Shown here: positions 1 through 64,000 of the stretch, piece after piece
Position numbering within the stretch: the first letter of the stretch is position 1
How the letters are laid out: each line of letters opens with the position of its first letter
DNA from: Fermentimonas sp.
GTDB lineage: Bacteria > Bacteroidota > Bacteroidia > Bacteroidales > Dysgonomonadaceae
NCBI GenBank assembly: GCA_015478775.1
Contig: JADMKP010000008.1
Coordinates: forward strand, 434,076-498,075
Reading direction: 5' to 3'
DNA: 64,000 nucleotides
The notes under the pieces: generated by a model
Told to the model about the DNA's origin: nothing
Databases searched by the model: none
Seen by the model: the letters and a program-made list of their open reading frames with translations, nothing else
Made by a program: the position numbers and the translations under genes

Positions 1-369
1 ACAGTTATTCCAGAAGGTGATGATGTGCATGAGTTGGTAGGATGGGCCTCATTGTCTGCAAAAAGATACAGCGCAGGTGCTACTTATCTGACTCACAATA
101 AGAAGTATCGTTTAGATGCTCGTTTATTAGGTGGACCAAGAGCAATTATTGTTTCTAACGAATATGATAAGGTGTTTCCAATGGATATCTTTCCAGAGCA
201 GCTAATAAAAGCAACTATTGCTTTCAATATTGATAAAATGGAACAGCTTGGTATATATGAAGTAGCTCCGGAAGATTTTGCTCTCTGTGAATTTGTGGAT
301 ACTTCTAAACTCGAGATACAACGTATCATTAGAACCGGGTTAGATTTACTTCGCAAGGAAATGGAGTAA
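1..369 (+). CDS. nqrA: NqrA, Na+-translocating NADH:quinone reductase subunit A (3' part only)
   Basis: The reading frame is open from the first base of the window and ends at a TAA at 367-369, so only the last 122 codons are present. The fragment contains the HELVGWAS and LDARLLGGPRA stretches and the FPEQLIKAT segment typical of the NqrA C-terminal region. NqrA is the cytoplasmic subunit implicated in quinone interaction of the six-subunit Na+-pumping complex. It is directly followed by nqrB to nqrF in the canonical order, which makes the identification secure. The start, promoter and N-terminal half lie outside the window. Confidence 0.93.
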   Translation, partial: TVIPEGDDVHELVGWASLSAKRYSAGATYLTHNKKYRLDARLLGGPRAIIVSNEYDKVFPMDIFPEQLIKATIAFNIDKMEQLGIYEVAPEDFALCEFVDTSKLEIQRIIRTGLDLLRKEME

Positions 370-417
370 TTTGTGTGATTACATCAGAATAAATAATAAC
401 ATTTAAATAATATAACT

Positions 418-1644
418 TTGAAAGCGTTAAGAAATTATCTTGATAAGATAAAACCTAATTTCGAAGAGGGGGGAAAGTTTCATTGGCTCTATTCAACATA
501 CGATGCTTTTGAGACATTCCTATTTGTACCTAATACAACTTCGCGATCAGGTGTGCATATTCATGATGCTCGAGACTCTAAACGTACGATGATTATCGTG
601 GTAATTGCACTACTACCAGCACTATTAGTTGGTATGTATAACGTAGGTCTTCAACACTATATGGCTATTGGTCAAGAAGTAAGTATATTAACCAATCTAT
701 TATTTGGTTTACTTGCTATTCTGCCACAATTAATTGTATCTTATGTTGTGGGGCTCGGTATTGAGTTTGCCATAGCACAAGCAAGGAAAGAGGAAGTTGC
801 AGAAGGATTCCTGGTTTCGGGAATATTGATTCCAATGATTTTACCAATCGATACTCCATTATGGATGATTGCCGTAGCAACAGCTTTTGCAGTTATTTTT
901 GCAAAGGAGGTATTTGGCGGAACTGGCTATAATGTGTTTAATGTGGCTTTAGTAGCACGTGCATTCCTATTCTTTTCTTACCCATCTAAAATGTCTGGAG
1001 ATCAGGTATGGGTTCGCACCGGTGAGACTTTTGGAATGGGTGCAGGCCAAGTGATTGATGGTTACTCAGGTGCAACACCCCTTGGGCAGATGGGTGTTGC
1101 TGAAGCATCTAACTTCAGCGAAGTAACATTTACCGGAATTACAGGTCAAACTCTTTCGATAAGCGATATGTTCTTTGGATTTATTCCAGGTTCTATTGGT
1201 GAAGTATCTACATTTGCAATATTAATTGGAGCTATAATTCTTATTGTTACAGGTGTAGGAAGCTGGAAAACTATGCTTTCGGTGTTTCTAGGAGGAATAT
1301 TTACAGTATTGTTAATAAATATATTTGCACAAAACGCTATAATGGAGATGCCTCCATTGTATCATTTAATTCTTGGTGGATTTGCATTTGGTGCCGTATT
1401 TATGGCAACCGACCCTGTAACTGCTGCAAGAACAGAGAAAGGTAAGTGGATATATGGATTCCTAATAGGTTTAATGGCAGTAACAATTAGAGTCTTCAAC
1501 CCGGGTTACCCCGAAGGTATGATGCTTGCAATTTTGTTTATGAACGCATTTGCACCTCTAATTGATTTCTACGTGGTGGACGCAAACATTAAACGTCGTT
1601 TAAAACGTGCTGTTGCTCCCACAACAACTAACAATAATAAATAA
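418..1644 (+). CDS. nqrB: NqrB, membrane subunit of Na+-NQR with covalent FMN site
   Basis: A 408-residue polytopic membrane protein. The SGAT motif at residues 217-220 supplies the threonine (T220) to which FMN is attached by a phosphoester bond in NqrB proteins. NqrB carries part of the Na+ path and also binds riboflavin. The start is a TTG codon: no in-frame ATG occurs upstream, and the next Met (residue 58) would delete the conserved cytoplasmic N-terminus beginning MKALRNYLDKIKP, which is typical of Bacteroidota NqrB. It follows nqrA after 48 bp and precedes nqrC by 8 bp, in one operon. The family is close to RnfD, but the NqrA and NqrF neighbours separate it from Rnf. Confidence 0.97.
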   Translation: MKALRNYLDKIKPNFEEGGKFHWLYSTYDAFETFLFVPNTTSRSGVHIHDARDSKRTMIIVVIALLPALLVGMYNVGLQHYMAIGQEVSILTNLLFGLLAILPQLIVSYVVGLGIEFAIAQARKEEVAEGFLVSGILIPMILPIDTPLWMIAVATAFAVIFAKEVFGGTGYNVFNVALVARAFLFFSYPSKMSGDQVWVRTGETFGMGAGQVIDGYSGATPLGQMGVAEASNFSEVTFTGITGQTLSISDMFFGFIPGSIGEVSTFAILIGAIILIVTGVGSWKTMLSVFLGGIFTVLLINIFAQNAIMEMPPLYHLILGGFAFGAVFMATDPVTAARTEKGKWIYGFLIGLMAVTIRVFNPGYPEGMMLAILFMNAFAPLIDFYVVDANIKRRLKRAVAPTTTNNNK

Positions 1645-1652
1645 GTAGATAT

Positions 1653-2357
1653 ATGAACAGAGAAAGTAATACTTATACAATTATATATTCAGTTGTAATG
1701 GTTATCCTTGTGGCACTGGGACTGTCTTTTACACACCAGTCACTACTTGATAAACAAATCGCTAATGAAAATATCGATAAGATGCAGCAACTGCTACGTA
1801 CACTCAATATTGAGGCTAATGTGGATGAAGCACAGAGTGCATACAATGAGCTAATTACAGATGCTTATCTTATCACAAATAGTGGAGAAAAGATTAATGG
1901 GACAGATGGTAAAACTCCCGAAGATCCAGCTTTTTCTACTGAGTTGAGCGATACTACTGCTCAGGGACTTCCTGTTTACGAAGTTTCTATTGAGGGTAAA
2001 AAGGTATATATCCTTCCTATGAGTGGAACAGGTTTATGGGGCAGCATTTGGGGTTACCTTGCAGTAGAAGAGGATGGAAGCACAATTTATGGTGCCGACT
2101 TTGGTCATGCTGGTGAGACTCCGGGACTTGGAGCTGAAATAGCTGAAAGATCTTTTGGCCTTCAGTTTGAAGGAAAAGAATTAATCAAAGAAGGTACATT
2201 CCGTTCTATTGCTGTAGTAAAGCCAGGTCATTCAGACTCTCGCCGCGACTATATAGATGGAATCTCAGGAGGTACAATCACTAGTCAGGGCGTTGACAAA
2301 ATGCTGCTCAACAGTGTAAGAAAGTATGAAAGTTTTTTGATGAAATTGAATAGTTAA
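1653..2357 (+). CDS. nqrC: NqrC, FMN-binding subunit of Na+-NQR
   Basis: A 234-residue protein with one N-terminal membrane helix (about residues 9-27) and a periplasmic FMN-binding domain. The attachment motif reads SGGT at residues 205-208, so T208 is the expected flavinylated residue; many homologues have SGAT at this place. Flavinylation of this family needs ApbE, which is not in the window. NqrC passes electrons toward NqrB during NADH oxidation coupled to Na+ export. It lies 8 bp after nqrB and 3 bp before nqrD, consistent with cotranscription and translational coupling. Confidence 0.96.
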   Translation: MNRESNTYTIIYSVVMVILVALGLSFTHQSLLDKQIANENIDKMQQLLRTLNIEANVDEAQSAYNELITDAYLITNSGEKINGTDGKTPEDPAFSTELSDTTAQGLPVYEVSIEGKKVYILPMSGTGLWGSIWGYLAVEEDGSTIYGADFGHAGETPGLGAEIAERSFGLQFEGKELIKEGTFRSIAVVKPGHSDSRRDYIDGISGGTITSQGVDKMLLNSVRKYESFLMKLNS

Positions 2358-2360
2358 GAT

Positions 2361-2996
2361 ATGGCATTATTATCTGGTAAAACAAAAGCGGTATTATTAG
2401 GTCCGCTTAATAAAAATAACCCGGTGCTTGTGCAGGTACTTGGTATTTGTTCAGCATTAGCAGTTACTTCTAAGCTTGAACCATCATTAGTTATGGCAAT
2501 TGCAGTTACATTAGTTACTGCTTTTAGCAACGTAATAATTTCATCGTTAAGGAAATCTATTCCTAATCGAATTAGAATAATAGTTCAACTTGTTGTTGTT
2601 GCTTCTTTAGTAACTATCGTAAGTGAGATTTTGAAGGCATATGCATACGATGTAAACAAACAATTATCAGTTTTCGTAGGATTGATTGTAACAAACTGTA
2701 TTCTTATGGGACGTCTAGAAGCATTTGCTCTTGGAAACGGCCCATGGCCATCATTTCTTGATGGTATCGGCAATGGTTTAGGATATGGATGGATTCTTAT
2801 AGTCACTGGGTTTTTTAGAGAATTATTAGGCTCTGGTGAACTAATGGGTTATCAAGTTATTCCTCAATCCTTCTACGATGCAGGCTATGAAAATAACGGG
2901 CTCATGATGCTTGCCCCTATGGCTATACTGATAGTTGCATGTATTATTTGGATACATAGATCTAAGAATAGGGATCTGCAAGAAGAAACCAATTAA
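2361..2996 (+). CDS. nqrD: NqrD, membrane subunit of Na+-NQR
   Basis: A 211-residue, strongly hydrophobic protein with about six predicted membrane helices. Family-typical stretches include NCILMGRLEAFA and the following conserved glycine-rich GPWPSFLDGIGNGLGYG region. In Na+-NQR, NqrD and NqrE form a pseudo-symmetric pair that binds an intramembrane iron-sulfur centre through conserved cysteines. A cysteine in the NCILMGR segment is present here. It starts 3 bp after nqrC. Rnf homologues (RnfE) are similar, but the operon order decides in favour of NqrD. Confidence 0.96.
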   Translation: MALLSGKTKAVLLGPLNKNNPVLVQVLGICSALAVTSKLEPSLVMAIAVTLVTAFSNVIISSLRKSIPNRIRIIVQLVVVASLVTIVSEILKAYAYDVNKQLSVFVGLIVTNCILMGRLEAFALGNGPWPSFLDGIGNGLGYGWILIVTGFFRELLGSGELMGYQVIPQSFYDAGYENNGLMMLAPMAILIVACIIWIHRSKNRDLQEETN

Positions 2997-3022
2997 TTAA
3001 CAGTAAATAAACATATATATAT

Positions 3023-3637
3023 ATGGATGCAATTAGTCTAATTGTAAGATCGATATTTGTCGATAATATGATTTTCGCATACTTCCTCGGAATGTGTTCA
3101 TTCTTGGCAGTATCGAGAAACGTCAAAACAGCACTAGGTTTAGGTATAGCAGTTACTTTAGTACTTGTTATTACACTTCCTGTGAACTATTTACTGGAGA
3201 ACCAAGTGTTGAAAACAGGAGCTCTTTCTTGGATTGGTCCTCAATTTGCAAATGTAGATTTAAGCGTGTTTAGCCTTCTTATCTTTATAGCTATTATTGC
3301 TGCAATGGTTCAACTTGTGGAGATGGTGATTGAGCGATTTAGTCCTACCCTATATTCATCATTAGGAATTTTCTTACCTCTTATTGCAGTAAACTGTGCT
3401 ATCCTCGGGGGATCATTATTTATGCAGCAACGCGAATTTGCTAATATAGGAATGGCTACAGCTTATGGCTTTGGATCTGGTATTGGTTGGATTCTTGCAA
3501 TAGTTGGTATGGCTGCTATCAGAGAGAAACTAGAATACTCTAATGTCCCTAAACCTCTTAAAGGTCTTGGTATCACATTTGTTGTCACAGCATTGATGGC
3601 ATTAGGTTTTATGAGTTTCTCAGGAATCAACATTTAA
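3023..3637 (+). CDS. nqrE: NqrE, membrane subunit of Na+-NQR
   Basis: A 204-residue polytopic membrane protein paralogous to NqrD. It has the conserved [16 protein letters not shown] near the N-terminus and [12 protein letters not shown] in the second half. The cysteines in these two stretches correspond to those that help hold the iron-sulfur centre shared with NqrD. It sits 26 bp after nqrD and 24 bp before nqrF. Length and motif placement match full-length family members, and nothing indicates truncation. Confidence 0.96.
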
Positions 3638-3661
3638 CACAAAAAAAAAGTATATACAGGT

Positions 3662-4942
3662 ATGAACGTACTATTAAATGCGGGTGGGTTAACAATATGG
3701 GCAAGTGTCATTGTGTTTTTAATAATTATACTGATTCTTGTAATTGTAATTTTAGTAGCTAAAGATAAATTACTACCATCAGGTAATGTTAAGATTAATA
3801 TCAACGACGATAAAGATAAAGAACTTGAGGTTGCACAAGGAGGTACTTTACTGAATACTTTGCAAGTAAATGATATATATCTATCATCAGCTTGCGGTGG
3901 AAAAGGAACTTGTGGAGAGTGTCGCTGTAGAGTTCCTGAAGGTGGTGGTGAAATACTACCGACTGAAAAAGGACACTTCACTCGCAAGGAACAACTTAAC
4001 TATTGGAGATTGAGTTGTCAGGTGAAAGTAAAGGAAGATATGAAGGTTGTTGTACCAGATGAAATATTTGGTATTAAAGAGTGGGAGTGTGAGGTGATTT
4101 CAAATAAAAATGTTGCTTCATTTATCAAAGAGTTTGTAGTGAAACTGCCAGAAAGCGAAACAATCGATTTCAAACCTGGATCATACAGTCAAATTAGAGT
4201 TCCCAAATTTGAAGCCATTAAGTTTAAAGACTTTGATATAGATGAGAAATACAGGTCAGAATGGGATAAATTTCAAATGTGGGATCTTGTTTGTAAGAAT
4301 GAAGAAGATACATCTCGTGCCTACTCCATGGCGAACTTCCCTGCAGAGGGGAATATTATTACACTAAACGTACGTGTAGCAACTCCTCCGTTCGATAGGG
4401 CAAAAAATACTTGGATGAATGTTAATCCTGGTATCGTATCATCTTATATATTCAACTTGAAGCCAGGCGATAAAGTAATGATATCAGGCCCCTTTGGTGA
4501 ATTCCATCCTATATTAGACAGTAAACGCGAGATGCTTTGGATTGGTGGTGGTGCTGGTATGGCTCCATTACGCTCTCAGATAATGCACTTAACTAAAACA
4601 CTTGAGATTTCAGACAGAAAAATGTCATACTTCTATGGTGCGAGAGCATTAATTGAAGCATTCTATCTCGAGGACTTCTATGAGCTTGAGAGAAGGTTCC
4701 CTAATTTCTCATTCCACTTGGCACTCGACAAGCCAGATCCTAAAGCTGATGAGGCAGGTGTGAAATATACTCCAGGATTCGTTCACCAGGTAATTCATGA
4801 TACTTATTTAAAAGATCATGACTCTCCCGAAGATATTGAGTACTACATGTGTGGACCTGGCCCTATGGCTAATGCAGCTCAACGTATGCTTGATAGTCTT
4901 GGAGTTCCTCCAGAAATGATTATGTTTGACGACTTCGGTTAA
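3662..4942 (+). CDS. nqrF: NqrF, NADH dehydrogenase subunit with 2Fe-2S and FAD
   Basis: A 426-residue protein with three parts: an N-terminal membrane anchor (about residues 12-33), a plant-type ferredoxin domain with cysteines C78, C84, C87 and C119 (spacing 6/3/32 as in known NqrF), and a ferredoxin-NADP reductase-like module. The reductase part has the FAD motif RAYSMAN and the NADH-binding GGGAGMAPLRS stretch, and ends with an aromatic/acidic tail (MFDDFG). It is the electron entry point of the complex, oxidising NADH at the cytoplasmic face. It is the last gene of the nqr operon and is followed by a strong bidirectional terminator. Confidence 0.97.
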   Translation: MNVLLNAGGLTIWASVIVFLIIILILVIVILVAKDKLLPSGNVKININDDKDKELEVAQGGTLLNTLQVNDIYLSSACGGKGTCGECRCRVPEGGGEILPTEKGHFTRKEQLNYWRLSCQVKVKEDMKVVVPDEIFGIKEWECEVISNKNVASFIKEFVVKLPESETIDFKPGSYSQIRVPKFEAIKFKDFDIDEKYRSEWDKFQMWDLVCKNEEDTSRAYSMANFPAEGNIITLNVRVATPPFDRAKNTWMNVNPGIVSSYIFNLKPGDKVMISGPFGEFHPILDSKREMLWIGGGAGMAPLRSQIMHLTKTLEISDRKMSYFYGARALIEAFYLEDFYELERRFPNFSFHLALDKPDPKADEAGVKYTPGFVHQVIHDTYLKDHDSPEDIEYYMCGPGPMANAAQRMLDSLGVPPEMIMFDDFG

Positions 4943-4964
4943 TACATTAACCACTAGCATAAAA

Positions 4965-5005
4965 TAAAAAAACATCCTTTCTGTCATATGGAAGGATGTT
5001 TTTTA
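4965..5005. terminator. bidirectional intrinsic terminator between nqrF and the pab genes
   Basis: A run of A, the arm AACATCCTT (4971-4979), a 12-nt loop and the matching arm AAGGATGTT (4992-5000) followed by T residues. The A run makes it work on the minus strand too, so it can end both the nqr transcript and the convergent pabB-pabC-like transcript. Confidence 0.85.
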
Positions 5006-5039
5006 TGTCGTAATGTTGGTCGTTAACAACACTAAGCTT

Positions 5040-5627
5040 CTACTCAAAAATCTGCTCTACCGGCAGTGAAATATGGTCTTCAATATCCAATAGGGCATTA
5101 ATCAGCCATACACGATCATATTGTTTAAAAGTATCTACACTAATTTCTTTTTCTTTTATTACCTTGTTTGCAAGAAGTTTTTGCCTTTTAGTGCCATTCA
5201 GCAACGGGAAGTTAGGAGTAAAAAATTCATTATCTTTCCTAAATACCACATTACTATAAGATGTATCTGTAATTAAGCCATTGCGTAAAATTAATACATC
5301 GTCACATCCATCCCTAAATTTTTGTAAATCATCCATTACCTTACGATTTGAAAATTTAAAAGAGTAATCGGGAAAGGTCTTTATTAATTTGAGCGATTTA
5401 ATACTTCTTGGAATATACTTTTCAAATTCTACCGATAATATATCATAATGGTAACATACTCTGCATTTAACTTTCGAGTCGCGCAATCCATCAGTCAATA
5501 GACCCTCAATATTTGGTAATTCAGGTGCAATAAACCTAAAATAAGATGCTGTCTCTTGCATTCTTCTTTTATGATTATCAATATTCTGAATTTTACCCTT
5601 TAGTATGCATATTGTTTCTAAAAACAT
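5040..5627 (-). CDS. pabC: class IV aminotransferase, probable aminodeoxychorismate lyase
   Basis: A 195-residue fold-type IV PLP enzyme, short compared with typical PabC or BCAT proteins (about 270-300). Features include FSNRKVMDDL with the lysine just before it as likely PLP Schiff base (SFKFSNR), the DTSYSNVVF segment and the NGTKRQKLL phosphate-binding region. Adjacency to pabB (30 bp apart, same strand) indicates a role in p-aminobenzoate synthesis: removing pyruvate from 4-amino-4-deoxychorismate on the way to folate. Identification as a lyase rather than an amino acid aminotransferase rests mainly on context. The glutamine amidotransferase partner PabA is not in the window. Confidence 0.75.
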   Translation of the reverse strand: MFLETICILKGKIQNIDNHKRRMQETASYFRFIAPELPNIEGLLTDGLRDSKVKCRVCYHYDILSVEFEKYIPRSIKSLKLIKTFPDYSFKFSNRKVMDDLQKFRDGCDDVLILRNGLITDTSYSNVVFRKDNEFFTPNFPLLNGTKRQKLLANKVIKEKEISVDTFKQYDRVWLINALLDIEDHISLPVEQIFE

Positions 5628-5657
5628 ATTTCATATTGTTAAGTTGCAATTAAATAT

Positions 5658-6740
5658 TTAAAATGGTAGATATACCTTTTGTAGCATCTCTTGATACTCC
5701 TTTTCGGCATTGCTCATTGCAGTAATCCCACCTCCACTTCTAAAGTAAAATTTGCCGTTCTCCTTTCCAATATACCTAATTAATACAAACGAATTAAGCG
5801 AATTACCATCAAAATAACCCGCAACTCCTGTATAATAACCTCTTGCTTGTTGTTCCGCATTGCGTATAATATCTAGTGTTGCATTCTTAGGTGCTCCCGA
5901 AACAGAACCAGCAGGCAGTAATTTAAATATGATAGTACCAATCTCATCCAAATATGCATCACCAAGATCGCCCTCAATCTCAGAGCTTAGATGAAGTAGG
6001 TTTTTGCGGTTATTTTTTATTTTATCTATGTACCTGAATTTTTTCACAATTACATTTTTTGATACTCTCGAGAGATCATTGCGTAGCAGATCAACAATAG
6101 TATTATGCTCAGCTTTCTCTTTTTCATCATTCAATATCATTTGTACAGCATCTTTAATATCTGCTTCAATAGTACCCTTCATTGGGTAGGTCGATATCTT
6201 CCCATCGTAAATCTTAACAAAACATTCAGGTGAGAAGCAAACAAATTTATTAGGTACGTAAAGTTTGTATGAAGATGTACTACTGACAAATATATCCTTT
6301 AAAGACATTGTAGTTTTAATAGGTGTTTTAATAGTAAGGTTAGTAAGAAATGAATCACCTCTCCTTAATCCCTCCATAACAATATCAAATCGTTTTTTAT
6401 ACTGTAAATATTCTTCAGGAAATATGTCAAACTTATAATTCTTATCGTAATAATTAACAACAGATTCTTCGGAAAATGAATTGTAGCTTTGTTTATCGAC
6501 CTCAGATTGTCTGAAAAGTAAATTATTATTCTGTTTATTAACATCAGTATCCTCCGGAAAAGATTGATTAGAGTTGTAATTTCCAATACCTTCAACTTCA
6601 AAGAGAATCTCATCATGAAGCATTGGGTTTTCTATAAAAAACCCCTCTTCCATTTCAAAATCTAAACCAAAAAGAAATGGAACTCTTTCTACTCCAGCTC
6701 TATTCATCATAGATTCAATTTCACTACATTTATATATCAT
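5658..6740 (-). CDS. pabB: aminodeoxychorismate synthase component I
   Basis: A 360-residue chorismate-binding enzyme. The catalytic C-terminal half has YPMKGT, whose lysine corresponds to the covalent-intermediate lysine of PabB (PIKGT in E. coli; anthranilate synthases have PIAGT), then TIVDLLRNDLSRV and LLPAGSVSGAPK. It adds ammonia to chorismate to give 4-amino-4-deoxychorismate. Residues about 55-100 form an Asn/Ser/Glu-rich insertion containing three degenerate repeats (separate entry), probably a surface loop. The start ATG at 6738-6740 gives a short N-terminus compared with E. coli PabB, common in the compact Bacteroidota form. It forms a two-gene unit with the downstream aminotransferase. 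Confidence 0.88.
   Translation of the reverse strand: MIYKCSEIESMMNRAGVERVPFLFGLDFEMEEGFFIENPMLHDEILFEVEGIGNYNSNQSFPEDTDVNKQNNNLLFRQSEVDKQSYNSFSEESVVNYYDKNYKFDIFPEEYLQYKKRFDIVMEGLRRGDSFLTNLTIKTPIKTTMSLKDIFVSSTSSYKLYVPNKFVCFSPECFVKIYDGKISTYPMKGTIEADIKDAVQMILNDEKEKAEHNTIVDLLRNDLSRVSKNVIVKKFRYIDKIKNNRKNLLHLSSEIEGDLGDAYLDEIGTIIFKLLPAGSVSGAPKNATLDIIRNAEQQARGYYTGVAGYFDGNSLNSFVLIRYIGKENGKFYFRSGGGITAMSNAEKEYQEMLQKVYLPF
6441..6564 (-). repeat. three degenerate tandem repeats inside pabB
   Basis: Reading the minus strand, three units of roughly 42-45 nt share the pattern CTTTTC..GA..AT.TG..GTT.ATAA. They encode SFPEDTDVNKQN, LFRQSEVDKQS and SFSEESVVN. The repeats stay in frame and lie in the non-catalytic N-terminal part of PabB. 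Confidence 0.55.
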
Positions 6741-6953
6741 CAGTTTGAATTAAGAAAATAATATTTATTCCAAAATTATAAACAATATGCCATTAAAACT
6801 GTTTTCTAACTTATTAAACAGACATTGTACTTTTATAAATTTCTTTTTTTCAATTTTAAAGTACTGAAGTTAGCATTTCTGTAACAATTCATACAAAAAT
6901 GAGCAGAAGTAATGATAAATCGTAATAAAAAGGAAAGAAATATATTGAAATAT

Positions 6954-6984
6954 TTTGTTAGTAATGTTTTTTACTTTTACTTTG
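6954..6984 (+). promoter_or_regulatory. Bacteroidota-type promoter for the leu/ilv operon
   Basis: A TTTG -33 box (6954-6957) is followed after 19 nt by a -7 box TTACTTTG (6977-6984), close to the family consensus TAnnTTTG. The predicted transcript starts near 6990, some 25 nt before the leader-peptide ATG and about 195 nt before leuA. The same -7 variant occurs before ndk. Confidence 0.65.
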
Positions 6985-7014
6985 CAATCAACGAACAAGA
7001 ATTGCTTTAGTGTT

Positions 7015-7077
7015 ATGAATCACAATATAGATATTCTAGTCATTTCTATTCTACTTCTACAAAACAATAGAGGGTGA
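7015..7077 (+). CDS. leader peptide rich in Ile, Leu and Val (attenuator control peptide)
   Basis: A 20-codon ORF, ATG at 7015 and TGA at 7075-7077, with four Ile, four Leu and one Val codon, seven of the nine between codons 7 and 15 (including three consecutive Leu codons). It sits between a good promoter and an intrinsic terminator placed just before leuA. Ribosome stalling on these codons when charged Leu, Ile or Val tRNA is scarce would signal need for the downstream genes, which make all three amino acids. The peptide itself probably has no function after translation. The composition, position and link to RNA structures make this more than a chance ORF. Translation has not been shown. 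Confidence 0.75.
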   Translation: MNHNIDILVISILLLQNNRG

Positions 7078-7135
7078 GACTGGCATATCAAATTAGAAGA
7101 ATCTAAAAACAAAAATAGCGATAACCTTTCTCACC
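7073..7135 (+). promoter_or_regulatory. antiterminator pairing in the leu/ilv leader
   Basis: Segment GGTGAGA (7073-7079), which contains the leader stop codon, is perfectly complementary to TCTCACC (7129-7135) in the 5' arm of the terminator. The two pairings exclude each other. A ribosome stalled on the Ile/Leu codons leaves 7073-7079 free to form the antiterminator; a ribosome at the stop codon covers it and the terminator forms. A second short pairing, CTTCTA (7054-7059, Leu codons) with TAGAAG (7094-7099), could act as an alternative early hairpin. Confidence 0.65.
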
Positions 7136-7154
7136 AAGTGGGGAAGGTTTTTTT
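7123..7154 (+). terminator. attenuator terminator upstream of leuA
   Basis: A 12-bp stem (7123-7134 with 7138-7149, two G-U pairs) with a 3-nt loop is followed by a T run (to 7154). It lies 31 nt before the leuA ATG, so it ends transcription before the structural genes unless the antiterminator forms. Confidence 0.85.
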
Positions 7155-7185
7155 ATATATAAAAATAGAGTATAAAAATATTACA

Positions 7186-8676
7186 ATGGAACGGATTTAC
7201 GTATTTGATACAACGCTTAGAGATGGCGAGCAGGTGCCGGGATGTCAATTAAACACAATTGAAAAAATTCAGATAGCTCAAGCACTCGAATTGCTGGGAG
7301 TAGATATTATAGAAGCCGGGTTTCCGATATCTAGTCCCGGTGACTTTAATTCGATAATAGAAATTTCCAAAGCGGTTACATGGCCAGTAATATGCGCACT
7401 GACAAGAGCTGTTGAAAAAGATATTGAAGTGGCAGCCGAAGCGCTTAAATACGCCAAACGTAAACGTATTCACACCGGAATTGGCACTTCCGATTTTCAT
7501 ATTAGGCATAAATTCAACTCCACTCGTGAACAAATTATTGAACGAGCAGTTAAAGCTGTAACATATGCACGTAATTTTGTAGATGATGTTGAGTTTTATG
7601 CCGAGGATGCAGGAAGAACAGATAACGAATATCTTGCCCAAGTGGTACAAGCAGTAGTAAATGCCGGGGCAACAGTGATTAATATCCCCGATACAACAGG
7701 TTATTGTTTCCCCGACGATTATGGCGCAAAGATTAATTATCTAGCAAATAACGTAAATCTAAAAGGTACTATACTTGCAACCCACTGCCATCAAGATTTA
7801 GGTATGGCAACAGCCAACACAATATCAGGTGTAATTAATGGAGCACGTCAGGTTGAAGTTACCATTAACGGTATAGGTGAACGTGCAGGAAATACATCAC
7901 TCGAAGAAGTTGTAATGGCACTAAAAAGTCACAAAGATAGAGGTTTTGATACAAATATTAATACACAACATATATATTCAACCAGTCGCATGGTTTCCAG
8001 CTTAATGAACATGCCGGTGCAGCCCAATAAGGCAATTGTTGGAAGAAACGCATTTGCTCATTCGTCTGGAATACATCAAGATGGTGTTCTTAAAAATGTT
8101 GAAACGTACGAAATTATCGACCCCAAAGATGTAGGTATAGATGATAATGCAATAGTGTTAACAGCCAGAAGCGGACGGGCTGCATTAAATAATCATTTAG
8201 AGCGATTAGGGGTGAAGCTAGATTCATTTGAACTTGATAAAGTTTATCAGAAATTCCTCGAACTTGCCGATCAAAAGAAGAGCATAAATGACGACGATAT
8301 CCTTATACTTGTGGGTAAAGAAGGTAGGTTAAATCGAATAACAATAGACTTCCTACAGGTGGTATGTGGCATAGGTGTTAGAGATGTTGCAAGTATTGGT
8401 CTTAATATTGCTGGCGAACATTTCGAGGCAACGGCAACAGGCAATGGCCCCGTAGACGCTGCTATTAGAGCAGTAAAAAATATCATACGCCGTGAGATGA
8501 AGATTCAAGAATTCCTGATTCAGGCAATTGATCATGGCAGCGACGATATTGGTAAAGTACATATGCAAGTTGAATATAACGGTAATCATTACTACGGTTT
8601 TTCTGCAAATACCGATATAGTAGCAGCGTCTGTAGAGGCTTACATAGATGCAGTAAACAAGTTCGTAGATAACTAA
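7186..8676 (+). CDS. leuA: 2-isopropylmalate synthase
   Basis: A 497-residue enzyme that condenses acetyl-CoA with 2-oxoisovalerate, the first committed step of leucine synthesis. The DRE-TIM catalytic domain begins [14 protein letters not shown], and has the metal site THCHQDLG and [13 protein letters not shown]. The C-terminal third is the LeuA regulatory domain where leucine binds, with the conserved GNGPVDAA. The ATG at 7186 is chosen because an upstream in-frame GTG at 7138 lies inside the attenuator hairpin and the family N-terminus begins right at [14 protein letters not shown]. It is the first structural gene of the operon. Confidence 0.96.
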
Positions 8677-8733
8677 CAGATAATTTAAAAAGCAACAGCA
8701 AATAATAAATCAATTTTTACTAAATATAATTAT

Positions 8734-10116
8734 ATGAAGACTCTTTTTGACAAGATATGGGATGCACATTCAGTTACAACCATAACTGATGGTCCCACAC
8801 AACTTTATATCGACAGGCATCTTTGCCACGAGGTAACGAGTCCACAAGCATTCGACGGCCTTCGCAAGAGAGGATTAAAGGTTTTCCGCCCTGAGCTGAC
8901 TACACTTACAGCCGACCATAATATTCCAACTTTAGGACAAGAGAGTCCCATTCGCGATAATATTTCACGTTTTCAAGTAGAGACACTGTCCAGAAACTCA
9001 AAGGAGTTCGGTCTCACATACTATGGTTTAGGAAACCCGAAAAATGGTATAGTGCACGTCATCGGTCCCGAAAATGGGTACACCCAACCGGGCATGACAA
9101 TTGTTTGTGGCGATAGTCACACCTCTACGCACGGTGCATTTGGTGCAATTGCTTTTGGTATTGGCACAAGCGAGGTTGAGATGGTGCTTGCAACACAGTG
9201 CATCTTGCAAACCCGACCAAAGACAATGCGCATTAATTTTGAAGGTAAGCTGAGCGAAAATGTAGGCTCAAAAGATATGGCACTTTATATGATTTCGCAG
9301 CTTTCAACAGGTGGTGCCACCGGATATTTTGTTGAGTATGCAGGTGAGGCAGTGCGCAATCTTACAATGGAAGAGCGCATGACACTTTGTAACCTAAGTA
9401 TTGAGATGGGTGCACGTGGAGGTTTAATAGCTCCCGATGAAACCACAATTAATTACATACAAGGACGTGAATTCGCTCCCAAAGGTGAAAAATGGGAAGA
9501 AGCTGTAGCATACTGGAAAACTCTTCACACTGATGAGGGTGCCAAGTTTGATAAAGAGGTAACATATGATGCTACCAAAATACCCCCTATGATAACATAC
9601 GGAACCAATCCTGGTATGGGAATGCCAATCTTTGGCTCAATACCACAACTCGACGAAATAGATGCTGCTGGTAAGATCTCATTCCAGAAGTCGCTCCGTT
9701 ATATGGGCTTCACCCCTGGTCAAAAGCTCGAAGGTAAAGAAATCGACTATGTTTTCCTCGGAAGTTGTACAAACGGTAGAATAGAGGATTTCAGACTGTT
9801 TACCGACTATGTAAAAGGTAAAAAGAAAGCAGATAATGTTATCGCATGGCTTGTGCCTGGTAGCTGGAAAGTTCGCAAGCAGATAAAAGAAGAAGGTCTT
9901 GACACGATACTAGAAGAAGCTGGATTTGAAATACGCCAGCCTGGTTGTTCTGCCTGTCTTGCAATGAATGATGATAAGGTTCCTGCTGGCAAATATGTAG
10001 TTTCTACATCCAACCGTAACTTCGAAGGTCGTCAAGGCCCCGGTGCAAGAACAATATTGGCAAGCCCGTTAGTTGCTGCAGCTGCAGCAGTCAACGGTAA
10101 AATCACTCAACCTTAA
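8734..10116 (+). CDS. leuC: 3-isopropylmalate dehydratase large subunit
   Basis: A 460-residue aconitase-family protein with the 4Fe-4S ligands C345 (in GSCTNGR), C405 and C408 (in GCSACLAMN), at spacing identical to E. coli LeuC. With LeuD it isomerises 2-isopropylmalate to 3-isopropylmalate. In organisms with the citramalate route the same enzyme also converts citramalate to beta-methylmalate, which fits the cimA-like gene two positions downstream. It starts 57 bp after leuA and ends 13 bp before leuD. Confidence 0.97.
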
Positions 10117-10129
10117 TAATTATATTAAA

Positions 10130-10729
10130 ATGGATAAATTTACAACAATAACATCAACATATGTTCCGCTTCCAATTGAGAATGTGGATACAGATCAAAT
10201 AATACCCGCACGCTTCCTTAAAGCCACAACAAGAGAAGGATTTGGCGACAATCTTTTTGCCGACTGGCGATATGAAAAGGATGGAAGCCCTAAAAGCGAT
10301 TTCGTACTAAATAATCCAACATATAAAGGAGAAGTTTTAGTAGCAGGAAAGAACTTCGGAAGTGGAAGTAGTCGCGAGCACGCCGCTTGGGCAATTGGAG
10401 GCTATGGATTTAAGGTTGTTGTTTCTAGCTTCTTTGCCGATATATTTCAAAACAATGCACTAAACAACGGCATACTTCCAGTGGTAGTATCTGATGAATT
10501 TCTCAGTCAACTGTTTGCATCTTCTGATAACGATGCCAATGCAACGGTTACTGTAAATCTTGAAAATCAGATAATAACCAACAACTCAACCGGAGAGTCT
10601 GAATCATTCGAGATAAATTCCTATAAAAAGGAGTGCCTTCTAAAAGGTCTTGATGATATCGATTTTCTGATGTCTAACATGGATAAGATATTGCAATTTG
10701 AGCAACAGCGACCATTTGCATATAAATAA
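10130..10729 (+). CDS. leuD: 3-isopropylmalate dehydratase small subunit
   Basis: A 199-residue swivel-domain protein with [12 protein letters not shown] near the N-terminus and the [12 protein letters not shown] signature that binds the substrate carboxylate. Start chosen at the ATG at 10130: a longer in-frame ORF reaches back into leuC, but the family N-terminus ([15 protein letters not shown]) begins here, 13 bp after the leuC stop. It forms the heterodimer with LeuC. Confidence 0.96.
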
Positions 10730-10776
10730 GGTAAATGGCTAGGTCATAACCCATCGCCTAAAACATTTTGGGAAAT

Positions 10777-12327
10777 ATGAGAAAAATAGAGATAATGGAT
10801 ACCACCCTTCGCGATGGTGAACAAACATCCGGTGTTTCATTCGCAGCGCAGGAAAAGCTGAGCATAGTAAGGCTTTTGCTTGATGAACTTAAAGTAGACA
10901 GGGTAGAGATCGCCTCAGCGCGAGTATCCGAAGGCGAGTTTAAGTCGGTTCAAAAAATGGCTCAATGGGCCAAAAAGAATGGTCATATTGATAAACTCGA
11001 AGTGCTTGGTTTTGTAGATGGAACCACATCATTAGAATGGATATTTAAAGCTGGGTGTAAAGTGGTGAATCTACTTTGCAAAGGTTCAAAAAAGCATTGC
11101 AAATATCAGCTTAAGAAGACTACAGAAGAGCACCTTGGTGATGTTAAACGATGCGTCAACAAAGCCATAGAGATGGGTCTTTCAGTCAACCTCTATTTAG
11201 AGGATTGGTCAAATGGAATGCGCGATTCTAAGGATTATGTATTTCAAATGGTGGATGGGCTAAAAGATGAACCTATTACAAGGTTTATGTTGCCCGACAC
11301 TCTTGGGATATTAAATCCCGATGAAGCCGGTAAGTTCTGTGCTGAAATGATTGAGCGTTACCCCTATCTCCATTTTGATTTTCATGCTCATAACGATTAT
11401 GATCTTGCTGTTGCAAATGTATACGAGGCAATAAAAGCAGGAGTCAAAGGGGTTCATGTTACGGTAAACGGACTCGGCGAGAGAGCTGGTAATGCACCTT
11501 TAACAAGTGTTGCAGCGCTCATACACGATCATTTAGGCTATACAACCAATATGGATGAGACAAAGCTTTATAGCGTAAGTAAGGTGGTAGAGAGCTACTC
11601 AGGAGTGCGTATCCCAAATAATAAACCCGTAATCGGTGATAATGTATTTACACAGGTGGCAGGTATTCATGCTGATGGCGATAAGAAAAAAAATCTATAT
11701 TACAACAATCTCATGCCTGAGCGTTTCGGGCGTTACAGAGAGTACGCATTAGGCAAAAATGCAGGGCGCTCAAACATCATAAAAAATCTAGAGACGTTAG
11801 GAATTGAGCTTAATGATGAGGCTACAAAAAAAGTAACTGCTCGAATCATCGAGCTTGGTGATAAGAAAGAGTTAGTAAGCATTGACGAGCTGCCATACAT
11901 TGTATCAGATGTTTTAAAGAATGGCAACGATTACAAAGATATTAAAATGCTCAATTATTCGTTGTCTCTCACCGATGGGTTGAGACCAACCGCAACCTTA
12001 AAGATATCAATCAAAGGCAAAGTTTATCAAGAAACCGCTGCAGGAGATGGTCAGTATCATGCATTTTCTAAAGCGATGTTTAAGATATATAGACAGTTAT
12101 CTAAGCCGGTGCCCGAGCTTATAGATTATGAGGTTGTAATACCGCCCGGTGGTAAAACAAATGCATATGTGCAAACAATTATTACATGGAAGTTTGAAGA
12201 GAAAATATTTAAAACCAGAGCGCTTAGTATCGACCAAACAGTGGCTGCTATTAGTGCTACAATGAAGATGCTTAATATGCTCGAGAGTGGGAATATCCCC
12301 AATATGAATTATTTGCCACTTCCATAG
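10777..12327 (+). CDS. cimA: probable (R)-citramalate synthase, Leptospira type
   Basis: A 516-residue DRE-TIM protein ([38 protein letters not shown]) with a C-terminal LeuA-like regulatory domain. It is often labelled a second 2-isopropylmalate synthase. Its sequence instead follows Leptospira interrogans citramalate synthase closely (VDRVEIASARVS, LGFVDG, YLEDWSNG, LPERFGR, YALGK). Residues corresponding to the Leptospira pyruvate pocket, recalled as R16, D17, L81, L104, Y144, E146 and T179, are present at a constant offset of 4: R12, D13, L77, L100, Y140, E142, T175. It would condense acetyl-CoA and pyruvate, allowing threonine-independent isoleucine synthesis through LeuCD and LeuB. The ATG at 10777 is preferred to a TTG at 10768. 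The function is inferred, not proven. Confidence 0.8.
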   Translation: MRKIEIMDTTLRDGEQTSGVSFAAQEKLSIVRLLLDELKVDRVEIASARVSEGEFKSVQKMAQWAKKNGHIDKLEVLGFVDGTTSLEWIFKAGCKVVNLLCKGSKKHCKYQLKKTTEEHLGDVKRCVNKAIEMGLSVNLYLEDWSNGMRDSKDYVFQMVDGLKDEPITRFMLPDTLGILNPDEAGKFCAEMIERYPYLHFDFHAHNDYDLAVANVYEAIKAGVKGVHVTVNGLGERAGNAPLTSVAALIHDHLGYTTNMDETKLYSVSKVVESYSGVRIPNNKPVIGDNVFTQVAGIHADGDKKKNLYYNNLMPERFGRYREYALGKNAGRSNIIKNLETLGIELNDEATKKVTARIIELGDKKELVSIDELPYIVSDVLKNGNDYKDIKMLNYSLSLTDGLRPTATLKISIKGKVYQETAAGDGQYHAFSKAMFKIYRQLSKPVPELIDYEVVIPPGGKTNAYVQTIITWKFEEKIFKTRALSIDQTVAAISATMKMLNMLESGNIPNMNYLPLP

Positions 12328-12454
12328 TAGTTCAAGCGTTATGATTTAACATCACTCTCATTTTACTATTCAAAGTACAGAAAATCAAAACAAATAAGTC
12401 TGAAATAAAAACAAAACATATTTTAGACAACAAATAAAAAAATATATTAAACTA

Positions 12455-13525
12455 ATGAAATTGAATATAGCGGTATTACCCGGAGACGGTATTGGTCCCG
12501 AGATCATGAAGCAGGCATTAAAAGTTACAGAGGCAATATGCAGCAAATTTGGGCACGAGTTCAATTACAAAGAAGCTATTGTTGGTGCTAATGCAATTGA
12601 TGCCACGGGCGATCCATATCCTGCACAAACTCACGAGCTATGTATGCAGAGTGATGCAATACTCTTTGGAGCAATTGGCGATCCTAAATATGATAACGAC
12701 CCCAACGCTAAGGTTCGTCCCGAGCAAGGTTTACTTCGTATGCGTAAACAACTGGGTCTCTATGGAAATATCCGCCCCGTAATGACATTCCCTTCACTTC
12801 TTCATAAATCACCACTACGTGCCGATTTAGTTGAAGGTGCCGATTTTGTATGTATAAGAGAGCTCACCGGAGGCATTTATTTTGGTAGCCCTCAAGGTCG
12901 TAGCGAAGATGGTAATACAGCATATGATACATCTGTATATACACGAGAAGAAATTGAACGCGTCTTACATCTTGCATATAAATTTGCCGGACAGCGCCGA
13001 AAAAAGTTAACCGTTGTAGATAAAGCAAACGTAATTGCAACTTCACGACTTTGGAGACAGATAGCACAAGAAATTGCTCCACAGTATCCTGATATCGAAA
13101 CCGATTATCTTTTTGTAGACAATGCAGCAATGCGCATAATTCAATGGCCAAAAAGTTTTGATGTGATGGTTACAGAAAACCTATTTGGAGATATTCTTAC
13201 AGATGAAGCATCAGTAATTACTGGCTCAATGGGCTTGCTCCCTTCCGCTTCAATGGGAATTCATACATCTCTTTTCGAACCAATTCACGGTTCATATCCA
13301 CAAGCAGCCGGCAAAGATATTGCTAATCCTGTTGCAATGATTCTTTCGGTAGCTCTAATGTTTGAGTATGCATTCAATCTAGCAAAAGAAGGAGCACTTA
13401 TACGAGAAGCTGTAAATGCCAGTCTCGAAGAAGGTGTTGTAACGGAAGATATTGCCGATGGAGGAAAAATATACAAGTTGAGCGAAGTAGGTGAGTGGAT
13501 TACCAATTATATTAAAAACATATAA
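12455..13525 (+). CDS. leuB: 3-isopropylmalate dehydrogenase
   Basis: A 356-residue NAD-dependent beta-decarboxylating dehydrogenase. It shows the N-terminal [11 protein letters not shown], substrate-binding arginines in the [21 protein letters not shown] region, VDKANV with the catalytic lysine, and the NAD-binding [18 protein letters not shown] loop. It oxidises and decarboxylates 3-isopropylmalate to 4-methyl-2-oxopentanoate, and could also turn beta-methylmalate into 2-oxobutyrate for isoleucine. A 127-bp gap before it holds no obvious terminator, so it is taken as part of the operon. Confidence 0.96.
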
Positions 13526-13610
13526 TATTGACTCCAAATGCATTTGTTTAAAATTCATGCAAAAAAATAGAAGACGTCTTTATTATAATATGTAGTAAGT
13601 TAAACTATAA

Positions 13611-15455
13611 ATGAATAAAATTACTAATAAAATAGGCAATTTACGAAGTGCAACCAGCACTCAAGGAAGGCGAATGGCAGGTGCCAGAGCTTTGTGGCAT
13701 GCCAATGGCATGACCAAAGAGCAAATGGGTAAGCCCATTATTGCTATAGCCAACTCATTTACTCAGTTTGTGCCGGGTCATGTTCACCTTCACGATATAG
13801 GTCAGATGGTGAAAAAAGAGATTGAGAAGCTCGGTTGTTTTGCTGCCGAATTTAATACAATTGCTGTTGATGATGGAATTGCCATGGGTCACGATGGTAT
13901 GTTATACTCATTGCCCTCTCGCGATCTAATTGCAGATTCTATAGAGTATATGGTAAATGCTCATAAAGCAGACGCACTAATCTGCATTAGCAATTGCGAT
14001 AAGATAACACCCGGAATGCTAATGGCTGCGATGCGATTAAATATCCCTGCCATCTTTGTTTCGGGGGGACCCATGGAAGCGGGTAAGATTGGAGATGAGC
14101 AGGTAGATTTAATAAATGCTATGATTGAATCTGCCGATGATTCTGTGTCCGACGAGCGTGTATCTCAGCTTGAGGTTTCGGCATGTCCTACCTGCGGATC
14201 ATGCTCTGGCATGTTTACTGCAAATTCAATGAACTGCTTAAATGAAGCAATTGGTCTTGCACTTCCGGGTAATGGCACTATTTTGGCTACTCACTTAAAT
14301 AGAAAAGAGCTGTTTGTCAGAGCTGCAAAACAGATTGTGAAAAATGCCGAGAAATATTATTTCGAAGGCGATGAAACCGTACTTCCTCGTAATATTGCAA
14401 CTCGTCAGGCGTTTTTAAATGCCATTACTCTTGATATTGCTATGGGTGGTTCAACAAATACCATTCTTCATACATTGGCAATTGCTCATGAGGGTGAGAT
14501 AGATTTTAATCTCGATGATATAGATGCACTTTCCCGTCTCGTTCCTTGCGTTTGTAAAGTTGCACCTAATTCAAAAGATTATCACATTCAGGATGTTAAT
14601 CGTGCAGGTGGAATAATGGGTATATTAAAAGAGCTTGCCAATGCAGGCTTGCTCGATACTTCGGTTTACAGAGCCGATGGACTTACACTTGCCGAAGCTA
14701 TAGATAAATATGATATTACAAAAGAGGTGCCGGATGATGAGGCGCTAGATATTTATTCCTCGGCACCAGGCAATAAACGTAATCTGGTAATGGGGTCGCA
14801 AAATGCACGTTATAAAGAACTAGACAGCGACAGGCAAAATGGTTGCATCAGGAGCGTTGAGCATGCTTATACCAAAGATGGCGGCTTAGCAATCCTAAAG
14901 GGCAATATTGCTCATAATGGTTGTGTAGTAAAAACTGCCGGTGTAGATGAAAGTATATGGAAATTTACCGGAAATGCCAAAGTGTTTCACTCACAAGATG
15001 ATGCTTGCATTGCAATTCTTAAGAATGAGGTGATTGCAGGTGATGTTGTGGTTATTCAGTACGAAGGACCAAAAGGTGGGCCCGGTATGCAAGAGATGCT
15101 TTATCCCACATCATATATCAAGGCAAAACACCTTGGCGAGAAGTGTGCACTTATTACCGATGGCAGGTTCTCTGGGGGCACATCTGGTTTGTCTATTGGT
15201 CACATCTCTCCTGAAGCTGCTGCGGGTGGCAATATTGCACTTGTTATAGATGGTGATACAATTGAAATTGATATTCCAAATCGCACTATCAATATAAAAA
15301 TTAGCGATGAGGAACTAAAAAATAGAAGAACTGAGGAGGAGGCAAAAGGCGTGAATGCGTTTAAGCCTTTGCGCGATAGAAAAATTTCTCAGGCGTTACA
15401 GGTCTATTCTCACTTTGTGAGTTCGGCCGATAAGGGAGCTATAAGGATAATTTAA
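13611..15455 (+). CDS. ilvD: dihydroxy-acid dehydratase
   Basis: A 614-residue IlvD/Edd-family iron-sulfur dehydratase. Cluster and Mg ligands are in [12 protein letters not shown] and [19 protein letters not shown], with [15 protein letters not shown] in the C-terminal domain. It dehydrates 2,3-dihydroxy-3-methyl-valerate and -butyrate to the 2-oxo acids, a step shared by valine, isoleucine and leucine synthesis. The 85-bp gap before it holds two perfect palindromes (CAAATGCATTTG at 13535 and AAGACGTCTT at 13571) of unknown meaning. IlvB follows after 24 bp. Confidence 0.97.
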
Positions 15456-15479
15456 TATTCACAACTAAAGAGTTTAATT

Positions 15480-17246
15480 ATGAACAAAGATATTCAAACT
15501 CAAGCAACAACTACTTCTTCTGGAAATAATTCAGAGGGTGGTAAAGAAATAATGCAAGGTAGCGAAATACTAATTCGTTCTTTGCTTGCCGAAGGTGTTA
15601 ATACAATGTTTGGCTATCCCGGAGGTGCAATTATGCCGGTATTCGATGCACTATATGACCATAAAGATAAGATCAGACACATCTTGGTGCGACACGAGCA
15701 GGGTGCAGTTCATGCTGCTCAGGGCTATGCAAGAGTTTCAGATAAAGTAGGAGTGGCATTAGTTACTTCTGGTCCTGGTGCAACAAATACGGTTACCGGA
15801 ATCACCGATGCAATGATGGATAGTACTCCCATGGTAGTTATATCCGGTCAGGTAGCCTCCGGGCTGCTAGGCTCAGATGCATTTCAGGAAGCGGATGTTA
15901 TAGGCGTAACTTTGCCAATCACGAAATGGGCATATCAAATAAGACGTGTTGAGGATATCTCATGGGCGGTGTCAAGAGCTTTTTATATAGCTTCAAGCGG
16001 TCGCCCTGGCCCCGTACTGCTCGATATTGCCAAAGATGCTCAGATTAATAGTTGTGAGTACTCCTATAGCAAAACCGATTTCCTTCGCAGTTATCAACCA
16101 AGTCCCAAAGTAGAGTATGATAAAATTGCAGAGGCTGCAGAAATTATCAATAATGCAAAAAAACCCTTTGCATTGGTGGGACAGGGTGTAGTTCTTGGCA
16201 GTGCCGAGGAGGAGCTCAAGCAATTTCTCGAAAAATCTAATATTCCGTTTGGTTCAACAATACTAGGACTGTCTGCCATGCCAAGCAATCATCCACTCAA
16301 CTTCGGTATGTTGGGTATGCATGGTAATGTTGCACCTAATATGATGACAAACGAGTGTGATGTATTAATTGCAATTGGTATGCGTTTTGACGATAGGGTA
16401 ACGGGCGACTTAAAGACATATGCCAAACAAGCAAAAGTAATTCATTTTGATATCGATCCTGCTGAGATTGATAAGAACGTAAAAACTACCGTTAAGGTTA
16501 TCGGTGATGCAAAGGAGACTCTTCCTTTGGTTACACAGCAACTTCAAAATATGACTCGCGGTGAATGGATAGAAAAATTCAATCCTTATGTAGAAAAAGA
16601 ATACGATTGTGTTATAGATAGTGAACTTTATCCTCAAGTGGGAGAAATAAAGATGGGCGAAGTGATTAACAAAGTAACCGAGGCAACCCATAACAAGGCT
16701 ATATGTGTAACCGATGTTGGTCAGCATCAGATGATGAGCACCCGTTATTTCAAATTTACACAGTCACGTAGTATGGTAACATCAGGTGGATTAGGAACTA
16801 TGGGCTTTGGTCTACCCGCCGGTATTGGTGCTAAGTATGGTGCTCCCGACAGAACCGTATGTATCTTTGTAGGCGATGGTGGTTTGCAAATGACAATGCA
16901 GGAGTATGGCACAATTATGGAGTATGACCTTGATGTTAAAATAATACTACTTAATAACAACTATCTGGGTATGGTGCGACAGTGGCAAGAACTTTTCTTT
17001 AAAGAACGTTACTCCGAAACTCATCTTAAGAACCCCGATTTCGTAAAGGTTGCAGATGCTTATAATATTAAGGGACGTAAAGTTTCACATCGCGAAGATC
17101 TTGATGATGCTATCAGTGAGATGTTAAATCATAAAGGAGCATTTCTTCTTGAGGTGGTTGTTGAGACAAAAGGGATGGTTTATCCTATGGTACCCTCGGG
17201 TGGATGTGTTACAAATATACTTCTAGGCAATGGTCATACGTTGTAA
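15480..17246 (+). CDS. ilvB: acetolactate synthase large subunit
   Basis: A 588-residue thiamine-diphosphate enzyme: an N-terminal PYR domain with the activating glutamate in VRHEQGAVHAA, a central FAD-binding domain, and a C-terminal PP domain with GDGGLQMTMQE and downstream Asn for ThDP/Mg. It makes 2-acetolactate and 2-aceto-2-hydroxybutyrate. The first 24 residues are a low-complexity Thr/Ser/Asn-rich extension before the conserved QGSEILIRSLLAEGV; an alternative ATG at 15552 would remove it. It is followed after 44 bp by the regulatory subunit gene. Confidence 0.96.
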   Translation: MNKDIQTQATTTSSGNNSEGGKEIMQGSEILIRSLLAEGVNTMFGYPGGAIMPVFDALYDHKDKIRHILVRHEQGAVHAAQGYARVSDKVGVALVTSGPGATNTVTGITDAMMDSTPMVVISGQVASGLLGSDAFQEADVIGVTLPITKWAYQIRRVEDISWAVSRAFYIASSGRPGPVLLDIAKDAQINSCEYSYSKTDFLRSYQPSPKVEYDKIAEAAEIINNAKKPFALVGQGVVLGSAEEELKQFLEKSNIPFGSTILGLSAMPSNHPLNFGMLGMHGNVAPNMMTNECDVLIAIGMRFDDRVTGDLKTYAKQAKVIHFDIDPAEIDKNVKTTVKVIGDAKETLPLVTQQLQNMTRGEWIEKFNPYVEKEYDCVIDSELYPQVGEIKMGEVINKVTEATHNKAICVTDVGQHQMMSTRYFKFTQSRSMVTSGGLGTMGFGLPAGIGAKYGAPDRTVCIFVGDGGLQMTMQEYGTIMEYDLDVKIILLNNNYLGMVRQWQELFFKERYSETHLKNPDFVKVADAYNIKGRKVSHREDLDDAISEMLNHKGAFLLEVVVETKGMVYPMVPSGGCVTNILLGNGHTL

Positions 17247-17290
17247 TAGAGTTTAAAAGTTTAGGATTTTCATTTAATAAATCAGTAGAT

Positions 17291-17851
17291 ATGAACGATA
17301 ATAAAACATTATATACTATCACAATATTCTCTGAGAATACGGTGGGCGTACTTAATCAAATCAGTACAATATTCACTCGCAGGCAGTTAAATATAGAAAC
17401 ACTCTCAGTGTCACCATCCGCTATAACAGGTATTCACAAGTTTACTATTACCACATTCTCAAACGACGAGGAAGTGATGAAAAAGCTTACCAGGCAAATA
17501 GATAAACGGGTAGATATACTAAAGGCATATTACAATACCGACGATGATCTTGTTTTTCAGGAACTTGCACTTTATAAACTCTCCACAGAAAAGGTTATGG
17601 AGCATGGTACAGTTGAGTATTTGATCAGAAAGTATAACGTACGTGTACTTGAGATTACAAGCGATTGCATTGTATTTCTAAAAGCTGGTCATTATGCCGA
17701 AACTCAGGGCTTATTTGAGGAGCTGGCCGATAAAATTGGTGTACTACAGTTTGTTCGATCAGGCAGAATTGCAATTACTAAGTCTAAGGTAGAGCGACTT
17801 AGCGACATGTTAGCTAAACTAGAGGTTGAAGGTGTACAATCGGCATTCTAA
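17291..17851 (+). CDS. ilvN: acetolactate synthase small (regulatory) subunit
   Basis: A 186-residue protein with an N-terminal ACT domain (about residues 5-78; TITIFSENTVGVLNQIS...NIETLSVS) and the ALS_ss C-terminal domain. It binds the large subunit, raises activity and gives feedback inhibition by valine or related amino acids. The ATG at 17291 is chosen over an upstream in-frame ATG at 17204 that overlaps ilvB and adds residues not found in the family. Confidence 0.95.
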   Translation: MNDNKTLYTITIFSENTVGVLNQISTIFTRRQLNIETLSVSPSAITGIHKFTITTFSNDEEVMKKLTRQIDKRVDILKAYYNTDDDLVFQELALYKLSTEKVMEHGTVEYLIRKYNVRVLEITSDCIVFLKAGHYAETQGLFEELADKIGVLQFVRSGRIAITKSKVERLSDMLAKLEVEGVQSAF

Positions 17852-17955
17852 ATATTAATAATATCAAGAATTAAATAGAAGTTTATAAATTTATAATTAA
17901 ACCTTGTCATTCGACCTTTTATTAGGGAAAGTGAGAGGATAAAAGCTTAAAAAAT

Positions 17956-19002
17956 ATGGCAAAAATGAATTTTGGCGGTGTAGAAGAAAATGTTGTAACC
18001 CGCGAAGAGTTTCCGTTGAGTAAAGCTCAGGAGGTGATGAAGGATGAGATAATTGCTGTGATAGGGTACGGAGTGCAAGGTCCTGGGCAATCATTAAACC
18101 TTCGTGATAATGGCTTTAACGTTATCGTTGGACAACGCAAAGATAGTAAGACATGGGATAAGGCGGTTGCCGACGGATGGGTGCCAGGTGAAACACTCTT
18201 TGAAATTGAAGAAGCTTGCGAACGTGGCACTATAATTCAGTACCTGCTTTCCGATGCAGCACAGATACAATTGTGGGATACTGTAAAAAAACATCTTACA
18301 CCTGGCAAAGCTCTATATTTCTCTCACGGATTTGGAATAACCTACAAAGAGCGCACAGGTATTATTCCTCCAGCCGATGTAGACGTTATTTTGGTTGCAC
18401 CAAAAGGTTCGGGCACAAGTCTTCGCACAATGTTTCTCGAAGGTCGTGGCTTAAACTCAAGTTACGCCATCTTTCAAGATGCAACAGGAAGAGCATTCGA
18501 GAGAGCGGTTTCATTGGGGATAGGAGTAGGCTCGGGCTATTTGTTCGAAACAGACTTTAAGCGTGAAGTATTCTCAGATCTTACAGGCGAGCGTGGCTCA
18601 CTTATGGGTGCTATTCAAGGATTGATGTTAGCGCAGTATGAAGTTCTTCGTGAGAACGGACATTCACCTTCAGAAGCATTCAACGAAACTGTTGAAGAGC
18701 TTACACAATCGCTTATGCCTTTGTTTGCACAAAACGGAATGGATTGGATGTATGCCAACTGCTCAACAACCGCACAGCGTGGTGCATTAGATTGGATGGG
18801 ACCATTTCATGATGCAACAAAGCCAGTTTTCGAAAAGCTTTATAAGGAAGTTGCAAATGGCAATGAAGCTCAGCGTTCTATCGATAGCAACTCGCAACCC
18901 GATTATCGCGAAAAGCTTGAGGAGGAGTTAAAAGCACTTCGTGAAAGCGAAATGTGGCAAACGGGTGCCGTTGTACGAAAACTTCGCCCCGAAAATAATT
19001 AA
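17956..19002 (+). CDS. ilvC: ketol-acid reductoisomerase
   Basis: A 348-residue class I (short) KARI. The Rossmann motif is GYGVQGPGQSLNLRDNGF and the cofactor loop follows VGQRKDSKTW, where the Arg and Ser suggest preference for NADPH. The knotted C-terminal domain has the metal-binding Asp/Glu of SDLTGERGSLMGAIQG. It rearranges and reduces acetolactate to dihydroxyisovalerate and the isoleucine equivalent. It is the last gene of the operon. In many Bacteroides a fatty acyl-ACP thioesterase gene lies between ilvN and ilvC; here there is only a 104-bp gap. Confidence 0.96.
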   Translation: MAKMNFGGVEENVVTREEFPLSKAQEVMKDEIIAVIGYGVQGPGQSLNLRDNGFNVIVGQRKDSKTWDKAVADGWVPGETLFEIEEACERGTIIQYLLSDAAQIQLWDTVKKHLTPGKALYFSHGFGITYKERTGIIPPADVDVILVAPKGSGTSLRTMFLEGRGLNSSYAIFQDATGRAFERAVSLGIGVGSGYLFETDFKREVFSDLTGERGSLMGAIQGLMLAQYEVLRENGHSPSEAFNETVEELTQSLMPLFAQNGMDWMYANCSTTAQRGALDWMGPFHDATKPVFEKLYKEVANGNEAQRSIDSNSQPDYREKLEEELKALRESEMWQTGAVVRKLRPENN

Positions 19003-19098
19003 ATTGCACACTTTATTAGAAATTTAATTATTTCAGTAATTAAGGGATAATATAAATATATGGGTGGTAATCACCTAAAAATAATAGTCACCTATAAA

Positions 19099-19143
19099 GT
19101 AAAAAGAGACAAAGGTATAATAAGCCCAAGTCTCTTTTTTTTG
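19099..19143. terminator. bidirectional terminator after ilvC
   Basis: Arm AAAAAGAGAC (19101-19110) pairs with GTCTCTTTTT (19130-19139), loop 19 nt, followed by more T. Flanking A and T runs suit both the ilvC transcript and the convergent pdxA transcript. Confidence 0.8.
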
Positions 19144-19174
19144 TATCGTTATGTAACGTCCTAAAAATTATATC

Positions 19175-20266
19175 CTATTCTTCAGCAGTCAAATCAAGAG
19201 TCTCATCCTCCCTGCTTCTATCAAAGAACATCTTCTTGAGTGGGTTCTTACGTGCTTCGTCGTAATTAAATCTATTTCTAAATATATCTATTGCCATATA
19301 AATGGCCTGACGAAACGACTCTTCCGAAGCCTCATTCTTACCGGCTATATTATAAGCAGTGCCATGGTCGGGCGAAGTGCGCACAATTGACAAACCGCCG
19401 GTTACATTAACCCCCATTTCCATTGCCATGGTTTTAAACGGAATTAGTCCCTGATCGTGATACATAGCCAATATTGCATCAAATTCCTTAAGGCGACCAC
19501 TTCCAAAGAAACCGTCGGCTGCAAAAGGTCCTGCACACAATATCCACTCATCCTGAGCTTCTCTTACAACAGGAGCAATAATCTCATTCTCTTCTGTTCC
19601 AAGCAAGCCATTCTCACCGGCATGAGGGTTTAAACCTAGTACCGCAATGCGTGGTGCATCTATGCTGAAGTCGCGCTTAAGCGTTTGATTAAGTGTTCTA
19701 AGTTTCTCAGCAATAAGCTCCTTGGATAACATCGAAGAAACATCTTTAAGTGGAACGTGTGTAGTTACTAGTGCCACCTTCAATGTCTCTGTTGCCATTA
19801 TCATCAATGCCTTCTCTCCATTTTCAGAAAAACGCTCTTCCAAAAACTCTGTATGTCCGGGAAATTTAAAGTTATCGCTCTGTATTGTATCTTTATTTAT
19901 TGGAAGTGTAACCAATAGATCAATTTTATTTTCCTTTAAATCTTTAGTTGCACAATCAAGTGCAATATAGGCTGCTTCTCCTGCATCGGCAGTTGCTTTG
20001 CCAATTTCAATTCTGGTTTCTTCTTTAACACAGTTTACCAAATTCACCTTTCCTTCTCTTGCTTCATCAGCATGAGAAATGATATTGAAATTAACCGTGT
20101 CATTATTTAGTACTTTACGATGATAGGAGGCGGATTTTGAAGATCCGTATATTATTGGTATAAACAACTCCAGGAGGCGTGTATCGACAAAAGTCTTTAA
20201 TAGTATTTCGTAACTTATGCCATTAACATCTCCATGTGTAATGCCTACTCTTATTAATTCTGACAT
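19175..20266 (-). CDS. pdxA: 4-hydroxythreonine-4-phosphate dehydrogenase
   Basis: A 363-residue PdxA-family enzyme. Metal-binding histidines lie in FPGHTEFL, GLNPHAGENG and AMYHDQGLIPFK, the three conserved positions of the family. It oxidises 4-phosphohydroxy-threonine to 3-amino-1-hydroxyacetone 1-phosphate in the DXP-dependent pyridoxal phosphate pathway. The C-terminus carries a short acidic tail. It is 33 bp downstream of the DUF4837 gene and probably cotranscribed with it. The PdxA2-type paralogues for sugar acids have a different context, so vitamin B6 synthesis is the likely role. Confidence 0.93.
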   Translation of the reverse strand: MSELIRVGITHGDVNGISYEILLKTFVDTRLLELFIPIIYGSSKSASYHRKVLNNDTVNFNIISHADEAREGKVNLVNCVKEETRIEIGKATADAGEAAYIALDCATKDLKENKIDLLVTLPINKDTIQSDNFKFPGHTEFLEERFSENGEKALMIMATETLKVALVTTHVPLKDVSSMLSKELIAEKLRTLNQTLKRDFSIDAPRIAVLGLNPHAGENGLLGTEENEIIAPVVREAQDEWILCAGPFAADGFFGSGRLKEFDAILAMYHDQGLIPFKTMAMEMGVNVTGGLSIVRTSPDHGTAYNIAGKNEASEESFRQAIYMAIDIFRNRFNYDEARKNPLKKMFFDRSREDETLDLTAEE

Positions 20267-20299
20267 GTATATAATTTTATATTTTCTATGTGTATGGCT

Positions 20300-21304
20300 T
20301 TATTTACTCCCTACAAAAACATCTTCAGGCTCAGGCATGCTAATTGTGTAAAATGATGCTTCCAGGTTTCTCATCAGGTTGCGCTTATTCATTTCGGGTG
20401 CATAAACATATGCTTCTACCACCACCACCATACCGGTGTTTTCGTTAACAAATGCCTGCATCACAAACGGACCGCCCATCATATCGTTAGTCATTTCCCA
20501 CAATCCGCGCAACTCGGCACGAAATATACCATTAACTTCCATTGTTCTATAATCAGGTGTATATTCTGTGGAGGTGGTCATATTCGAGTTAAATGAACCG
20601 GTAATATATTTACCTAAATATTGATTGCGTACACTTAATAATGACTCTTTTTCAAATACGCGTTCTGAGTCGTATGGAAACTGATATATAACCAAATCCT
20701 GTCGACCTCTTCCAGCGTTATTAGTTCCCCATAGGAAGTTTGTGAACTCCTCAAAATTTACTATCCCCTTTGGTATGTGTATGTTAATTCCAAACATCTG
20801 TTGTGCTCTTGCCGATGGGCTTTTAATTTCACTCATCAGCCATTTACCATTTCGTTCTAGTTCTTTTGTAATAAAATAGTCGAGAATAGTAGCACTATTT
20901 TCAGTTACATAGTTAGCAAATGCAGTACTGTCGGAAGCATTTATATTCATAATTACTTGCCCTCTGGCATATTTGTCTATATCTGCAGCAAATTTGGGCT
21001 GACTGTACATTGGCGATATATCAGGAATAATAATATTTCGTGCCATTTTGATCGTGCTGCTAAAATTCTCTGGTGTAATTTGAATAATTCTGAAGTTTGG
21101 CTCAGGTTGAGGAAGTCCCTTCACGTTTGAGTTAAGTACCTCAAACAGTGCTCTTCCAGCTTCTCCCTGCCAAGAGTGATCGTCCATGATTACAAGAATT
21201 TCATTATTTGCACCTGATGCAGACATAAATCCACCAGCACTATCGCACGATGTAAATAATATTACTGTTGCCAAAATTGTTAAAAGACCTGCAAACTGTT
21301 TCAT
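20300..21304 (-). CDS. DUF4837-family lipoprotein
   Basis: A 334-residue protein with a lipoprotein signal peptide (MKQFAGLLTILATVILFTSC; lipobox cysteine C20). The remainder matches DUF4837 as remembered: an ILVIMDDHSWQGEAG segment, then two similar halves rich in aromatic residues, ending MNKRNLMRNLEASFYTISMPEP. Its function is unknown; anchoring in a periplasm-facing or surface membrane leaflet is expected. It lies between rlmN and pdxA on the same strand with its own -7 box upstream. Confidence 0.75.
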   Translation of the reverse strand: MKQFAGLLTILATVILFTSCDSAGGFMSASGANNEILVIMDDHSWQGEAGRALFEVLNSNVKGLPQPEPNFRIIQITPENFSSTIKMARNIIIPDISPMYSQPKFAADIDKYARGQVIMNINASDSTAFANYVTENSATILDYFITKELERNGKWLMSEIKSPSARAQQMFGINIHIPKGIVNFEEFTNFLWGTNNAGRGRQDLVIYQFPYDSERVFEKESLLSVRNQYLGKYITGSFNSNMTTSTEYTPDYRTMEVNGIFRAELRGLWEMTNDMMGGPFVMQAFVNENTGMVVVVEAYVYAPEMNKRNLMRNLEASFYTISMPEPEDVFVGSK

Positions 21305-21347
21305 GACTATATTTTTTGTAATTAAATTACACCACTACTTAATTTAG

Positions 21348-21355
21348 CAAATATA
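21348..21355 (-). promoter_or_regulatory. -7 box TATATTTG upstream of the DUF4837-pdxA pair
   Basis: On the minus strand TATATTTG fits TAnnTTTG and lies 43 nt before the DUF4837 start codon. No clear TTTG -33 box is seen at 19-21 nt, so it may be weak. Confidence 0.45.
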
Positions 21356-21373
21356 CTATAAAAAATGAATTTA

Positions 21374-22405
21374 CTAGCTCTTCTCATTAACTTTTGCAGT
21401 AGTAAGCATTCCGCAAGCTGCAAATATATCCTCTCCCCTAGATGCTCTAATAGTACTTATAAACCCTTTGGCGGTAAGGAAATCGCGAAACTTAATCATA
21501 TTTTCATCAGTAGAGGGCTTAAGTTTACTCATAGGAATTACGTGAAAACGAATCAGGTTAATCCTGCAATCTAACCCCGCTAGTAACTTAGTTAGTTCCC
21601 TTGCATAGAGTAGCGAATCATTAACCCCATCAAACATAATATATTCAAAAGACAGTCTACGTTGATGACTCCAGTCGTGGTCCCTAAGCAAATCTATAAC
21701 AGAAGTAATGGGAGCCGATTTTTCGATAGGCATAATCTCCAGTCGCTGTTCCGGGATAGGATTATGCAAGCTAATAGCCAGATGACATTTGCTATCCTCC
21801 AAGAAACGACGCAGGTTTGAAGTTAATCCAATAGTAGAAAGCGTAATCCTTTTAGGACTCCAGGCCAAACCATATTCAGCCATTAATAAATCAGACGCCT
21901 TACTCACTTGCTTATAGTTGTCGAGCGGCTCTCCCATACCCATAAACACCAAATTGGTGATTTTTTCTGAATCGGGTACAGAGTATACCTGATTTAGAAT
22001 CTCATTTGCAGAAAGGTTATCCACAAAGCCCATCTTGCCCGTCATGCAGAAGTCGCAATTCATCTTACACCCCACTTGCGACGACACACAAATTGTAAGC
22101 CTTTCATCTTCGGGGATGGTAACTGTTTCTATAAACTTACCAGTTGCCGTTCTAAACAACATCTTGCGCGTACCATCAACCGAAGTTTTAACATCCAACG
22201 GCTCTGTTCTTCCAACATCGTATTTCTCAGAAATAATCTCCCTGTTTTTAAGCGAAATATTGGTCATTTCTTCAATACTCTTCACACGCTTCATGTACAC
22301 CCAGTCGGCAATTTGCTTAGCTGTAAACTTAGGTAGATTAAGTTCTGTAACGCATTCATTAATTTCGGCTTGCGTCATTCCGAGAAAATATTTTTTCTGT
22401 TCCAT
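21374..22405 (-). CDS. rlmN: 23S rRNA (adenine2503-C2)/tRNA (adenine37-C2) methyltransferase RlmN
   Basis: A 343-residue radical SAM enzyme. The cluster motif CKMNCDFC has the CxxxCxxC spacing and is followed by MTGKMGF. The C-terminal RGEDIFAACG holds the second catalytic cysteine that forms the protein-RNA intermediate, and GEPLDNY is the SAM-binding GEP motif. RlmN methylates A2503 of 23S rRNA and A37 of some tRNAs. Absence of a Cfr-type signature and the housekeeping context favour RlmN over the resistance paralogue Cfr. First gene of a minus-strand group with DUF4837 and pdxA. Confidence 0.95.
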   Translation of the reverse strand: MEQKKYFLGMTQAEINECVTELNLPKFTAKQIADWVYMKRVKSIEEMTNISLKNREIISEKYDVGRTEPLDVKTSVDGTRKMLFRTATGKFIETVTIPEDERLTICVSSQVGCKMNCDFCMTGKMGFVDNLSANEILNQVYSVPDSEKITNLVFMGMGEPLDNYKQVSKASDLLMAEYGLAWSPKRITLSTIGLTSNLRRFLEDSKCHLAISLHNPIPEQRLEIMPIEKSAPITSVIDLLRDHDWSHQRRLSFEYIMFDGVNDSLLYARELTKLLAGLDCRINLIRFHVIPMSKLKPSTDENMIKFRDFLTAKGFISTIRASRGEDIFAACGMLTTAKVNEKS

Positions 22406-22427
22406 CTATCTTACTTTAATTGAACTA

Positions 22428-22435
22428 CAAAGATA
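22428..22435 (-). promoter_or_regulatory. -7 box TATCTTTG of the rlmN promoter
   Basis: On the minus strand TATCTTTG is a full match to TAnnTTTG, 22 nt before the rlmN ATG, predicting a very short 5' UTR. A clear -33 TTTG is not visible. Confidence 0.55.
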
Positions 22436-22530
22436 CGGAGGATTTAATAAATTTGAGCATTGTAAATAAAAAGAGTGATTTTTTCTGCACAAAACAATAG
22501 TTATTTGTCAGTATCAATTGCTAACAAAGT

Positions 22531-22587
22531 CCCAACCAAGTCTTGATTCTCAACGAAATTTTCGAGGAGGATCAGGACTTGGTTGGG
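22531..22587. repeat. isolated long hairpin (17-bp inverted repeat) in the rlmN/DUF5695 gap
   Basis: CCCAACCAAGTCTTGAT (22531-22547) is the reverse complement of 22571-22587 except for one G-U pair. The 23-nt loop contains a small palindrome, CGAAATTTTCG (22553-22563). It lies between divergent genes and has no T run, so it is not an ordinary terminator. It could be a repeat-element copy or a structured RNA. Apart from this, the rlmN -7 box and a possible lipoprotein remnant, the 487-bp gap 22406-22892 shows nothing else. Confidence 0.6.
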
Positions 22588-22772
22588 GGATGTGGCGATT
22601 TTGGGGTAGCGTTGGTACAGACATTTAATATAGTGGTTTGTTTTATTATTTAGAGAATATTTTCATATTATTGGAAGAATGTTTCAATTACCCTTTATTT
22701 TACTTTATTTTGCAAAGTACTCTAATTTTTAAAAATTTCAACTTATTAATATAAAAGAAAATATCATGAAAA

Positions 22773-22892
22773 ATGTCTGTGATTTTGTGTTTAATCTTGC
22801 TTTTTAGTTGGTGTGGAAATCAAAAAAATGAAACTGAAATACAGACAAATTGTCGGCTGAAGAAATGGAAGATAAAATATAATAAATTAGAA
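22773..22892 (+). pseudogene. possible decayed lipoprotein start upstream of the DUF5695 gene
   Basis: An open frame from ATG 22773 encodes a hydrophobic stretch ending FSWCGNQKNE, resembling a lipoprotein signal peptide followed by an Asn/Glu-rich linker. It runs straight into the next gene, which has its own signal peptide at 22893. In another frame the end reads LSAEEMEDKI then stop (near 22849-22881), as though a small gene had been frameshifted. This is weak evidence; it may also be non-coding leader. Confidence 0.2.
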
Positions 22893-25595
22893 ATGAGTCA
22901 AAACAAAATTATAGCTTTACTTTTATTAGTATTCTTTGTTTTTCAAACATATTCACAATCAGTTTGGGAGAGAATTGCCGAGAGACCAACAACACTGCAA
23001 TTGGATAAAGGTGAATCTAAATTCACAACTAATTCCTTTAAAATTTCATTAGTGAATGCTTCTCAAACCGTGAAAAATCTCTCGCCTTTATCTGATACAA
23101 CATTTGACTATACACCGGCTGATCGTATCATGCAAAGAGACAAAGATGGTTTATATCACTTGGGTGATTTAAACATTATATTAAAAAAAGAGGGGGAGAA
23201 CGAATGGAAACGTTATTCAACTGCAGAGCAACGTAAGCCGATAGAAAAATTGCCCGTAAAAGAAAATATACTTGCAGCAGCAGATCTTACAGCAACACTA
23301 GCCGACTGTATTCCGGTCACTATTAAAAGGTTCTGGGAGACAATTGATGGTGATTTGGTTTTACGTTTTCAGATTACAAACAACTCTACACAAAAAGTGG
23401 AAATTGGATCGCTAGGTATTCCTATGATATTCAACAATATACTAGAAGGGAAAAGTCTTGATGAGGCTCATCATGACAATGTGTTTTTCGACCCATATAT
23501 CGGTCAGGATGCAGGATACCTACAAGTAAATCGTCTGCATGGTAAAGGAGGTAGTCTGTTGGTACTTCCACATCAAAATGCAGGTTTCGAGGCATACAAT
23601 CCTCTAAATGATGATCCAACTCCTAAAGGTGTAGTTTTTGAAGGATTTCATGAGTGGTTAATTCATAGCAAAGCTAATGCAGAAATGGATTGGATGGGAG
23701 TGGAGCAATGGAATGAACCCACTTCTACAATCCTTGCACCTAGCGAGGTGAAGGACTTTTCTTTAAAGTTTGTAATGGCGCCTTCAATTCGTGAGATTGA
23801 AAATAAGTTGATTGAGGAGCAAAAACCAGTAGCTATTAGTCTTCCAGGTTATATCATCCCCTTAAATGAGAAAAGCAGTCTTTTTATAAAATATCCGCAT
23901 AAAGTTTCTGAGATAACTATACATCCGGAAGAAGCATTGAAAATTAAACATAAAGGCGAAACGGCCAATGGGTGGTTGGAGTTTGAAGTTATAGGAAACA
24001 GGTGGGGCAGAGCTAGATTATCTATAGTTTATGAAGATCAGTCATTGCAAACTATCAATTATAAGGTGATTAAATCACAAGAGCAAGTTGTAAAAGATTT
24101 GGGTAATTTTCTTACAACTGAGCAGTGGTACGAAAATGATAATGACCCTTTTGGACGATCGCCTTCGGTTATGAATTACGACTATGATAAAAAAGAAATA
24201 CTAACTCAGGAGCGTCGTTCTTGGTTTGTTGGTCTTAGTGATGAAGCAGGTGCCGGTAGCTGGCTTGCAGCAATCATGAAGCAGTTGATTCAACCTGATA
24301 AAAGTGAAGTAAATATGTTGAAAAGGTTCATGAATGAAACTCTTAAAGGGGGTATTCAGCATGATTCAGACTCCACAAAATATGGAGTTCGGAAGAGTCT
24401 CTTTTACTATGAGCCTGAGCTAATGCCCGAGAGTACATATTCAGATTCAATTCAATTTAGAGGATGGGAAGCTTGGTCTATAGAAAATGCAGAGGATCTG
24501 GGGAGATCTTACAACTATCCACACGTGGCAGCTGCTCATTGGGTAATGTATCATCTGGGAAGAAACCGAGGATATAATGACATAGATTGGAGGCTCAGTC
24601 TAGAAAATGCTTACCACACATCAATTGCAATGATGAGTTTTGCGCCATATTATGCTCAGTTCGGACAAATGGAAGGGTCGGTATTCCTCTACATCCTTTT
24701 GGATTTACAACGTGAAGGATTTTTAGAAATGGCATCTAACCTAGAATCTGAAATGAAAAAACGAGCCGATCATTGGAATTCATTAGAATATCCATTTGGA
24801 AGTGAGATGCCTTGGGATTCTACAGGACAAGAAGAAGTTTATATGTGGACATCATATTTTGGATATGACGATAAAGCAGATGTTACTCTAAATGCGATTC
24901 TTGCTTACATGCCAACGGTGCCTCATTGGGGTTATAATGGCAGTGCGCGTAGGTATTGGGACTTTGTATATGGTGGTAAGCTTGCAAGAATAGAGAGACA
25001 GTTACATCATTATGGGTCAGGGTTAAATGCAATACCAGTGCTGGATGCTTATAAAAATAATCTTGATGATTTTTATCTTTTGCGTGTAGGGCATGCCGGT
25101 TCTATGGGACCATTGGCCAATATAACTCAAGAAGGATTTGCTCCGGCTGCTTTCCATTCTTATCCTTCAACACTTGATATAGATGGTTATACATGCGACT
25201 ATGGAAGTGGATTCTATGGGTATGCTGTAAACTCTTCAACATATATCTATAATCACCTCGAATTTGGATGGATTGCCTTTAGTGGTAACTTAACACAAAT
25301 GGGCGATTGGATAAGTACCGAGATAACCACTGCGGGGAAAAACAGGGTTTTCATTACACCTGAAGCTTTGAAAATAGAATCAGTGTCTGGAAAGATAGTA
25401 CGGGTTGATTACAATACTGCTTCAAAAGAAGTTGTCTTAGAATATGAAGGTGATTTTCTATTTGACATAACAGTTCCTGAAGGGAAAAAGATTTCGACAG
25501 ATAAAGGATTGATTAAAAATGAAAGGAGATATTATGAAATCAAATCAAAAAAGGGGGTAAAGTCTGTGGTTAGATTTAAGATTGAAAATATTTAG
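22893..25595 (+). CDS. secreted DUF5695-like protein, putative glycan-active enzyme
   Basis: A 900-residue protein with a Sec signal peptide (hydrophobic core about residues 5-18, cleavage near QTYSQS). The start at 22893 is chosen because the signal peptide begins there; the longer in-frame ATG at 22773 would bury it. The sequence resembles the Bacteroidota family DUF5695, with an N-terminal beta-rich half and a helical C-terminal half rich in Trp, Tyr and Gly (VPHWGYNGSARRYWDF, LLRVGHAG, CDYGSGFYGYAV). Such layout is common in (alpha/alpha)6-barrel glycosidases and lyases, but no catalytic residue can be assigned. It is 78 bp upstream of a beta-L-arabinofuranosidase gene, suggesting a role on the same glycan. 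Confidence 0.6.
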   Translation: MSQNKIIALLLLVFFVFQTYSQSVWERIAERPTTLQLDKGESKFTTNSFKISLVNASQTVKNLSPLSDTTFDYTPADRIMQRDKDGLYHLGDLNIILKKEGENEWKRYSTAEQRKPIEKLPVKENILAAADLTATLADCIPVTIKRFWETIDGDLVLRFQITNNSTQKVEIGSLGIPMIFNNILEGKSLDEAHHDNVFFDPYIGQDAGYLQVNRLHGKGGSLLVLPHQNAGFEAYNPLNDDPTPKGVVFEGFHEWLIHSKANAEMDWMGVEQWNEPTSTILAPSEVKDFSLKFVMAPSIREIENKLIEEQKPVAISLPGYIIPLNEKSSLFIKYPHKVSEITIHPEEALKIKHKGETANGWLEFEVIGNRWGRARLSIVYEDQSLQTINYKVIKSQEQVVKDLGNFLTTEQWYENDNDPFGRSPSVMNYDYDKKEILTQERRSWFVGLSDEAGAGSWLAAIMKQLIQPDKSEVNMLKRFMNETLKGGIQHDSDSTKYGVRKSLFYYEPELMPESTYSDSIQFRGWEAWSIENAEDLGRSYNYPHVAAAHWVMYHLGRNRGYNDIDWRLSLENAYHTSIAMMSFAPYYAQFGQMEGSVFLYILLDLQREGFLEMASNLESEMKKRADHWNSLEYPFGSEMPWDSTGQEEVYMWTSYFGYDDKADVTLNAILAYMPTVPHWGYNGSARRYWDFVYGGKLARIERQLHHYGSGLNAIPVLDAYKNNLDDFYLLRVGHAGSMGPLANITQEGFAPAAFHSYPSTLDIDGYTCDYGSGFYGYAVNSSTYIYNHLEFGWIAFSGNLTQMGDWISTEITTAGKNRVFITPEALKIESVSGKIVRVDYNTASKEVVLEYEGDFLFDITVPEGKKISTDKGLIKNERRYYEIKSKKGVKSVVRFKIENI

Positions 25596-25673
25596 TTTTC
25601 AAAATAAAATTGTTTTATTTTCTGTATGCCATTAATTGAATTATATTATGTTAGATAAAGAAGTTAATTTACT

Positions 25674-28600
25674 ATGAAAATATCGAAATATACTGTCAAT
25701 CTGCTACTGCTTATTTTGTTTCTAAGTCCGATTCAAATGAAATCGTCAAGTTTAATTATTTCACAGAATATTGCTCAGAATGATTCTAAAAGAATTGTAA
25801 AGGTCGAAAAGGTTTCTTTGAATTCTCCTGAAGGAACTGTTCCCAGGCTGCCCTATCAAGTTTGGGTGACTTATTCTGACAGTAAGTCGGAGTGGAGACA
25901 AGTTAAATGGTCTAATGCGGCACGAAATGTAGAAGAAGAACAAGCAGATTCTAGCAAATATCCAGTTGGCAGTATATACAAAATTGAAGGCTTTATAATT
26001 GGTGATAACAGTAAAGTCGACGGTTATCCTCTTTCGGCAGAGATTAACGTAATTAAAGTAGGTCATAATGTACCTTCAAATATTCCAATTGCAGAAGCAG
26101 TGCCATTAAATAAAGTCTCAATTACTGGAGATAGTAGGCTTACTTCAAATAGGAATCTGGCAATACGGGAAATTATAAGCTGGGATGTGTCACAGCAACT
26201 TTACAATTATAGAGACACTTATGGTTTAAGTACAGAGGGTTATACAGTTTCAGAAGGTTGGGATTCTCCAACTACTAAATTAAAAGGTCACGGATCGGGT
26301 CATTATATGTCTGCTTTGGCTCAAGCTTTTGCGAGTGCAACTGATACCGAGCAGAAAGATCAATTGCGTAATAATATGACTCGCATGGTAAATGAATTAA
26401 GAGAATGCCAAGAAAGAACATTTGTATGGAATGAAGAGTTGGGGAGATATTGGGAAGCTCGTGATTTTGCACCTGAGGATGAATTAATTGAAATGAAAGG
26501 CAGCTGGAACGATTTTGATATTCATAAAACAGAGTGGAATAAATATGGATATGGTTATCTCAATGCAATTCCGGCACACCATGCAGCTCTTATTGAAATG
26601 TATCGCGCCTATAATAATGAAAACTGGGTGTGGGCTCCTTATTACTCTATTCACAAACAACTTGCGGGGCTAATTGATATTGCTCTTTATATTGATGATC
26701 GGGAAGTAGCCGACAAGGCTCTGCTTATTGCAAAAGATATGGGGCTATGGATTTGGAATCGATTACATTACCGTACTTATTTAAAATCTGAAGGAACTCA
26801 GGAGGAGCGTAGAACAAAGCCTGGTAATAGGTACGAGATGTGGAATATGTATATAGCAGGAGAGGATGGAGGAACGGGCGAGTCACTTGCACGTCTTGCC
26901 GAAATGACGAACGATACTATTGAGAAAGCAAAATTGTTAGAGGCTTCTACCTATTTTGATAGTCCTGCTTTTTATGATCCATTATCCATTAATATTGATG
27001 ATGTTCGCACTCGACATGCTAATCAGCATATTCCTAAGATAATTAGTGCACTTCGAAGCTTTAGAGGCAACAATGATCCATACTACTTTAATCTTTCAGA
27101 GAATTTCTGGCAACTGATTCAGGGTCGTTATCGATACGCCACAGGTGGTGTGGGTAATGGCGAAATGTTCAGACAGCCCTATACTCAAATACTAAGTATG
27201 GCTACTAATCCTGCACCTACTTTAAATGAGACTTGTTGCGCATACAATTTGGCAAAACTTACCAGAGATTTAAATTGTTTTAATCCGGATGATGCGAAGT
27301 ATATGGATTATTATGAGCGACTATTATTCAATCAACTAGTTGGTTCATTGCATCCTACAAAATATATGACTACTTATCAATATGCAGTTGGATTAAATGC
27401 TTCGAAACCATGGGGCAACAATACTCCTCACTCTACATGTTGTGGTGGAACTGGTTCTGAGAATCATGTTAAATATCAAGATGCAGCTTATTTTATTTCT
27501 GATAATACGCTTTGGGTAGCTCTTTATATGCCAACAACTATGAATTGGGATAAAAAAGGGATCACTATTGAGCAGGATTGCCTCTGGCCAGCCGAGAACT
27601 CAACTATTAAAGTAACTGAGGGAAGCGGAAGTTTTGAAATGAAGCTAAGAGTTCCATATTGGGCTACAGAAGGTTTTGAAATACTGTTAAATGGTTCTGC
27701 TATTTCTGATAAATACACTCCTAGTTCATATGCAACTATTCCACAACGTGTATGGTCTGAAGGCGATGTTATTGAAATTATAATGCCATTTACTAAGCAT
27801 ATTGATTGGGGTCCAGACAAAATGGAGACCTCGACTGCAGGGCAAAATCAGCCAAATAATCAACATGAACCTATGTGGGCAGGTACAATAATGTATGGTC
27901 CACTAGCCATGACTGCTACTGGTGTTAATAACTGGGAGGATGCAACTCTATCTATAGATTCTTATTTAGAATCAATTGTAATGAATGGGCCCAGTGGAGG
28001 CTCTTATGGTACTAACGGCAATATCTACACAATGAGTATTGGAGAAAAAATACTCGAACCCGACTATATCAGAGAGGAGAATTCTACACATTACTTCAGG
28101 ATAAATATTGTAGACGATATGATTGCAGAATTTAAAGATATGCTTAATTATAAGTTGGATGAAGTCTCTATTTTTAATTCTAAGAACTATTCAAGATCGT
28201 CTTTTAACAAACTAAAAAAGTCTATTGCGAAAGCCAAAAAACTGGTTAGATCAGATAAAGCTACTCAAAGAGAGATTACAGATCAGATAGCATTAATAAA
28301 TCAAAATGTGAACGATTTGCAGTCGGTACGACTCGATAAGTCTCAGCTATCGTCTTTAATATCAAAAGCGGAGTTGAAAGATTCAGCTGACTATACTTGG
28401 GATAAATATCTTGCACTTCATATGGCAATTGTATCTGCCAAAGAGATTTATGAAACTACAGAATCTCAATTGCATGTGGACAAACAAATTATTAATCTAC
28501 ATAAAGCACTTAACGATCTGGTATTTGCGCATAATATTGAAAAGGGTAAACTTAATGAAGTGATTACTCTTGCTTTGGAGAGGAAACAAAATCAAGATGC

Positions 28601-28988
28601 TTGGAATGCACTTACTGTAAAGGTGCCAGAGCATTCTCCATGGGCGCCGCACGGTTTTAGACGCCTTCTTTTTAATCTTCGTGAGGCACAATCTGTTTAT
28701 CAGAATAGTGATAAAAAGTATAATCAGAATGAGACAAACTTAGCAGCTTCTGCTCTCAGTTCAGCTATTAATAGTATGAGGCCGGGTAATTTACCTGAAC
28801 CGGAAGATCTTTATCCACTTTCCACACTATTAAGACAAGCAGATAGGGTAATTTCAGCTGAAGAAAATCAAAATCTTATTGATGCTATTGAATATGGGAA
28901 GATGGTTGTCTCTTATGTAAATGATGGAAGTGGCACACATGATATGATAAAAAATGCTACTGATAGACTAAGATCAGCAATTAATTAA
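25674..28988 (+). CDS. secreted beta-L-arabinofuranosidase, GH127/GH146 type, with Ig-like and FIVAR domains
   Basis: An 1104-residue secreted enzyme. After the signal peptide comes a bacterial Ig-like domain (about residues 38-130), then a DUF1680-type (alpha/alpha)6 barrel. The Zn-thiolate site of GH127 is recognisable: E519 and C521 in NETCCAYN, and C589-C590 in STCCGG, matching Glu338, Cys340, Cys417 and Cys418 of HypBA1, where Cys417 is the nucleophile. C589 is therefore the likely nucleophile here. From about residue 830 onward there are helical FIVAR-like modules, probably for binding. It would release L-arabinofuranose in beta linkage from plant glycans such as extensin arabinosides or pectins. 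Assignment to GH127 versus GH146 is not possible by eye. Confidence 0.85.
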   Translation: MKISKYTVNLLLLILFLSPIQMKSSSLIISQNIAQNDSKRIVKVEKVSLNSPEGTVPRLPYQVWVTYSDSKSEWRQVKWSNAARNVEEEQADSSKYPVGSIYKIEGFIIGDNSKVDGYPLSAEINVIKVGHNVPSNIPIAEAVPLNKVSITGDSRLTSNRNLAIREIISWDVSQQLYNYRDTYGLSTEGYTVSEGWDSPTTKLKGHGSGHYMSALAQAFASATDTEQKDQLRNNMTRMVNELRECQERTFVWNEELGRYWEARDFAPEDELIEMKGSWNDFDIHKTEWNKYGYGYLNAIPAHHAALIEMYRAYNNENWVWAPYYSIHKQLAGLIDIALYIDDREVADKALLIAKDMGLWIWNRLHYRTYLKSEGTQEERRTKPGNRYEMWNMYIAGEDGGTGESLARLAEMTNDTIEKAKLLEASTYFDSPAFYDPLSINIDDVRTRHANQHIPKIISALRSFRGNNDPYYFNLSENFWQLIQGRYRYATGGVGNGEMFRQPYTQILSMATNPAPTLNETCCAYNLAKLTRDLNCFNPDDAKYMDYYERLLFNQLVGSLHPTKYMTTYQYAVGLNASKPWGNNTPHSTCCGGTGSENHVKYQDAAYFISDNTLWVALYMPTTMNWDKKGITIEQDCLWPAENSTIKVTEGSGSFEMKLRVPYWATEGFEILLNGSAISDKYTPSSYATIPQRVWSEGDVIEIIMPFTKHIDWGPDKMETSTAGQNQPNNQHEPMWAGTIMYGPLAMTATGVNNWEDATLSIDSYLESIVMNGPSGGSYGTNGNIYTMSIGEKILEPDYIREENSTHYFRINIVDDMIAEFKDMLNYKLDEVSIFNSKNYSRSSFNKLKKSIAKAKKLVRSDKATQREITDQIALINQNVNDLQSVRLDKSQLSSLISKAELKDSADYTWDKYLALHMAIVSAKEIYETTESQLHVDKQIINLHKALNDLVFAHNIEKGKLNEVITLALERKQNQDAWNALTVKVPEHSPWAPHGFRRLLFNLREAQSVYQNSDKKYNQNETNLAASALSSAINSMRPGNLPEPEDLYPLSTLLRQADRVISAEENQNLIDAIEYGKMVVSYVNDGSGTHDMIKNATDRLRSAIN

Positions 28989-29015
28989 AACTGAAATTGA
29001 TAATTATTTAATAAA

Positions 29016-31244
29016 ATGAAATTTAATCGATTTATACTCCCTGTTGTTTTATTGTTCGTACCGTTGTGCATATCGGCTGAAATAATAGACAGTCTTTACA
29101 ATCGCGCCAATTCATTTAGAGAACGATATTCAACAAAATACTATAATGGAATATCATCAATAGATTCTATTGAAAAAACAGATTTATTTTGGTATTTAAC
29201 ACAGACACCACGAGGAATGGAATTCCTGATAATTGATGCAACAGGTAAAGAAACCCGTTCTGCTTTTGATCAACAAAGAGTTGCTTTGCTTTTGACAAAT
29301 TTTGAAGATTTGAAGGAAATAAAGCCTTACAATCTTCCTTTTAGATCTCTTGTTTTTAATCAGTCTATTGATACACTTAAATTTCGTATTGAAGAATTTG
29401 ATTATACCATTGCATTAAAGGAGTATTCCATTTCACGAGAACCTGTTAGAAATGAGCAAAATAGATATTGGGGGTCATTTCAAAGAGAGAATGCAAATAG
29501 AAAAGTAAAATCACCTGATGGAAAAAAGGAGGCTTATATATCTGAAGGAAATATTTGGGTAATAGATCTGACAACGGAAGAGGTTAAGAAATTGAGTAAT
29601 GACGGTTCCGATTATGAGTATTACTCTTCGGATATTTATTGGTCTCCCGATTCCCGAAAGATTGTCAGCTGTAAATACCGACCAGGAGGTGACAGAAAGT
29701 TGCAGTTAGTATCTTCATCTCCGAAAGATCAGCATCAACCAAAGATTTTTTCGTATGATTATCCAAAACCAGGTGATGCTCTCCCGATTCGTTATCCCGT
29801 ACTTTTTATTCCGGATGAAGATAAGCAAGTAACCTTTGAAGTTCCTAATGTGGAACAGCAGTATAGTTTAGGCAGAATTAATTGGAATGAGAATAGTGAA
29901 TACTTTACTTTCCATTTTAATCGTCGCGGACATCAGCAGTATGTGGTTTATTCAGGAGATATTAAAGGCAAACTATATCCAATTGTGGATGAAAGAGCAG
30001 ATACTTTTATATATTATAATAAGATTTCTACTAACTGGTTAAAAAATGGGGAGGAGCTGCTTTGGTTATCAGAGAGAGATGGCTGGAGTCACTTATATCT
30101 TTATGATGTGCCTTCAGGAAAAGTGAAAAAACAAATAACACGTGGGGAATGGGTTGTTAAAGAGGTGATTCGTGTTGATGAGGCGACTAGAACGGTATTA
30201 ATTAAAGCATGCGGAATGAATAAAGGTGAGGATCCATATTTGGAGAAATTCTATAAGGTTTCTTTAGATAACGGAGAATTAATTGCTCTTACACAAGAAA
30301 ACGCCAATCATTCCGTAACTTTTAGTTCAGATTATAAATATATGGTCGATTCATACTCACGCGTTGATAAGGAGCCTTCCATCGTTGTACGTTTTGTGGC
30401 AGATGGAACAGTAATATACAGGCCGGTAAATCAGCCTGATATATCAGAGGCAGTTGCAACTGGTTGGAGTGTGCCGGAAGTGTTTACTGCTAAGGGCAGA
30501 GATGGAATAACAGATATTTGGGGTGTAATTATTAGACCCGCAAATTTCGACCCAAAAAAGAAATATCCGGTTATTGAATATATATATGCTGGACCACACG
30601 ATTCACATGTTCCAAAATCTTTCTCAATGATTCATCGTAGCAGTGAACTGTCTGAATTGGGTTTTATTACTGTTATGATTGACGGTATGGGAACTGCAAA
30701 TCGCTCAAAAGCATTTCATGATGTTTGCTGGCAAAACCTTAAAGATGCCGGTTTTCCTGATCGGATCAAATGGATAAAATCTGCAGCAGAGAAATACCCT
30801 GAAATGGATATTACTAATGTTGGTATTTACGGAACTTCTGCCGGAGGACAAAATGCAATGGGTGCTCTTCTCTTTTACCCCCAGTTCTATAAGGTGGCAG
30901 TAGCGTCGTCAGGGTGTCACGATAACCGAATGGATAAGATGTGGTGGAATGAGCAATGGATGGGATATCCGGTTGGCAAGCATTATGCAGAATCATCAAA
31001 TGTGGTTAATGCACATCTCTTGGAAGGTCAATTGATGTTGATATTAGGAGAATTGGATAACAATGTAGATCCTTCTAGTACTTTACAAGTAGTAGATGAG
31101 CTTATTAATCACAATAAAGAATTCGAATTTGTAATGCTACCCGGAGCAGGTCATACTGATGGAGGTAAATATGGTGAAAGAAAGCGGCGAGACTTCTTTG
31201 TTAAGCATATACTTAAGGAAAAAACCCCTGATTGGAATAATTAA
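29016..31244 (+). CDS. secreted S9 family peptidase, dipeptidyl-peptidase IV-like
   Basis: A 742-residue protein with a signal peptide (MKFNRFILPVVLLFVPLCISA), a DPP IV-type beta-propeller region (about residues 90-480; IYWSPDSRKIV, WNENSEYFTFHFNRRGHQQYV) and an S9 alpha/beta hydrolase domain. The nucleophile is S608 in GIYGTSAGGQ, a variation of the usual GWSYGG. The acid lies in LGELDNNVDPSS and the histidine in PGAGHTDGG. DPP IV-like enzymes remove Xaa-Pro or Xaa-Ala dipeptides from N-termini; this divergent subgroup may have another substrate. It starts 27 bp after the arabinofuranosidase gene, which implies cotranscription. Confidence 0.85.
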   Translation: MKFNRFILPVVLLFVPLCISAEIIDSLYNRANSFRERYSTKYYNGISSIDSIEKTDLFWYLTQTPRGMEFLIIDATGKETRSAFDQQRVALLLTNFEDLKEIKPYNLPFRSLVFNQSIDTLKFRIEEFDYTIALKEYSISREPVRNEQNRYWGSFQRENANRKVKSPDGKKEAYISEGNIWVIDLTTEEVKKLSNDGSDYEYYSSDIYWSPDSRKIVSCKYRPGGDRKLQLVSSSPKDQHQPKIFSYDYPKPGDALPIRYPVLFIPDEDKQVTFEVPNVEQQYSLGRINWNENSEYFTFHFNRRGHQQYVVYSGDIKGKLYPIVDERADTFIYYNKISTNWLKNGEELLWLSERDGWSHLYLYDVPSGKVKKQITRGEWVVKEVIRVDEATRTVLIKACGMNKGEDPYLEKFYKVSLDNGELIALTQENANHSVTFSSDYKYMVDSYSRVDKEPSIVVRFVADGTVIYRPVNQPDISEAVATGWSVPEVFTAKGRDGITDIWGVIIRPANFDPKKKYPVIEYIYAGPHDSHVPKSFSMIHRSSELSELGFITVMIDGMGTANRSKAFHDVCWQNLKDAGFPDRIKWIKSAAEKYPEMDITNVGIYGTSAGGQNAMGALLFYPQFYKVAVASSGCHDNRMDKMWWNEQWMGYPVGKHYAESSNVVNAHLLEGQLMLILGELDNNVDPSSTLQVVDELINHNKEFEFVMLPGAGHTDGGKYGERKRRDFFVKHILKEKTPDWNN

Positions 31245-31343
31245 AACAATCTATTTATACATCTCAACATTTTGTAGTAGAATGTTGTTTAACAAATATG
31301 GCGGGTTTTTACTAGCAATATTTAATGAATAATTGAATTACTT

Positions 31344-32885
31344 ATGACTTTTACTCTATCCGATATACCCTATACTCAACCATATGCCAAAGGCAATGAG
31401 AAATCTTTTGCAGAAGTGATTAATGATTTGAAAGCTAAAATGAAACTTGTTTTTCACGATAATGCCAAAATAGATCAGTTGGAGACAGAACGGGGATTGC
31501 CACCTTTCGTGCTACAAGAGATAATGTCAGTTAATCCACTCTCGATATGTATTAAGGAAGAGTTTGGTGGACTTGGCGCAAAACCGCATGAAATTCTTCA
31601 ACTGCTGTCTACTGCTTCCTATGAATCATTGCCGCTGTGTTTGACTTTCGGAATCAACTCTGCTCTTTTCTTGCAACCTTTTGCTAAGTATGGATTGGAA
31701 GAGGTGAAAGCTCCTGTTTTTAAAAAGTTCTTAGAAGAACAAGCCATGGGTGGACTTATGATTACAGAGCCAGCCTTTGGAAGTGATGCATTGAGTATGC
31801 AAACTGCCTACTTAAAAAAAGAGAGTACATATCATTTGAAAGGAACTAAACATTGGGCTGGATTAACCGGCTGGGCAGATTTCTGGTTAATGACAGCACG
31901 GAAACAAACCGACAGTGGTGATTTAGAGAGAGATATTGATTTCTTTTTAGTAGATAATAATGCCCCGGGGCAAAGAATTGTGGTTGAAGAAATATTCAAG
32001 ACACTGGGATTATACTCCATTCCTTATGGTAGAAATAGAATTGATGTGGAAGTGCCTGCCGCACACAAGTTGCAACCTCATTCCACCGGCATTAAAATGA
32101 TGCTTGACCTGTTGCATAGCAGCAGAATGCAGTTTCCGGGAATGGGTATGGGTTTTATTAAACGAATGCTTGATGAGGCCATGGAGCATTGTAGTCGACG
32201 CTTTGTTGGTGGTCGAAGCTTACTTAGCTATGATCAGGTACAACATAGATTATCACAACTACAGGCTTGGTATACAGTATGTACGGCTATGTGTGTGAAT
32301 AGTAGCGAAAAGTTGAGTGTCCTTAAAGATATGGCTCCACATGGTATCGAAGCAAACGCAGTAAAAAGTGTTATAACCGACTTTATGCAAGAGGCTGCGC
32401 AGTCTGCTATGCAGTTGATAGGAGCCAAGTCTTATAAGCAGAATCATATTGTAGGTCGTGCCATAGTTGATAGTCGCCCTTTTCAGATTTTTGAGGGATC
32501 CAATGATATTCTGTATGCCCAAATTACAGAAGGTTTAATGAAATTAATGAAACGTGCCAAAGTGAATAATGTATATCAATTTCTTAAAGGATACAAACTG
32601 TCAGACAAGGCTGCAGATTATTTAAAAGATCTGATGTCGTTCAATATAGATATGGTTATGTCTCAACGTAAAACAATTTTTATGGGAAAGGTGATTGGGC
32701 GCATTATATCTCTTAATCAAGTACTGGATCTTGCTCAGAAAGGATATCGAAAAGATTTGATAGTAGGTGCTACCAAAATTTTAATGGAAGATATATCGAA
32801 GTTTATGGCTGGTTTTTCTTATAACAACAAATCAACTGTTATTGAAGATTATCAAGAAGATAGCGATTGGTTTCAGTTTGTTTGA
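31344..32885 (+). CDS. acyl-CoA dehydrogenase-like flavoprotein
   Basis: A 513-residue acyl-CoA dehydrogenase-fold protein without signal peptide. Flavin/substrate segments MITEPAFGSDALSMQT and KGTKHWAGLTGWAD are present. The expected catalytic base glutamate is in QIFEGSNDILYAQ. The C-terminal helical extension after residue 400 makes it longer than the usual 380 residues. It probably oxidises an acyl-CoA or acyl carrier thioester in the cytoplasm; no electron-transfer flavoprotein gene or acyl-CoA ligase is adjacent, so substrate and electron partner are unknown. It lies oddly between two secreted peptidase genes, separated by 99 bp and 76 bp. Confidence 0.8.
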   Translation: MTFTLSDIPYTQPYAKGNEKSFAEVINDLKAKMKLVFHDNAKIDQLETERGLPPFVLQEIMSVNPLSICIKEEFGGLGAKPHEILQLLSTASYESLPLCLTFGINSALFLQPFAKYGLEEVKAPVFKKFLEEQAMGGLMITEPAFGSDALSMQTAYLKKESTYHLKGTKHWAGLTGWADFWLMTARKQTDSGDLERDIDFFLVDNNAPGQRIVVEEIFKTLGLYSIPYGRNRIDVEVPAAHKLQPHSTGIKMMLDLLHSSRMQFPGMGMGFIKRMLDEAMEHCSRRFVGGRSLLSYDQVQHRLSQLQAWYTVCTAMCVNSSEKLSVLKDMAPHGIEANAVKSVITDFMQEAAQSAMQLIGAKSYKQNHIVGRAIVDSRPFQIFEGSNDILYAQITEGLMKLMKRAKVNNVYQFLKGYKLSDKAADYLKDLMSFNIDMVMSQRKTIFMGKVIGRIISLNQVLDLAQKGYRKDLIVGATKILMEDISKFMAGFSYNNKSTVIEDYQEDSDWFQFV

Positions 32886-32893
32886 AAACCTAA

Positions 32894-32924
32894 GTTGGAG
32901 TGAATTATAAAAATAGTTACCTTG
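32894..32924 (+). promoter_or_regulatory. possible promoter before the second S9 peptidase gene
   Basis: GTTG (32894-32897), 19 nt, then TTACCTTG (32917-32924): a partial match to TTTG-N19-TAnnTTTG, 37 nt before the start codon. Two consensus positions differ, so this is only suggestive. Confidence 0.3.
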
Positions 32925-32961
32925 CACTAATATATCTATTTCCCATTAATATTGAAACCTT

Positions 32962-35388
32962 ATGATGAAGGACATTTGTTTTTTCACTATCTTGTTTTTC
33001 ATGACAACGACATTGCTGCAATCACAGGATAATATTATGTATCAAACACCACCAATTGATATCTTGGAATTGGTGGATATAGAGAGAGCTCCCATTGTGC
33101 GTATCGACAGCAAAGGTGAGCAGATGTTGTTTTATTATCTAAACTCCTTTAAAACATTGCACGATCTTAATCAGCCCGAAATAAGGTTGGGAGGTTTGCG
33201 TATCAACCCTTTAACTAATATATCGAGCACTATTACCTACTATAAAGATATTAGATATAAAAGAATTAACGATACCGAGATAAAACAGGTAACGGGTTTG
33301 CCAACCGAGGCGCGCATTACTTATGTTTCATTTTCACCCGACGAGTCGATGATTGCCTTCGTTAATATTGCTGATGAGGGTGTAGAGCTATGGATGGCCG
33401 ACTTGGGCACTCTAGAAGCCAGGCGTGTAACAAATGCGATATTGAATGCCAATTCTGGATTCCCGTATAGTTGGCTTCCAAATGGTAAGGGTATGTTAGC
33501 TAGGATGATTCCTTCAAATCGTGCCTCATTGATTGAAAGTGATAAAGCAATTCCTACAGGTCCGGTGGTATCGATGAGTGATGGTCAGGTATCACAAAAT
33601 CGCACTTACCAAGACCTTCTGAAGAATCCGATTGACGAGAATAACTTCGAAATATTGATGACTTCAGAATTGTACGTGGTGAGTTTAGATGGTTCTGCTA
33701 CTTTATGGAAAGAAGCTGGAATGTACATTGATTATGAGTTTTCACCAGATGGTAGCTACGTAATGGTTACAACGCTTTCTAAGCCTTTTTCGTATATAGT
33801 ACCTTTCAATAGTTTTCCCAAAGAGACAGATATTTTTACTGCCAATGGCGATTTAATAATTAATTTCAGCAGACAACCGTTATTAGATAATCTACCAGTG
33901 GGATTCATGGCCACCTATGAAGGTAAAAGGTCTATTCACTGGAGGTCTGATAAACCATCTACTTTGGCATGGGTTGAAGCGCTAGACAAGGGAGATCCGG
34001 CGGTTGAAGCCGAGTATCGCGACGAGTTGTTTCAGGTTGAGGCTCCCTTTACAGGTACTCCCACATCGTTAATAAAAATGACGCATCGACTATCGGGTAT
34101 AAACTGGGGGAACGATACCTATGCAATTGTGCACGATAGATGGTGGAACACACGTAACACAAAAACTTATCTGATTAACCCCTCTGATAATAACCAGCCT
34201 CCACGTGTATTGTCTGACAGAAATTATCAGGATCTTTATAATCATCCCGGGATATTCCAGACTAGTAAAAATAAACAGGAGCAATTTACTTTATTGATTG
34301 ATGGACATACCACCTATCTTTTTGGAGACGGATATACCCCCGACGGACAGTTTCCCTTTATTGATGAATTAGATCTTAGAACTTTGGAGAAAAAAAGGAT
34401 ATATCAGTCCAGTGACACCGACCGCTTGGAACAAATGGTATCATTTATTGATAGTAAACAAGGGACACTCATTACCCGGATTGAGTCGGCTAAGGAGTTT
34501 CCTAATTATTATATACGAAACCTGAGGAAAAGAATTGCCAATATTCCACTTACTTCTTTTGAGAATCCGTTCAAAAGCATTGAAGGGGTGCATAAAGAGG
34601 TTATTAATTATAAAAGAGCTGATGGAGTTGAGCTCACCGGTACTCTTTATCTGCCCGTGGGTTACGTTAAAGAAAAGAAAGAGAAACTACCAATGATTAT
34701 GTGGGCTTACCCTAGGGAATATAAAGACCGGGGTAGTGCTGGGCAAAGTATTAGCAACCCCAATGCTTTCACATACCTTTCATACGGAAATCCTATTTAT
34801 TGGGTAACACGTGGATATGCTGTGTTGGATGAGGCCTCATTCCCAATAGTTGGAGTAGGTGACGAACAGCCGAATGATACGTTCGTGGAGCAACTTATAT
34901 CTAATGCTAAAGCTGCTATAGATGCTGTGGATGCATTGGGTTATATAGACCGTGACCGGGTGGCTGTTGGTGGTCATTCTTACGGGGCATTTATGACGGC
35001 TAACCTGCTTTCACACTCTAGTTTATTTGCCGCTGGGATTGCTCGTAGCGGTGCTTACAATCGCACGCTAACTCCCTTTGGATTTCAAGCAGAAGAACGA
35101 AACTACTGGGATGTCCCCGATGTTTATGACAGTATGTCGCCCTTCATGCATGCCCACAATATGAAAACTCCCTTATTGCTTATTCATGGTGAGGCCGACA
35201 ATAATTCGGGCACACACACCATGCAAAGCGAACGCTATTTTCAGGCATTAAAAAGTTTTGGAGCACCTGCACGTTTGGTGATACTACCAATGGAGAGTCA
35301 TGGTTATGTAGCTCGTGAAAATGTGTTGCACCTACTTTGGGAACAAGATCAGTGGCTTGAGAAATATGTAAAGAATAAAGGCAAATAG
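32962..35388 (+). CDS. secreted prolyl oligopeptidase-family peptidase, glutamyl-peptidase-like
   Basis: An 808-residue S9 peptidase with an N-terminal signal peptide (about residues 4-20). It has a beta-propeller domain followed by the hydrolase domain with nucleophile motif VGGHSYGAFM, acid in HGEADNNSG and histidine in MESHGYVAR. The sequence around YAVLDEASFPIVGVGDEQPNDT resembles the plant chloroplast glutamyl peptidase group (S9D) rather than classical prolyl oligopeptidase. It likely degrades peptides in the periplasm or outside the cell. It is the last gene before the 480-bp gap preceding susC. Confidence 0.83.
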   Translation: MMKDICFFTILFFMTTTLLQSQDNIMYQTPPIDILELVDIERAPIVRIDSKGEQMLFYYLNSFKTLHDLNQPEIRLGGLRINPLTNISSTITYYKDIRYKRINDTEIKQVTGLPTEARITYVSFSPDESMIAFVNIADEGVELWMADLGTLEARRVTNAILNANSGFPYSWLPNGKGMLARMIPSNRASLIESDKAIPTGPVVSMSDGQVSQNRTYQDLLKNPIDENNFEILMTSELYVVSLDGSATLWKEAGMYIDYEFSPDGSYVMVTTLSKPFSYIVPFNSFPKETDIFTANGDLIINFSRQPLLDNLPVGFMATYEGKRSIHWRSDKPSTLAWVEALDKGDPAVEAEYRDELFQVEAPFTGTPTSLIKMTHRLSGINWGNDTYAIVHDRWWNTRNTKTYLINPSDNNQPPRVLSDRNYQDLYNHPGIFQTSKNKQEQFTLLIDGHTTYLFGDGYTPDGQFPFIDELDLRTLEKKRIYQSSDTDRLEQMVSFIDSKQGTLITRIESAKEFPNYYIRNLRKRIANIPLTSFENPFKSIEGVHKEVINYKRADGVELTGTLYLPVGYVKEKKEKLPMIMWAYPREYKDRGSAGQSISNPNAFTYLSYGNPIYWVTRGYAVLDEASFPIVGVGDEQPNDTFVEQLISNAKAAIDAVDALGYIDRDRVAVGGHSYGAFMTANLLSHSSLFAAGIARSGAYNRTLTPFGFQAEERNYWDVPDVYDSMSPFMHAHNMKTPLLLIHGEADNNSGTHTMQSERYFQALKSFGAPARLVILPMESHGYVARENVLHLLWEQDQWLEKYVKNKGK

Positions 35389-35593
35389 TAATATTATAAA
35401 CACCATATTATCAACAACTGTCGGTTTTCTTCTGTACAGATATCGGGTCCATTGGAATTATCAAAGGTGTTGAAATTTTAGGTCTTTGTGGTGCTGTATT
35501 TTTATAAAATCTCTTTCAGGCAATTCTTCTAATATATTTGAAATATTATTAGCACATTTTTCAAGTTTCTAATGTTTTATTTTATAAAAAACA

Positions 35594-35601
35594 TATCTTT
35601 G
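35594..35601 (+). promoter_or_regulatory. -7 box TATCTTTG of the probable susC promoter
   Basis: A full match to TAnnTTTG in the 480-bp gap 35389-35868. It predicts a start near 35608 and a long leader of about 260 nt before susC. A good -33 TTTG is not seen at the right distance. The first 150 bp of the gap contain nothing recognisable. Confidence 0.45.
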
Positions 35602-35742
35602 CATTTAGTTATTGAATCTATATTTGAATTTATATCATTATATTAATTTTACTTTTCTTAAAATTATAAGTTTTTTTGATTGTTTTATGCTCAACTAACT
35701 TTATTATGTTGATACAAAGTTATTCCTTATTAAAATAAATTT

Positions 35743-35770
35743 GTCGTACATATTTATGTGTTCGTACACA
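35743..35770 (+). promoter_or_regulatory. direct repeat TCGTACA, 18 bp apart, upstream of susC
   Basis: Two TCGTACA copies (35744-35750 with a G/T before it, and 35762-35768) in the same orientation are spaced 18 bp, about 100 bp before the susC start codon. Direct repeats at this position may be a binding site for a PUL regulator, but no regulator gene is in the window. Confidence 0.3.
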
Positions 35771-35868
35771 ATTTCATAGTTTAACTAATAGCAACAATAC
35801 AAATTATAAATAAACCAAATAAGCGTCAATATAATTCTAAATATTAATCTAAACAATGTGAAAATGAG

Positions 35869-38800
35869 ATGAAAGGGAAAATTTTAAATCTATCAAGAGT
35901 AATAGTGTTCGTAATGTTATGGACCTTTTCTCTATCTATTATGGCTCAAAACGTTACCGTGAGAGGCTCAGTTACAGATCAAAATACTGAACCACTTATT
36001 GGAGTAACCGTTCAAGCGCAGGGTACAACCATTGGTACCGTGACTGACATAGATGGTAATTTTATGCTAGCCAATGTTCCTGCCGATGCTAAGCTTATCG
36101 TTTCCTATGTGGGGATGAATTCACAAATAGTTGAGTTGAACGGAAGAACAGTACTCGATATTGTTCTGCTGGAAGACTCCGAGCTACTGCAAGAAGTTGT
36201 GGTAGTTGGGTTTGGTGTGCAGAAAAAAGTTAATCTTACGGGTGCTATTGGTGTAGCAACGGCAAAGGATTTTGAAGCCCGACCTGTCCAGAGCGCTGTG
36301 GCAGCTCTGCAAGGAGTGGTTCCGGGTCTTAATATTACTAACCGAGGAAATGGAGGCGAACTTAATGCAACTCAATCAATTAATGTGCGTGGAACTGGTA
36401 CAGTGAGTGCCAATAACTATACAAGTGGTAGTCCTCTTATACTAATTGATGGTATGGAAGGCGATATCAGCACAGTAAACCCTCAGGATATCGAGTCTGT
36501 ATCGGTATTAAAAGATGCTGCAGCTTCATCAATTTACGGTTCAAGGGCTCCTTTTGGTGTTATCCTTATTACCACAAAATCAGGACAAAAGGGTCGTCCT
36601 GTTATAAATTACAATAACAGTTTCAGATTCAATACACCTGTTCATATGCCAAAGATGATGGATTCGTGGGAGTTTGTGAATTACTTTGATGATGCAAACT
36701 TCAATGGTTCAAACAACCACTGGTATCCTGATATTTCATACATGCAAAAGGTGAAAGATTATTACGATGGCAAGCTTGATCCCAATGACGTGATGTGGAG
36801 CAAAGATGGTACCGGAAGGAATGGTGCAAAATGGAACTATGACTGGTCTAGTGGAAATCACGACTGGTTAAAAGAATACTACAGAGATTGGTCTCCTTCG
36901 CAGGAACACAATGTAAGTATAAGCGGTGGTGATGAAAAATGGACTTATTATGTGTCAGGCAACATGCTTGATCAGGAAGGTTTCATGCGTTATGGTACTG
37001 ATGAATTTAACCGCTACAATATCACTGCAAAGATTTCAGCACAACTTACAGATTATCTTAAAGCAGATTATTCAAACAGATATGCTCGTACCGAATTTGG
37101 AAGGCCATCTGCATGGAATGATAGTTTTTATGATAATATTTTGCGTCGTGCACGTCCAACACGTTCTATAAACGATCCGAATGGTTATAACATGTCTGAC
37201 AATAATTATATTGAGGCAATGCAAAACGGAGGGCGTCATAAGGAACAAAATGATGTGATGTATCAGCAGTTTAAATTGACTTTTACGCCACTGAAGAATT
37301 GGAATATTATTGGTGAAATGAATTACAGAACAGACAATGACTGGACTCATTGGGATCAGCAGATAACTTATTCTCACTTCGCAGACAATCCTGAAAATAC
37401 ATATGTGCCCCCAACTACTGGTAGCACTCAAAATCAGGTTCATGAGTTTTCTTACAGATCTACTTTCCTGAATCCTAATATATACTCTAATTATCAGTTC
37501 AATCTAAATGACCATAATTTTACTCTGTTAGGGGGATTTCAAGCAGAACAACTTAAACAGAGGCAGATGCAGGCACAAAGAAAGGATCTGATTAATCCCG
37601 ACCAACCAATACTCGATCTTACTACCAATTCAGCTCCTGAGATTGGTGGGAACTATCAGAATTGGGCTACAGCGGGCTTCTTTGGTCGTTTAAATTATGA
37701 TTATATGGGAAAATATCTGCTGGAGGCAAATCTTCGTTACGACGGATCATCGCGTTATCGCGCCGATCAACGTTGGGTTTATACACCTTCAGTTTCTGTG
37801 GGATGGAATATCGCACACGAAGATTTCTTCAGTGGCTTAACTGACCAGATTCAAATGCTTAAAGTTAGAGCGTCATATGGTGCTCTTGCAAATCAGAATA
37901 CTTCAAATTGGTATCCAACCTATATGACAATGTCCACAGGGTCTACCAACAGCCGCTGGTTGATAAATGGAGCCAGAATGAATACAGCTACAGTTCCAGG
38001 TTTAGTGTCATCAACTTTAACATGGGAAAAGGTATTTAATACAAACCTTGGAGTTGATTTTGCTGCCTTAAACTCTAGATTGACTGGATCTTTTGATTAC
38101 TTTACACGTGAAACAAGAGATATGGTAGGACAGGCTGTAAAGCTTCCTCTAATTCTTGGAACAGGTGTGCCGGCAACTAACAATACCGACTTGACAACTT
38201 TCGGTTGGGAATTGGAAATGGGATGGAGAGATCAGATAAGCGACTTTAATTATGGTATAAAATTCAATCTTGCAGATTCTAGAACTCGTATAGATCGTTA
38301 TGCTAATCCTACTAATAACCTCGGTTCATATATTGAAGGAGAGCTTATTGGGAATATCTATGGATATGAAACTATTGGCATAGCTAAGACAGACCAAGAG
38401 ATGCAGGATTACCTTGCTTCATTGCCTGAAGGTGGACAGAGTGCATTGGGTTCTAACTGGACAGCAGGTGATATCATGTATGCCGATTTAAATGGTGACA
38501 AAAAAATCAACGAGGGTAATAATTCGCTAGATAATATGGGAGATAAAAAGTTGCTTGGTAATAATCAAGCTCGCTATCTTACCGGAATTCATCTTGATAT
38601 GTCATGGAAGGGTTTTGATTTCTCAATGTTCTGGCAGGGGGTATTGAAGCGCGATTTTTATCCAACCGGAATGGTGTTCTGGGGTGTTAATAGCGGTGGA
38701 CAATGGTGGTCTACAGCCTTCAAGGATCATCTCGACTATTTTAGAGCTGATGAGAATCATCCTTTCGGACAAAACCTAGACTCTTATTATCCTCGTCCAT

Positions 38801-39078
38801 TATTTAGTGGCAAGAATCAGAATATTCAGAGCAAATATATGCAAGATGCATCTTATATGAGATTAAAAAATATGATGATAGGCTATACTATTCCGCAGGA
38901 TATTGCTAATAGAATGAAATTGCAGAATGTACGCCTTTTCGTATCGGGTGAAAACCTTTTAACATTAACGAAAATGGCCAAAATGATGGATCCTGAAACG
39001 GCAGGTGTTGGAAGACAGGGGGGTACGGTTTATCCGTTATCCAAAACCTTATCGTTTGGTTTAAGTGTTGGTTTTTAA
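35869..39078 (+). CDS. SusC/RagA-type TonB-dependent outer-membrane transporter
   Basis: A 1069-residue outer-membrane protein. After the signal peptide (cleaved near IMAQ) comes a carboxypeptidase-regulatory-like domain (about residues 28-105; VRGSVTDQNTEPLIGV). A TonB box follows (EVVVVGFG), then the plug domain with GSRAPFGVILITTKSG, and a long beta-barrel ending in LSFGLSVGF with a terminal aromatic residue. It imports oligosaccharides or glycopeptides in complex with the SusD-like lipoprotein encoded 12 bp downstream, powered by TonB-ExbBD. No N-terminal STN domain is present, so signalling to an ECF sigma/anti-sigma pair is not expected. Confidence 0.95.
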   Translation: MKGKILNLSRVIVFVMLWTFSLSIMAQNVTVRGSVTDQNTEPLIGVTVQAQGTTIGTVTDIDGNFMLANVPADAKLIVSYVGMNSQIVELNGRTVLDIVLLEDSELLQEVVVVGFGVQKKVNLTGAIGVATAKDFEARPVQSAVAALQGVVPGLNITNRGNGGELNATQSINVRGTGTVSANNYTSGSPLILIDGMEGDISTVNPQDIESVSVLKDAAASSIYGSRAPFGVILITTKSGQKGRPVINYNNSFRFNTPVHMPKMMDSWEFVNYFDDANFNGSNNHWYPDISYMQKVKDYYDGKLDPNDVMWSKDGTGRNGAKWNYDWSSGNHDWLKEYYRDWSPSQEHNVSISGGDEKWTYYVSGNMLDQEGFMRYGTDEFNRYNITAKISAQLTDYLKADYSNRYARTEFGRPSAWNDSFYDNILRRARPTRSINDPNGYNMSDNNYIEAMQNGGRHKEQNDVMYQQFKLTFTPLKNWNIIGEMNYRTDNDWTHWDQQITYSHFADNPENTYVPPTTGSTQNQVHEFSYRSTFLNPNIYSNYQFNLNDHNFTLLGGFQAEQLKQRQMQAQRKDLINPDQPILDLTTNSAPEIGGNYQNWATAGFFGRLNYDYMGKYLLEANLRYDGSSRYRADQRWVYTPSVSVGWNIAHEDFFSGLTDQIQMLKVRASYGALANQNTSNWYPTYMTMSTGSTNSRWLINGARMNTATVPGLVSSTLTWEKVFNTNLGVDFAALNSRLTGSFDYFTRETRDMVGQAVKLPLILGTGVPATNNTDLTTFGWELEMGWRDQISDFNYGIKFNLADSRTRIDRYANPTNNLGSYIEGELIGNIYGYETIGIAKTDQEMQDYLASLPEGGQSALGSNWTAGDIMYADLNGDKKINEGNNSLDNMGDKKLLGNNQARYLTGIHLDMSWKGFDFSMFWQGVLKRDFYPTGMVFWGVNSGGQWWSTAFKDHLDYFRADENHPFGQNLDSYYPRPLFSGKNQNIQSKYMQDASYMRLKNMMIGYTIPQDIANRMKLQNVRLFVSGENLLTLTKMAKMMDPETAGVGRQGGTVYPLSKTLSFGLSVGF

Positions 39079-39090
39079 AAAGTGAATACA

Positions 39091-41106
39091 ATGAAAAAAA
39101 TAAAATATACCCATTCAATCAAAGCATTTCTTTTATGCTTGTTAATAATATCGATGTCGGGGTGTAACGATTTCCTAGAAATTGCTCCTCCATCATCTAT
39201 TTCTCCTGAGAGTTATCTATTATCAGAAGATCAGCTAGCAGCTTATACACTTAGATATTATGCAGAGTATGGAAGCTGGAATCAGAATAGTTCTACTGCA
39301 GGTGGCATGATACCTAGCCATCTTGGAGGAGGAAGTGAATCATTTTATCGGGATGATGATGCAACAGACAACGCAATCACTAGATCTACAAACGATCGTT
39401 TTAAACCAGGATTATGGCGCACAGGTACGACAGGAGGTAACTGGAACTTCAGCAATATATATGCATTGAATTACTATTTGCAAACTGTTGCTCCCCGACT
39501 TGAGGCTGGAGAGCTGAAAGGTAATCCAACAATGGTTTCTCATTATGTTGGTGAAGGATATTTCCTTAGGGCGCATGAGTACTTTTTCAGACTGCGTAAA
39601 CTAGGAGATTTCCCTATTATTACACAAACTTTACCTGATATTAAAGAAGAATTGGTGGCAGCTTCTGTACGCCAACCACGCAACGAGGTTGCACGCTTCA
39701 TTATTAGTGATTTGGATAAAGCTATCAACCTATTAAATAATAGTGTTACGAAACAAAGAATAACAAAAAATGTAGCATTATTGTTGAAGGCGCGAGTTGC
39801 TCTTTTTGAAGCTTCCTGGTTGAAATATCATGCAGGTACGGCATTAGTACCAAAAGGTAACGGATGGGCAGGAGATCCTTCTTATCAGTTCCCTAGCGGA
39901 AGTATTGAGAGCGAGATAGAATTCTTTTTAACTCAAGCCATGGCTGCTGCAGACCAAGTGGCATCAACAATTCCTTTAGTAGAGAACAACCAAGTCATTC
40001 GTGAATCAACTGCACAGCCACTCAACCCCTACTACGATATGTTTGCAACGGTTGATCCCTCCAAATACGCCGAGGTGCTTATGTATCGTGGTTATGTGGA
40101 TGGCTTGAGCACTCACTCATATAATCATAGAAATTATCATGGTGCACAAAGTGGTTTCACACATCAGATGGAACAGAACCAATTAATGGCTAATGGACTA
40201 CCTATTTACGCTCCAAGTAGCGGTTATGCAGGTGATGATTTCATTGAAGATACCAAGATAAATCGTGATTGGCGCTGGAGACTCTTTATGAAAGCACCCA
40301 ATGAAGTAAAAGCATTTATAAACACAAATACATTGGAGTATTTTCCTAATGCTCCTGTAGTTTATAGTACCGATGTTAAGTGGTCTACCTCCACTGGTTA
40401 TATGTTGGGGAAAGCTTTTTCTCATGATTATAATAACCAGGTATTGGAAAAAGATGTTACTGCTGCTGTTATCTTTCGTGCTGTTGAAGCTTATTTGATA
40501 TATATGGAAGCATCTTACATGAAAAATGGAAGCATCGATAATAAAGCAGATCAATACTGGAGAGCAATTCGTACTCGGGCGGGAGTTGATCCTGATTACA
40601 ACAAAACTATCGCTGCAACTGATATGAGTATCGAGGGAAAGAACGATTGGGGTGCATATTCAGCAGGTACGCTGATTGACCCTACTCTTTACAATATCCG
40701 TCGTGAACGACGTACTGAATTAATGAATGAAGGATTCCGTTATTCAGATCTAATTCGCTGGAGAGCAATGGATCAGCTTAATGGTTTTCAAATTGAAGGA
40801 TCTAAAGTGTGGGGCCCGATGAACGAAAGATTTGGAGCAGGTGTATTGCTTGCCGATCAGGCCGATGCAACTAAAAATACAATGTCATCTCCCAATCTAA
40901 GTACTTACATGAGACCATTTCAGGTGGTTGTTACCAACAATAATTTCTATGATGGTTTGTTCTTCACAGAAGCGCACTATCTGGATCCTATTGCATTAGA
41001 ACATTTTCTGGATACAGCAGAAGATGGTCAGACTCCATCTACATCGCCCATCTATCAAAATCCAGGATGGCCAACTGAAAGTGGTGCTGCTCCAATAGGT
41101 TATTAA
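39091..41106 (+). CDS. SusD/RagB-type surface glycan-binding lipoprotein
   Basis: A 671-residue SusD-family lipoprotein with lipobox SMSGC and the typical CNDFLEIAPPSSISPESY start of the mature chain. TPR-like helices follow, with the conserved EGYFLRAHEYFFRLRKLGDFP region and IRRERRTELMNEGFRYSDLIRWRAMDQL near the C-terminus. It forms the lid of the SusC transporter and binds the ligand at the cell surface. The ATG at 39091 is preferred over an in-frame GTG at 39082. At over 650 residues it is longer than SusD (about 550), as in many PULs for branched plant glycans. Confidence 0.93.
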   Translation: MKKIKYTHSIKAFLLCLLIISMSGCNDFLEIAPPSSISPESYLLSEDQLAAYTLRYYAEYGSWNQNSSTAGGMIPSHLGGGSESFYRDDDATDNAITRSTNDRFKPGLWRTGTTGGNWNFSNIYALNYYLQTVAPRLEAGELKGNPTMVSHYVGEGYFLRAHEYFFRLRKLGDFPIITQTLPDIKEELVAASVRQPRNEVARFIISDLDKAINLLNNSVTKQRITKNVALLLKARVALFEASWLKYHAGTALVPKGNGWAGDPSYQFPSGSIESEIEFFLTQAMAAADQVASTIPLVENNQVIRESTAQPLNPYYDMFATVDPSKYAEVLMYRGYVDGLSTHSYNHRNYHGAQSGFTHQMEQNQLMANGLPIYAPSSGYAGDDFIEDTKINRDWRWRLFMKAPNEVKAFINTNTLEYFPNAPVVYSTDVKWSTSTGYMLGKAFSHDYNNQVLEKDVTAAVIFRAVEAYLIYMEASYMKNGSIDNKADQYWRAIRTRAGVDPDYNKTIAATDMSIEGKNDWGAYSAGTLIDPTLYNIRRERRTELMNEGFRYSDLIRWRAMDQLNGFQIEGSKVWGPMNERFGAGVLLADQADATKNTMSSPNLSTYMRPFQVVVTNNNFYDGLFFTEAHYLDPIALEHFLDTAEDGQTPSTSPIYQNPGWPTESGAAPIGY

Positions 41107-41121
41107 TCCTATTTTATATTT

Positions 41122-41170
41122 AAGGCTGGCCGACTGTTTTTTAATCAAAAGAACATCGGACAGCTTTATT
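41122..41170 (+). terminator. imperfect hairpin between susD and the GH88 gene
   Basis: AAGGCTGGCCGA (41122-41133) can pair with TCGGACAGCTTT (41156-41167) with one mismatch, followed by an AT-rich tail. It may reduce read-through or protect the susCD mRNA 3' end. The T run is poor. Confidence 0.35.
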
Positions 41171-41221
41171 CTTACTATAAGTAATCAAAATAAAATCATT
41201 AAAAAATAAGAATTATAGAGT

Positions 41222-42466
41222 ATGAAAACAAAAACTGTAATTTCACTATTGGTGTTTACAGCACTTTTTTTGTGGACCTCGTGTAAAAATGAGAAGCCAA
41301 GGGATATCGTTGCTGAAAACTTTGAATTTGCAGCACAACAGCTAGAATATGCTGTGTTGTTGACAGAAGAAACAGTAAATAAAGACACGAGAGATTCACT
41401 AAAAAAAGCAGCCAGTCCTCTGGTTAGTCCAAGAACAATGTCTAATGACGGATCTTTAATAATGGTTCCTGCAAGAGACTGGACAAGTGGCTTCTTTGCC
41501 GGAGAGTTGTGGTATATGTATGAATACACCAAAGATCCTAAATGGGAGGAGTTGGCTGTTAGATTCACCTCACCACTTGAGAGTCAGAAACTAAATAAAG
41601 GTACTCACGACCTTGGTTTTATGATTTTTGACAGTTTTGGTCACGGTATGCGTCTGTCAGACAAACCAGAATACAAAGAAATCAATATGGATGCTGCACG
41701 CTCACTAGCTTCGAGATATAAACCCAATGCTGGAATAATTCGTTCTTGGGATCACAATGGCCAAAAATGGGACTGCCCGGTAATCATTGATAATATGATG
41801 AACCTTGAGTTGCTTTTCTGGGCTTCTAAAGAAAGTGGAGATACCAGCTTTTATGATATTGCCGTAAACCACGCTAATACAACTATGAAAAATCACTTCA
41901 GAGAAGATTATGGTACCTGGCATGTAGTAGATTATGATACCATTACTGGAGAAGTGCGTAACAAGACAACGCATCAGGGCTTTGCCGATGAATCTTCATG
42001 GACTCGAGGTGAAGCGTGGGCTTTATATGGGTATACCATGACTTACCGTGAAACAAAGGATGAAGATTTTCTTACTCATGCAAGAAATATTGTAAATTTT
42101 ATCTTTACACACCCAAATTTGCCTGAAGATTTAATTCCTTATTGGGATTTTGATGCACCAGAGATTCCTAATGAACCGCGCGATGTGTCTGCGGCAACTA
42201 TTACAGCGTCTGCATTATATGAATTGAGTTTATATGGAGGGGAAAAGTCCGCTCAGTATAAAGAGTGGGCAGATACTATATTAAAAAACTTAACCAATCA
42301 TTATCGTGCCACTTTACAATCAGATGCAGGTTTTCTATTATTACACAGCACAGGGGGCAAATCATTGAATTCTGAAATAGATGTACCTCTAGTATATGCC
42401 GATTATTATTTCTTAGAAGCTTTATTGAGAAAATCGAAGATTGAGAATAATCTACCTTTATTCTGA
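41222..42466 (+). CDS. GH88 unsaturated glucuronyl hydrolase lipoprotein
   Basis: A 414-residue GH88-family protein with a lipoprotein signal (lipobox LWTSC, C21). The catalytic aspartates of unsaturated glucuronyl hydrolases (Asp88 and Asp149 in the Bacillus enzyme) correspond to D130 in THDLGF and D190 in VIIDNMMNLELLFW. Other family marks are RDWTSGFFAGELWY, DESSWTRGEAWALYGY and the Trp/Asp-rich PYWDFDAP. It hydrates and removes the 4,5-unsaturated uronic acid that polysaccharide lyases leave at the non-reducing end. It implies that the targeted glycan contains uronic acid and is attacked by a lyase encoded elsewhere. It follows susD by 115 bp. Confidence 0.92.
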   Translation: MKTKTVISLLVFTALFLWTSCKNEKPRDIVAENFEFAAQQLEYAVLLTEETVNKDTRDSLKKAASPLVSPRTMSNDGSLIMVPARDWTSGFFAGELWYMYEYTKDPKWEELAVRFTSPLESQKLNKGTHDLGFMIFDSFGHGMRLSDKPEYKEINMDAARSLASRYKPNAGIIRSWDHNGQKWDCPVIIDNMMNLELLFWASKESGDTSFYDIAVNHANTTMKNHFREDYGTWHVVDYDTITGEVRNKTTHQGFADESSWTRGEAWALYGYTMTYRETKDEDFLTHARNIVNFIFTHPNLPEDLIPYWDFDAPEIPNEPRDVSAATITASALYELSLYGGEKSAQYKEWADTILKNLTNHYRATLQSDAGFLLLHSTGGKSLNSEIDVPLVYADYYFLEALLRKSKIENNLPLF

Positions 42467-42563
42467 TATTTAAGTTGTTTATTTGAGTCGCCGGATGCAA
42501 CATCCATATTCTATAGGCTAATTCTAATATAAATAGAGAATGAGCAATATTCTCGCCTAAATT

Positions 42564-42609
42564 ATCGTTTATTTGCACGATATTTTGATTTATCGTTATT
42601 TTAAACGAT
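42564..42609 (+). promoter_or_regulatory. two tandem palindromic operator-like sites before satD
   Basis: Site 1, ATCGTTTATTTGCACGAT (42564-42581), and site 2, ATCGTTATTTTAAACGAT (42592-42609), are both 18 bp with ATCGTT/AACGAT-type arms and 6-bp centres; site 2 is a perfect inverted repeat. Their centres are 28 bp apart, and both are followed by ATT. Site 2 ends 9 bp before the satD start codon, so binding there would block transcription or be very close to the start point. Confidence 0.65.
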
Positions 42610-42618
42610 ATTCGCACA

Positions 42619-43236
42619 ATGGTAGCAGTTATAACAGGTGATATTATAGATTCAAGGAAAGTGGTGAACCAAGATAAATGGTTGGTGCCACTCAAAAGTC
42701 TTTTCAGCACTTGGGGTAAAAGATCTAAAGATTGGGAATTGGAGAGGGGCGACTTTTTTCAAGTGGAAGTGAAGAATCCTATTGATGGGCTAGAAAAGGC
42801 TCTTCAAATTAAGGCACTAATTAAAAAGGTTGAACCTCTCGATGTGCGCATGGCCATCGGGATAGGGGAGAAAACATATTCGGGTGAATCTATATCTGAA
42901 AGTAATGGACAGGCTTTTATATATTCAGGTGAGAAATTCGACTTGTTAGATAAAGAAAACATTACACTTGGTATAAAAACTCAATGGCGTGATTTTGATG
43001 AGGAGATGAATCTTTATTTAAAGTTAGCTGGCACGTTTATGAATAAATGGACTGTTTCATCAGCTGAGTTAATGGAGATTATTCTAAAGAATCCAAACAT
43101 AACACAAGAAGAGATTGGTAAGTGCTTGGGTATAAAGCAAAACTCAGTAAGCGGCAGATGGAATAGAGCTTATGCAAATGAGATTTTGGAAGTTGATGAT
43201 ATGTTTCGGAAAAAGATTAACACTCTCCTCAAATGA
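42619..43236 (+). CDS. SatD-family protein with C-terminal helix-turn-helix
   Basis: A 205-residue protein starting MVAVITGDIIDSRKV, the hallmark of the SatD family. The central part (WELERGDFFQVEV, DVRMAIGIGEK) resembles the family core, and the C-terminal part (NITQEEIGKCLGIKQNSVSGRWNRA, about residues 157-181) is a clear helix-turn-helix. The molecular function is not established; SatD was named from a Streptococcus acid-tolerance locus. Two palindromic sites just upstream suggest that it may bind its own promoter. Its stop overlaps the start of the DUF3307 gene (ATGA), indicating translational coupling and a joint function. Confidence 0.8.
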   Translation: MVAVITGDIIDSRKVVNQDKWLVPLKSLFSTWGKRSKDWELERGDFFQVEVKNPIDGLEKALQIKALIKKVEPLDVRMAIGIGEKTYSGESISESNGQAFIYSGEKFDLLDKENITLGIKTQWRDFDEEMNLYLKLAGTFMNKWTVSSAELMEIILKNPNITQEEIGKCLGIKQNSVSGRWNRAYANEILEVDDMFRKKINTLLK

Positions 43237-43949
43237 TTTTAATTATCAAGCTCATATTAGCGCATTTTATTGGAGATTTTATTCTTCAACCCAAAAAGTG
43301 GGTGAAAGAAAAAGAAATTCATAAAGCAAAGTCTCTGAAGCTTTATTTACATGGTTTGATTCATGGAGCATTAGTTTTGTTGATATTATGGGATTTAAAC
43401 TCTTGGCTATTAGCGTTACTGTTAATGACATCACATGTAGTTATTGATTCTATAAAACTGTTTGCTCAAAAAGAAAAAAACAGATCAAACTGGTTCTTGA
43501 TAGATCAAGGGCTGCATATTATAAGCATTTTTGTTCTGTGGGTTATTTTCTTTAAACCCGAATTACATTTTGATTCATGGGTTGAAAATACAAACATTTG
43601 GGTTTATGCAACTTCCATAGTATTTATAACTGTTGTATCGGGGATATTAATAAAAGAACTGATGCATAACTGGACAAAAACATTAAATGAAAGCAATGAA
43701 GATTCATTGATTAATGCGGGTAAGTATATCGGAATGTTGGAACGTATGCTTGTTTTTATTTTTGTCATAACAGGTCATTGGGAAGGGATTGGGTTTTTAG
43801 TTGCTGCTAAATCAGTATTTCGTTTTGGAGATTTAAAAGAGTCGAAGAATAGAAAACTAACAGAATATATACTAATTGGTACACTATTAAGTTTTGCGAT
43901 AGCTTTATTTACGGGGCTGTTGGTCTTAAATCTTATTATAAAAAGTTAG
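43233..43949 (+). CDS. DUF3307-family membrane protein
   Basis: A 238-residue protein with about six hydrophobic segments. The N-terminal LILAHFIGDFILQPKKWV matches the HFxGDFxLQ signature of DUF3307. Other polar residues conserved in the family lie in HGLIHGALV and TSHVVIDSIKL, including His and Asp that could form a membrane active or metal site. Function is unknown. The 4-bp overlap with satD indicates that the two products work together; the pairing recurs in Bacteroidota as far as I recall. Confidence 0.75.
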   Translation: MILIIKLILAHFIGDFILQPKKWVKEKEIHKAKSLKLYLHGLIHGALVLLILWDLNSWLLALLLMTSHVVIDSIKLFAQKEKNRSNWFLIDQGLHIISIFVLWVIFFKPELHFDSWVENTNIWVYATSIVFITVVSGILIKELMHNWTKTLNESNEDSLINAGKYIGMLERMLVFIFVITGHWEGIGFLVAAKSVFRFGDLKESKNRKLTEYILIGTLLSFAIALFTGLLVLNLIIKS

Positions 43950-43975
43950 TAAACTAATCATCCTTAATTTTAAAT

Positions 43976-44899
43976 ATGGTTTTGTTTAATGCAGAAAGAA
44001 AATACTTAATAAAAAAAAGAAGGACATATATGACACTATTTTCACTATTATTCTTTGTCTCAACTATGAGTTTATTATCGCAGGAAAATGAAATATTGCT
44101 GTTCCCCAACGGTGCTCCGGGTGAGACTGTGCAACTTAAACAGGTTGATGATGCTACAGGAAATAAGGTAGCTGGGTGCCCGGTTATGCGCGTTGCTAAT
44201 GTAAGTGAGCCTACATTAACATTCTATCCGGCTAATGCCGATACTAACACGGGTGTAACCATTATTGTGAATCCGGGTGGCGGGTATAATATTCTGGCTT
44301 ATAATCTGGAAGGGACTGAAATATGTAAACGTTTCAACAGTTACGGAATAAATTGTGTCCTTGTGAAATATCGTGTGCCACGTCGTGAAGGACTGGATAA
44401 GCATGCGGCGCCCCTTCAAGATGTGCAAAGGGCAATTGCTTATACACGCTCACATTCTAAGGAGTGGAATATAAATCCTGATAAAATTGGAGTATTAGGC
44501 TTTTCTGCAGGAGCACACTTGTCGGCTGTGGCCAGTACAAACTACACTAATCGCACATATCCAAGAATAGATGCTCATGATGATGTAAGTTTACGTCCCG
44601 ATTTCGCAGTATTGATATATCCCGCATATCTTTCAGCAGATAATTTTTCTATTTCTCCCGAGTTGAAGGTCGATGAAAATACACCTCCCACTATTTTAAT
44701 ACAAACACAAGACGATAATAGCCATATCGATAGTAGTATTTTTTACTATTACGCACTTAAAGAAGCAAAAGTGCCTGCTACAATGCATCTTTATCCTTCC
44801 GGTGGTCATGGTTATGGTGCACGAAATACCGGTCATACAGTAAATGAATGGCCTCATAGGGTGTTATCATGGTTGAGGGATATTAAGATGATTATGTGA
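43976..44899 (+). CDS. secreted alpha/beta hydrolase, acetyl-esterase-like
   Basis: A 307-residue alpha/beta hydrolase of the BD-FAE/acetyl-xylan-esterase-like type. The oxyanion region is NPGGGYNILAYNLEG, the nucleophile motif GVLGFSAGAH, the acid lies near TQDDN and the histidine in SGGHGYG. The signal peptide is preceded by KKRR in the longer version starting at 43976; an alternative ATG at 44030 gives 289 residues but lacks the positive charges expected before the hydrophobic core. It probably deacetylates plant oligosaccharides and may serve the upstream utilisation genes. It ends at a clear terminator. Confidence 0.8.
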   Translation: MVLFNAERKYLIKKRRTYMTLFSLLFFVSTMSLLSQENEILLFPNGAPGETVQLKQVDDATGNKVAGCPVMRVANVSEPTLTFYPANADTNTGVTIIVNPGGGYNILAYNLEGTEICKRFNSYGINCVLVKYRVPRREGLDKHAAPLQDVQRAIAYTRSHSKEWNINPDKIGVLGFSAGAHLSAVASTNYTNRTYPRIDAHDDVSLRPDFAVLIYPAYLSADNFSISPELKVDENTPPTILIQTQDDNSHIDSSIFYYYALKEAKVPATMHLYPSGGHGYGARNTGHTVNEWPHRVLSWLRDIKMIM

Positions 44900-44927
44900 T
44901 TATGTTCAATTCATATTCATAAATAAG

Positions 44928-44960
44928 AAGCCGGGACTTTCAAAGGTTCCCGGCTTTTCG
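44928..44960. terminator. terminator between the hydrolase gene and the GIN-domain gene
   Basis: GC-rich arms AAGCCGGGA (44928-44936) and TCCCGGCTT (44948-44956) followed by TT, with an inner CTTT/AAAG pairing. It separates two convergent genes. Confidence 0.75.
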
Positions 44961-45002
44961 TTACAAAACACACACAAATGTAATCTATCTAAATAGACAA
45001 GT

Positions 45003-45722
45003 TTAATCACCTGTTTTTATTTTTCCTATACCATCTTTATTCAAATTAGTTTCTTTTGGCTTACCATAGTAAGTGACATTTCCTATACCTTCGGAGTCTA
45101 TTTTGAGATATTCAGATGCATAGCAACTAACATTTCCTACACCTTCAGATGTTACTATTGCATTTGGAGTTATTAGTTTTCGAGTATTTATGTTTCCTAC
45201 TCCCTCTGAACTAATTTCTAACCGATCTGCCTGGCCTTCAATTGAGATGTTTCCTACACCTTCAGAATCAATCTTTACTCTGCCTGCATTGAGGTATTCG
45301 GCGCTTATATTTCCCACACCCTCAGAATTTATTATTAGCTCAGGTGTATCAAAATTTCCTTTAATTACTATATTGCCAACACCTTCAGAGTCGATATGCA
45401 TTAAGTTTGGTGTTGTAACATAAATTGTTAGTTTATTAGAGCTGTTTCTAATTCTCTTCATTAATCGGTCTTCCATTTCAAGTACCAAAGTCTCATTATC
45501 CATTTTTACCTCAAGCATATCAAGTAATGCTTCCGCACCTTCTGCTGTTACACTTGTTTGTGATGCTTGTCTAACTTCAATATTAGCTACTACTGAAGAT
45601 TTTATTGCCGTGAAGTTTGAAACTTCAAATTCATCTTTTGACAGACGCGTTTGTGCGCATGAAATGCTACTAATTGATATTAGCAGTGTAACTAGAACTA
45701 AAATATTTATTTTTTTCATCAT
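45003..45722 (-). CDS. secreted GIN-domain (DUF2807) protein with SEGVGN repeats
   Basis: A 239-residue exported protein: signal peptide ending near SISCAQ (either lipidated at the Cys or cut after it), then a DUF2807 'putative auto-transporter adhesin, head GIN' domain. From about residue 108 the sequence has six copies of SEGVGN or SEGIGN spaced roughly 19-22 residues apart and a seventh degenerate copy (KDGIGK), which predicts a parallel beta-helix or beta-solenoid with one turn per repeat. Function of these domains is unknown; they are widespread on Bacteroidota cell surfaces. It may be independent of the exporter operon 243 bp upstream on the same strand. Confidence 0.82.
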   Translation of the reverse strand: MMKKINILVLVTLLISISSISCAQTRLSKDEFEVSNFTAIKSSVVANIEVRQASQTSVTAEGAEALLDMLEVKMDNETLVLEMEDRLMKRIRNSSNKLTIYVTTPNLMHIDSEGVGNIVIKGNFDTPELIINSEGVGNISAEYLNAGRVKIDSEGVGNISIEGQADRLEISSEGVGNINTRKLITPNAIVTSEGVGNVSCYASEYLKIDSEGIGNVTYYGKPKETNLNKDGIGKIKTGD

Positions 45723-45965
45723 ATTGGTTTAATTAATTATTCTAAATTGTTAGAGTCATAAGCTATTCAATTGGAAAACGAACATTAAATAATTTTTCAA
45801 AAATTAATATCATTAATATGACTTATCACCTCTCTGTTAGGTTACAAAAATTTCAGTGAAAAATTCTAATAACTATATTTTTTTTAATATTGGGTTAAGA
45901 AATTTAATAAAACACTGTTTCGTAATTCACTAGGGTTTAATGCTATTCTATAAAATGTAGAAAGA

Positions 45966-47279
45966 CTAATCTTTAAGAAGCTCAAGAATTTTTAATCTAA
46001 AAGCATACTCATATTTAGCCTGCGCCTCTTCGCCAAGAGCTTGTGTCTGATTGTTTTTTGCAAGAAATAACTCATAAGAGTTTGAACGACCACTTTCGTG
46101 TTTCGCCTCTGTAAACCTATATGCTTCATTGCTTGCTTCTACCGATTTTTGTGCAGCTTTCCATCTGCTTTCAGATGCAATTGCATTATAATATGCCTGC
46201 TCAATCTGTTTGCGTAGTTCCAGTTTTGTTTTGTCTAATTCCAGCTGAGTATTAATAATTGCAAGTCTTGCGCTACTAACATTATTTCTTATCTGGAACC
46301 TGTTGAATATTGGAATTCGCAGATTAAAACCAAGCGAGTTGCTCATATTATTTTTAATTTGTGTGCTGAAGGAATCATTGGGTCGACCACTCATATTATA
46401 ATAATTTGTACCCATATTAGCACCAAATGAAAGGGTGGGGAAGTACTGTGCACGAGCCATCAATACTTCATACTCGCTACTTTCTAGGCGGTATTGCATA
46501 CTTCTTATTTGAGGTCTGTTTGCAAGTGCACTTTCATATACTACTTCAGATGGAAGTAGTGCAGTCTCATTAATTAACGTCTCGGCAGAAGGGGCAACAA
46601 TATCAAAATTGTAGAAAGTTTCCAACTCCATTATCTGTGCAAGATCTAAAAGTGCCAACTTAAGATTATTCTCTGCTTGAACCCGATTCAACTCTTCGCG
46701 AGCCAATTGAGCTTCAACTTCAAACAGTTCGCCTTCTGCCAACCTTCCACTCTCAACAAGTGAAAGCCTTCGTTGATGATCGGCATCTGTTGATTCGAGC
46801 TGATTCTCTGATATTCTAAGTAATTCTTTATTTAATAGAGCTTGAAGAAATGCCGTTGATACACTCATTATAATGTCGTCTTGCATCTTTTCAAGGTCTG
46901 CTTCAGAGGCGTACATATCTGCCTTACGTGCATCGATATTATACTTCATTCTTAAGCCGTCAAATATGGTTACATCCGTACTTATGCCAAAGTTTGTCTG
47001 TTTGGAATTGATGTTATCATAAACATTATCAATACCTATGGAACGGCCAAATACAAAGTTTTGCCCTGCATTGGCATTCAAGTTGGGGAGTAAATCGGCC
47101 CGTGCCTGACTATATGCCAATTCTCTCTGCTGACGATTTACTTCCTGCTGTTTTATATTTCGGTTGTTTTCCAGAGCAATATCTATGCATTCCAGTAGCG
47201 TGTATTGCTTTTGTGCAGTTGCTGAAGATATTGTTGTTCCGGCAAAAAACAGGAATATAATTATATTTTTAAACTTCAT
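45966..47279 (-). CDS. TolC-family outer-membrane efflux protein
   Basis: A 437-residue outer-membrane factor with signal peptide (cleaved near ATAQ). Two outer-membrane efflux repeats are visible, with long heptad-rich helices (ELLRISENQLESTDADHQRRLSLVESGRLAEGEL; LELDKTKLELRKQIEQAYYNAIASE). It forms the trimeric channel through which the inner-membrane pump ejects its cargo. It is the last gene of a five-gene operon of ATPase, two permeases, adaptor and channel. No clear terminator was seen in the 243 bp that follow, which are AT-rich and hold nothing recognisable. Confidence 0.92.
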   Translation of the reverse strand: MKFKNIIIFLFFAGTTISSATAQKQYTLLECIDIALENNRNIKQQEVNRQQRELAYSQARADLLPNLNANAGQNFVFGRSIGIDNVYDNINSKQTNFGISTDVTIFDGLRMKYNIDARKADMYASEADLEKMQDDIIMSVSTAFLQALLNKELLRISENQLESTDADHQRRLSLVESGRLAEGELFEVEAQLAREELNRVQAENNLKLALLDLAQIMELETFYNFDIVAPSAETLINETALLPSEVVYESALANRPQIRSMQYRLESSEYEVLMARAQYFPTLSFGANMGTNYYNMSGRPNDSFSTQIKNNMSNSLGFNLRIPIFNRFQIRNNVSSARLAIINTQLELDKTKLELRKQIEQAYYNAIASESRWKAAQKSVEASNEAYRFTEAKHESGRSNSYELFLAKNNQTQALGEEAQAKYEYAFRLKILELLKD

Positions 47280-47298
47280 AATGTTTTCTCTTTAAATT

Positions 47299-48399
47299 CT
47301 ATTTCTCCTCTATTATCTCAGCCCCTCTTATCTTGTCATTCTCGTTTAAACCATCAGTAACTTCAATATTAATTCCATCAGAAAGGCCAATAGTAACAAT
47401 ATGACGTTCAAACACCTGAGGGTCTTCACTTTTAACTAGATAAACGAATGATGAGTCACCACTAAACTCTAGCGAACTTTCTGGAATTGTAAGCACCTTA
47501 TCACGCTGATCGAGTTTAATATTTGCATTGGCACTATACCCAGCCCTAATAAATAAGTCGTTGGGAATTGAGAGTGCCGCTTTCATCTCAAACAATATCG
47601 CTCCACTCTCCTCAACACCCTTTGGAGAGATATACTCAAGTGTTGCAGGAATAGTTCGGTCTTGTATTGCACCAATAGTTATATCAATAGGCATACCTGA
47701 TATGAGCTTGCCAACCTCAGTTTCATCAATTTTACCAATAAAAAGCATATCGCTCAGGTCGGCCACCGATGCCACTGTAGTGCCATCATTGAAATTATTG
47801 GATTGAATTACAGAGTTCCCCACCTTTACAGGAATATCTAAAATGGTTCCGTCAACTGTTGATCTAACCAATGTATTACTAGTTGTTGCCGAACTCTGTG
47901 TAATACCAGTGCGTACAAGGCTAAGGTTGTCAGTAGCGGCACGCAACTCTTCCTGATCGTTTTTATATTGCAGATTCACCTTGTCAAACTCTTCAAGAGA
48001 GATAACCGATTTTTCATAAAGCTTCTTATCCCTTTCGTAATTACTCTTGCTTTGATTTGCAGCAATTTGTGCCCTCTCCACACGCGACTCAGCACTGCTG
48101 AGGTTTACCATATCCGGAACAACCTGTATGGTAGCAATAATATCGCCTGCACTAACTATATCACCGGCTTCTTTATGAACTTTTGATATAATTCCAGACA
48201 TCTGTGGTTTAATTAAAATCTCATTGCGTGGCTCAACCTTGCCAGTTGCAACAGTGCTTTTTTCTATATCTCCCATTTCGGGAGCTACAATTGTATACAA
48301 CACAGTTTTGGGCTTCGATTTCTGCCAAAGAAACACAAATGTGGAAATCACTAATAATCCCAATAATGCAAGTCCAATTATTCTCAAAATTCGTTTCAT
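47299..48399 (-). CDS. MacA/HlyD-type periplasmic adaptor
   Basis: A 366-residue membrane-fusion protein: N-terminal membrane anchor (residues 5-26), lipoyl-like halves (VEPRNEILIKPQMSGIISKVHKEAGDIVSAGDIIA and the matching VRSTVDGTILDIPVKVGN), an intervening coiled coil (about residues 100-165) and a beta-barrel C-terminal part. It bridges the MacB-type permease to the TolC-type channel. It lies 19 bp upstream of the tolC-like gene and 73 bp after the permease gene. Confidence 0.93.
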   Translation of the reverse strand: MKRILRIIGLALLGLLVISTFVFLWQKSKPKTVLYTIVAPEMGDIEKSTVATGKVEPRNEILIKPQMSGIISKVHKEAGDIVSAGDIIATIQVVPDMVNLSSAESRVERAQIAANQSKSNYERDKKLYEKSVISLEEFDKVNLQYKNDQEELRAATDNLSLVRTGITQSSATTSNTLVRSTVDGTILDIPVKVGNSVIQSNNFNDGTTVASVADLSDMLFIGKIDETEVGKLISGMPIDITIGAIQDRTIPATLEYISPKGVEESGAILFEMKAALSIPNDLFIRAGYSANANIKLDQRDKVLTIPESSLEFSGDSSFVYLVKSEDPQVFERHIVTIGLSDGINIEVTDGLNENDKIRGAEIIEEK

Positions 48400-48472
48400 A
48401 CTTTAATTTATGTTTTTACTGATTCACAGATATACTTGTTCCAGAATTTTATTTTATCTACTTAATTATATA

Positions 48473-49723
48473 CTACTCCTCTCCAATTGCTTCAACGGGC
48501 TTTATCATCATTGCTCTTTGAGCGGGAGCGTATCCTGCCATTGTACCAATAATTATTAATATAATAAGTGAAGATACAGCCATGGTAAATGATATTTGGG
48601 GGTCTTTGAAGAACTGATCGCTCTGACTTAGCACAATACCCACCGCTCTAAGCAATCCAACACCAACAATTATTCCAGTTACACCAGCAAGCATTGTAAG
48701 AACTATACTTTCGGTTAAAATCTGACCAATTATATTGCGAGGTGTAGCTCCCAGTGCTCTTCTTATACCTATCTCTTTAGTACGCTCGCGAACTGTAACC
48801 AGCATTATATTGCTTACACCAATTGCACCCGCCAAAAGAGTACCCAATCCAACAATCCATATAAGTGCAGCAATACCTATTCCGAGGTTGTTAAACATCT
48901 TAAACTGCTCCTCAATATTCATTGAGAATAGAGCATCTTTATCGTCGGGAGAAATTTGATGTTGCTGTTTTAATATATCCTCTATTTGATCTTGTATAAC
49001 CTTAACAGCTATTCCAGGTTTTGCAGTGGCTGCTAAAAAATGGATAATATTGCCCTGATTAAAAGCCTGCTGCATAGTAGAAAATGGGAGTACAACAGTT
49101 TCTGCAGTTTGTCCTCCAATGCTCACACCAGAAGTGCTACGTGCTACGCCAATGACTTGAAAATAAATACCATTTACACGTATTTGACTTCCCGTTGGAT
49201 CTTCTCCTTTCTGAAAAAGTACCTCATATATTCTTTCACCAATAACACATACTTTTCTTTTTTCTGCTATATCAATTTCATTTACATATCTGCCATATAG
49301 CATCTTACTTTTTTCTATAAGATCATATTCTGGGTAACATCCTTTAACCTGGTATGCGCCACTTCGCTCGGCACGAACAACATTATTATCTGTACCTCCA
49401 CCACCAAAAAGTACGGGTGATATATATTGCAACTCTTTTACACGCTCTCTTATTATAGGGATATCGCTATTAATCATATTCCAGCTACGTCCTTTTCCAA
49501 AACCTTTATAGGCTACAGTAGTGTTATTAGCAGCAAAAAATGCCGAGTTGGTTGCAAAACCTTGAATTTGAGAAGATATTCCTTCCGAGAGCGCATTGCC
49601 TGCACCCACCATTAAAACAAGCATGAGCATTCCCCAAAACACTCCAAAAGCGGTTAGTGCGCTCCTTGATTTGTTGTGAGTTATAGTTACCCATATTTCC
49701 TGCCACCTATCTATATCAAACAT
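48473..49723 (-). CDS. MacB-type ABC transporter permease (second)
   Basis: A 416-residue protein with one N-terminal membrane helix, a large periplasmic MacB-PCD domain (about residues 50-260) and a C-terminal FtsX domain of three helices, with the conserved GIGVSNIMLVTVRERTKEIGIRRALGA-type region. MacB-type exporters act by mechanotransmission, moving peptides or small molecules from the periplasm into TolC. Its ATPase is encoded separately. It is paralogous to the preceding permease, so the transporter is probably a heterodimer. Confidence 0.92.
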   Translation of the reverse strand: MFDIDRWQEIWVTITHNKSRSALTAFGVFWGMLMLVLMVGAGNALSEGISSQIQGFATNSAFFAANNTTVAYKGFGKGRSWNMINSDIPIIRERVKELQYISPVLFGGGGTDNNVVRAERSGAYQVKGCYPEYDLIEKSKMLYGRYVNEIDIAEKRKVCVIGERIYEVLFQKGEDPTGSQIRVNGIYFQVIGVARSTSGVSIGGQTAETVVLPFSTMQQAFNQGNIIHFLAATAKPGIAVKVIQDQIEDILKQQHQISPDDKDALFSMNIEEQFKMFNNLGIGIAALIWIVGLGTLLAGAIGVSNIMLVTVRERTKEIGIRRALGATPRNIIGQILTESIVLTMLAGVTGIIVGVGLLRAVGIVLSQSDQFFKDPQISFTMAVSSLIILIIIGTMAGYAPAQRAMMIKPVEAIGEE

Positions 49724-49751
49724 ATTGATGAATTGTAGATTTACTAATAAA

Positions 49752-51014
49752 TTATTCTTGTCGCATTGCCTCTATTGGCTGCACCTTAACTGCATTTCTT
49801 GCGGGTAAATAACCTGCCAAGACACCCGATATAATTAATATCAAAGTAGCGAAGAAGGCATAACCCATTTCTACAGTTGGATTTTTGAAAACCGACATTT
49901 GAGGCTCTTCTGAAACAACCTGCCCATTTGCGGCTTGCTCCATAACGAAGTTGACTATCTCTGTAAGTCCAATTCCCATAACCAAACCCAAATATCCAAA
50001 TATTGTGGTTATTATAATCGACTCCAAAATAATTGTTTTAAGAATTGAAGAGGGTGGGGCACCAATTGCTTTTCTGATGCCAATCTCACGTGTTCTCTCT
50101 TTAACCGATACAAGCATAATATTACTTACTCCTACGATACCTGCTATGAGAGTCAATATTCCAATTATAGTAACCAGCATTGTTATGCCACCAAATATCT
50201 TCATTGTTTCTACATAATCGGCCTGATTGTTGTTAAGCCAAATAGCTTGAGTATCTTTAGGATCAAAATTCAATCTGCGGCCCATAATTTCACGAATCGA
50301 TTCATTGAATCTATCGTTTTCTGCTTCTGTGGTAAGATTATCAACAGTAAATGTTATCTGATTGAATTTCTTTCCCGGGTTGAATATCAGCTGAGATGTT
50401 GTAAAAGGAATATAAGCATTAGATCCACCCCATTCTTCACGCTTCGAATTTATCCCCACTACTTTAAACATAAGTTGCCCCACCTTAACATTTTTACCTA
50501 GTGGCGACTCATTTTTGAATAAGAGTTCGGCGATTTTTTTGTCTAATACTATCACCTTATTTCTGGAATTCATGTCGAGTTGATTGATAAAGCGCCCTTC
50601 ATTCTGTTTCATTTCCAGTTTCTCAATATTAAAGTAGTTGGGCATAACCCCTCTTATCTGGTATGATCCATATTCTTCACCATAAAATATATTTTGTGTA
50701 GTGTTTGTGCGCGCTGTTATTAATCTACTCTCCTCCACCTCTTCTCTAATAAGATCTAGCTCACTGTTGGTGAATTGCAAATATCGCTCCGTTTTTAGTC
50801 CTTTATAAGGCATGGAGGTTGTGCCAGACCATAAATTGATTCTATTAATTGCCCTAGAACTGAAGTTTTCCATTACCCCATTTTTGAGGCCATTTCCAGC
50901 TCCCAACAAGACAATAAGTATAAATATGCCCCACGAAACAGAAAGTCCTGTAAGCGTAGTTCGCAACTTATTCTTTTTTAGAGTTGTAAAAATCTCTTGC
51001 AACAAATCCATCAT
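49752..51014 (-). CDS. MacB-type ABC transporter permease (first)
   Basis: A 420-residue permease with the same layout as the next one: N-terminal helix (about residues 18-38), MacB-PCD periplasmic domain, and C-terminal FtsX domain with GVSNIMLVSVKERTREIGIRKAIGA. A short extra segment (VVSEEPQMSVFKNP) lies between the last helices. Its start overlaps the ATPase stop by 4 nt (ATGA), showing translational coupling. The two permeases probably form a heterodimer with the ATPase on the cytoplasmic side. Confidence 0.92.
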   Translation of the reverse strand: MMDLLQEIFTTLKKNKLRTTLTGLSVSWGIFILIVLLGAGNGLKNGVMENFSSRAINRINLWSGTTSMPYKGLKTERYLQFTNSELDLIREEVEESRLITARTNTTQNIFYGEEYGSYQIRGVMPNYFNIEKLEMKQNEGRFINQLDMNSRNKVIVLDKKIAELLFKNESPLGKNVKVGQLMFKVVGINSKREEWGGSNAYIPFTTSQLIFNPGKKFNQITFTVDNLTTEAENDRFNESIREIMGRRLNFDPKDTQAIWLNNNQADYVETMKIFGGITMLVTIIGILTLIAGIVGVSNIMLVSVKERTREIGIRKAIGAPPSSILKTIILESIIITTIFGYLGLVMGIGLTEIVNFVMEQAANGQVVSEEPQMSVFKNPTVEMGYAFFATLILIISGVLAGYLPARNAVKVQPIEAMRQE

Positions 51015-51751
51015 AATATCAGACTGTTTGTTGGTATTGTTTGATTGATAGATTTTTGTGTAAAAACACCATCATTCTTATGATTCTCGTATTCTATCAT
51101 CCCGTCTTTAAGATGAATGATGCGGTTAGTAGCTTCTGCTACAGACATTTCGTGAGTTACAATAATTGTTGTTATACCCTCTTTGTTGAGATTAGTGAGC
51201 ACGTTCATTACTTCAACTGTGGTTGAACTATCGAGAGCTCCGGTAGGTTCATCTGCAAGAATAATCTTAGGATTAGAAATCATTGCACGCGCTATAGCCA
51301 CACGTTGCTTTTGCCCACCCGAAAGCTCATTAGGCATATGATGAGCCCAATCTTTCAATCCCATTTTATCAAGATGCTCCATCGCAATTATATTTCTTTT
51401 TTTGCGACTCACTTTTTTGTAGTAAAGAGGAAGGGCAACATTTTCGAGGGCATTTTTAAAGTTGATAAGGTTAAACGACTGAAATACAAATCCTATGTAC
51501 TCATTCCTGTACTTAGCAGCTGTTTTTTCATTCAAATCTTTGATGACTGTGCCATTTAGGTGATATTTGCCCTCATCATAAGTGTCAAGAATTCCCAGAA
51601 TGTTTAAAAGGGTAGATTTGCCAGAACCCGAAGCACCCATAATAGAAACATATTCACCGGTTTCAATATCAAGATTGAGTCCTTTTAATACATGTAGTGA
51701 GAGAGCTTCGGTATGATAGGATTTATGTAATTGTCGGATTTGTATCATCAT
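51011..51751 (-). CDS. MacB/LolD-type ABC transporter ATPase
   Basis: A 246-residue nucleotide-binding subunit with Walker [10 protein letters not shown] (residues 39-47), Q-loop FQSFNL, signature LSGGQKQR, Walker [13 protein letters not shown] and switch histidine in VTHE. This is the LolD/MacB/FtsE group that works with FtsX-type permeases. It is the first gene of the export operon, 18 nt after a good promoter -7 box. The substrate is unknown: candidates are antimicrobial peptides, lipids or siderophore-like compounds. Confidence 0.94.
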
Positions 51752-51768
51752 TAAATTGGTTTATGACG

Positions 51769-51800
51769 CAAATATATGCCATTCCAATGTACTATGCAAT
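51769..51800 (-). promoter_or_regulatory. promoter of the MacAB-TolC-type operon
   Basis: On the minus strand ATTG (51797-51800), 20 nt, then TATATTTG (51769-51776), a full TAnnTTTG match with a one-base-off -33 box. The expected start is about 10 nt before the ATG. Confidence 0.55.
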
Positions 51801-51915
51801 ACATAATACTAGAAAGTTTTAAAAATTAATAAAAATTAAGTATATATATAATTTGCCTATAGTGCAACTGTAATTTATACACTTTATATAGACCAATTAT
51901 ATGGGTAATAATTAT

Positions 51916-51923
51916 TATCTTTG
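51916..51923 (+). promoter_or_regulatory. -7 box TATCTTTG of the pflB promoter
   Basis: A full TAnnTTTG match about 100 nt before the pflB ATG. No -33 TTTG is found at the usual distance, so an activator could be involved. The rest of the 271-bp divergent gap is AT-rich without other signals. Confidence 0.5.
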
Positions 51924-52022
51924 CACACATAAAGAATTTTGGGTTATTAATTACAAGAGGGGCTTTTAGGTCTGAATGTTATATATCCCTATGTTTAACA
52001 ATTTTAGGTTATTAATTTCATT

Positions 52023-54266
52023 ATGATTGAACAGCAAGAAAAGGCATGGGAACATTTCAAGGGTGAGGTGTGGAAAAGAGAAATCAATGTAAGAGAGTTT
52101 ATTCAATTTAACTATACTCCGTATGTTGGAGACGATAGTTTCTTAGTTGAACCTACTGAAAAGACATTAAAAGTTTGGGACAAATTGTCTGAAATGTTCA
52201 AGGTAGAGCGTGAAAAAGGAGTTTATGACACAGAGACAAAAATTCCTCAACGCATAGATGCTTACGGTCCCGGCTATATCGACAAGGATAATGAAGTTAT
52301 TGTGGGTGTTCAAACAGATGCACCTCTTAAAAGAGGTATATTTCCAAATGGCGGAATCCGGATGGTTGAAAATAGCCTTAACGCTTATGGATATGAACTG
52401 AATCCCGTAACTAAAGAAATATTTACCCGTTACAGAAAGACACACAACGAAGGGGTTTTCTCAGCATATAACAAAGAAATGATTGCTGCTCGCCGTTCAG
52501 GTATTATTACTGGATTACCAGATGCCTACGGAAGAGGTAGAATTATTGGTGATTATCGCAGAGTTCCATTATATGGTACAGAAGCCCTTAAAAAAGAAAG
52601 AAAAAGATACTTCGAGAGATTAGATATTCAAGAACTTACAGAAGATACCATACGTTGTCGCGAAGAAGTATCTGAGCAAATTAAAGCTTACAGCGATTTT
52701 GAAAAAATGTGTGCGGGTTATGGTTTTGATGTAACTCGACCAGCGCAAAATGCACATGAAGCAGTTCAATTTCTTTATTTTGCTTATCTGGCAGCAGTAA
52801 AAGATCAAGATGGAGCAGCAATGTCACTTGGTCGCACTTCAACATTTTTAGATATATACATACAGCGTGATATTAAAGCTGGTGTGCTTACCGAAGATGA
52901 GGCACAAGAACTAATTGATCAGTTTATTATTAAATTGAGAATAGTGCGCTTTCTTCGTACACCTGATTATAACGATCTGTTCTCTGGAGACCCTGTTTGG
53001 GTAACCGAATCATTAGGTGGACAGGGATTGGATGGAAGGACCCTGGTAACACGCACTTCATTCCGTTATTTGCATACATTATATAATCTTGGACCATCTC
53101 CCGAGCCAAACCTTACGGTTCTATGGTCTAAAGACTCTCCTGAAACATGGAAGAAGTTCTGTGCCAAGGTATCTATAGATACATCTGCTATTCAGTATGA
53201 AAATGATGATTTAATGCGTCCCGATTATGGCGACGATTATGGTATTGCTTGTTGTGTTTCTCCAATGAAAATTGGAAAACAAATGCAATTGTTTGGTGCA
53301 AGAGCAAACCTTGCAAAAGCTCTCTTGTATGCCATTAATGGTGGTAGAGACGAAATCTCGGGAGCTCAGATATCACCTAAGTTTGAGGCAATCACAAGTG
53401 AGTATCTCGATTACGATGAGGTAGTGGATAAGTTTGAAACAATGATGAAGTGGTTAGCAAAAGTATATGTTAATGCACTAAAGATTATTCATTATATGCA
53501 CGATAAGTATGCATATGAAGCTTACCAGATGTCATTGCATGATGGTGATGTTGAGAGAATTCGTGCAACGGGAATTGCAGGTATCTCAATTGTGGCCGAC
53601 TCGCTTGCAGCTATTCGCGATGCAAAGGTTAAGGTTATACGTGATGAGAGAGGATTGGCAGTTGATTTTGAGCGTGAAGGTGAATATGTGCCATTTGGAA
53701 ATAATGACGATCGCACAGATTTAATTGCTGTTAAAGTAACTGAAAGGTTTATGGAGTATCTGCGTATGCATGAAACATACCGTGGTGCAAAACCAACTCA
53801 ATCACTTCTTACAATTACATCAAATGTGGTTTACGGTAAAAAAACCGGTACTACGCCCGATGGACGTCAGGCAGGAACGCCTTTTGCACCTGGTGCTAAC
53901 CCAATGAATGGTCGCGATAAGAAAGGCGCGGTTGCTGCACTTGCATCTGTCGCAAAACTACCCTTTCAGCACGCTAAGGATGGTATATCATATACATTTG
54001 CTATCTCTCCTGGAACACTTGGAAAGGAAACTGATATAAGAGTGAATAACCTTACTGGTTTATTAGATGGTTATTTCACTCCCGACGGTGGACAACACTT
54101 AAATGTAAACGTATTCGACTCGGAGCTTTTGATAGACGCGATGAATCACCCTGAGAGATATCCACAGCTCACAATCAGAGTTTCGGGATACGCGGTTAAC
54201 TTTGTTAAGTTGACTAAAGAGCAGCAACTAGATGTTATTTCAAGAACAATTAACAAGACGCTGTGA
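52023..54266 (+). CDS. pflB: pyruvate formate-lyase
   Basis: A 747-residue glycyl-radical enzyme. The catalytic cysteine pair C410-C411 is in [12 protein letters not shown], as Cys418-Cys419 of E. coli PflB. The radical glycine is G722 in [14 protein letters not shown] near the C-terminus. It converts pyruvate and CoA to acetyl-CoA and formate under anaerobic conditions. The ACCVSPM motif and adjacent activase favour PFL over choline or diol/glycerol dehydratase relatives. Its final codons overlap the start of the pflA gene. Confidence 0.96.
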
Positions 54267-54994
54267 TAAAAGGTAGGATCCACTCTTTAGAAAGTTTTGG
54301 TACTGTTGACGGACCGGGCATTCGCTTTGTTATTTTTATGCAAGGCTGCCCACTTCGTTGCCTCTACTGTCACAACCCCGATACTTGGGATGTGAATGTT
54401 GAGCCAGCTTATTTGATGACTGCTCAAGAGCTTTTAGAAGAGGTGTTAAAATACAAAAGATTCATCTTAAACGGAGGTGTAACTGTAACAGGTGGAGAAC
54501 CCCTGTTGCAGTCCGCTTTTCTTAAAGAGTTTTTTAAGCTATGCCGTGAAGAGGGTATCCATACTGCACTTGATACATCAGGGTCAATTACCAGCACTTC
54601 TGCATTTGAAATGCTTGAGTATGTTGATTTGGTATTGCTTGATATTAAAGCAATAGAACCCGAGCTTCATAAACATCTTACAAAAGCAAAAATTGATAAA
54701 CCGCTTGCCTTTTTAAATCATTTGCAAGAGATTGGTAAGGATACATGGATAAGACATGTTGTTGTGCCAGATCTTACCGATGATAAAGAGCAGCTTGAGA
54801 AATTGGCCCATTATCTTACACAGTTTAGTATAATAAAGAAGGTTGAATTGCTTCCATATCATATAATGGGAGTTTCAAAATATGAGGAGATGGGAATGGA
54901 ATATGCACTTAAGGATACCAAAGCTCTTTCTTCTGAGCAGCTTGCAGTAGCCGAGGGTATTTTCTCTGACAAAGGGTTGCCATTAAAAATTTAA
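54263..54994 (+). CDS. pflA: pyruvate formate-lyase activating enzyme
   Basis: A 243-residue radical SAM activase. The N-terminal [21 protein letters not shown] and the cluster motif CPLRCLYC (CxxxCxxC) are typical, followed by [13 protein letters not shown] for SAM binding. It abstracts a hydrogen from G722 of PflB to make the glycyl radical. The start is a GTG at 54263 that overlaps the PflB stop codon (GTGA), implying coupled translation. It lacks the extra ferredoxin insert of longer glycyl-radical activases. Confidence 0.95.
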
Positions 54995-55000
54995 CTTATA

Positions 55001-55056
55001 ACTCTAAATTTTAAAATTTAAAACTCTAAGATTTATAATTTAAAACTCTAAAAACT
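55001..55056. repeat. 22-bp AT-rich tandem repeat after pflA
   Basis: Two and a half copies of a 22-bp unit starting ACTCTAA and ending ATTTAAA (55001-55022, 55023-55044, partial from 55045). It lies in the 93-bp gap between pflA and the convergent deacetylase gene. No clear terminator hairpin is seen there apart from weak AT pairing. Confidence 0.6.
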
Positions 55057-55087
55057 AAGAATAGGTTAGCTTAACTTAACGCTTTTA

Positions 55088-55705
55088 CTACTTCACTAAT
55101 TCAAAAGTATAGCCCTGCTCAATTAGCCACTCAATGGCTTTGGGCAGGGCATATTTCATATTAACCTCAGCCTTAAGTGAGTCGTGAAATACAATAATTG
55201 ACCCATCGCGGGTATATCTTTTTACATTCTCAAGCACCTGCTGAGGATTCATATATCTGCTATAGTCGCGGGTTACAACGTCCCACATAATAATTTTATA
55301 ACCTTTCTTTTTTAATAGTGCAGGTTGCGGAAATATCATATGACCATGTGGAGGTCTGAAAAGATTTGAGTGAATCAACTCCTTCGCCTGATGCGTATTA
55401 TTTAGAAATGTCAACGGCTTGTTTTGCCAGCCCTGAAGATGATGAAATGTGTGATTGCCAACGGCATGCCCCCGATTAAGTAAATCTTCATAAATATGGC
55501 CATATTTACGAACATTATCTCCTACACAAAAGAAAGTAGCTTTTATGCTATATTTATCAAGTACATCAAGCACCCATGGTGTAACCTCAGGTATTGGTCC
55601 ATCATCAAAAGTGAGATAGACCGTCTTTTTGTTTGGCACAGGTATGCGCCAAATAGCATTTGGAAATAATGCCCTATATAGTATGGGTGGTTGTTCAATT
55701 AGCAT
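55088..55705 (-). CDS. NodB-type polysaccharide deacetylase
   Basis: A 205-residue carbohydrate esterase family 4 domain. It has motif 1 TFDDGP (catalytic base and metal Asp), motif 2 HTFHH (metal histidines), motif 3 RPPHG and a C-terminal IVFHDS histidine. No signal peptide is obvious, so it may be cytoplasmic, or the true start may be different. Substrates in the family are N-acetylglucosamine residues of peptidoglycan, chitin-like chains or surface glycans. The start codon lies within a 21-bp tandem duplication (separate entry). A DUF2723 membrane protein gene lies 101 bp upstream on the same strand. Confidence 0.88.
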   Translation of the reverse strand: MLIEQPPILYRALFPNAIWRIPVPNKKTVYLTFDDGPIPEVTPWVLDVLDKYSIKATFFCVGDNVRKYGHIYEDLLNRGHAVGNHTFHHLQGWQNKPLTFLNNTHQAKELIHSNLFRPPHGHMIFPQPALLKKKGYKIIMWDVVTRDYSRYMNPQQVLENVKRYTRDGSIIVFHDSLKAEVNMKYALPKAIEWLIEQGYTFELVK

Positions 55706-55720
55706 GCTCGGTTGTTCAAT
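55689..55720 (-). repeat. 21-bp tandem duplication across the deacetylase start codon
   Basis: On the minus strand ATTGAACAACC occurs at 55720-55710 and again at 55699-55689, 21 bp apart, with the ATG between them. Read in frame the two copies encode IEQP before and after the initiator Met, so the start region was duplicated by seven codons. Confidence 0.6.
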
Positions 55721-55806
55721 GCTTTTTTAAATGAGAGCTAGATCGCATAGTATCACTACAGTACACTGCCTTTCTCTTAACTATTTTGTGAATTTATAAT
55801 TAATTA

Positions 55807-58800
55807 TTATTGAGATGATACACCATATTGTTCCAATAGTCTTGGATTAAACTGTTTCATTATACCCATAGCTTCCTGCATAATATCATATTCATTAGAC
55901 TTTAATACAGTGTCATGTTCTGGAGCGGTGTAATATCCTCTAACGGAGCTGTCTGTGACATCCTTCAATATAGTGTCTCCAACATATGGAACTCCAATCA
56001 TATAAAACGATTGTGCGAGTTGCAACAGTTCATCAGTCATCACTAAGTAATTATCAAAATCATACATTTGATATATGCTTTTGATAAGTAGTAGCGGGCT
56101 CACATTATTATAAATGATATCCGACAATGAGTTAGCTATATCTTGCGGTTTTAATCTCTTAAACCAGTTCATATTTGCATTTACTCTATTGTGGATAGTT
56201 GAAACCAGTTCCTTACCCTTTTCAGTCTCACCAGTTTGAAAATAAGACCTTGCGTAAATCAGCCCGTCAGTTCCATATGGTACAACAGAATCGGATATCA
56301 TTGAGGTAACCTTATCCAGTGCCGTATTGGCTCTTTCTAAATCACCGGCATCAATGAGAGCTTCAATAAGTTGTGTAAAGTATAACCTATATGTGGATAG
56401 CATGCGTCTGCTGGTTTCATCCATATATATGTTAGGATTATTCTCCAGTCCACCCCATCTAAATTTATTAACCATTGTTTCGTAGGCCACATCTAAGTTT
56501 ACTCCGTTATTGAGAGGGCTTCCCGGCACTACCTGATATGTGAGTCCGTTTAGTGAGAAGTTGGTATCCTGTAAGTTCATATATAATGAAGGAGTGATTG
56601 TTGTTGCAAAATGAATTGGACGCTCCCAATTGTCATCATTTAAATTTGATAGCAACTCCAGCATCATAATTTCTTGTCGGTAAACAGCCTGTTTGCCATC
56701 AAGTCTTATAAGCATTTTATCAGTTGGTTCAGCTCCCAATGCCTCCCAATTAACTTTGTCGATATTAACATCCAGAGAAAGCAAACTACCGGGTATAACC
56801 TGAGTTGTACCAGTAGAGAACGGATTTTGAGGTTGAGCATTTTCTCCGGTACGCAAATTTTCCATTGTCTGTTTCAATGAAATAGTATCCCTGAAAGCGC
56901 TTCTATCGTAATAGTTACCATAAGAAACTGGCAATATCTCGCTTTGTTGTAAAGCTTTTTCAATCTCTTGTTTGGTAATTACAAATGCTGCAGCACCGGC
57001 ATCGCTAGAATATCTTTCCCTGCTCCATTTAATTGGAAGTGGTTCCGACTCATATGCTGGGCGCAATAACTGATCAAGATACCATTCAGTTTGCAAGAAG
57101 CTAAGATTTGTAACCCTCACATCGGTGCGGTAACCTTCAGTCTCCTGCACATACCAAAGAGGATAAGTATCATTGTCGCCATTTGTAAAAAGTATACCAT
57201 TCTCTCCAACACTACTTAGGTAGTTCATACCCGTGTCACGCGCAAGAGTTCTACCAGAGCGATCATGATCATCCCAGTTTTGAGAAGCCATTTGCACAGG
57301 TACTATCAGGCATGCCACAGCAGCTATGGCCGAGGCCACCTTATTGTTTTGGATATATTGTTTTAAGAAAAGACTTATTCCCGCTACTCCCATTCCCACC
57401 CATATAGAGAAAGCATAGAAAGAACCTGCATATGCATAGTCCCTCTCTCGTGGCTCCATAAAGGTTTGGTTGAGATATAGAATAATTGCCAGCCCTGTCA
57501 TGAAGAATAGCATAAACACAACAACAAAGCTCTTCTTACCCCTTTCTTCAAGTCGAAGTTGATAAAGAATTCCAATTATACCTAGTATAAGTGGAAGCAT
57601 AAAATATTTATTACGCCCTTTATTATCAATAATATCCGGGGCAATATCTTTTTGCGGTCCAAGACCCAGCACATACTCATCAATAAATGAGATGCCGGTA
57701 ATCCAATTACCCTTTGTCATTCCGCCATCTCCCTGCATGTCGTTCTGACGACCCGAGAAGTTCCACAGAAAGTAACGCCAATACATATAATTGAACTGGT
57801 AGCCAAACATATATTTCATGTTTTGCCATAGGGTAGGTTTGCTGTTTGGATCTGTTACACCACCCCAGCGTTCATATCCAATAATATGATTTCTGAAAGA
57901 TGGATTGTTAGGATTTGAATGCATCCTTGGTAGGAGCATAGTATTGGAATATTTATATCTGGGTGAAGTTGTCTTTTCATATCTATCTTTCTGTTCAGGT
58001 GATGTTTTCAAAATCCTTTTATAGGCTACCCTTTCACCATCACTTATGGCCGTACCATTCGCATTTCTTTCTATTTGCGACGCATAAGTTGTTCCGTGAA
58101 TAAGCGGAGTTTCACCATACTGTTCGCGGTTGAGGTAGCTACCCAATGAGAAGATATCAATTGGAGAGTTTAAATCGAGAGGAGGGTTTGCTGAAGATCT
58201 AATAGGGATAATTGCGTAAGCAGAGAAGCCAATAAGAATTACCATTAAGCATGATATAGAAAGATTTATAAACCTCATACTTATCCTCTTGCTCCTGAAC
58301 ACGAAATATGCACCAATGGCAAATAAGATAACCCAGAGCCAAGGGCTTCCCCCTATAAAGAGTACACCTGTTAGGGCAAGTGTAACAAAGAGCGCTGCTT
58401 TTGCTCTACTAGGCTTACCTTTAGCAGATATTGTTTCGAATAAACCCCATGCAATGGTAGCTACTAATATAAATAGATAGAAGAAGAGTCCTGAATTAAA
58501 CGAAAGTCCAAAACTATTTACAAAAAGAAGTTCAAACCATCCACCCATTTTTGTAAATCCTGGTATGACACCCCACATAAGTATAATGATTAAACCAAAA
58601 GATATCAATAGTGATTTAATTGCTCCCTTCCATGTTGCATTTTCATTATTTTTGAAATAATAGACAAGCACAATTGCAGGAATGCACAGGAGGTTAAGTA
58701 AGTGAACTCCAATGGAGAGACCCATTACGTAGGCAATTAATACCAGCCATTTATCGGAGTGAACTTTATGTGCATTATCTTCCCATTTAAGTATGAGCCA

Positions 58801-59280
58801 AAAAACCAATGCAGTAAGCATCGATGAAAATGCATAAACCTCACCCTCAACTGCAGAAAACCAGAATGTATCAGAAAAAGTATATACTAAGGCGCCAACA
58901 GCACCACTTGCAATAATTACAATTGTTTTTGCTAAAGAAGGAGTATTACTTTTATCTGTAATAATTAATTTACTTGTAAGATGTGTAATTGTCCAGAACA
59001 GAAATAGAATTGTTAATGCACTCATAAGTGCAGACATTATGTTTACCATCATTGCTACCTGAGAAGTATCTCCGGCAAACTGAGTAAAGAAATTGCCAAC
59101 CAACATGAAAAAAGGTGCACCGGGTGGATGTCCAACTTCTAGTTTATATGCTGAAGTTATAAATTCGCCACAGTCCCAAAAACTTGCTGTGGATTCAATA
59201 GTTAGTAAATAAACCATAGCTGAAATTGTAAATACAATCCAACCTGAGATGTTATTGATTAGCTTATGTTTAGACATCAT
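55807..59280 (-). CDS. DUF2723 multi-pass membrane protein, GT-C glycosyltransferase-like
   Basis: An 1157-residue protein. The first 600 residues contain about a dozen membrane helices with the conserved [29 protein letters not shown] opening loop of DUF2723, where acidic residues correspond to the catalytic loop of GT-C/protein O-mannosyltransferase-like enzymes. The second half is a large extracytoplasmic region ([25 protein letters not shown]...) followed by TPR-like helices. Eukaryotic TMEM260, an O-mannosyltransferase, belongs to the same family. A role in glycosylating exported proteins or envelope polymers is possible but unproven. Length agrees with Bacteroidota homologues. Confidence 0.85.
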   Translation of the reverse strand: [1157 protein letters not shown]

Positions 59281-59342
59281 TTTTATTAATTTTAATTCAT
59301 GGCATATGCCTGAATCATACCGATTTAGTCTTAAATGTGCGG

Positions 59343-59376
59343 CAAAGATAAAGAAAACAGCTGAAATTCCATCAAA
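59343..59376 (-). promoter_or_regulatory. promoter of the DUF2723 gene
   Basis: On the minus strand TTTG (59373-59376), 22 nt, TATCTTTG (59343-59350). Both boxes match the consensus; the spacing is one longer than usual. It lies 62 nt before the start codon. Confidence 0.55.
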
Positions 59377-59415
59377 TAAGAGTCATTTTTCATATCTGCC
59401 CAGTTCCTCACTCAG

Positions 59416-59448
59416 AGTTCCCTTATAGTTCCCTTATGTTTACCTTAT
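59416..59448. repeat. 11-bp tandem repeat in the DUF2723/ndk gap
   Basis: AGTTCCCTTAT at 59416-59426 and 59427-59437, then the degenerate GTTTACCTTAT at 59438-59448. It lies in the 531-bp divergent gap 59281-59811, which also holds promoters for both neighbours. The stretch 59450-59710 shows no further recognisable signal. Confidence 0.6.
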
Positions 59449-59717
59449 GGTCTCTTTATATTAATATAAGGATGATATAACTAAAGTATATAGATGATAA
59501 GAGGTTAATGCAGACTATGTGCGGACTGTTTATACCTCATAAATTGTCTAAAACGTAAATGTGTTGTGTTAATTTGGATTTAAATGAAATGTAAGGATCA
59601 TAAAATGAGCATTATATGCTCTATAACATAAAATCAGCTAAGTAGCAGAAACACTGTTTGTTATGGCAAAATGATATCATTTTTTAATAAACTTCAACAA
59701 AAATATGATGTAGATAA

Positions 59718-59749
59718 TTTGGAGTTCAAGTAATAAAAAGTTTACTTTG
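59718..59749 (+). promoter_or_regulatory. promoter of the ndk gene
   Basis: TTTG (59718-59721), 20 nt, TTACTTTG (59742-59749), the same -7 variant as in the leu/ilv promoter. The transcript would begin near 59756, about 55 nt before the start codon. Confidence 0.65.
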
Positions 59750-59811
59750 AAACTGATTAAGGAAAAAAATCTGTAATCTTAAAAAAGTCATTAAGTACAA
59801 TATTCTAATTG

Positions 59812-60273
59812 ATGCAGGTAACATTAGCAATTCTAAAACCATCAGCTGTTCAGCGTGGAATACTAGGAGAAGTTATTTCTAGGTTTGAGAAGAAAGGCCT
59901 CCAAATTGTTGGGATGAAAATGTTGAATCTTACAGAAAATCAGCTTCATGTACATTACTCCCATTTAGTAGACAAGCCATATTTTGGTCGAATTAAAGAC
60001 TCGATGCAGGCTAGTCCAGTAATTGTTATGGCACTAAAGGGGGTTGATGCAGTTAATGTTGTAAGAAAAATTACCGGGGTAACAAACGGTAGAGAAGCGA
60101 CACCAGGCACTATAAGAGGCGATTTTAGTATAAGTGTTCAAGAGAATATAGTGCACACATCAGATTCGAGTGAGACAGCTGAGATAGAGCTGAAGCGATT
60201 TTTTGAAACAGACGAAATCTTTAATTATTCGCAATTAAACATCAAAAGCATTTATGCAGGCGATGAATATTAA
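59812..60273 (+). CDS. ndk: nucleoside-diphosphate kinase
   Basis: A 153-residue NDK. The N-terminal TLAILKPSAVQRG and the catalytic histidine segment ENIVHTSDS (NxxHxSDS) are diagnostic, and the loop TNGREATPGTIRGDF binds nucleotide. It transfers the gamma-phosphate between nucleoside triphosphates and diphosphates. The ATG at 59812 is preferred to the overlapping TTG at 59809. Bacteroidota-type NDKs have a slightly longer C-terminus than E. coli Ndk, as seen here. Confidence 0.93.
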   Translation: MQVTLAILKPSAVQRGILGEVISRFEKKGLQIVGMKMLNLTENQLHVHYSHLVDKPYFGRIKDSMQASPVIVMALKGVDAVNVVRKITGVTNGREATPGTIRGDFSISVQENIVHTSDSSETAEIELKRFFETDEIFNYSQLNIKSIYAGDEY

Positions 60274-60322
60274 TTGTAATAACAAACACTAATGTATTTT
60301 GATATAAATCAGAAAGGTATCA

Positions 60323-61360
60323 ATGGAGATAAGTAATTTAATTGCAGGAGCAAGAGTTTTAATACCAGCGACACTTATGTTTGTCACTTTAAACTCTTTT
60401 TCTCAACAAGTACAGGAGACTCCGGAAAATAAACGAGCTGAGGTTCTTTATAAGCAAGTACACAGCTCGATTTTGAGTGAACAATCTGGAAACCTTTTTG
60501 CAGATGGTCTGAAGCTAAAGCTCGACCTGTCTGTTTTAGAGGAGGCGGAAGCGGAAAGAGAGTTCTTTAATCCTGATGACATACCCGCAGATGATGTCTA
60601 CGGAGGAATGTGGGAAAACAGATATGTAAACATGTACGGAAGCCTTAAGAGCGCTCCCGATTCATTTATAGTAGATCTTGATAACTTTACAATGCCTGTA
60701 GATGGCAGAATGACATCTAACTTCGGAAGAAGAGGAAGTCGTCGTTATCATTATGGAATTGATATTAAAGCTCAAACTGGCGACACTATTTATGCAGCAT
60801 TTGATGGTAAGGTAAGGGTTAAGCGCTATGAGGGTAACGGGTATGGATATTATTTGGTTGTAAGACATTTGAACGGACTGGAAACAGTTTATGGGCATCT
60901 CTCTAAGTTTTTGGTTGAAGAGAATGATTTTGTGGAGTCAGGCAAACCAATAGGACTGGCTGGTAATACTGGTCGCTCATTTGGCTCTCATCTTCATTTT
61001 GAAACCCGGTTTTTGGGTAAGCCCATAAATCCTAACTTTATTATAGATTTTCCAAGTAAAACCGTTCACCAAGAAGAGTATTTAGTTACTAACTCGAGCT
61101 ATAGGAAAACAAATAACAGCAGTAGAGCAATAGTAGCATCCAGTTCTCCCGATAAGTCAAGTGCTTCAGTAAGAGTAAGTAATACAGAATCAACAAATAA
61201 ATTTGTGTCGGGTGAAGTTAAATATCACAGGATACAAAAAGGCGATACGCTGGGTGCAATCTCTAAGAAGTATGGCAAAAGTGTAAACACTCTGTGTAAT
61301 TTAAACAATATAAATTCTCGATCAGTTTTGAGAGTGGGTAAAAGCATTCGTGTTTCATAA
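60323..61360 (+). CDS. M23-family peptidase with C-terminal LysM domain
   Basis: A 345-residue exported protein. The signal sequence ends near FSQQ. The M23 (LytM) domain at about residues 125-235 has the zinc ligands in YHYGID (HxxxD), and the catalytic HLHFE and YGHLS motifs. A Ser/Asn-rich linker precedes a single LysM domain (about residues 300-344; YHRIQKGDTLGAISKKYGKSV) that binds peptidoglycan. All zinc ligands are present, so it should be an active endopeptidase cutting cross-links, rather than an EnvC-like inactive activator. It follows ndk by 49 bp and ends at a strong terminator. Confidence 0.92.
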   Translation: MEISNLIAGARVLIPATLMFVTLNSFSQQVQETPENKRAEVLYKQVHSSILSEQSGNLFADGLKLKLDLSVLEEAEAEREFFNPDDIPADDVYGGMWENRYVNMYGSLKSAPDSFIVDLDNFTMPVDGRMTSNFGRRGSRRYHYGIDIKAQTGDTIYAAFDGKVRVKRYEGNGYGYYLVVRHLNGLETVYGHLSKFLVEENDFVESGKPIGLAGNTGRSFGSHLHFETRFLGKPINPNFIIDFPSKTVHQEEYLVTNSSYRKTNNSSRAIVASSSPDKSSASVRVSNTESTNKFVSGEVKYHRIQKGDTLGAISKKYGKSVNTLCNLNNINSRSVLRVGKSIRVS

Positions 61361-61385
61361 TAATTTGAAACTACTACAATAACTT

Positions 61386-61422
61386 AAAAAGGGTACAAGA
61401 TAGCAAGCTTGTACCTTTTTTT
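61386..61422 (+). terminator. intrinsic terminator after the M23 gene
   Basis: A 14-bp stem (61386-61399 with 61408-61421, one G-U pair) with an 8-nt loop; the 3' arm ends in a T run. The next promoter's -7 box begins only a few bases later. Confidence 0.85.
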
Positions 61423-61425
61423 GTT

Positions 61426-61433
61426 TATCTTTG
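61426..61433 (+). promoter_or_regulatory. -7 box TATCTTTG before the DUF1599 gene
   Basis: A full TAnnTTTG match immediately after the terminator and 39 nt before the DUF1599 start codon. The -33 region would lie inside the terminator stem, and no TTTG is evident there. Confidence 0.5.
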
Positions 61434-61472
61434 TTAGGTTGTTTTACGTTAAAAACAGGATATATATACCAA

Positions 61473-62021
61473 ATGGACATTACCGAGAAGCAATTTGAAG
61501 AAGTAACGGCTATTTGCAGAAAAGTTTTTGCAGATAAGCTACAAGACTATGGCGCATCGTGGCGCATACTCCGTCCTACATCAGTAACAGATCAGATCTT
61601 TATTAAAGCTAAACGTATACGTACGCTAGAAACAAAAAAAGAGAGAATGGTTGATGAAGGTATTTTTTCTGAATTTATCGGTATAGTAAACTATGGTTTA
61701 ATTGGGCTGATGCAGCTCGAGTTAGGCTATGCCGACTTGGTAGATGTTAACGTTGAGAAAGCGATTGAGATGTACGATAAATATTTGTATATGACTATTG
61801 AACTTATGAATGCCAAAAATCACGATTACGATGAGGCATGGAGAAGCATGAGAATTAGTTCATATACCGACCTGATACTTACAAAAATATATCGTACTAA
61901 AGAGATTGAGGAAAATGAAGGTATAACAATTGCATCTGAGGGAATAGATGCAAACTACATGGATATGATAAATTATGCACTTTTTGGATTAATCAAACTG
62001 CATTTCTCGGAAGCTAATTAA
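61473..62021 (+). CDS. DUF1599 protein
   Basis: A 182-residue soluble protein made of two similar halves: DYGASWRILRPTSVTDQIFIKAKRIRTLE near residue 20-48 and DYDEAWRSMRISSYTDLILTKIYRTKEIE near residue 115-143. The internal duplication is typical of DUF1599, a family linked to nucleotide modification by some annotations, without proven activity in Bacteroidota. The ATG at 61473 is chosen since a longer TTG frame at 61431 would overlap the promoter. It abuts the DoxX-family gene (0 bp), as is usual in Bacteroidales. Confidence 0.85.
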   Translation: MDITEKQFEEVTAICRKVFADKLQDYGASWRILRPTSVTDQIFIKAKRIRTLETKKERMVDEGIFSEFIGIVNYGLIGLMQLELGYADLVDVNVEKAIEMYDKYLYMTIELMNAKNHDYDEAWRSMRISSYTDLILTKIYRTKEIEENEGITIASEGIDANYMDMINYALFGLIKLHFSEAN

Positions 62022-63272
62022 ATGAAACAAAAATTTAAGATAGAGAATATCCTTGTTGACCTCTCACGTGTAATTGTGGGAGTAACATTTCTTTTCTCTG
62101 GCTTTGTAAAAGCTATTGATCCATTAGGTTTTACATATAAGATTCAAGATTATTTGGTTAACATGAATCTTGTAGACCTGTACCAGTTTGCACTTCCTAT
62201 GGCTATTTTTCTTGTTGTAGCAGAATTTGTGCTGGGTGCATTGCTTCTGTTAGGGTTATACAGAAAGCCTGTAACAATACTTATTGCGATAATGATGCTT
62301 TTCTTTACCCCATTTACTTTTTGGGTTGCATTAACAAATCCGGTGGAAGATTGTGGTTGTTTTGGTGATGCATTGGTTATAAGTAACTGGCAAACATTTT
62401 ATAAAAACCTTATTATTGTTGCAGGTGCTATACTCTTGGTTGTTAAATGGGAACTCATAAAACCAGTGTTTTCTAAACGAATAGCTCCTTTTGCATCATT
62501 ATTTGTGGTTTTATTTGGACTATTATTCGCACTCCACAATGTTTATAATCTGCCTGTAATCGATTTCAGACCATACAAGAAAGGGGCAAATATACCAGAG
62601 CAAATGTATATAGATCCTGAGAAAGCAGACGTTATGGAGACTGTATTTATATATAGCAAAGATGGTGTTGAAAAGGTCTTTACTGAAGACAACTACCCAT
62701 GGAATGATTCAACCTGGACATTTATTGATATGGAGACCAGGCTGGTACAAGAGGGTGAAAAGCCGGCCATTGAAGATTTTGCCCTTGGATCAATATATTT
62801 TAATGAAAATGATGGTTCGTGGAATGTAGGAGGTGATATAACAGATTTTGTGCTTTCTGATACTAGTTACACTTTTTTGATGGTTTCATATTCTCTTGAT
62901 GAGATGAATGTGAGGCATCTGGATAAATTTAAAAAAGTGAATAGATTTGCTATGGATAATGGATATCCATTTTATTTGCTCACTGCTTCATCTGAGTCTA
63001 CTGTAGGTGAATGGGAAGGAATTCATGAAACCGGGTTTCAGTTTAGTCATGCAGATGAGAGAGCTCTTAAAACAATGACCAGGTCTAACCCCGGACTTAT
63101 TTTAATAAAAGAAGGTAACGTTATTAATAAATGGGATGATAGCAAGGTGCCGGAACCAACTTCTGAAATTTTGCTAATAAAGAATCCTAAAAGAGATAAA
63201 GTGGTGAAACTATTCCTTATTGCACTTCTCTTTTTTGTACCTTTGTTATTGTTGAAAAAGATTGATAGGTAA
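62022..63272 (+). CDS. DoxX-family membrane protein (BT_3928-like)
   Basis: A 416-residue protein. The N-terminal half has the DoxX fold with four helices (VGVTFLFSGFVKAIDPLGF, then ALLLLGLYRKPVTILIAIMMLFF) and NPVEDCGCFGD, a paired cysteine motif seen in MauE/DoxX-type proteins involved in periplasmic redox or sulfur chemistry. Residues about 190-390 are a soluble extracytoplasmic region with weak thioredoxin-like character, ending in one more helix. It matches the Bacteroidota 'BT_3928 family'. It lies between DUF1599 and tpiA, a conserved trio. Confidence 0.83.
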   Translation: MKQKFKIENILVDLSRVIVGVTFLFSGFVKAIDPLGFTYKIQDYLVNMNLVDLYQFALPMAIFLVVAEFVLGALLLLGLYRKPVTILIAIMMLFFTPFTFWVALTNPVEDCGCFGDALVISNWQTFYKNLIIVAGAILLVVKWELIKPVFSKRIAPFASLFVVLFGLLFALHNVYNLPVIDFRPYKKGANIPEQMYIDPEKADVMETVFIYSKDGVEKVFTEDNYPWNDSTWTFIDMETRLVQEGEKPAIEDFALGSIYFNENDGSWNVGGDITDFVLSDTSYTFLMVSYSLDEMNVRHLDKFKKVNRFAMDNGYPFYLLTASSESTVGEWEGIHETGFQFSHADERALKTMTRSNPGLILIKEGNVINKWDDSKVPEPTSEILLIKNPKRDKVVKLFLIALLFFVPLLLLKKIDR

Positions 63273-63297
63273 ATTTTAGAATTAATAAATATATAAT

Positions 63298-64000
63298 ATG
63301 AGAAAGAATATTGTAGCAGGAAACTGGAAAATGAATAAAAACCTGCAGGAAGGTGTTGAACTTGCAAAAGAATTGAATGAAGCGTTAAAAGGCAAAACAA
63401 TTAATTGCGATGTAGTAATTGGAACTCCATTTATTCATCTTGCAGCTGTTGCAAATAATGTAGACAGTAATCTAGTTGGTGTTGCTGCTCAGAACTGTGC
63501 TAATAAAGCTTCGGGTGCTTACACAGGAGAAGTTTCTGCCGAAATGGTAGCCTCAACAGGGGCTAAATATGTTATTTTAGGACATAGCGAGCGCAGAGCT
63601 TATTACCACGAAACAGCGGAAATTTTGAAAGAAAAAGTTGGATTAGCTCTTGCAAACGGATTAACTCCAATTTTTTGTATTGGTGAAGTATTGGAAGAAA
63701 GAGAATCTGAAAAACACTTTGATGTTGTAAAATCACAAATTGTAGACTCTCTGTTTGAACTTTCGGCAGAAGATTTTGGAAAGATAGTACTGGCATACGA
63801 ACCTGTTTGGGCAATTGGTACTGGTAAAACTGCTTCATCTGATCAGGCGCAAGAAATGCATGCTTTTATTCGTAAAACACTTGTTGAAAAATATGGTAAT
63901 GAGGTTGCCGATAATACTTCTATACTATATGGCGGTAGTGCAAATGCAGATAATGCAATAGAATTATTCTCAAATCCGGATGTTGATGGAGGACTAATTG
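63298..64000 (+). CDS. tpiA: triose-phosphate isomerase (3' end beyond the window)
   Basis: The open frame from ATG 63298 continues to the window edge, giving 234 codons of about 250. It begins [15 protein letters not shown], with the catalytic lysine in NWKMN, and has the histidine in VILGHSERR and the catalytic glutamate and flexible loop in [27 protein letters not shown] is the phosphate-binding segment. It interconverts dihydroxyacetone phosphate and glyceraldehyde 3-phosphate in glycolysis. It starts 25 bp after the DoxX-family gene. Only the last residues are missing. Confidence 0.96.

Follow-up and report, generated by a model that had tools for sequence, protein, structure and literature searches.

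The nine-gene leu/ilv block of this Fermentimonas contig is preceded by a short open reading frame (ORF) rich in Ile, Leu, and Val codons and by an intrinsic terminator, which raises the question of whether a translating ribosome decides if the block is transcribed. We analyzed the window (the whole stretch of 64,000 nucleotides) together with the corresponding regions of related genomes. The leader is very probably a ribosome-mediated transcription attenuator that would sense the charging of Leu, Ile, and Val tRNAs. The first-pass annotation had proposed this reading from the window, and conservation, covariation between strands 2 and 3, and codon placement now support it.

The block spans 7186-19002, and NCBIfam models identify its genes as leuA to ilvC:

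7186-8676, plus strand: leuA, 2-isopropylmalate synthase (NCBIfam)
8734-10116, plus strand: leuC (NCBIfam)
10073-10729, plus strand: leuD, ORF as listed (NCBIfam match from residue 20)
10768-12327, plus strand: citramalate synthase/LeuA-like gene (NCBIfam NF042433, E 1.1e-194)
12455-13525, plus strand: leuB (NCBIfam)
13611-15455, plus strand: ilvD (NCBIfam)
15480-17246, plus strand: ilvB (NCBIfam)
17204-17851, plus strand: ilvN (NCBIfam)
17956-19002, plus strand: ilvC (NCBIfam)

The true leuD start likely lies about 57 bases inside the listed ORF. The second LeuA-like gene has its best match in a Leptospira-type model for citramalate synthase, at 647.8 bits and under the curated cut-off of 950; this match suggests a pyruvate route to isoleucine. 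The nine genes would be carried on a single transcript, and the leader would regulate the leu/ilv block as a whole.

The region ahead of leuA contains the following elements:

6954-6984, plus strand: Bacteroidota-type promoter, TTTG (6954-6957), 19 bases, TTACTTTG (6977-6984)
7015-7077, plus strand: leader peptide ORF MNHNIDILVISILLLQNNRG, stop TGA at 7075-7077, read from the sequence
7031-7041, plus strand: strand 1, pairing with 7078-7088 with one U.C mismatch at 7035/7084 (minimum free energy [MFE] fold, RNAalifold on 35 loci, and pair counts)
7054-7059 with 7068-7073, plus strand: inner stem (MFE fold, RNAalifold on 35 loci, and pair counts)
7073-7079, plus strand: strand 2, GGTGAGA, the 5' half of the antiterminator, overlapping the leader stop codon
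7123-7154, plus strand: intrinsic terminator, stem 7123-7134/7138-7149 with 12 pairs and a loop of 3, T run 7148-7154
7129-7135, plus strand: strand 3, TCTCACC, common to antiterminator and terminator

Most of these elements had been named in the first-pass annotation. The leader ORF was confirmed base by base, with Ile, Leu, or Val at 9 of its 20 codons (I5, I7, L8, V9, I10, I12, L13, L14, and L15). GGTGAGA and TCTCACC lie where they had been placed, the former over the stop codon, and the 12-bp terminator at 7123-7149 with its T run is present. The complement of strand 2 had been assigned entirely to the 5' arm of the terminator; this holds for 7129-7134, while base 7135 falls in the loop (the arm is 7123-7134). 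The Bacteroidota -7 promoter consensus is TAnnTTTG, and TTACTTTG is one base away from it; the promoter described as consensus is kept in all 35 same-genus loci, with a -7 box one base off. A search of the genome at the DNA level found the attenuator leader in a single copy.

One description needs amending. The design had been called very compact, a description from which strand 1 was missing. The MFE of 6990-7160 is -38.2 kcal/mol, compared with -24.65 ± 3.33 for shuffled sequences, and the MFE fold contains the terminator together with a hairpin formed by 7031-7041/7078-7088 and the inner stem. We take 7031-7041 to be strand 1 in the classical attenuator layout, in which hairpin 1:2 would hide strand 2. 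Once strand 1 is added, the leader would have the usual three competing hairpins (1:2, 2:3, and 3:4).

These elements suggest the following sequence of events. Polymerase would start near 6990, and a ribosome would enter the 20-codon leader. If Leu, Ile, or Val were short, the ribosome would stall at one of the nine control codons (7027-7059), where it would mask or cut off strand 1 with its front edge just short of strand 2. Strand 2 could then pair with strand 3 while strand 4 has yet to be transcribed, and polymerase would read on into leuA-ilvC. If all three amino acids were plentiful, the ribosome would reach the stop codon inside strand 2 and cover that strand; alternatively, it would depart after the stop, and hairpin 1:2 would form. 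In either case strand 3 would pair with strand 4, and transcription would stop near 7154. From the observed elements, their conservation, the strand 2/3 covariation, and the placement and choice of codons, we infer leader translation, pausing, termination efficiency, and a starvation response.

We folded the leader with modeled ribosomes. The front edge of a stalled ribosome lies about 14 bases past the first base of its A-site codon, and this distance was the setting in the model. When a ribosome occupied any of the control codons I5 to L15, hairpin 2:3 had a probability of 0.97-0.997 just before strand 4 emerged. With a ribosome at the stop codon, 2:3 was impossible and 3:4 reached 0.98. With no ribosome, 1:2 stood at 0.42 and 2:3 at 0.57 when strand 4 was not yet made, and 1:2 stood at 0.98 and 3:4 at 0.97 when it was present. 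For the full-length leader at equilibrium, the terminator won at every ribosome position (2:3 at most 0.011). Since equilibrium favors the terminator regardless of the ribosome, the outcome of attenuation must be kinetic.

Conservation within the genus was read from 35 Proteiniphilum/Fermentimonas loci in 33 genomes, obtained by searching 61 genomes for LeuA (47 with a match) and reading the regions upstream. One genome, with 8% contamination, supplies three of the loci, and four more same-genus genomes had no usable locus. In all 35 loci the leader ORF runs for 20-22 codons to the identical TGA stop, starting with ATG in 34 and GTG in 1. Leader insertions occur in six rows, and every one is 3 or 6 bases long, which argues for translation of the leader. 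Across the genus, reading frame, Ile/Leu/Val codons, and paired segments are all kept, as is the promoter (TTTG, 19 bases, TTnCTTTG; 35/35). Of the genus leaders, 2 of 35 have a Shine-Dalgarno-like four-base word in the 20 bases ahead of their start, as do 8 of 52 leaders from elsewhere; the window's leader has none there. A scan of named genomes for the leader pattern returned 21 stretches labeled Proteiniphilum, Fermentimonas, Bacteroidales, or Porphyromonadaceae, 19 of them apparently within the 35-locus set.

Strands 2 and 3 (7073-7079 and 7129-7135; 7 pairs) are invariant in all 35 loci, and strand 4 alternates A/G opposite U, a combination expected if strand 3 needs two partners. Every terminator pair forms in 35/35 loci; covariation of the terminator within the genus did not exceed that of shuffles (180 of 500 as high). 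For hairpin 1:2, compared within the genus, 94.0% of cells are paired, as against 41-53% in slid registers. A single pair changes on both sides (7059/7068, from G-C to A-U in two rows), a count that was reached by 58 of 500 shuffles.

Among 247 genomes of the order, 98 contained LeuA at the chosen cut-off, and 99 loci outside the genus were read. A joint test called for a terminator of at least 8 pairs, a complementary strand 2, and an ORF of 12-45 codons ending at strand 2, with at least six Ile/Leu/Val codons making up at least 35%; five rounds of dinucleotide shuffles and the reverse complements served as controls. All 35 same-genus loci passed (shuffles 1/175, reverse complements 0/35), as did 45 of the 99 other same-order loci (0/495 and 0/99). 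Over both groups of loci, the controls passed in 1/670 cases for shuffles and 0/134 for reverse complements. The anatomy is therefore not due to chance, as loci pass far above both controls. The remaining 54 of the 99 loci failed. In 17 of these, leuA is preceded at about 110 bases or less by the end of a same-strand ORF of 100 or more codons, and several others keep an Ile/Leu-rich leader ORF with no terminator detected; among the 45 passing loci, 3 have a same-strand ORF of at least 60 codons that ends within 120 bases.

Judged from the aligned loci, strands 2 and 3 covary outside the genus. In 16 alignable loci, 95.4% of strand 2:3 cells pair, compared with 90.5 ± 0.8 in shuffles and 44-66% in slid registers. 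Both-sided changes occur in 4 of the 9 pairs of these loci (shuffle mean 1.1, slid registers 0-2), giving compensated variants such as GGAAGTG/CACTTCC and GGGAGTG/CACTCCC; further pair types in the 16 loci were not above shuffles (358/500). The conservation in related genomes that the first-pass annotation would lead one to expect is found, with the leader ORF, codons, and paired segments kept within the genus and strands 2 and 3 covarying beyond it. The overlap of the stop codon with strand 2 is true in the window and not fixed elsewhere: in the 45 order-level passing loci, the leader stop begins at positions ranging from 8 bases ahead of the first base of strand 2 to 24 bases past it. We dropped it as a special feature because its position varies outside the genus. 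Beyond the order, 40 of the 93 non-window genomes with a match were read at leuA, and 0/40 passed; the test covered leaders adjacent to leuA, and in 21 of the 40 the end of a same-strand ORF of 100 or more codons lies no more than 150 bases before that gene. Taken together, these alignments and counts provide strong comparative evidence for the putative attenuator.

The placement of the control codons is also informative. Across the 45 loci, Ile/Leu/Val codons crowd the stretch from 47 to 12 bases upstream of strand 2 and become rare over the final 11 bases, with distance taken from the first base of the codon and loci selected for codon content, not for this edge. Their share is 0.66 at 30-41 bases, 0.71 at 24-29, 0.88 at 18-23, and 0.58 at 12-17, then 0.12 at 6-11 and 0.06 at 0-5; 12 of the 45 loci do have at least one such codon within 11 bases. 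In the window, the last Leu codon starts 16 bases ahead of strand 2. This edge in codon density fits a stalled ribosome that leaves strand 2 free.

Codon choice is biased as well. In the 35 genus leaders CTA makes up 49.6% of 141 Leu codons, and across 30 leuA genes 3.6% of 968; it is less rare in the operon of the window itself (12.8% of 297 Leu codons). In the 20 order-level genomes with both parts, CTA accounts for 36 of 92 leader Leu codons versus 16 of 626 in leuA, with a greater share in the leader in 17 of the 20, and TTA/TTG are depleted in the leaders (17/92 versus 268/626). In modeling described in PMC1183508, the Salmonella leu leader has CUA as its control codon, and UUA and UUG are predicted to be poor ones.

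Within the genus, the leader DNA is unusually invariant: synonymous identity over codons 7-15 is 97.5% (2827/2900 comparisons) versus 39.6% in leuA (34974/88353), computed on the 26 loci with the standard block among 30 with a complete leuA. Such invariance could be expected of a ligand-binding riboswitch, or of a leader bound by a protein or by tRNA, as in a T-box, with the ORF incidental. We consider this very unlikely. The ORF strand also pairs in hairpin 1:2, which accounts for part of the invariance; this pairing and codon choice probably share in causing it. Outside the genus the leader sequence is lost, and the Ile/Leu codons and their placement are kept. No Rfam family explains the leaders in the window, at 20 leuA loci, or at 10 his/trp/thr loci. 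In the window and 20 relatives, neither Leu_leader (RF00512) nor T-box (RF00230) matched at the gathering score, and the best sub-threshold leader match was Phe_leader, at 18.1 bits against a threshold of 55. We dropped the T-box or riboswitch reading on these grounds, with no Rfam match and with codons that outlast the sequence outside the genus. A DUF805 RNA (RF03081) lies at 269-337 of locus L076, in a relative, where it precedes leuA by about 1.2 kb and is separate from the leader. The Ile-Ser-Ile codons at 7042-7050 are mostly unpaired in the model, yet their synonymous sites are nearly fixed in the genus; 1:2 pairing and codon choice account for this only in part.

The same genome carries leaders before other amino acid operons. 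The leader preceding hisG, MKANRFHHHHFHTCIQAS, contains HHHHFH; that preceding trpB, MNILTNGYWWRYLQHIKS, contains WW; and that preceding thrA, MQRLYSTYFTTTMTMTPWGVM, contains TTTMTMT:

Locus L162, 529-473, minus strand: His leader MKANRFHHHHFHTCIQAS before hisG, with terminator and strand 2 present
Locus L164, 1306-1362: Trp leader before trpB, with a 13-pair terminator at 1411-1440
Locus L163, 1038-1103: Thr-rich leader before thrA, ending in MTPWGVM

Among relatives, a leader with three or more adjacent His codons precedes hisG, together with a terminator, in 21 of 22 loci. A strand 2 of at least 6 pairs was found in 20 hisG loci; it lies near the leader end in all 15 genus loci, and its place is not always plausible outside the genus. 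At least two adjacent Trp codons and a terminator precede trpB in 18 of 23 loci, and nearly all same-genus leaders contain NGYWWR. The search of these 23 loci gave no convincing strand 2, and we do not claim the trpB leader as a worked-out attenuator on its terminator. Short Thr-rich leaders precede thrA in 16 of 24 readable loci. The MTPWGVM end coincides with an inverted repeat, ATGACCCCTTGGGGGGTTAT (locus L163, 1080-1099), and this ORF-end repeat, with a weak T tail, is the sole terminator-like element by the leader in some loci. As the tail is weak, control may differ from ordinary attenuation, and the thrA leader is likewise not claimed as a worked-out attenuator. TPWGV recurs in another family (locus L228).

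That each leader is rich in the amino acid of its own operon speaks for tRNA sensing. It also bears on arrest by the nascent peptide, in which DILVISILLL would stall the ribosome that makes it, with a metabolite and not tRNA charging as the signal. The high conservation of the leader peptide in the genus would suit such a mechanism, to which we give scarcely any credence: outside the genus it is the amino acid class and the choice of rare codons that are conserved, not the peptide, and the other leaders match their own amino acids as tRNA sensing predicts. A constitutive or growth-linked partial terminator before leuA with a fortuitous small ORF is hardly credible either, strong and fully paired in 35/35 same-genus loci though the terminator is, as strand 2 is not only conserved but also covaries with strand 3, codon placement has a sharp edge relative to strand 2, and the ORF frame survives insertions. 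We therefore keep to the attenuator reading.

Attenuators of this kind have been described in other phyla. In Salmonella typhimurium and E. coli, leuL encodes a leader peptide with Leu codons that, through alternative hairpins, controls the leu genes. Leu control codons and alternative hairpins are common to that system and ours; here, in contrast, Ile and Val codons are mixed in, the block holds ilv genes, and the leader has no covariance-model match. The ilvGMEDA and ilvBN leaders mix Ile, Leu, and Val codons, but they belong to a different phylum, leuA leads the operon here, and the likeness is one of description, not sequence. Flavobacterium psychrophilum, of the same phylum, belongs to a different order. 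Its amino acid operons are preceded by structured 5' regions, reported in 2021 with "strong clues" of leader-peptide attenuation, and the main-text passages name no leu/ilv leader sequence (PMC9723704). The remark in the first-pass annotation that attenuators are much less documented in Bacteroidota is accordingly fair, with the qualification that signs of them had been reported from this species. Passages of PMC1183508 list ilvGMEDA and ilvBN among the enterobacterial attenuators of branched-chain operons, show that the Salmonella leu leader also uses CUA Leu codons, and cite Carter et al. for the finding that CUG in place of CUA cut its sensitivity. In Corynebacterium, another phylum likened here by description and not by sequence, a leader ORF or attenuator is reported to regulate the branched-chain operon ilvBNC (PMC10272879, PMC11857589).

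Reports from closer relatives are few. Small ORFs reminiscent of leader peptides were noted in B. thetaiotaomicron (PMC7366714, in part), and the sections of PMC3766115 consulted list only two RNA regulogs for Bacteroidaceae. A 2010 survey, in the portion available, gives leader-peptide systems as known from Proteobacteria and Actinobacteria only, and then adds Firmicutes (PMC2965389). The passages seen of PMC8305728 and PMC13323073 contain nothing on attenuators or coupling in Bacteroidota, and those of PMC4833913 and PMC8632094 no leu/ilv leader. None of the titles and abstract openings listed, mostly from outside subscription journals, describes a leu/ilv attenuator in Bacteroidales. The mechanism was already known; the leu/ilv leader is a well-supported example of it, new as far as this literature shows. 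A comparative study of attenuation by Lopatovskaya et al. from 2010 may list Bacteroidetes cases, and any priority for this leader is accordingly provisional. Many relatives share the attenuator anatomy; descriptions of it from this order are scarce.

Tentatively, and with somewhat less than even confidence, we suggest that ribosome-mediated attenuators evolved independently in Bacteroidales (for leu/ilv and his, probably for trp, and possibly for thr), that they work without Shine-Dalgarno starts and came by convergence to the CUA control codon of enterobacterial leu leaders, and hence that transcription and translation would be tightly coupled in this phylum. The literature searched held no measurement of such coupling in Bacteroidota, and an attenuator that recurs across Bacteroidales offers a ready test of ribosome-polymerase coupling there. 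The leaders would also allow a test, in an unrelated phylum, of the theory developed for E. coli that among Leu codons CUA is the one best suited to control (PMC1183508). More directly, the attenuator predicts how these bacteria set branched-chain amino acid synthesis. The intergenic region that holds its promoter is common to a divergent gene, pabB (aminodeoxychorismate synthase component I; 5658-6740, minus strand).
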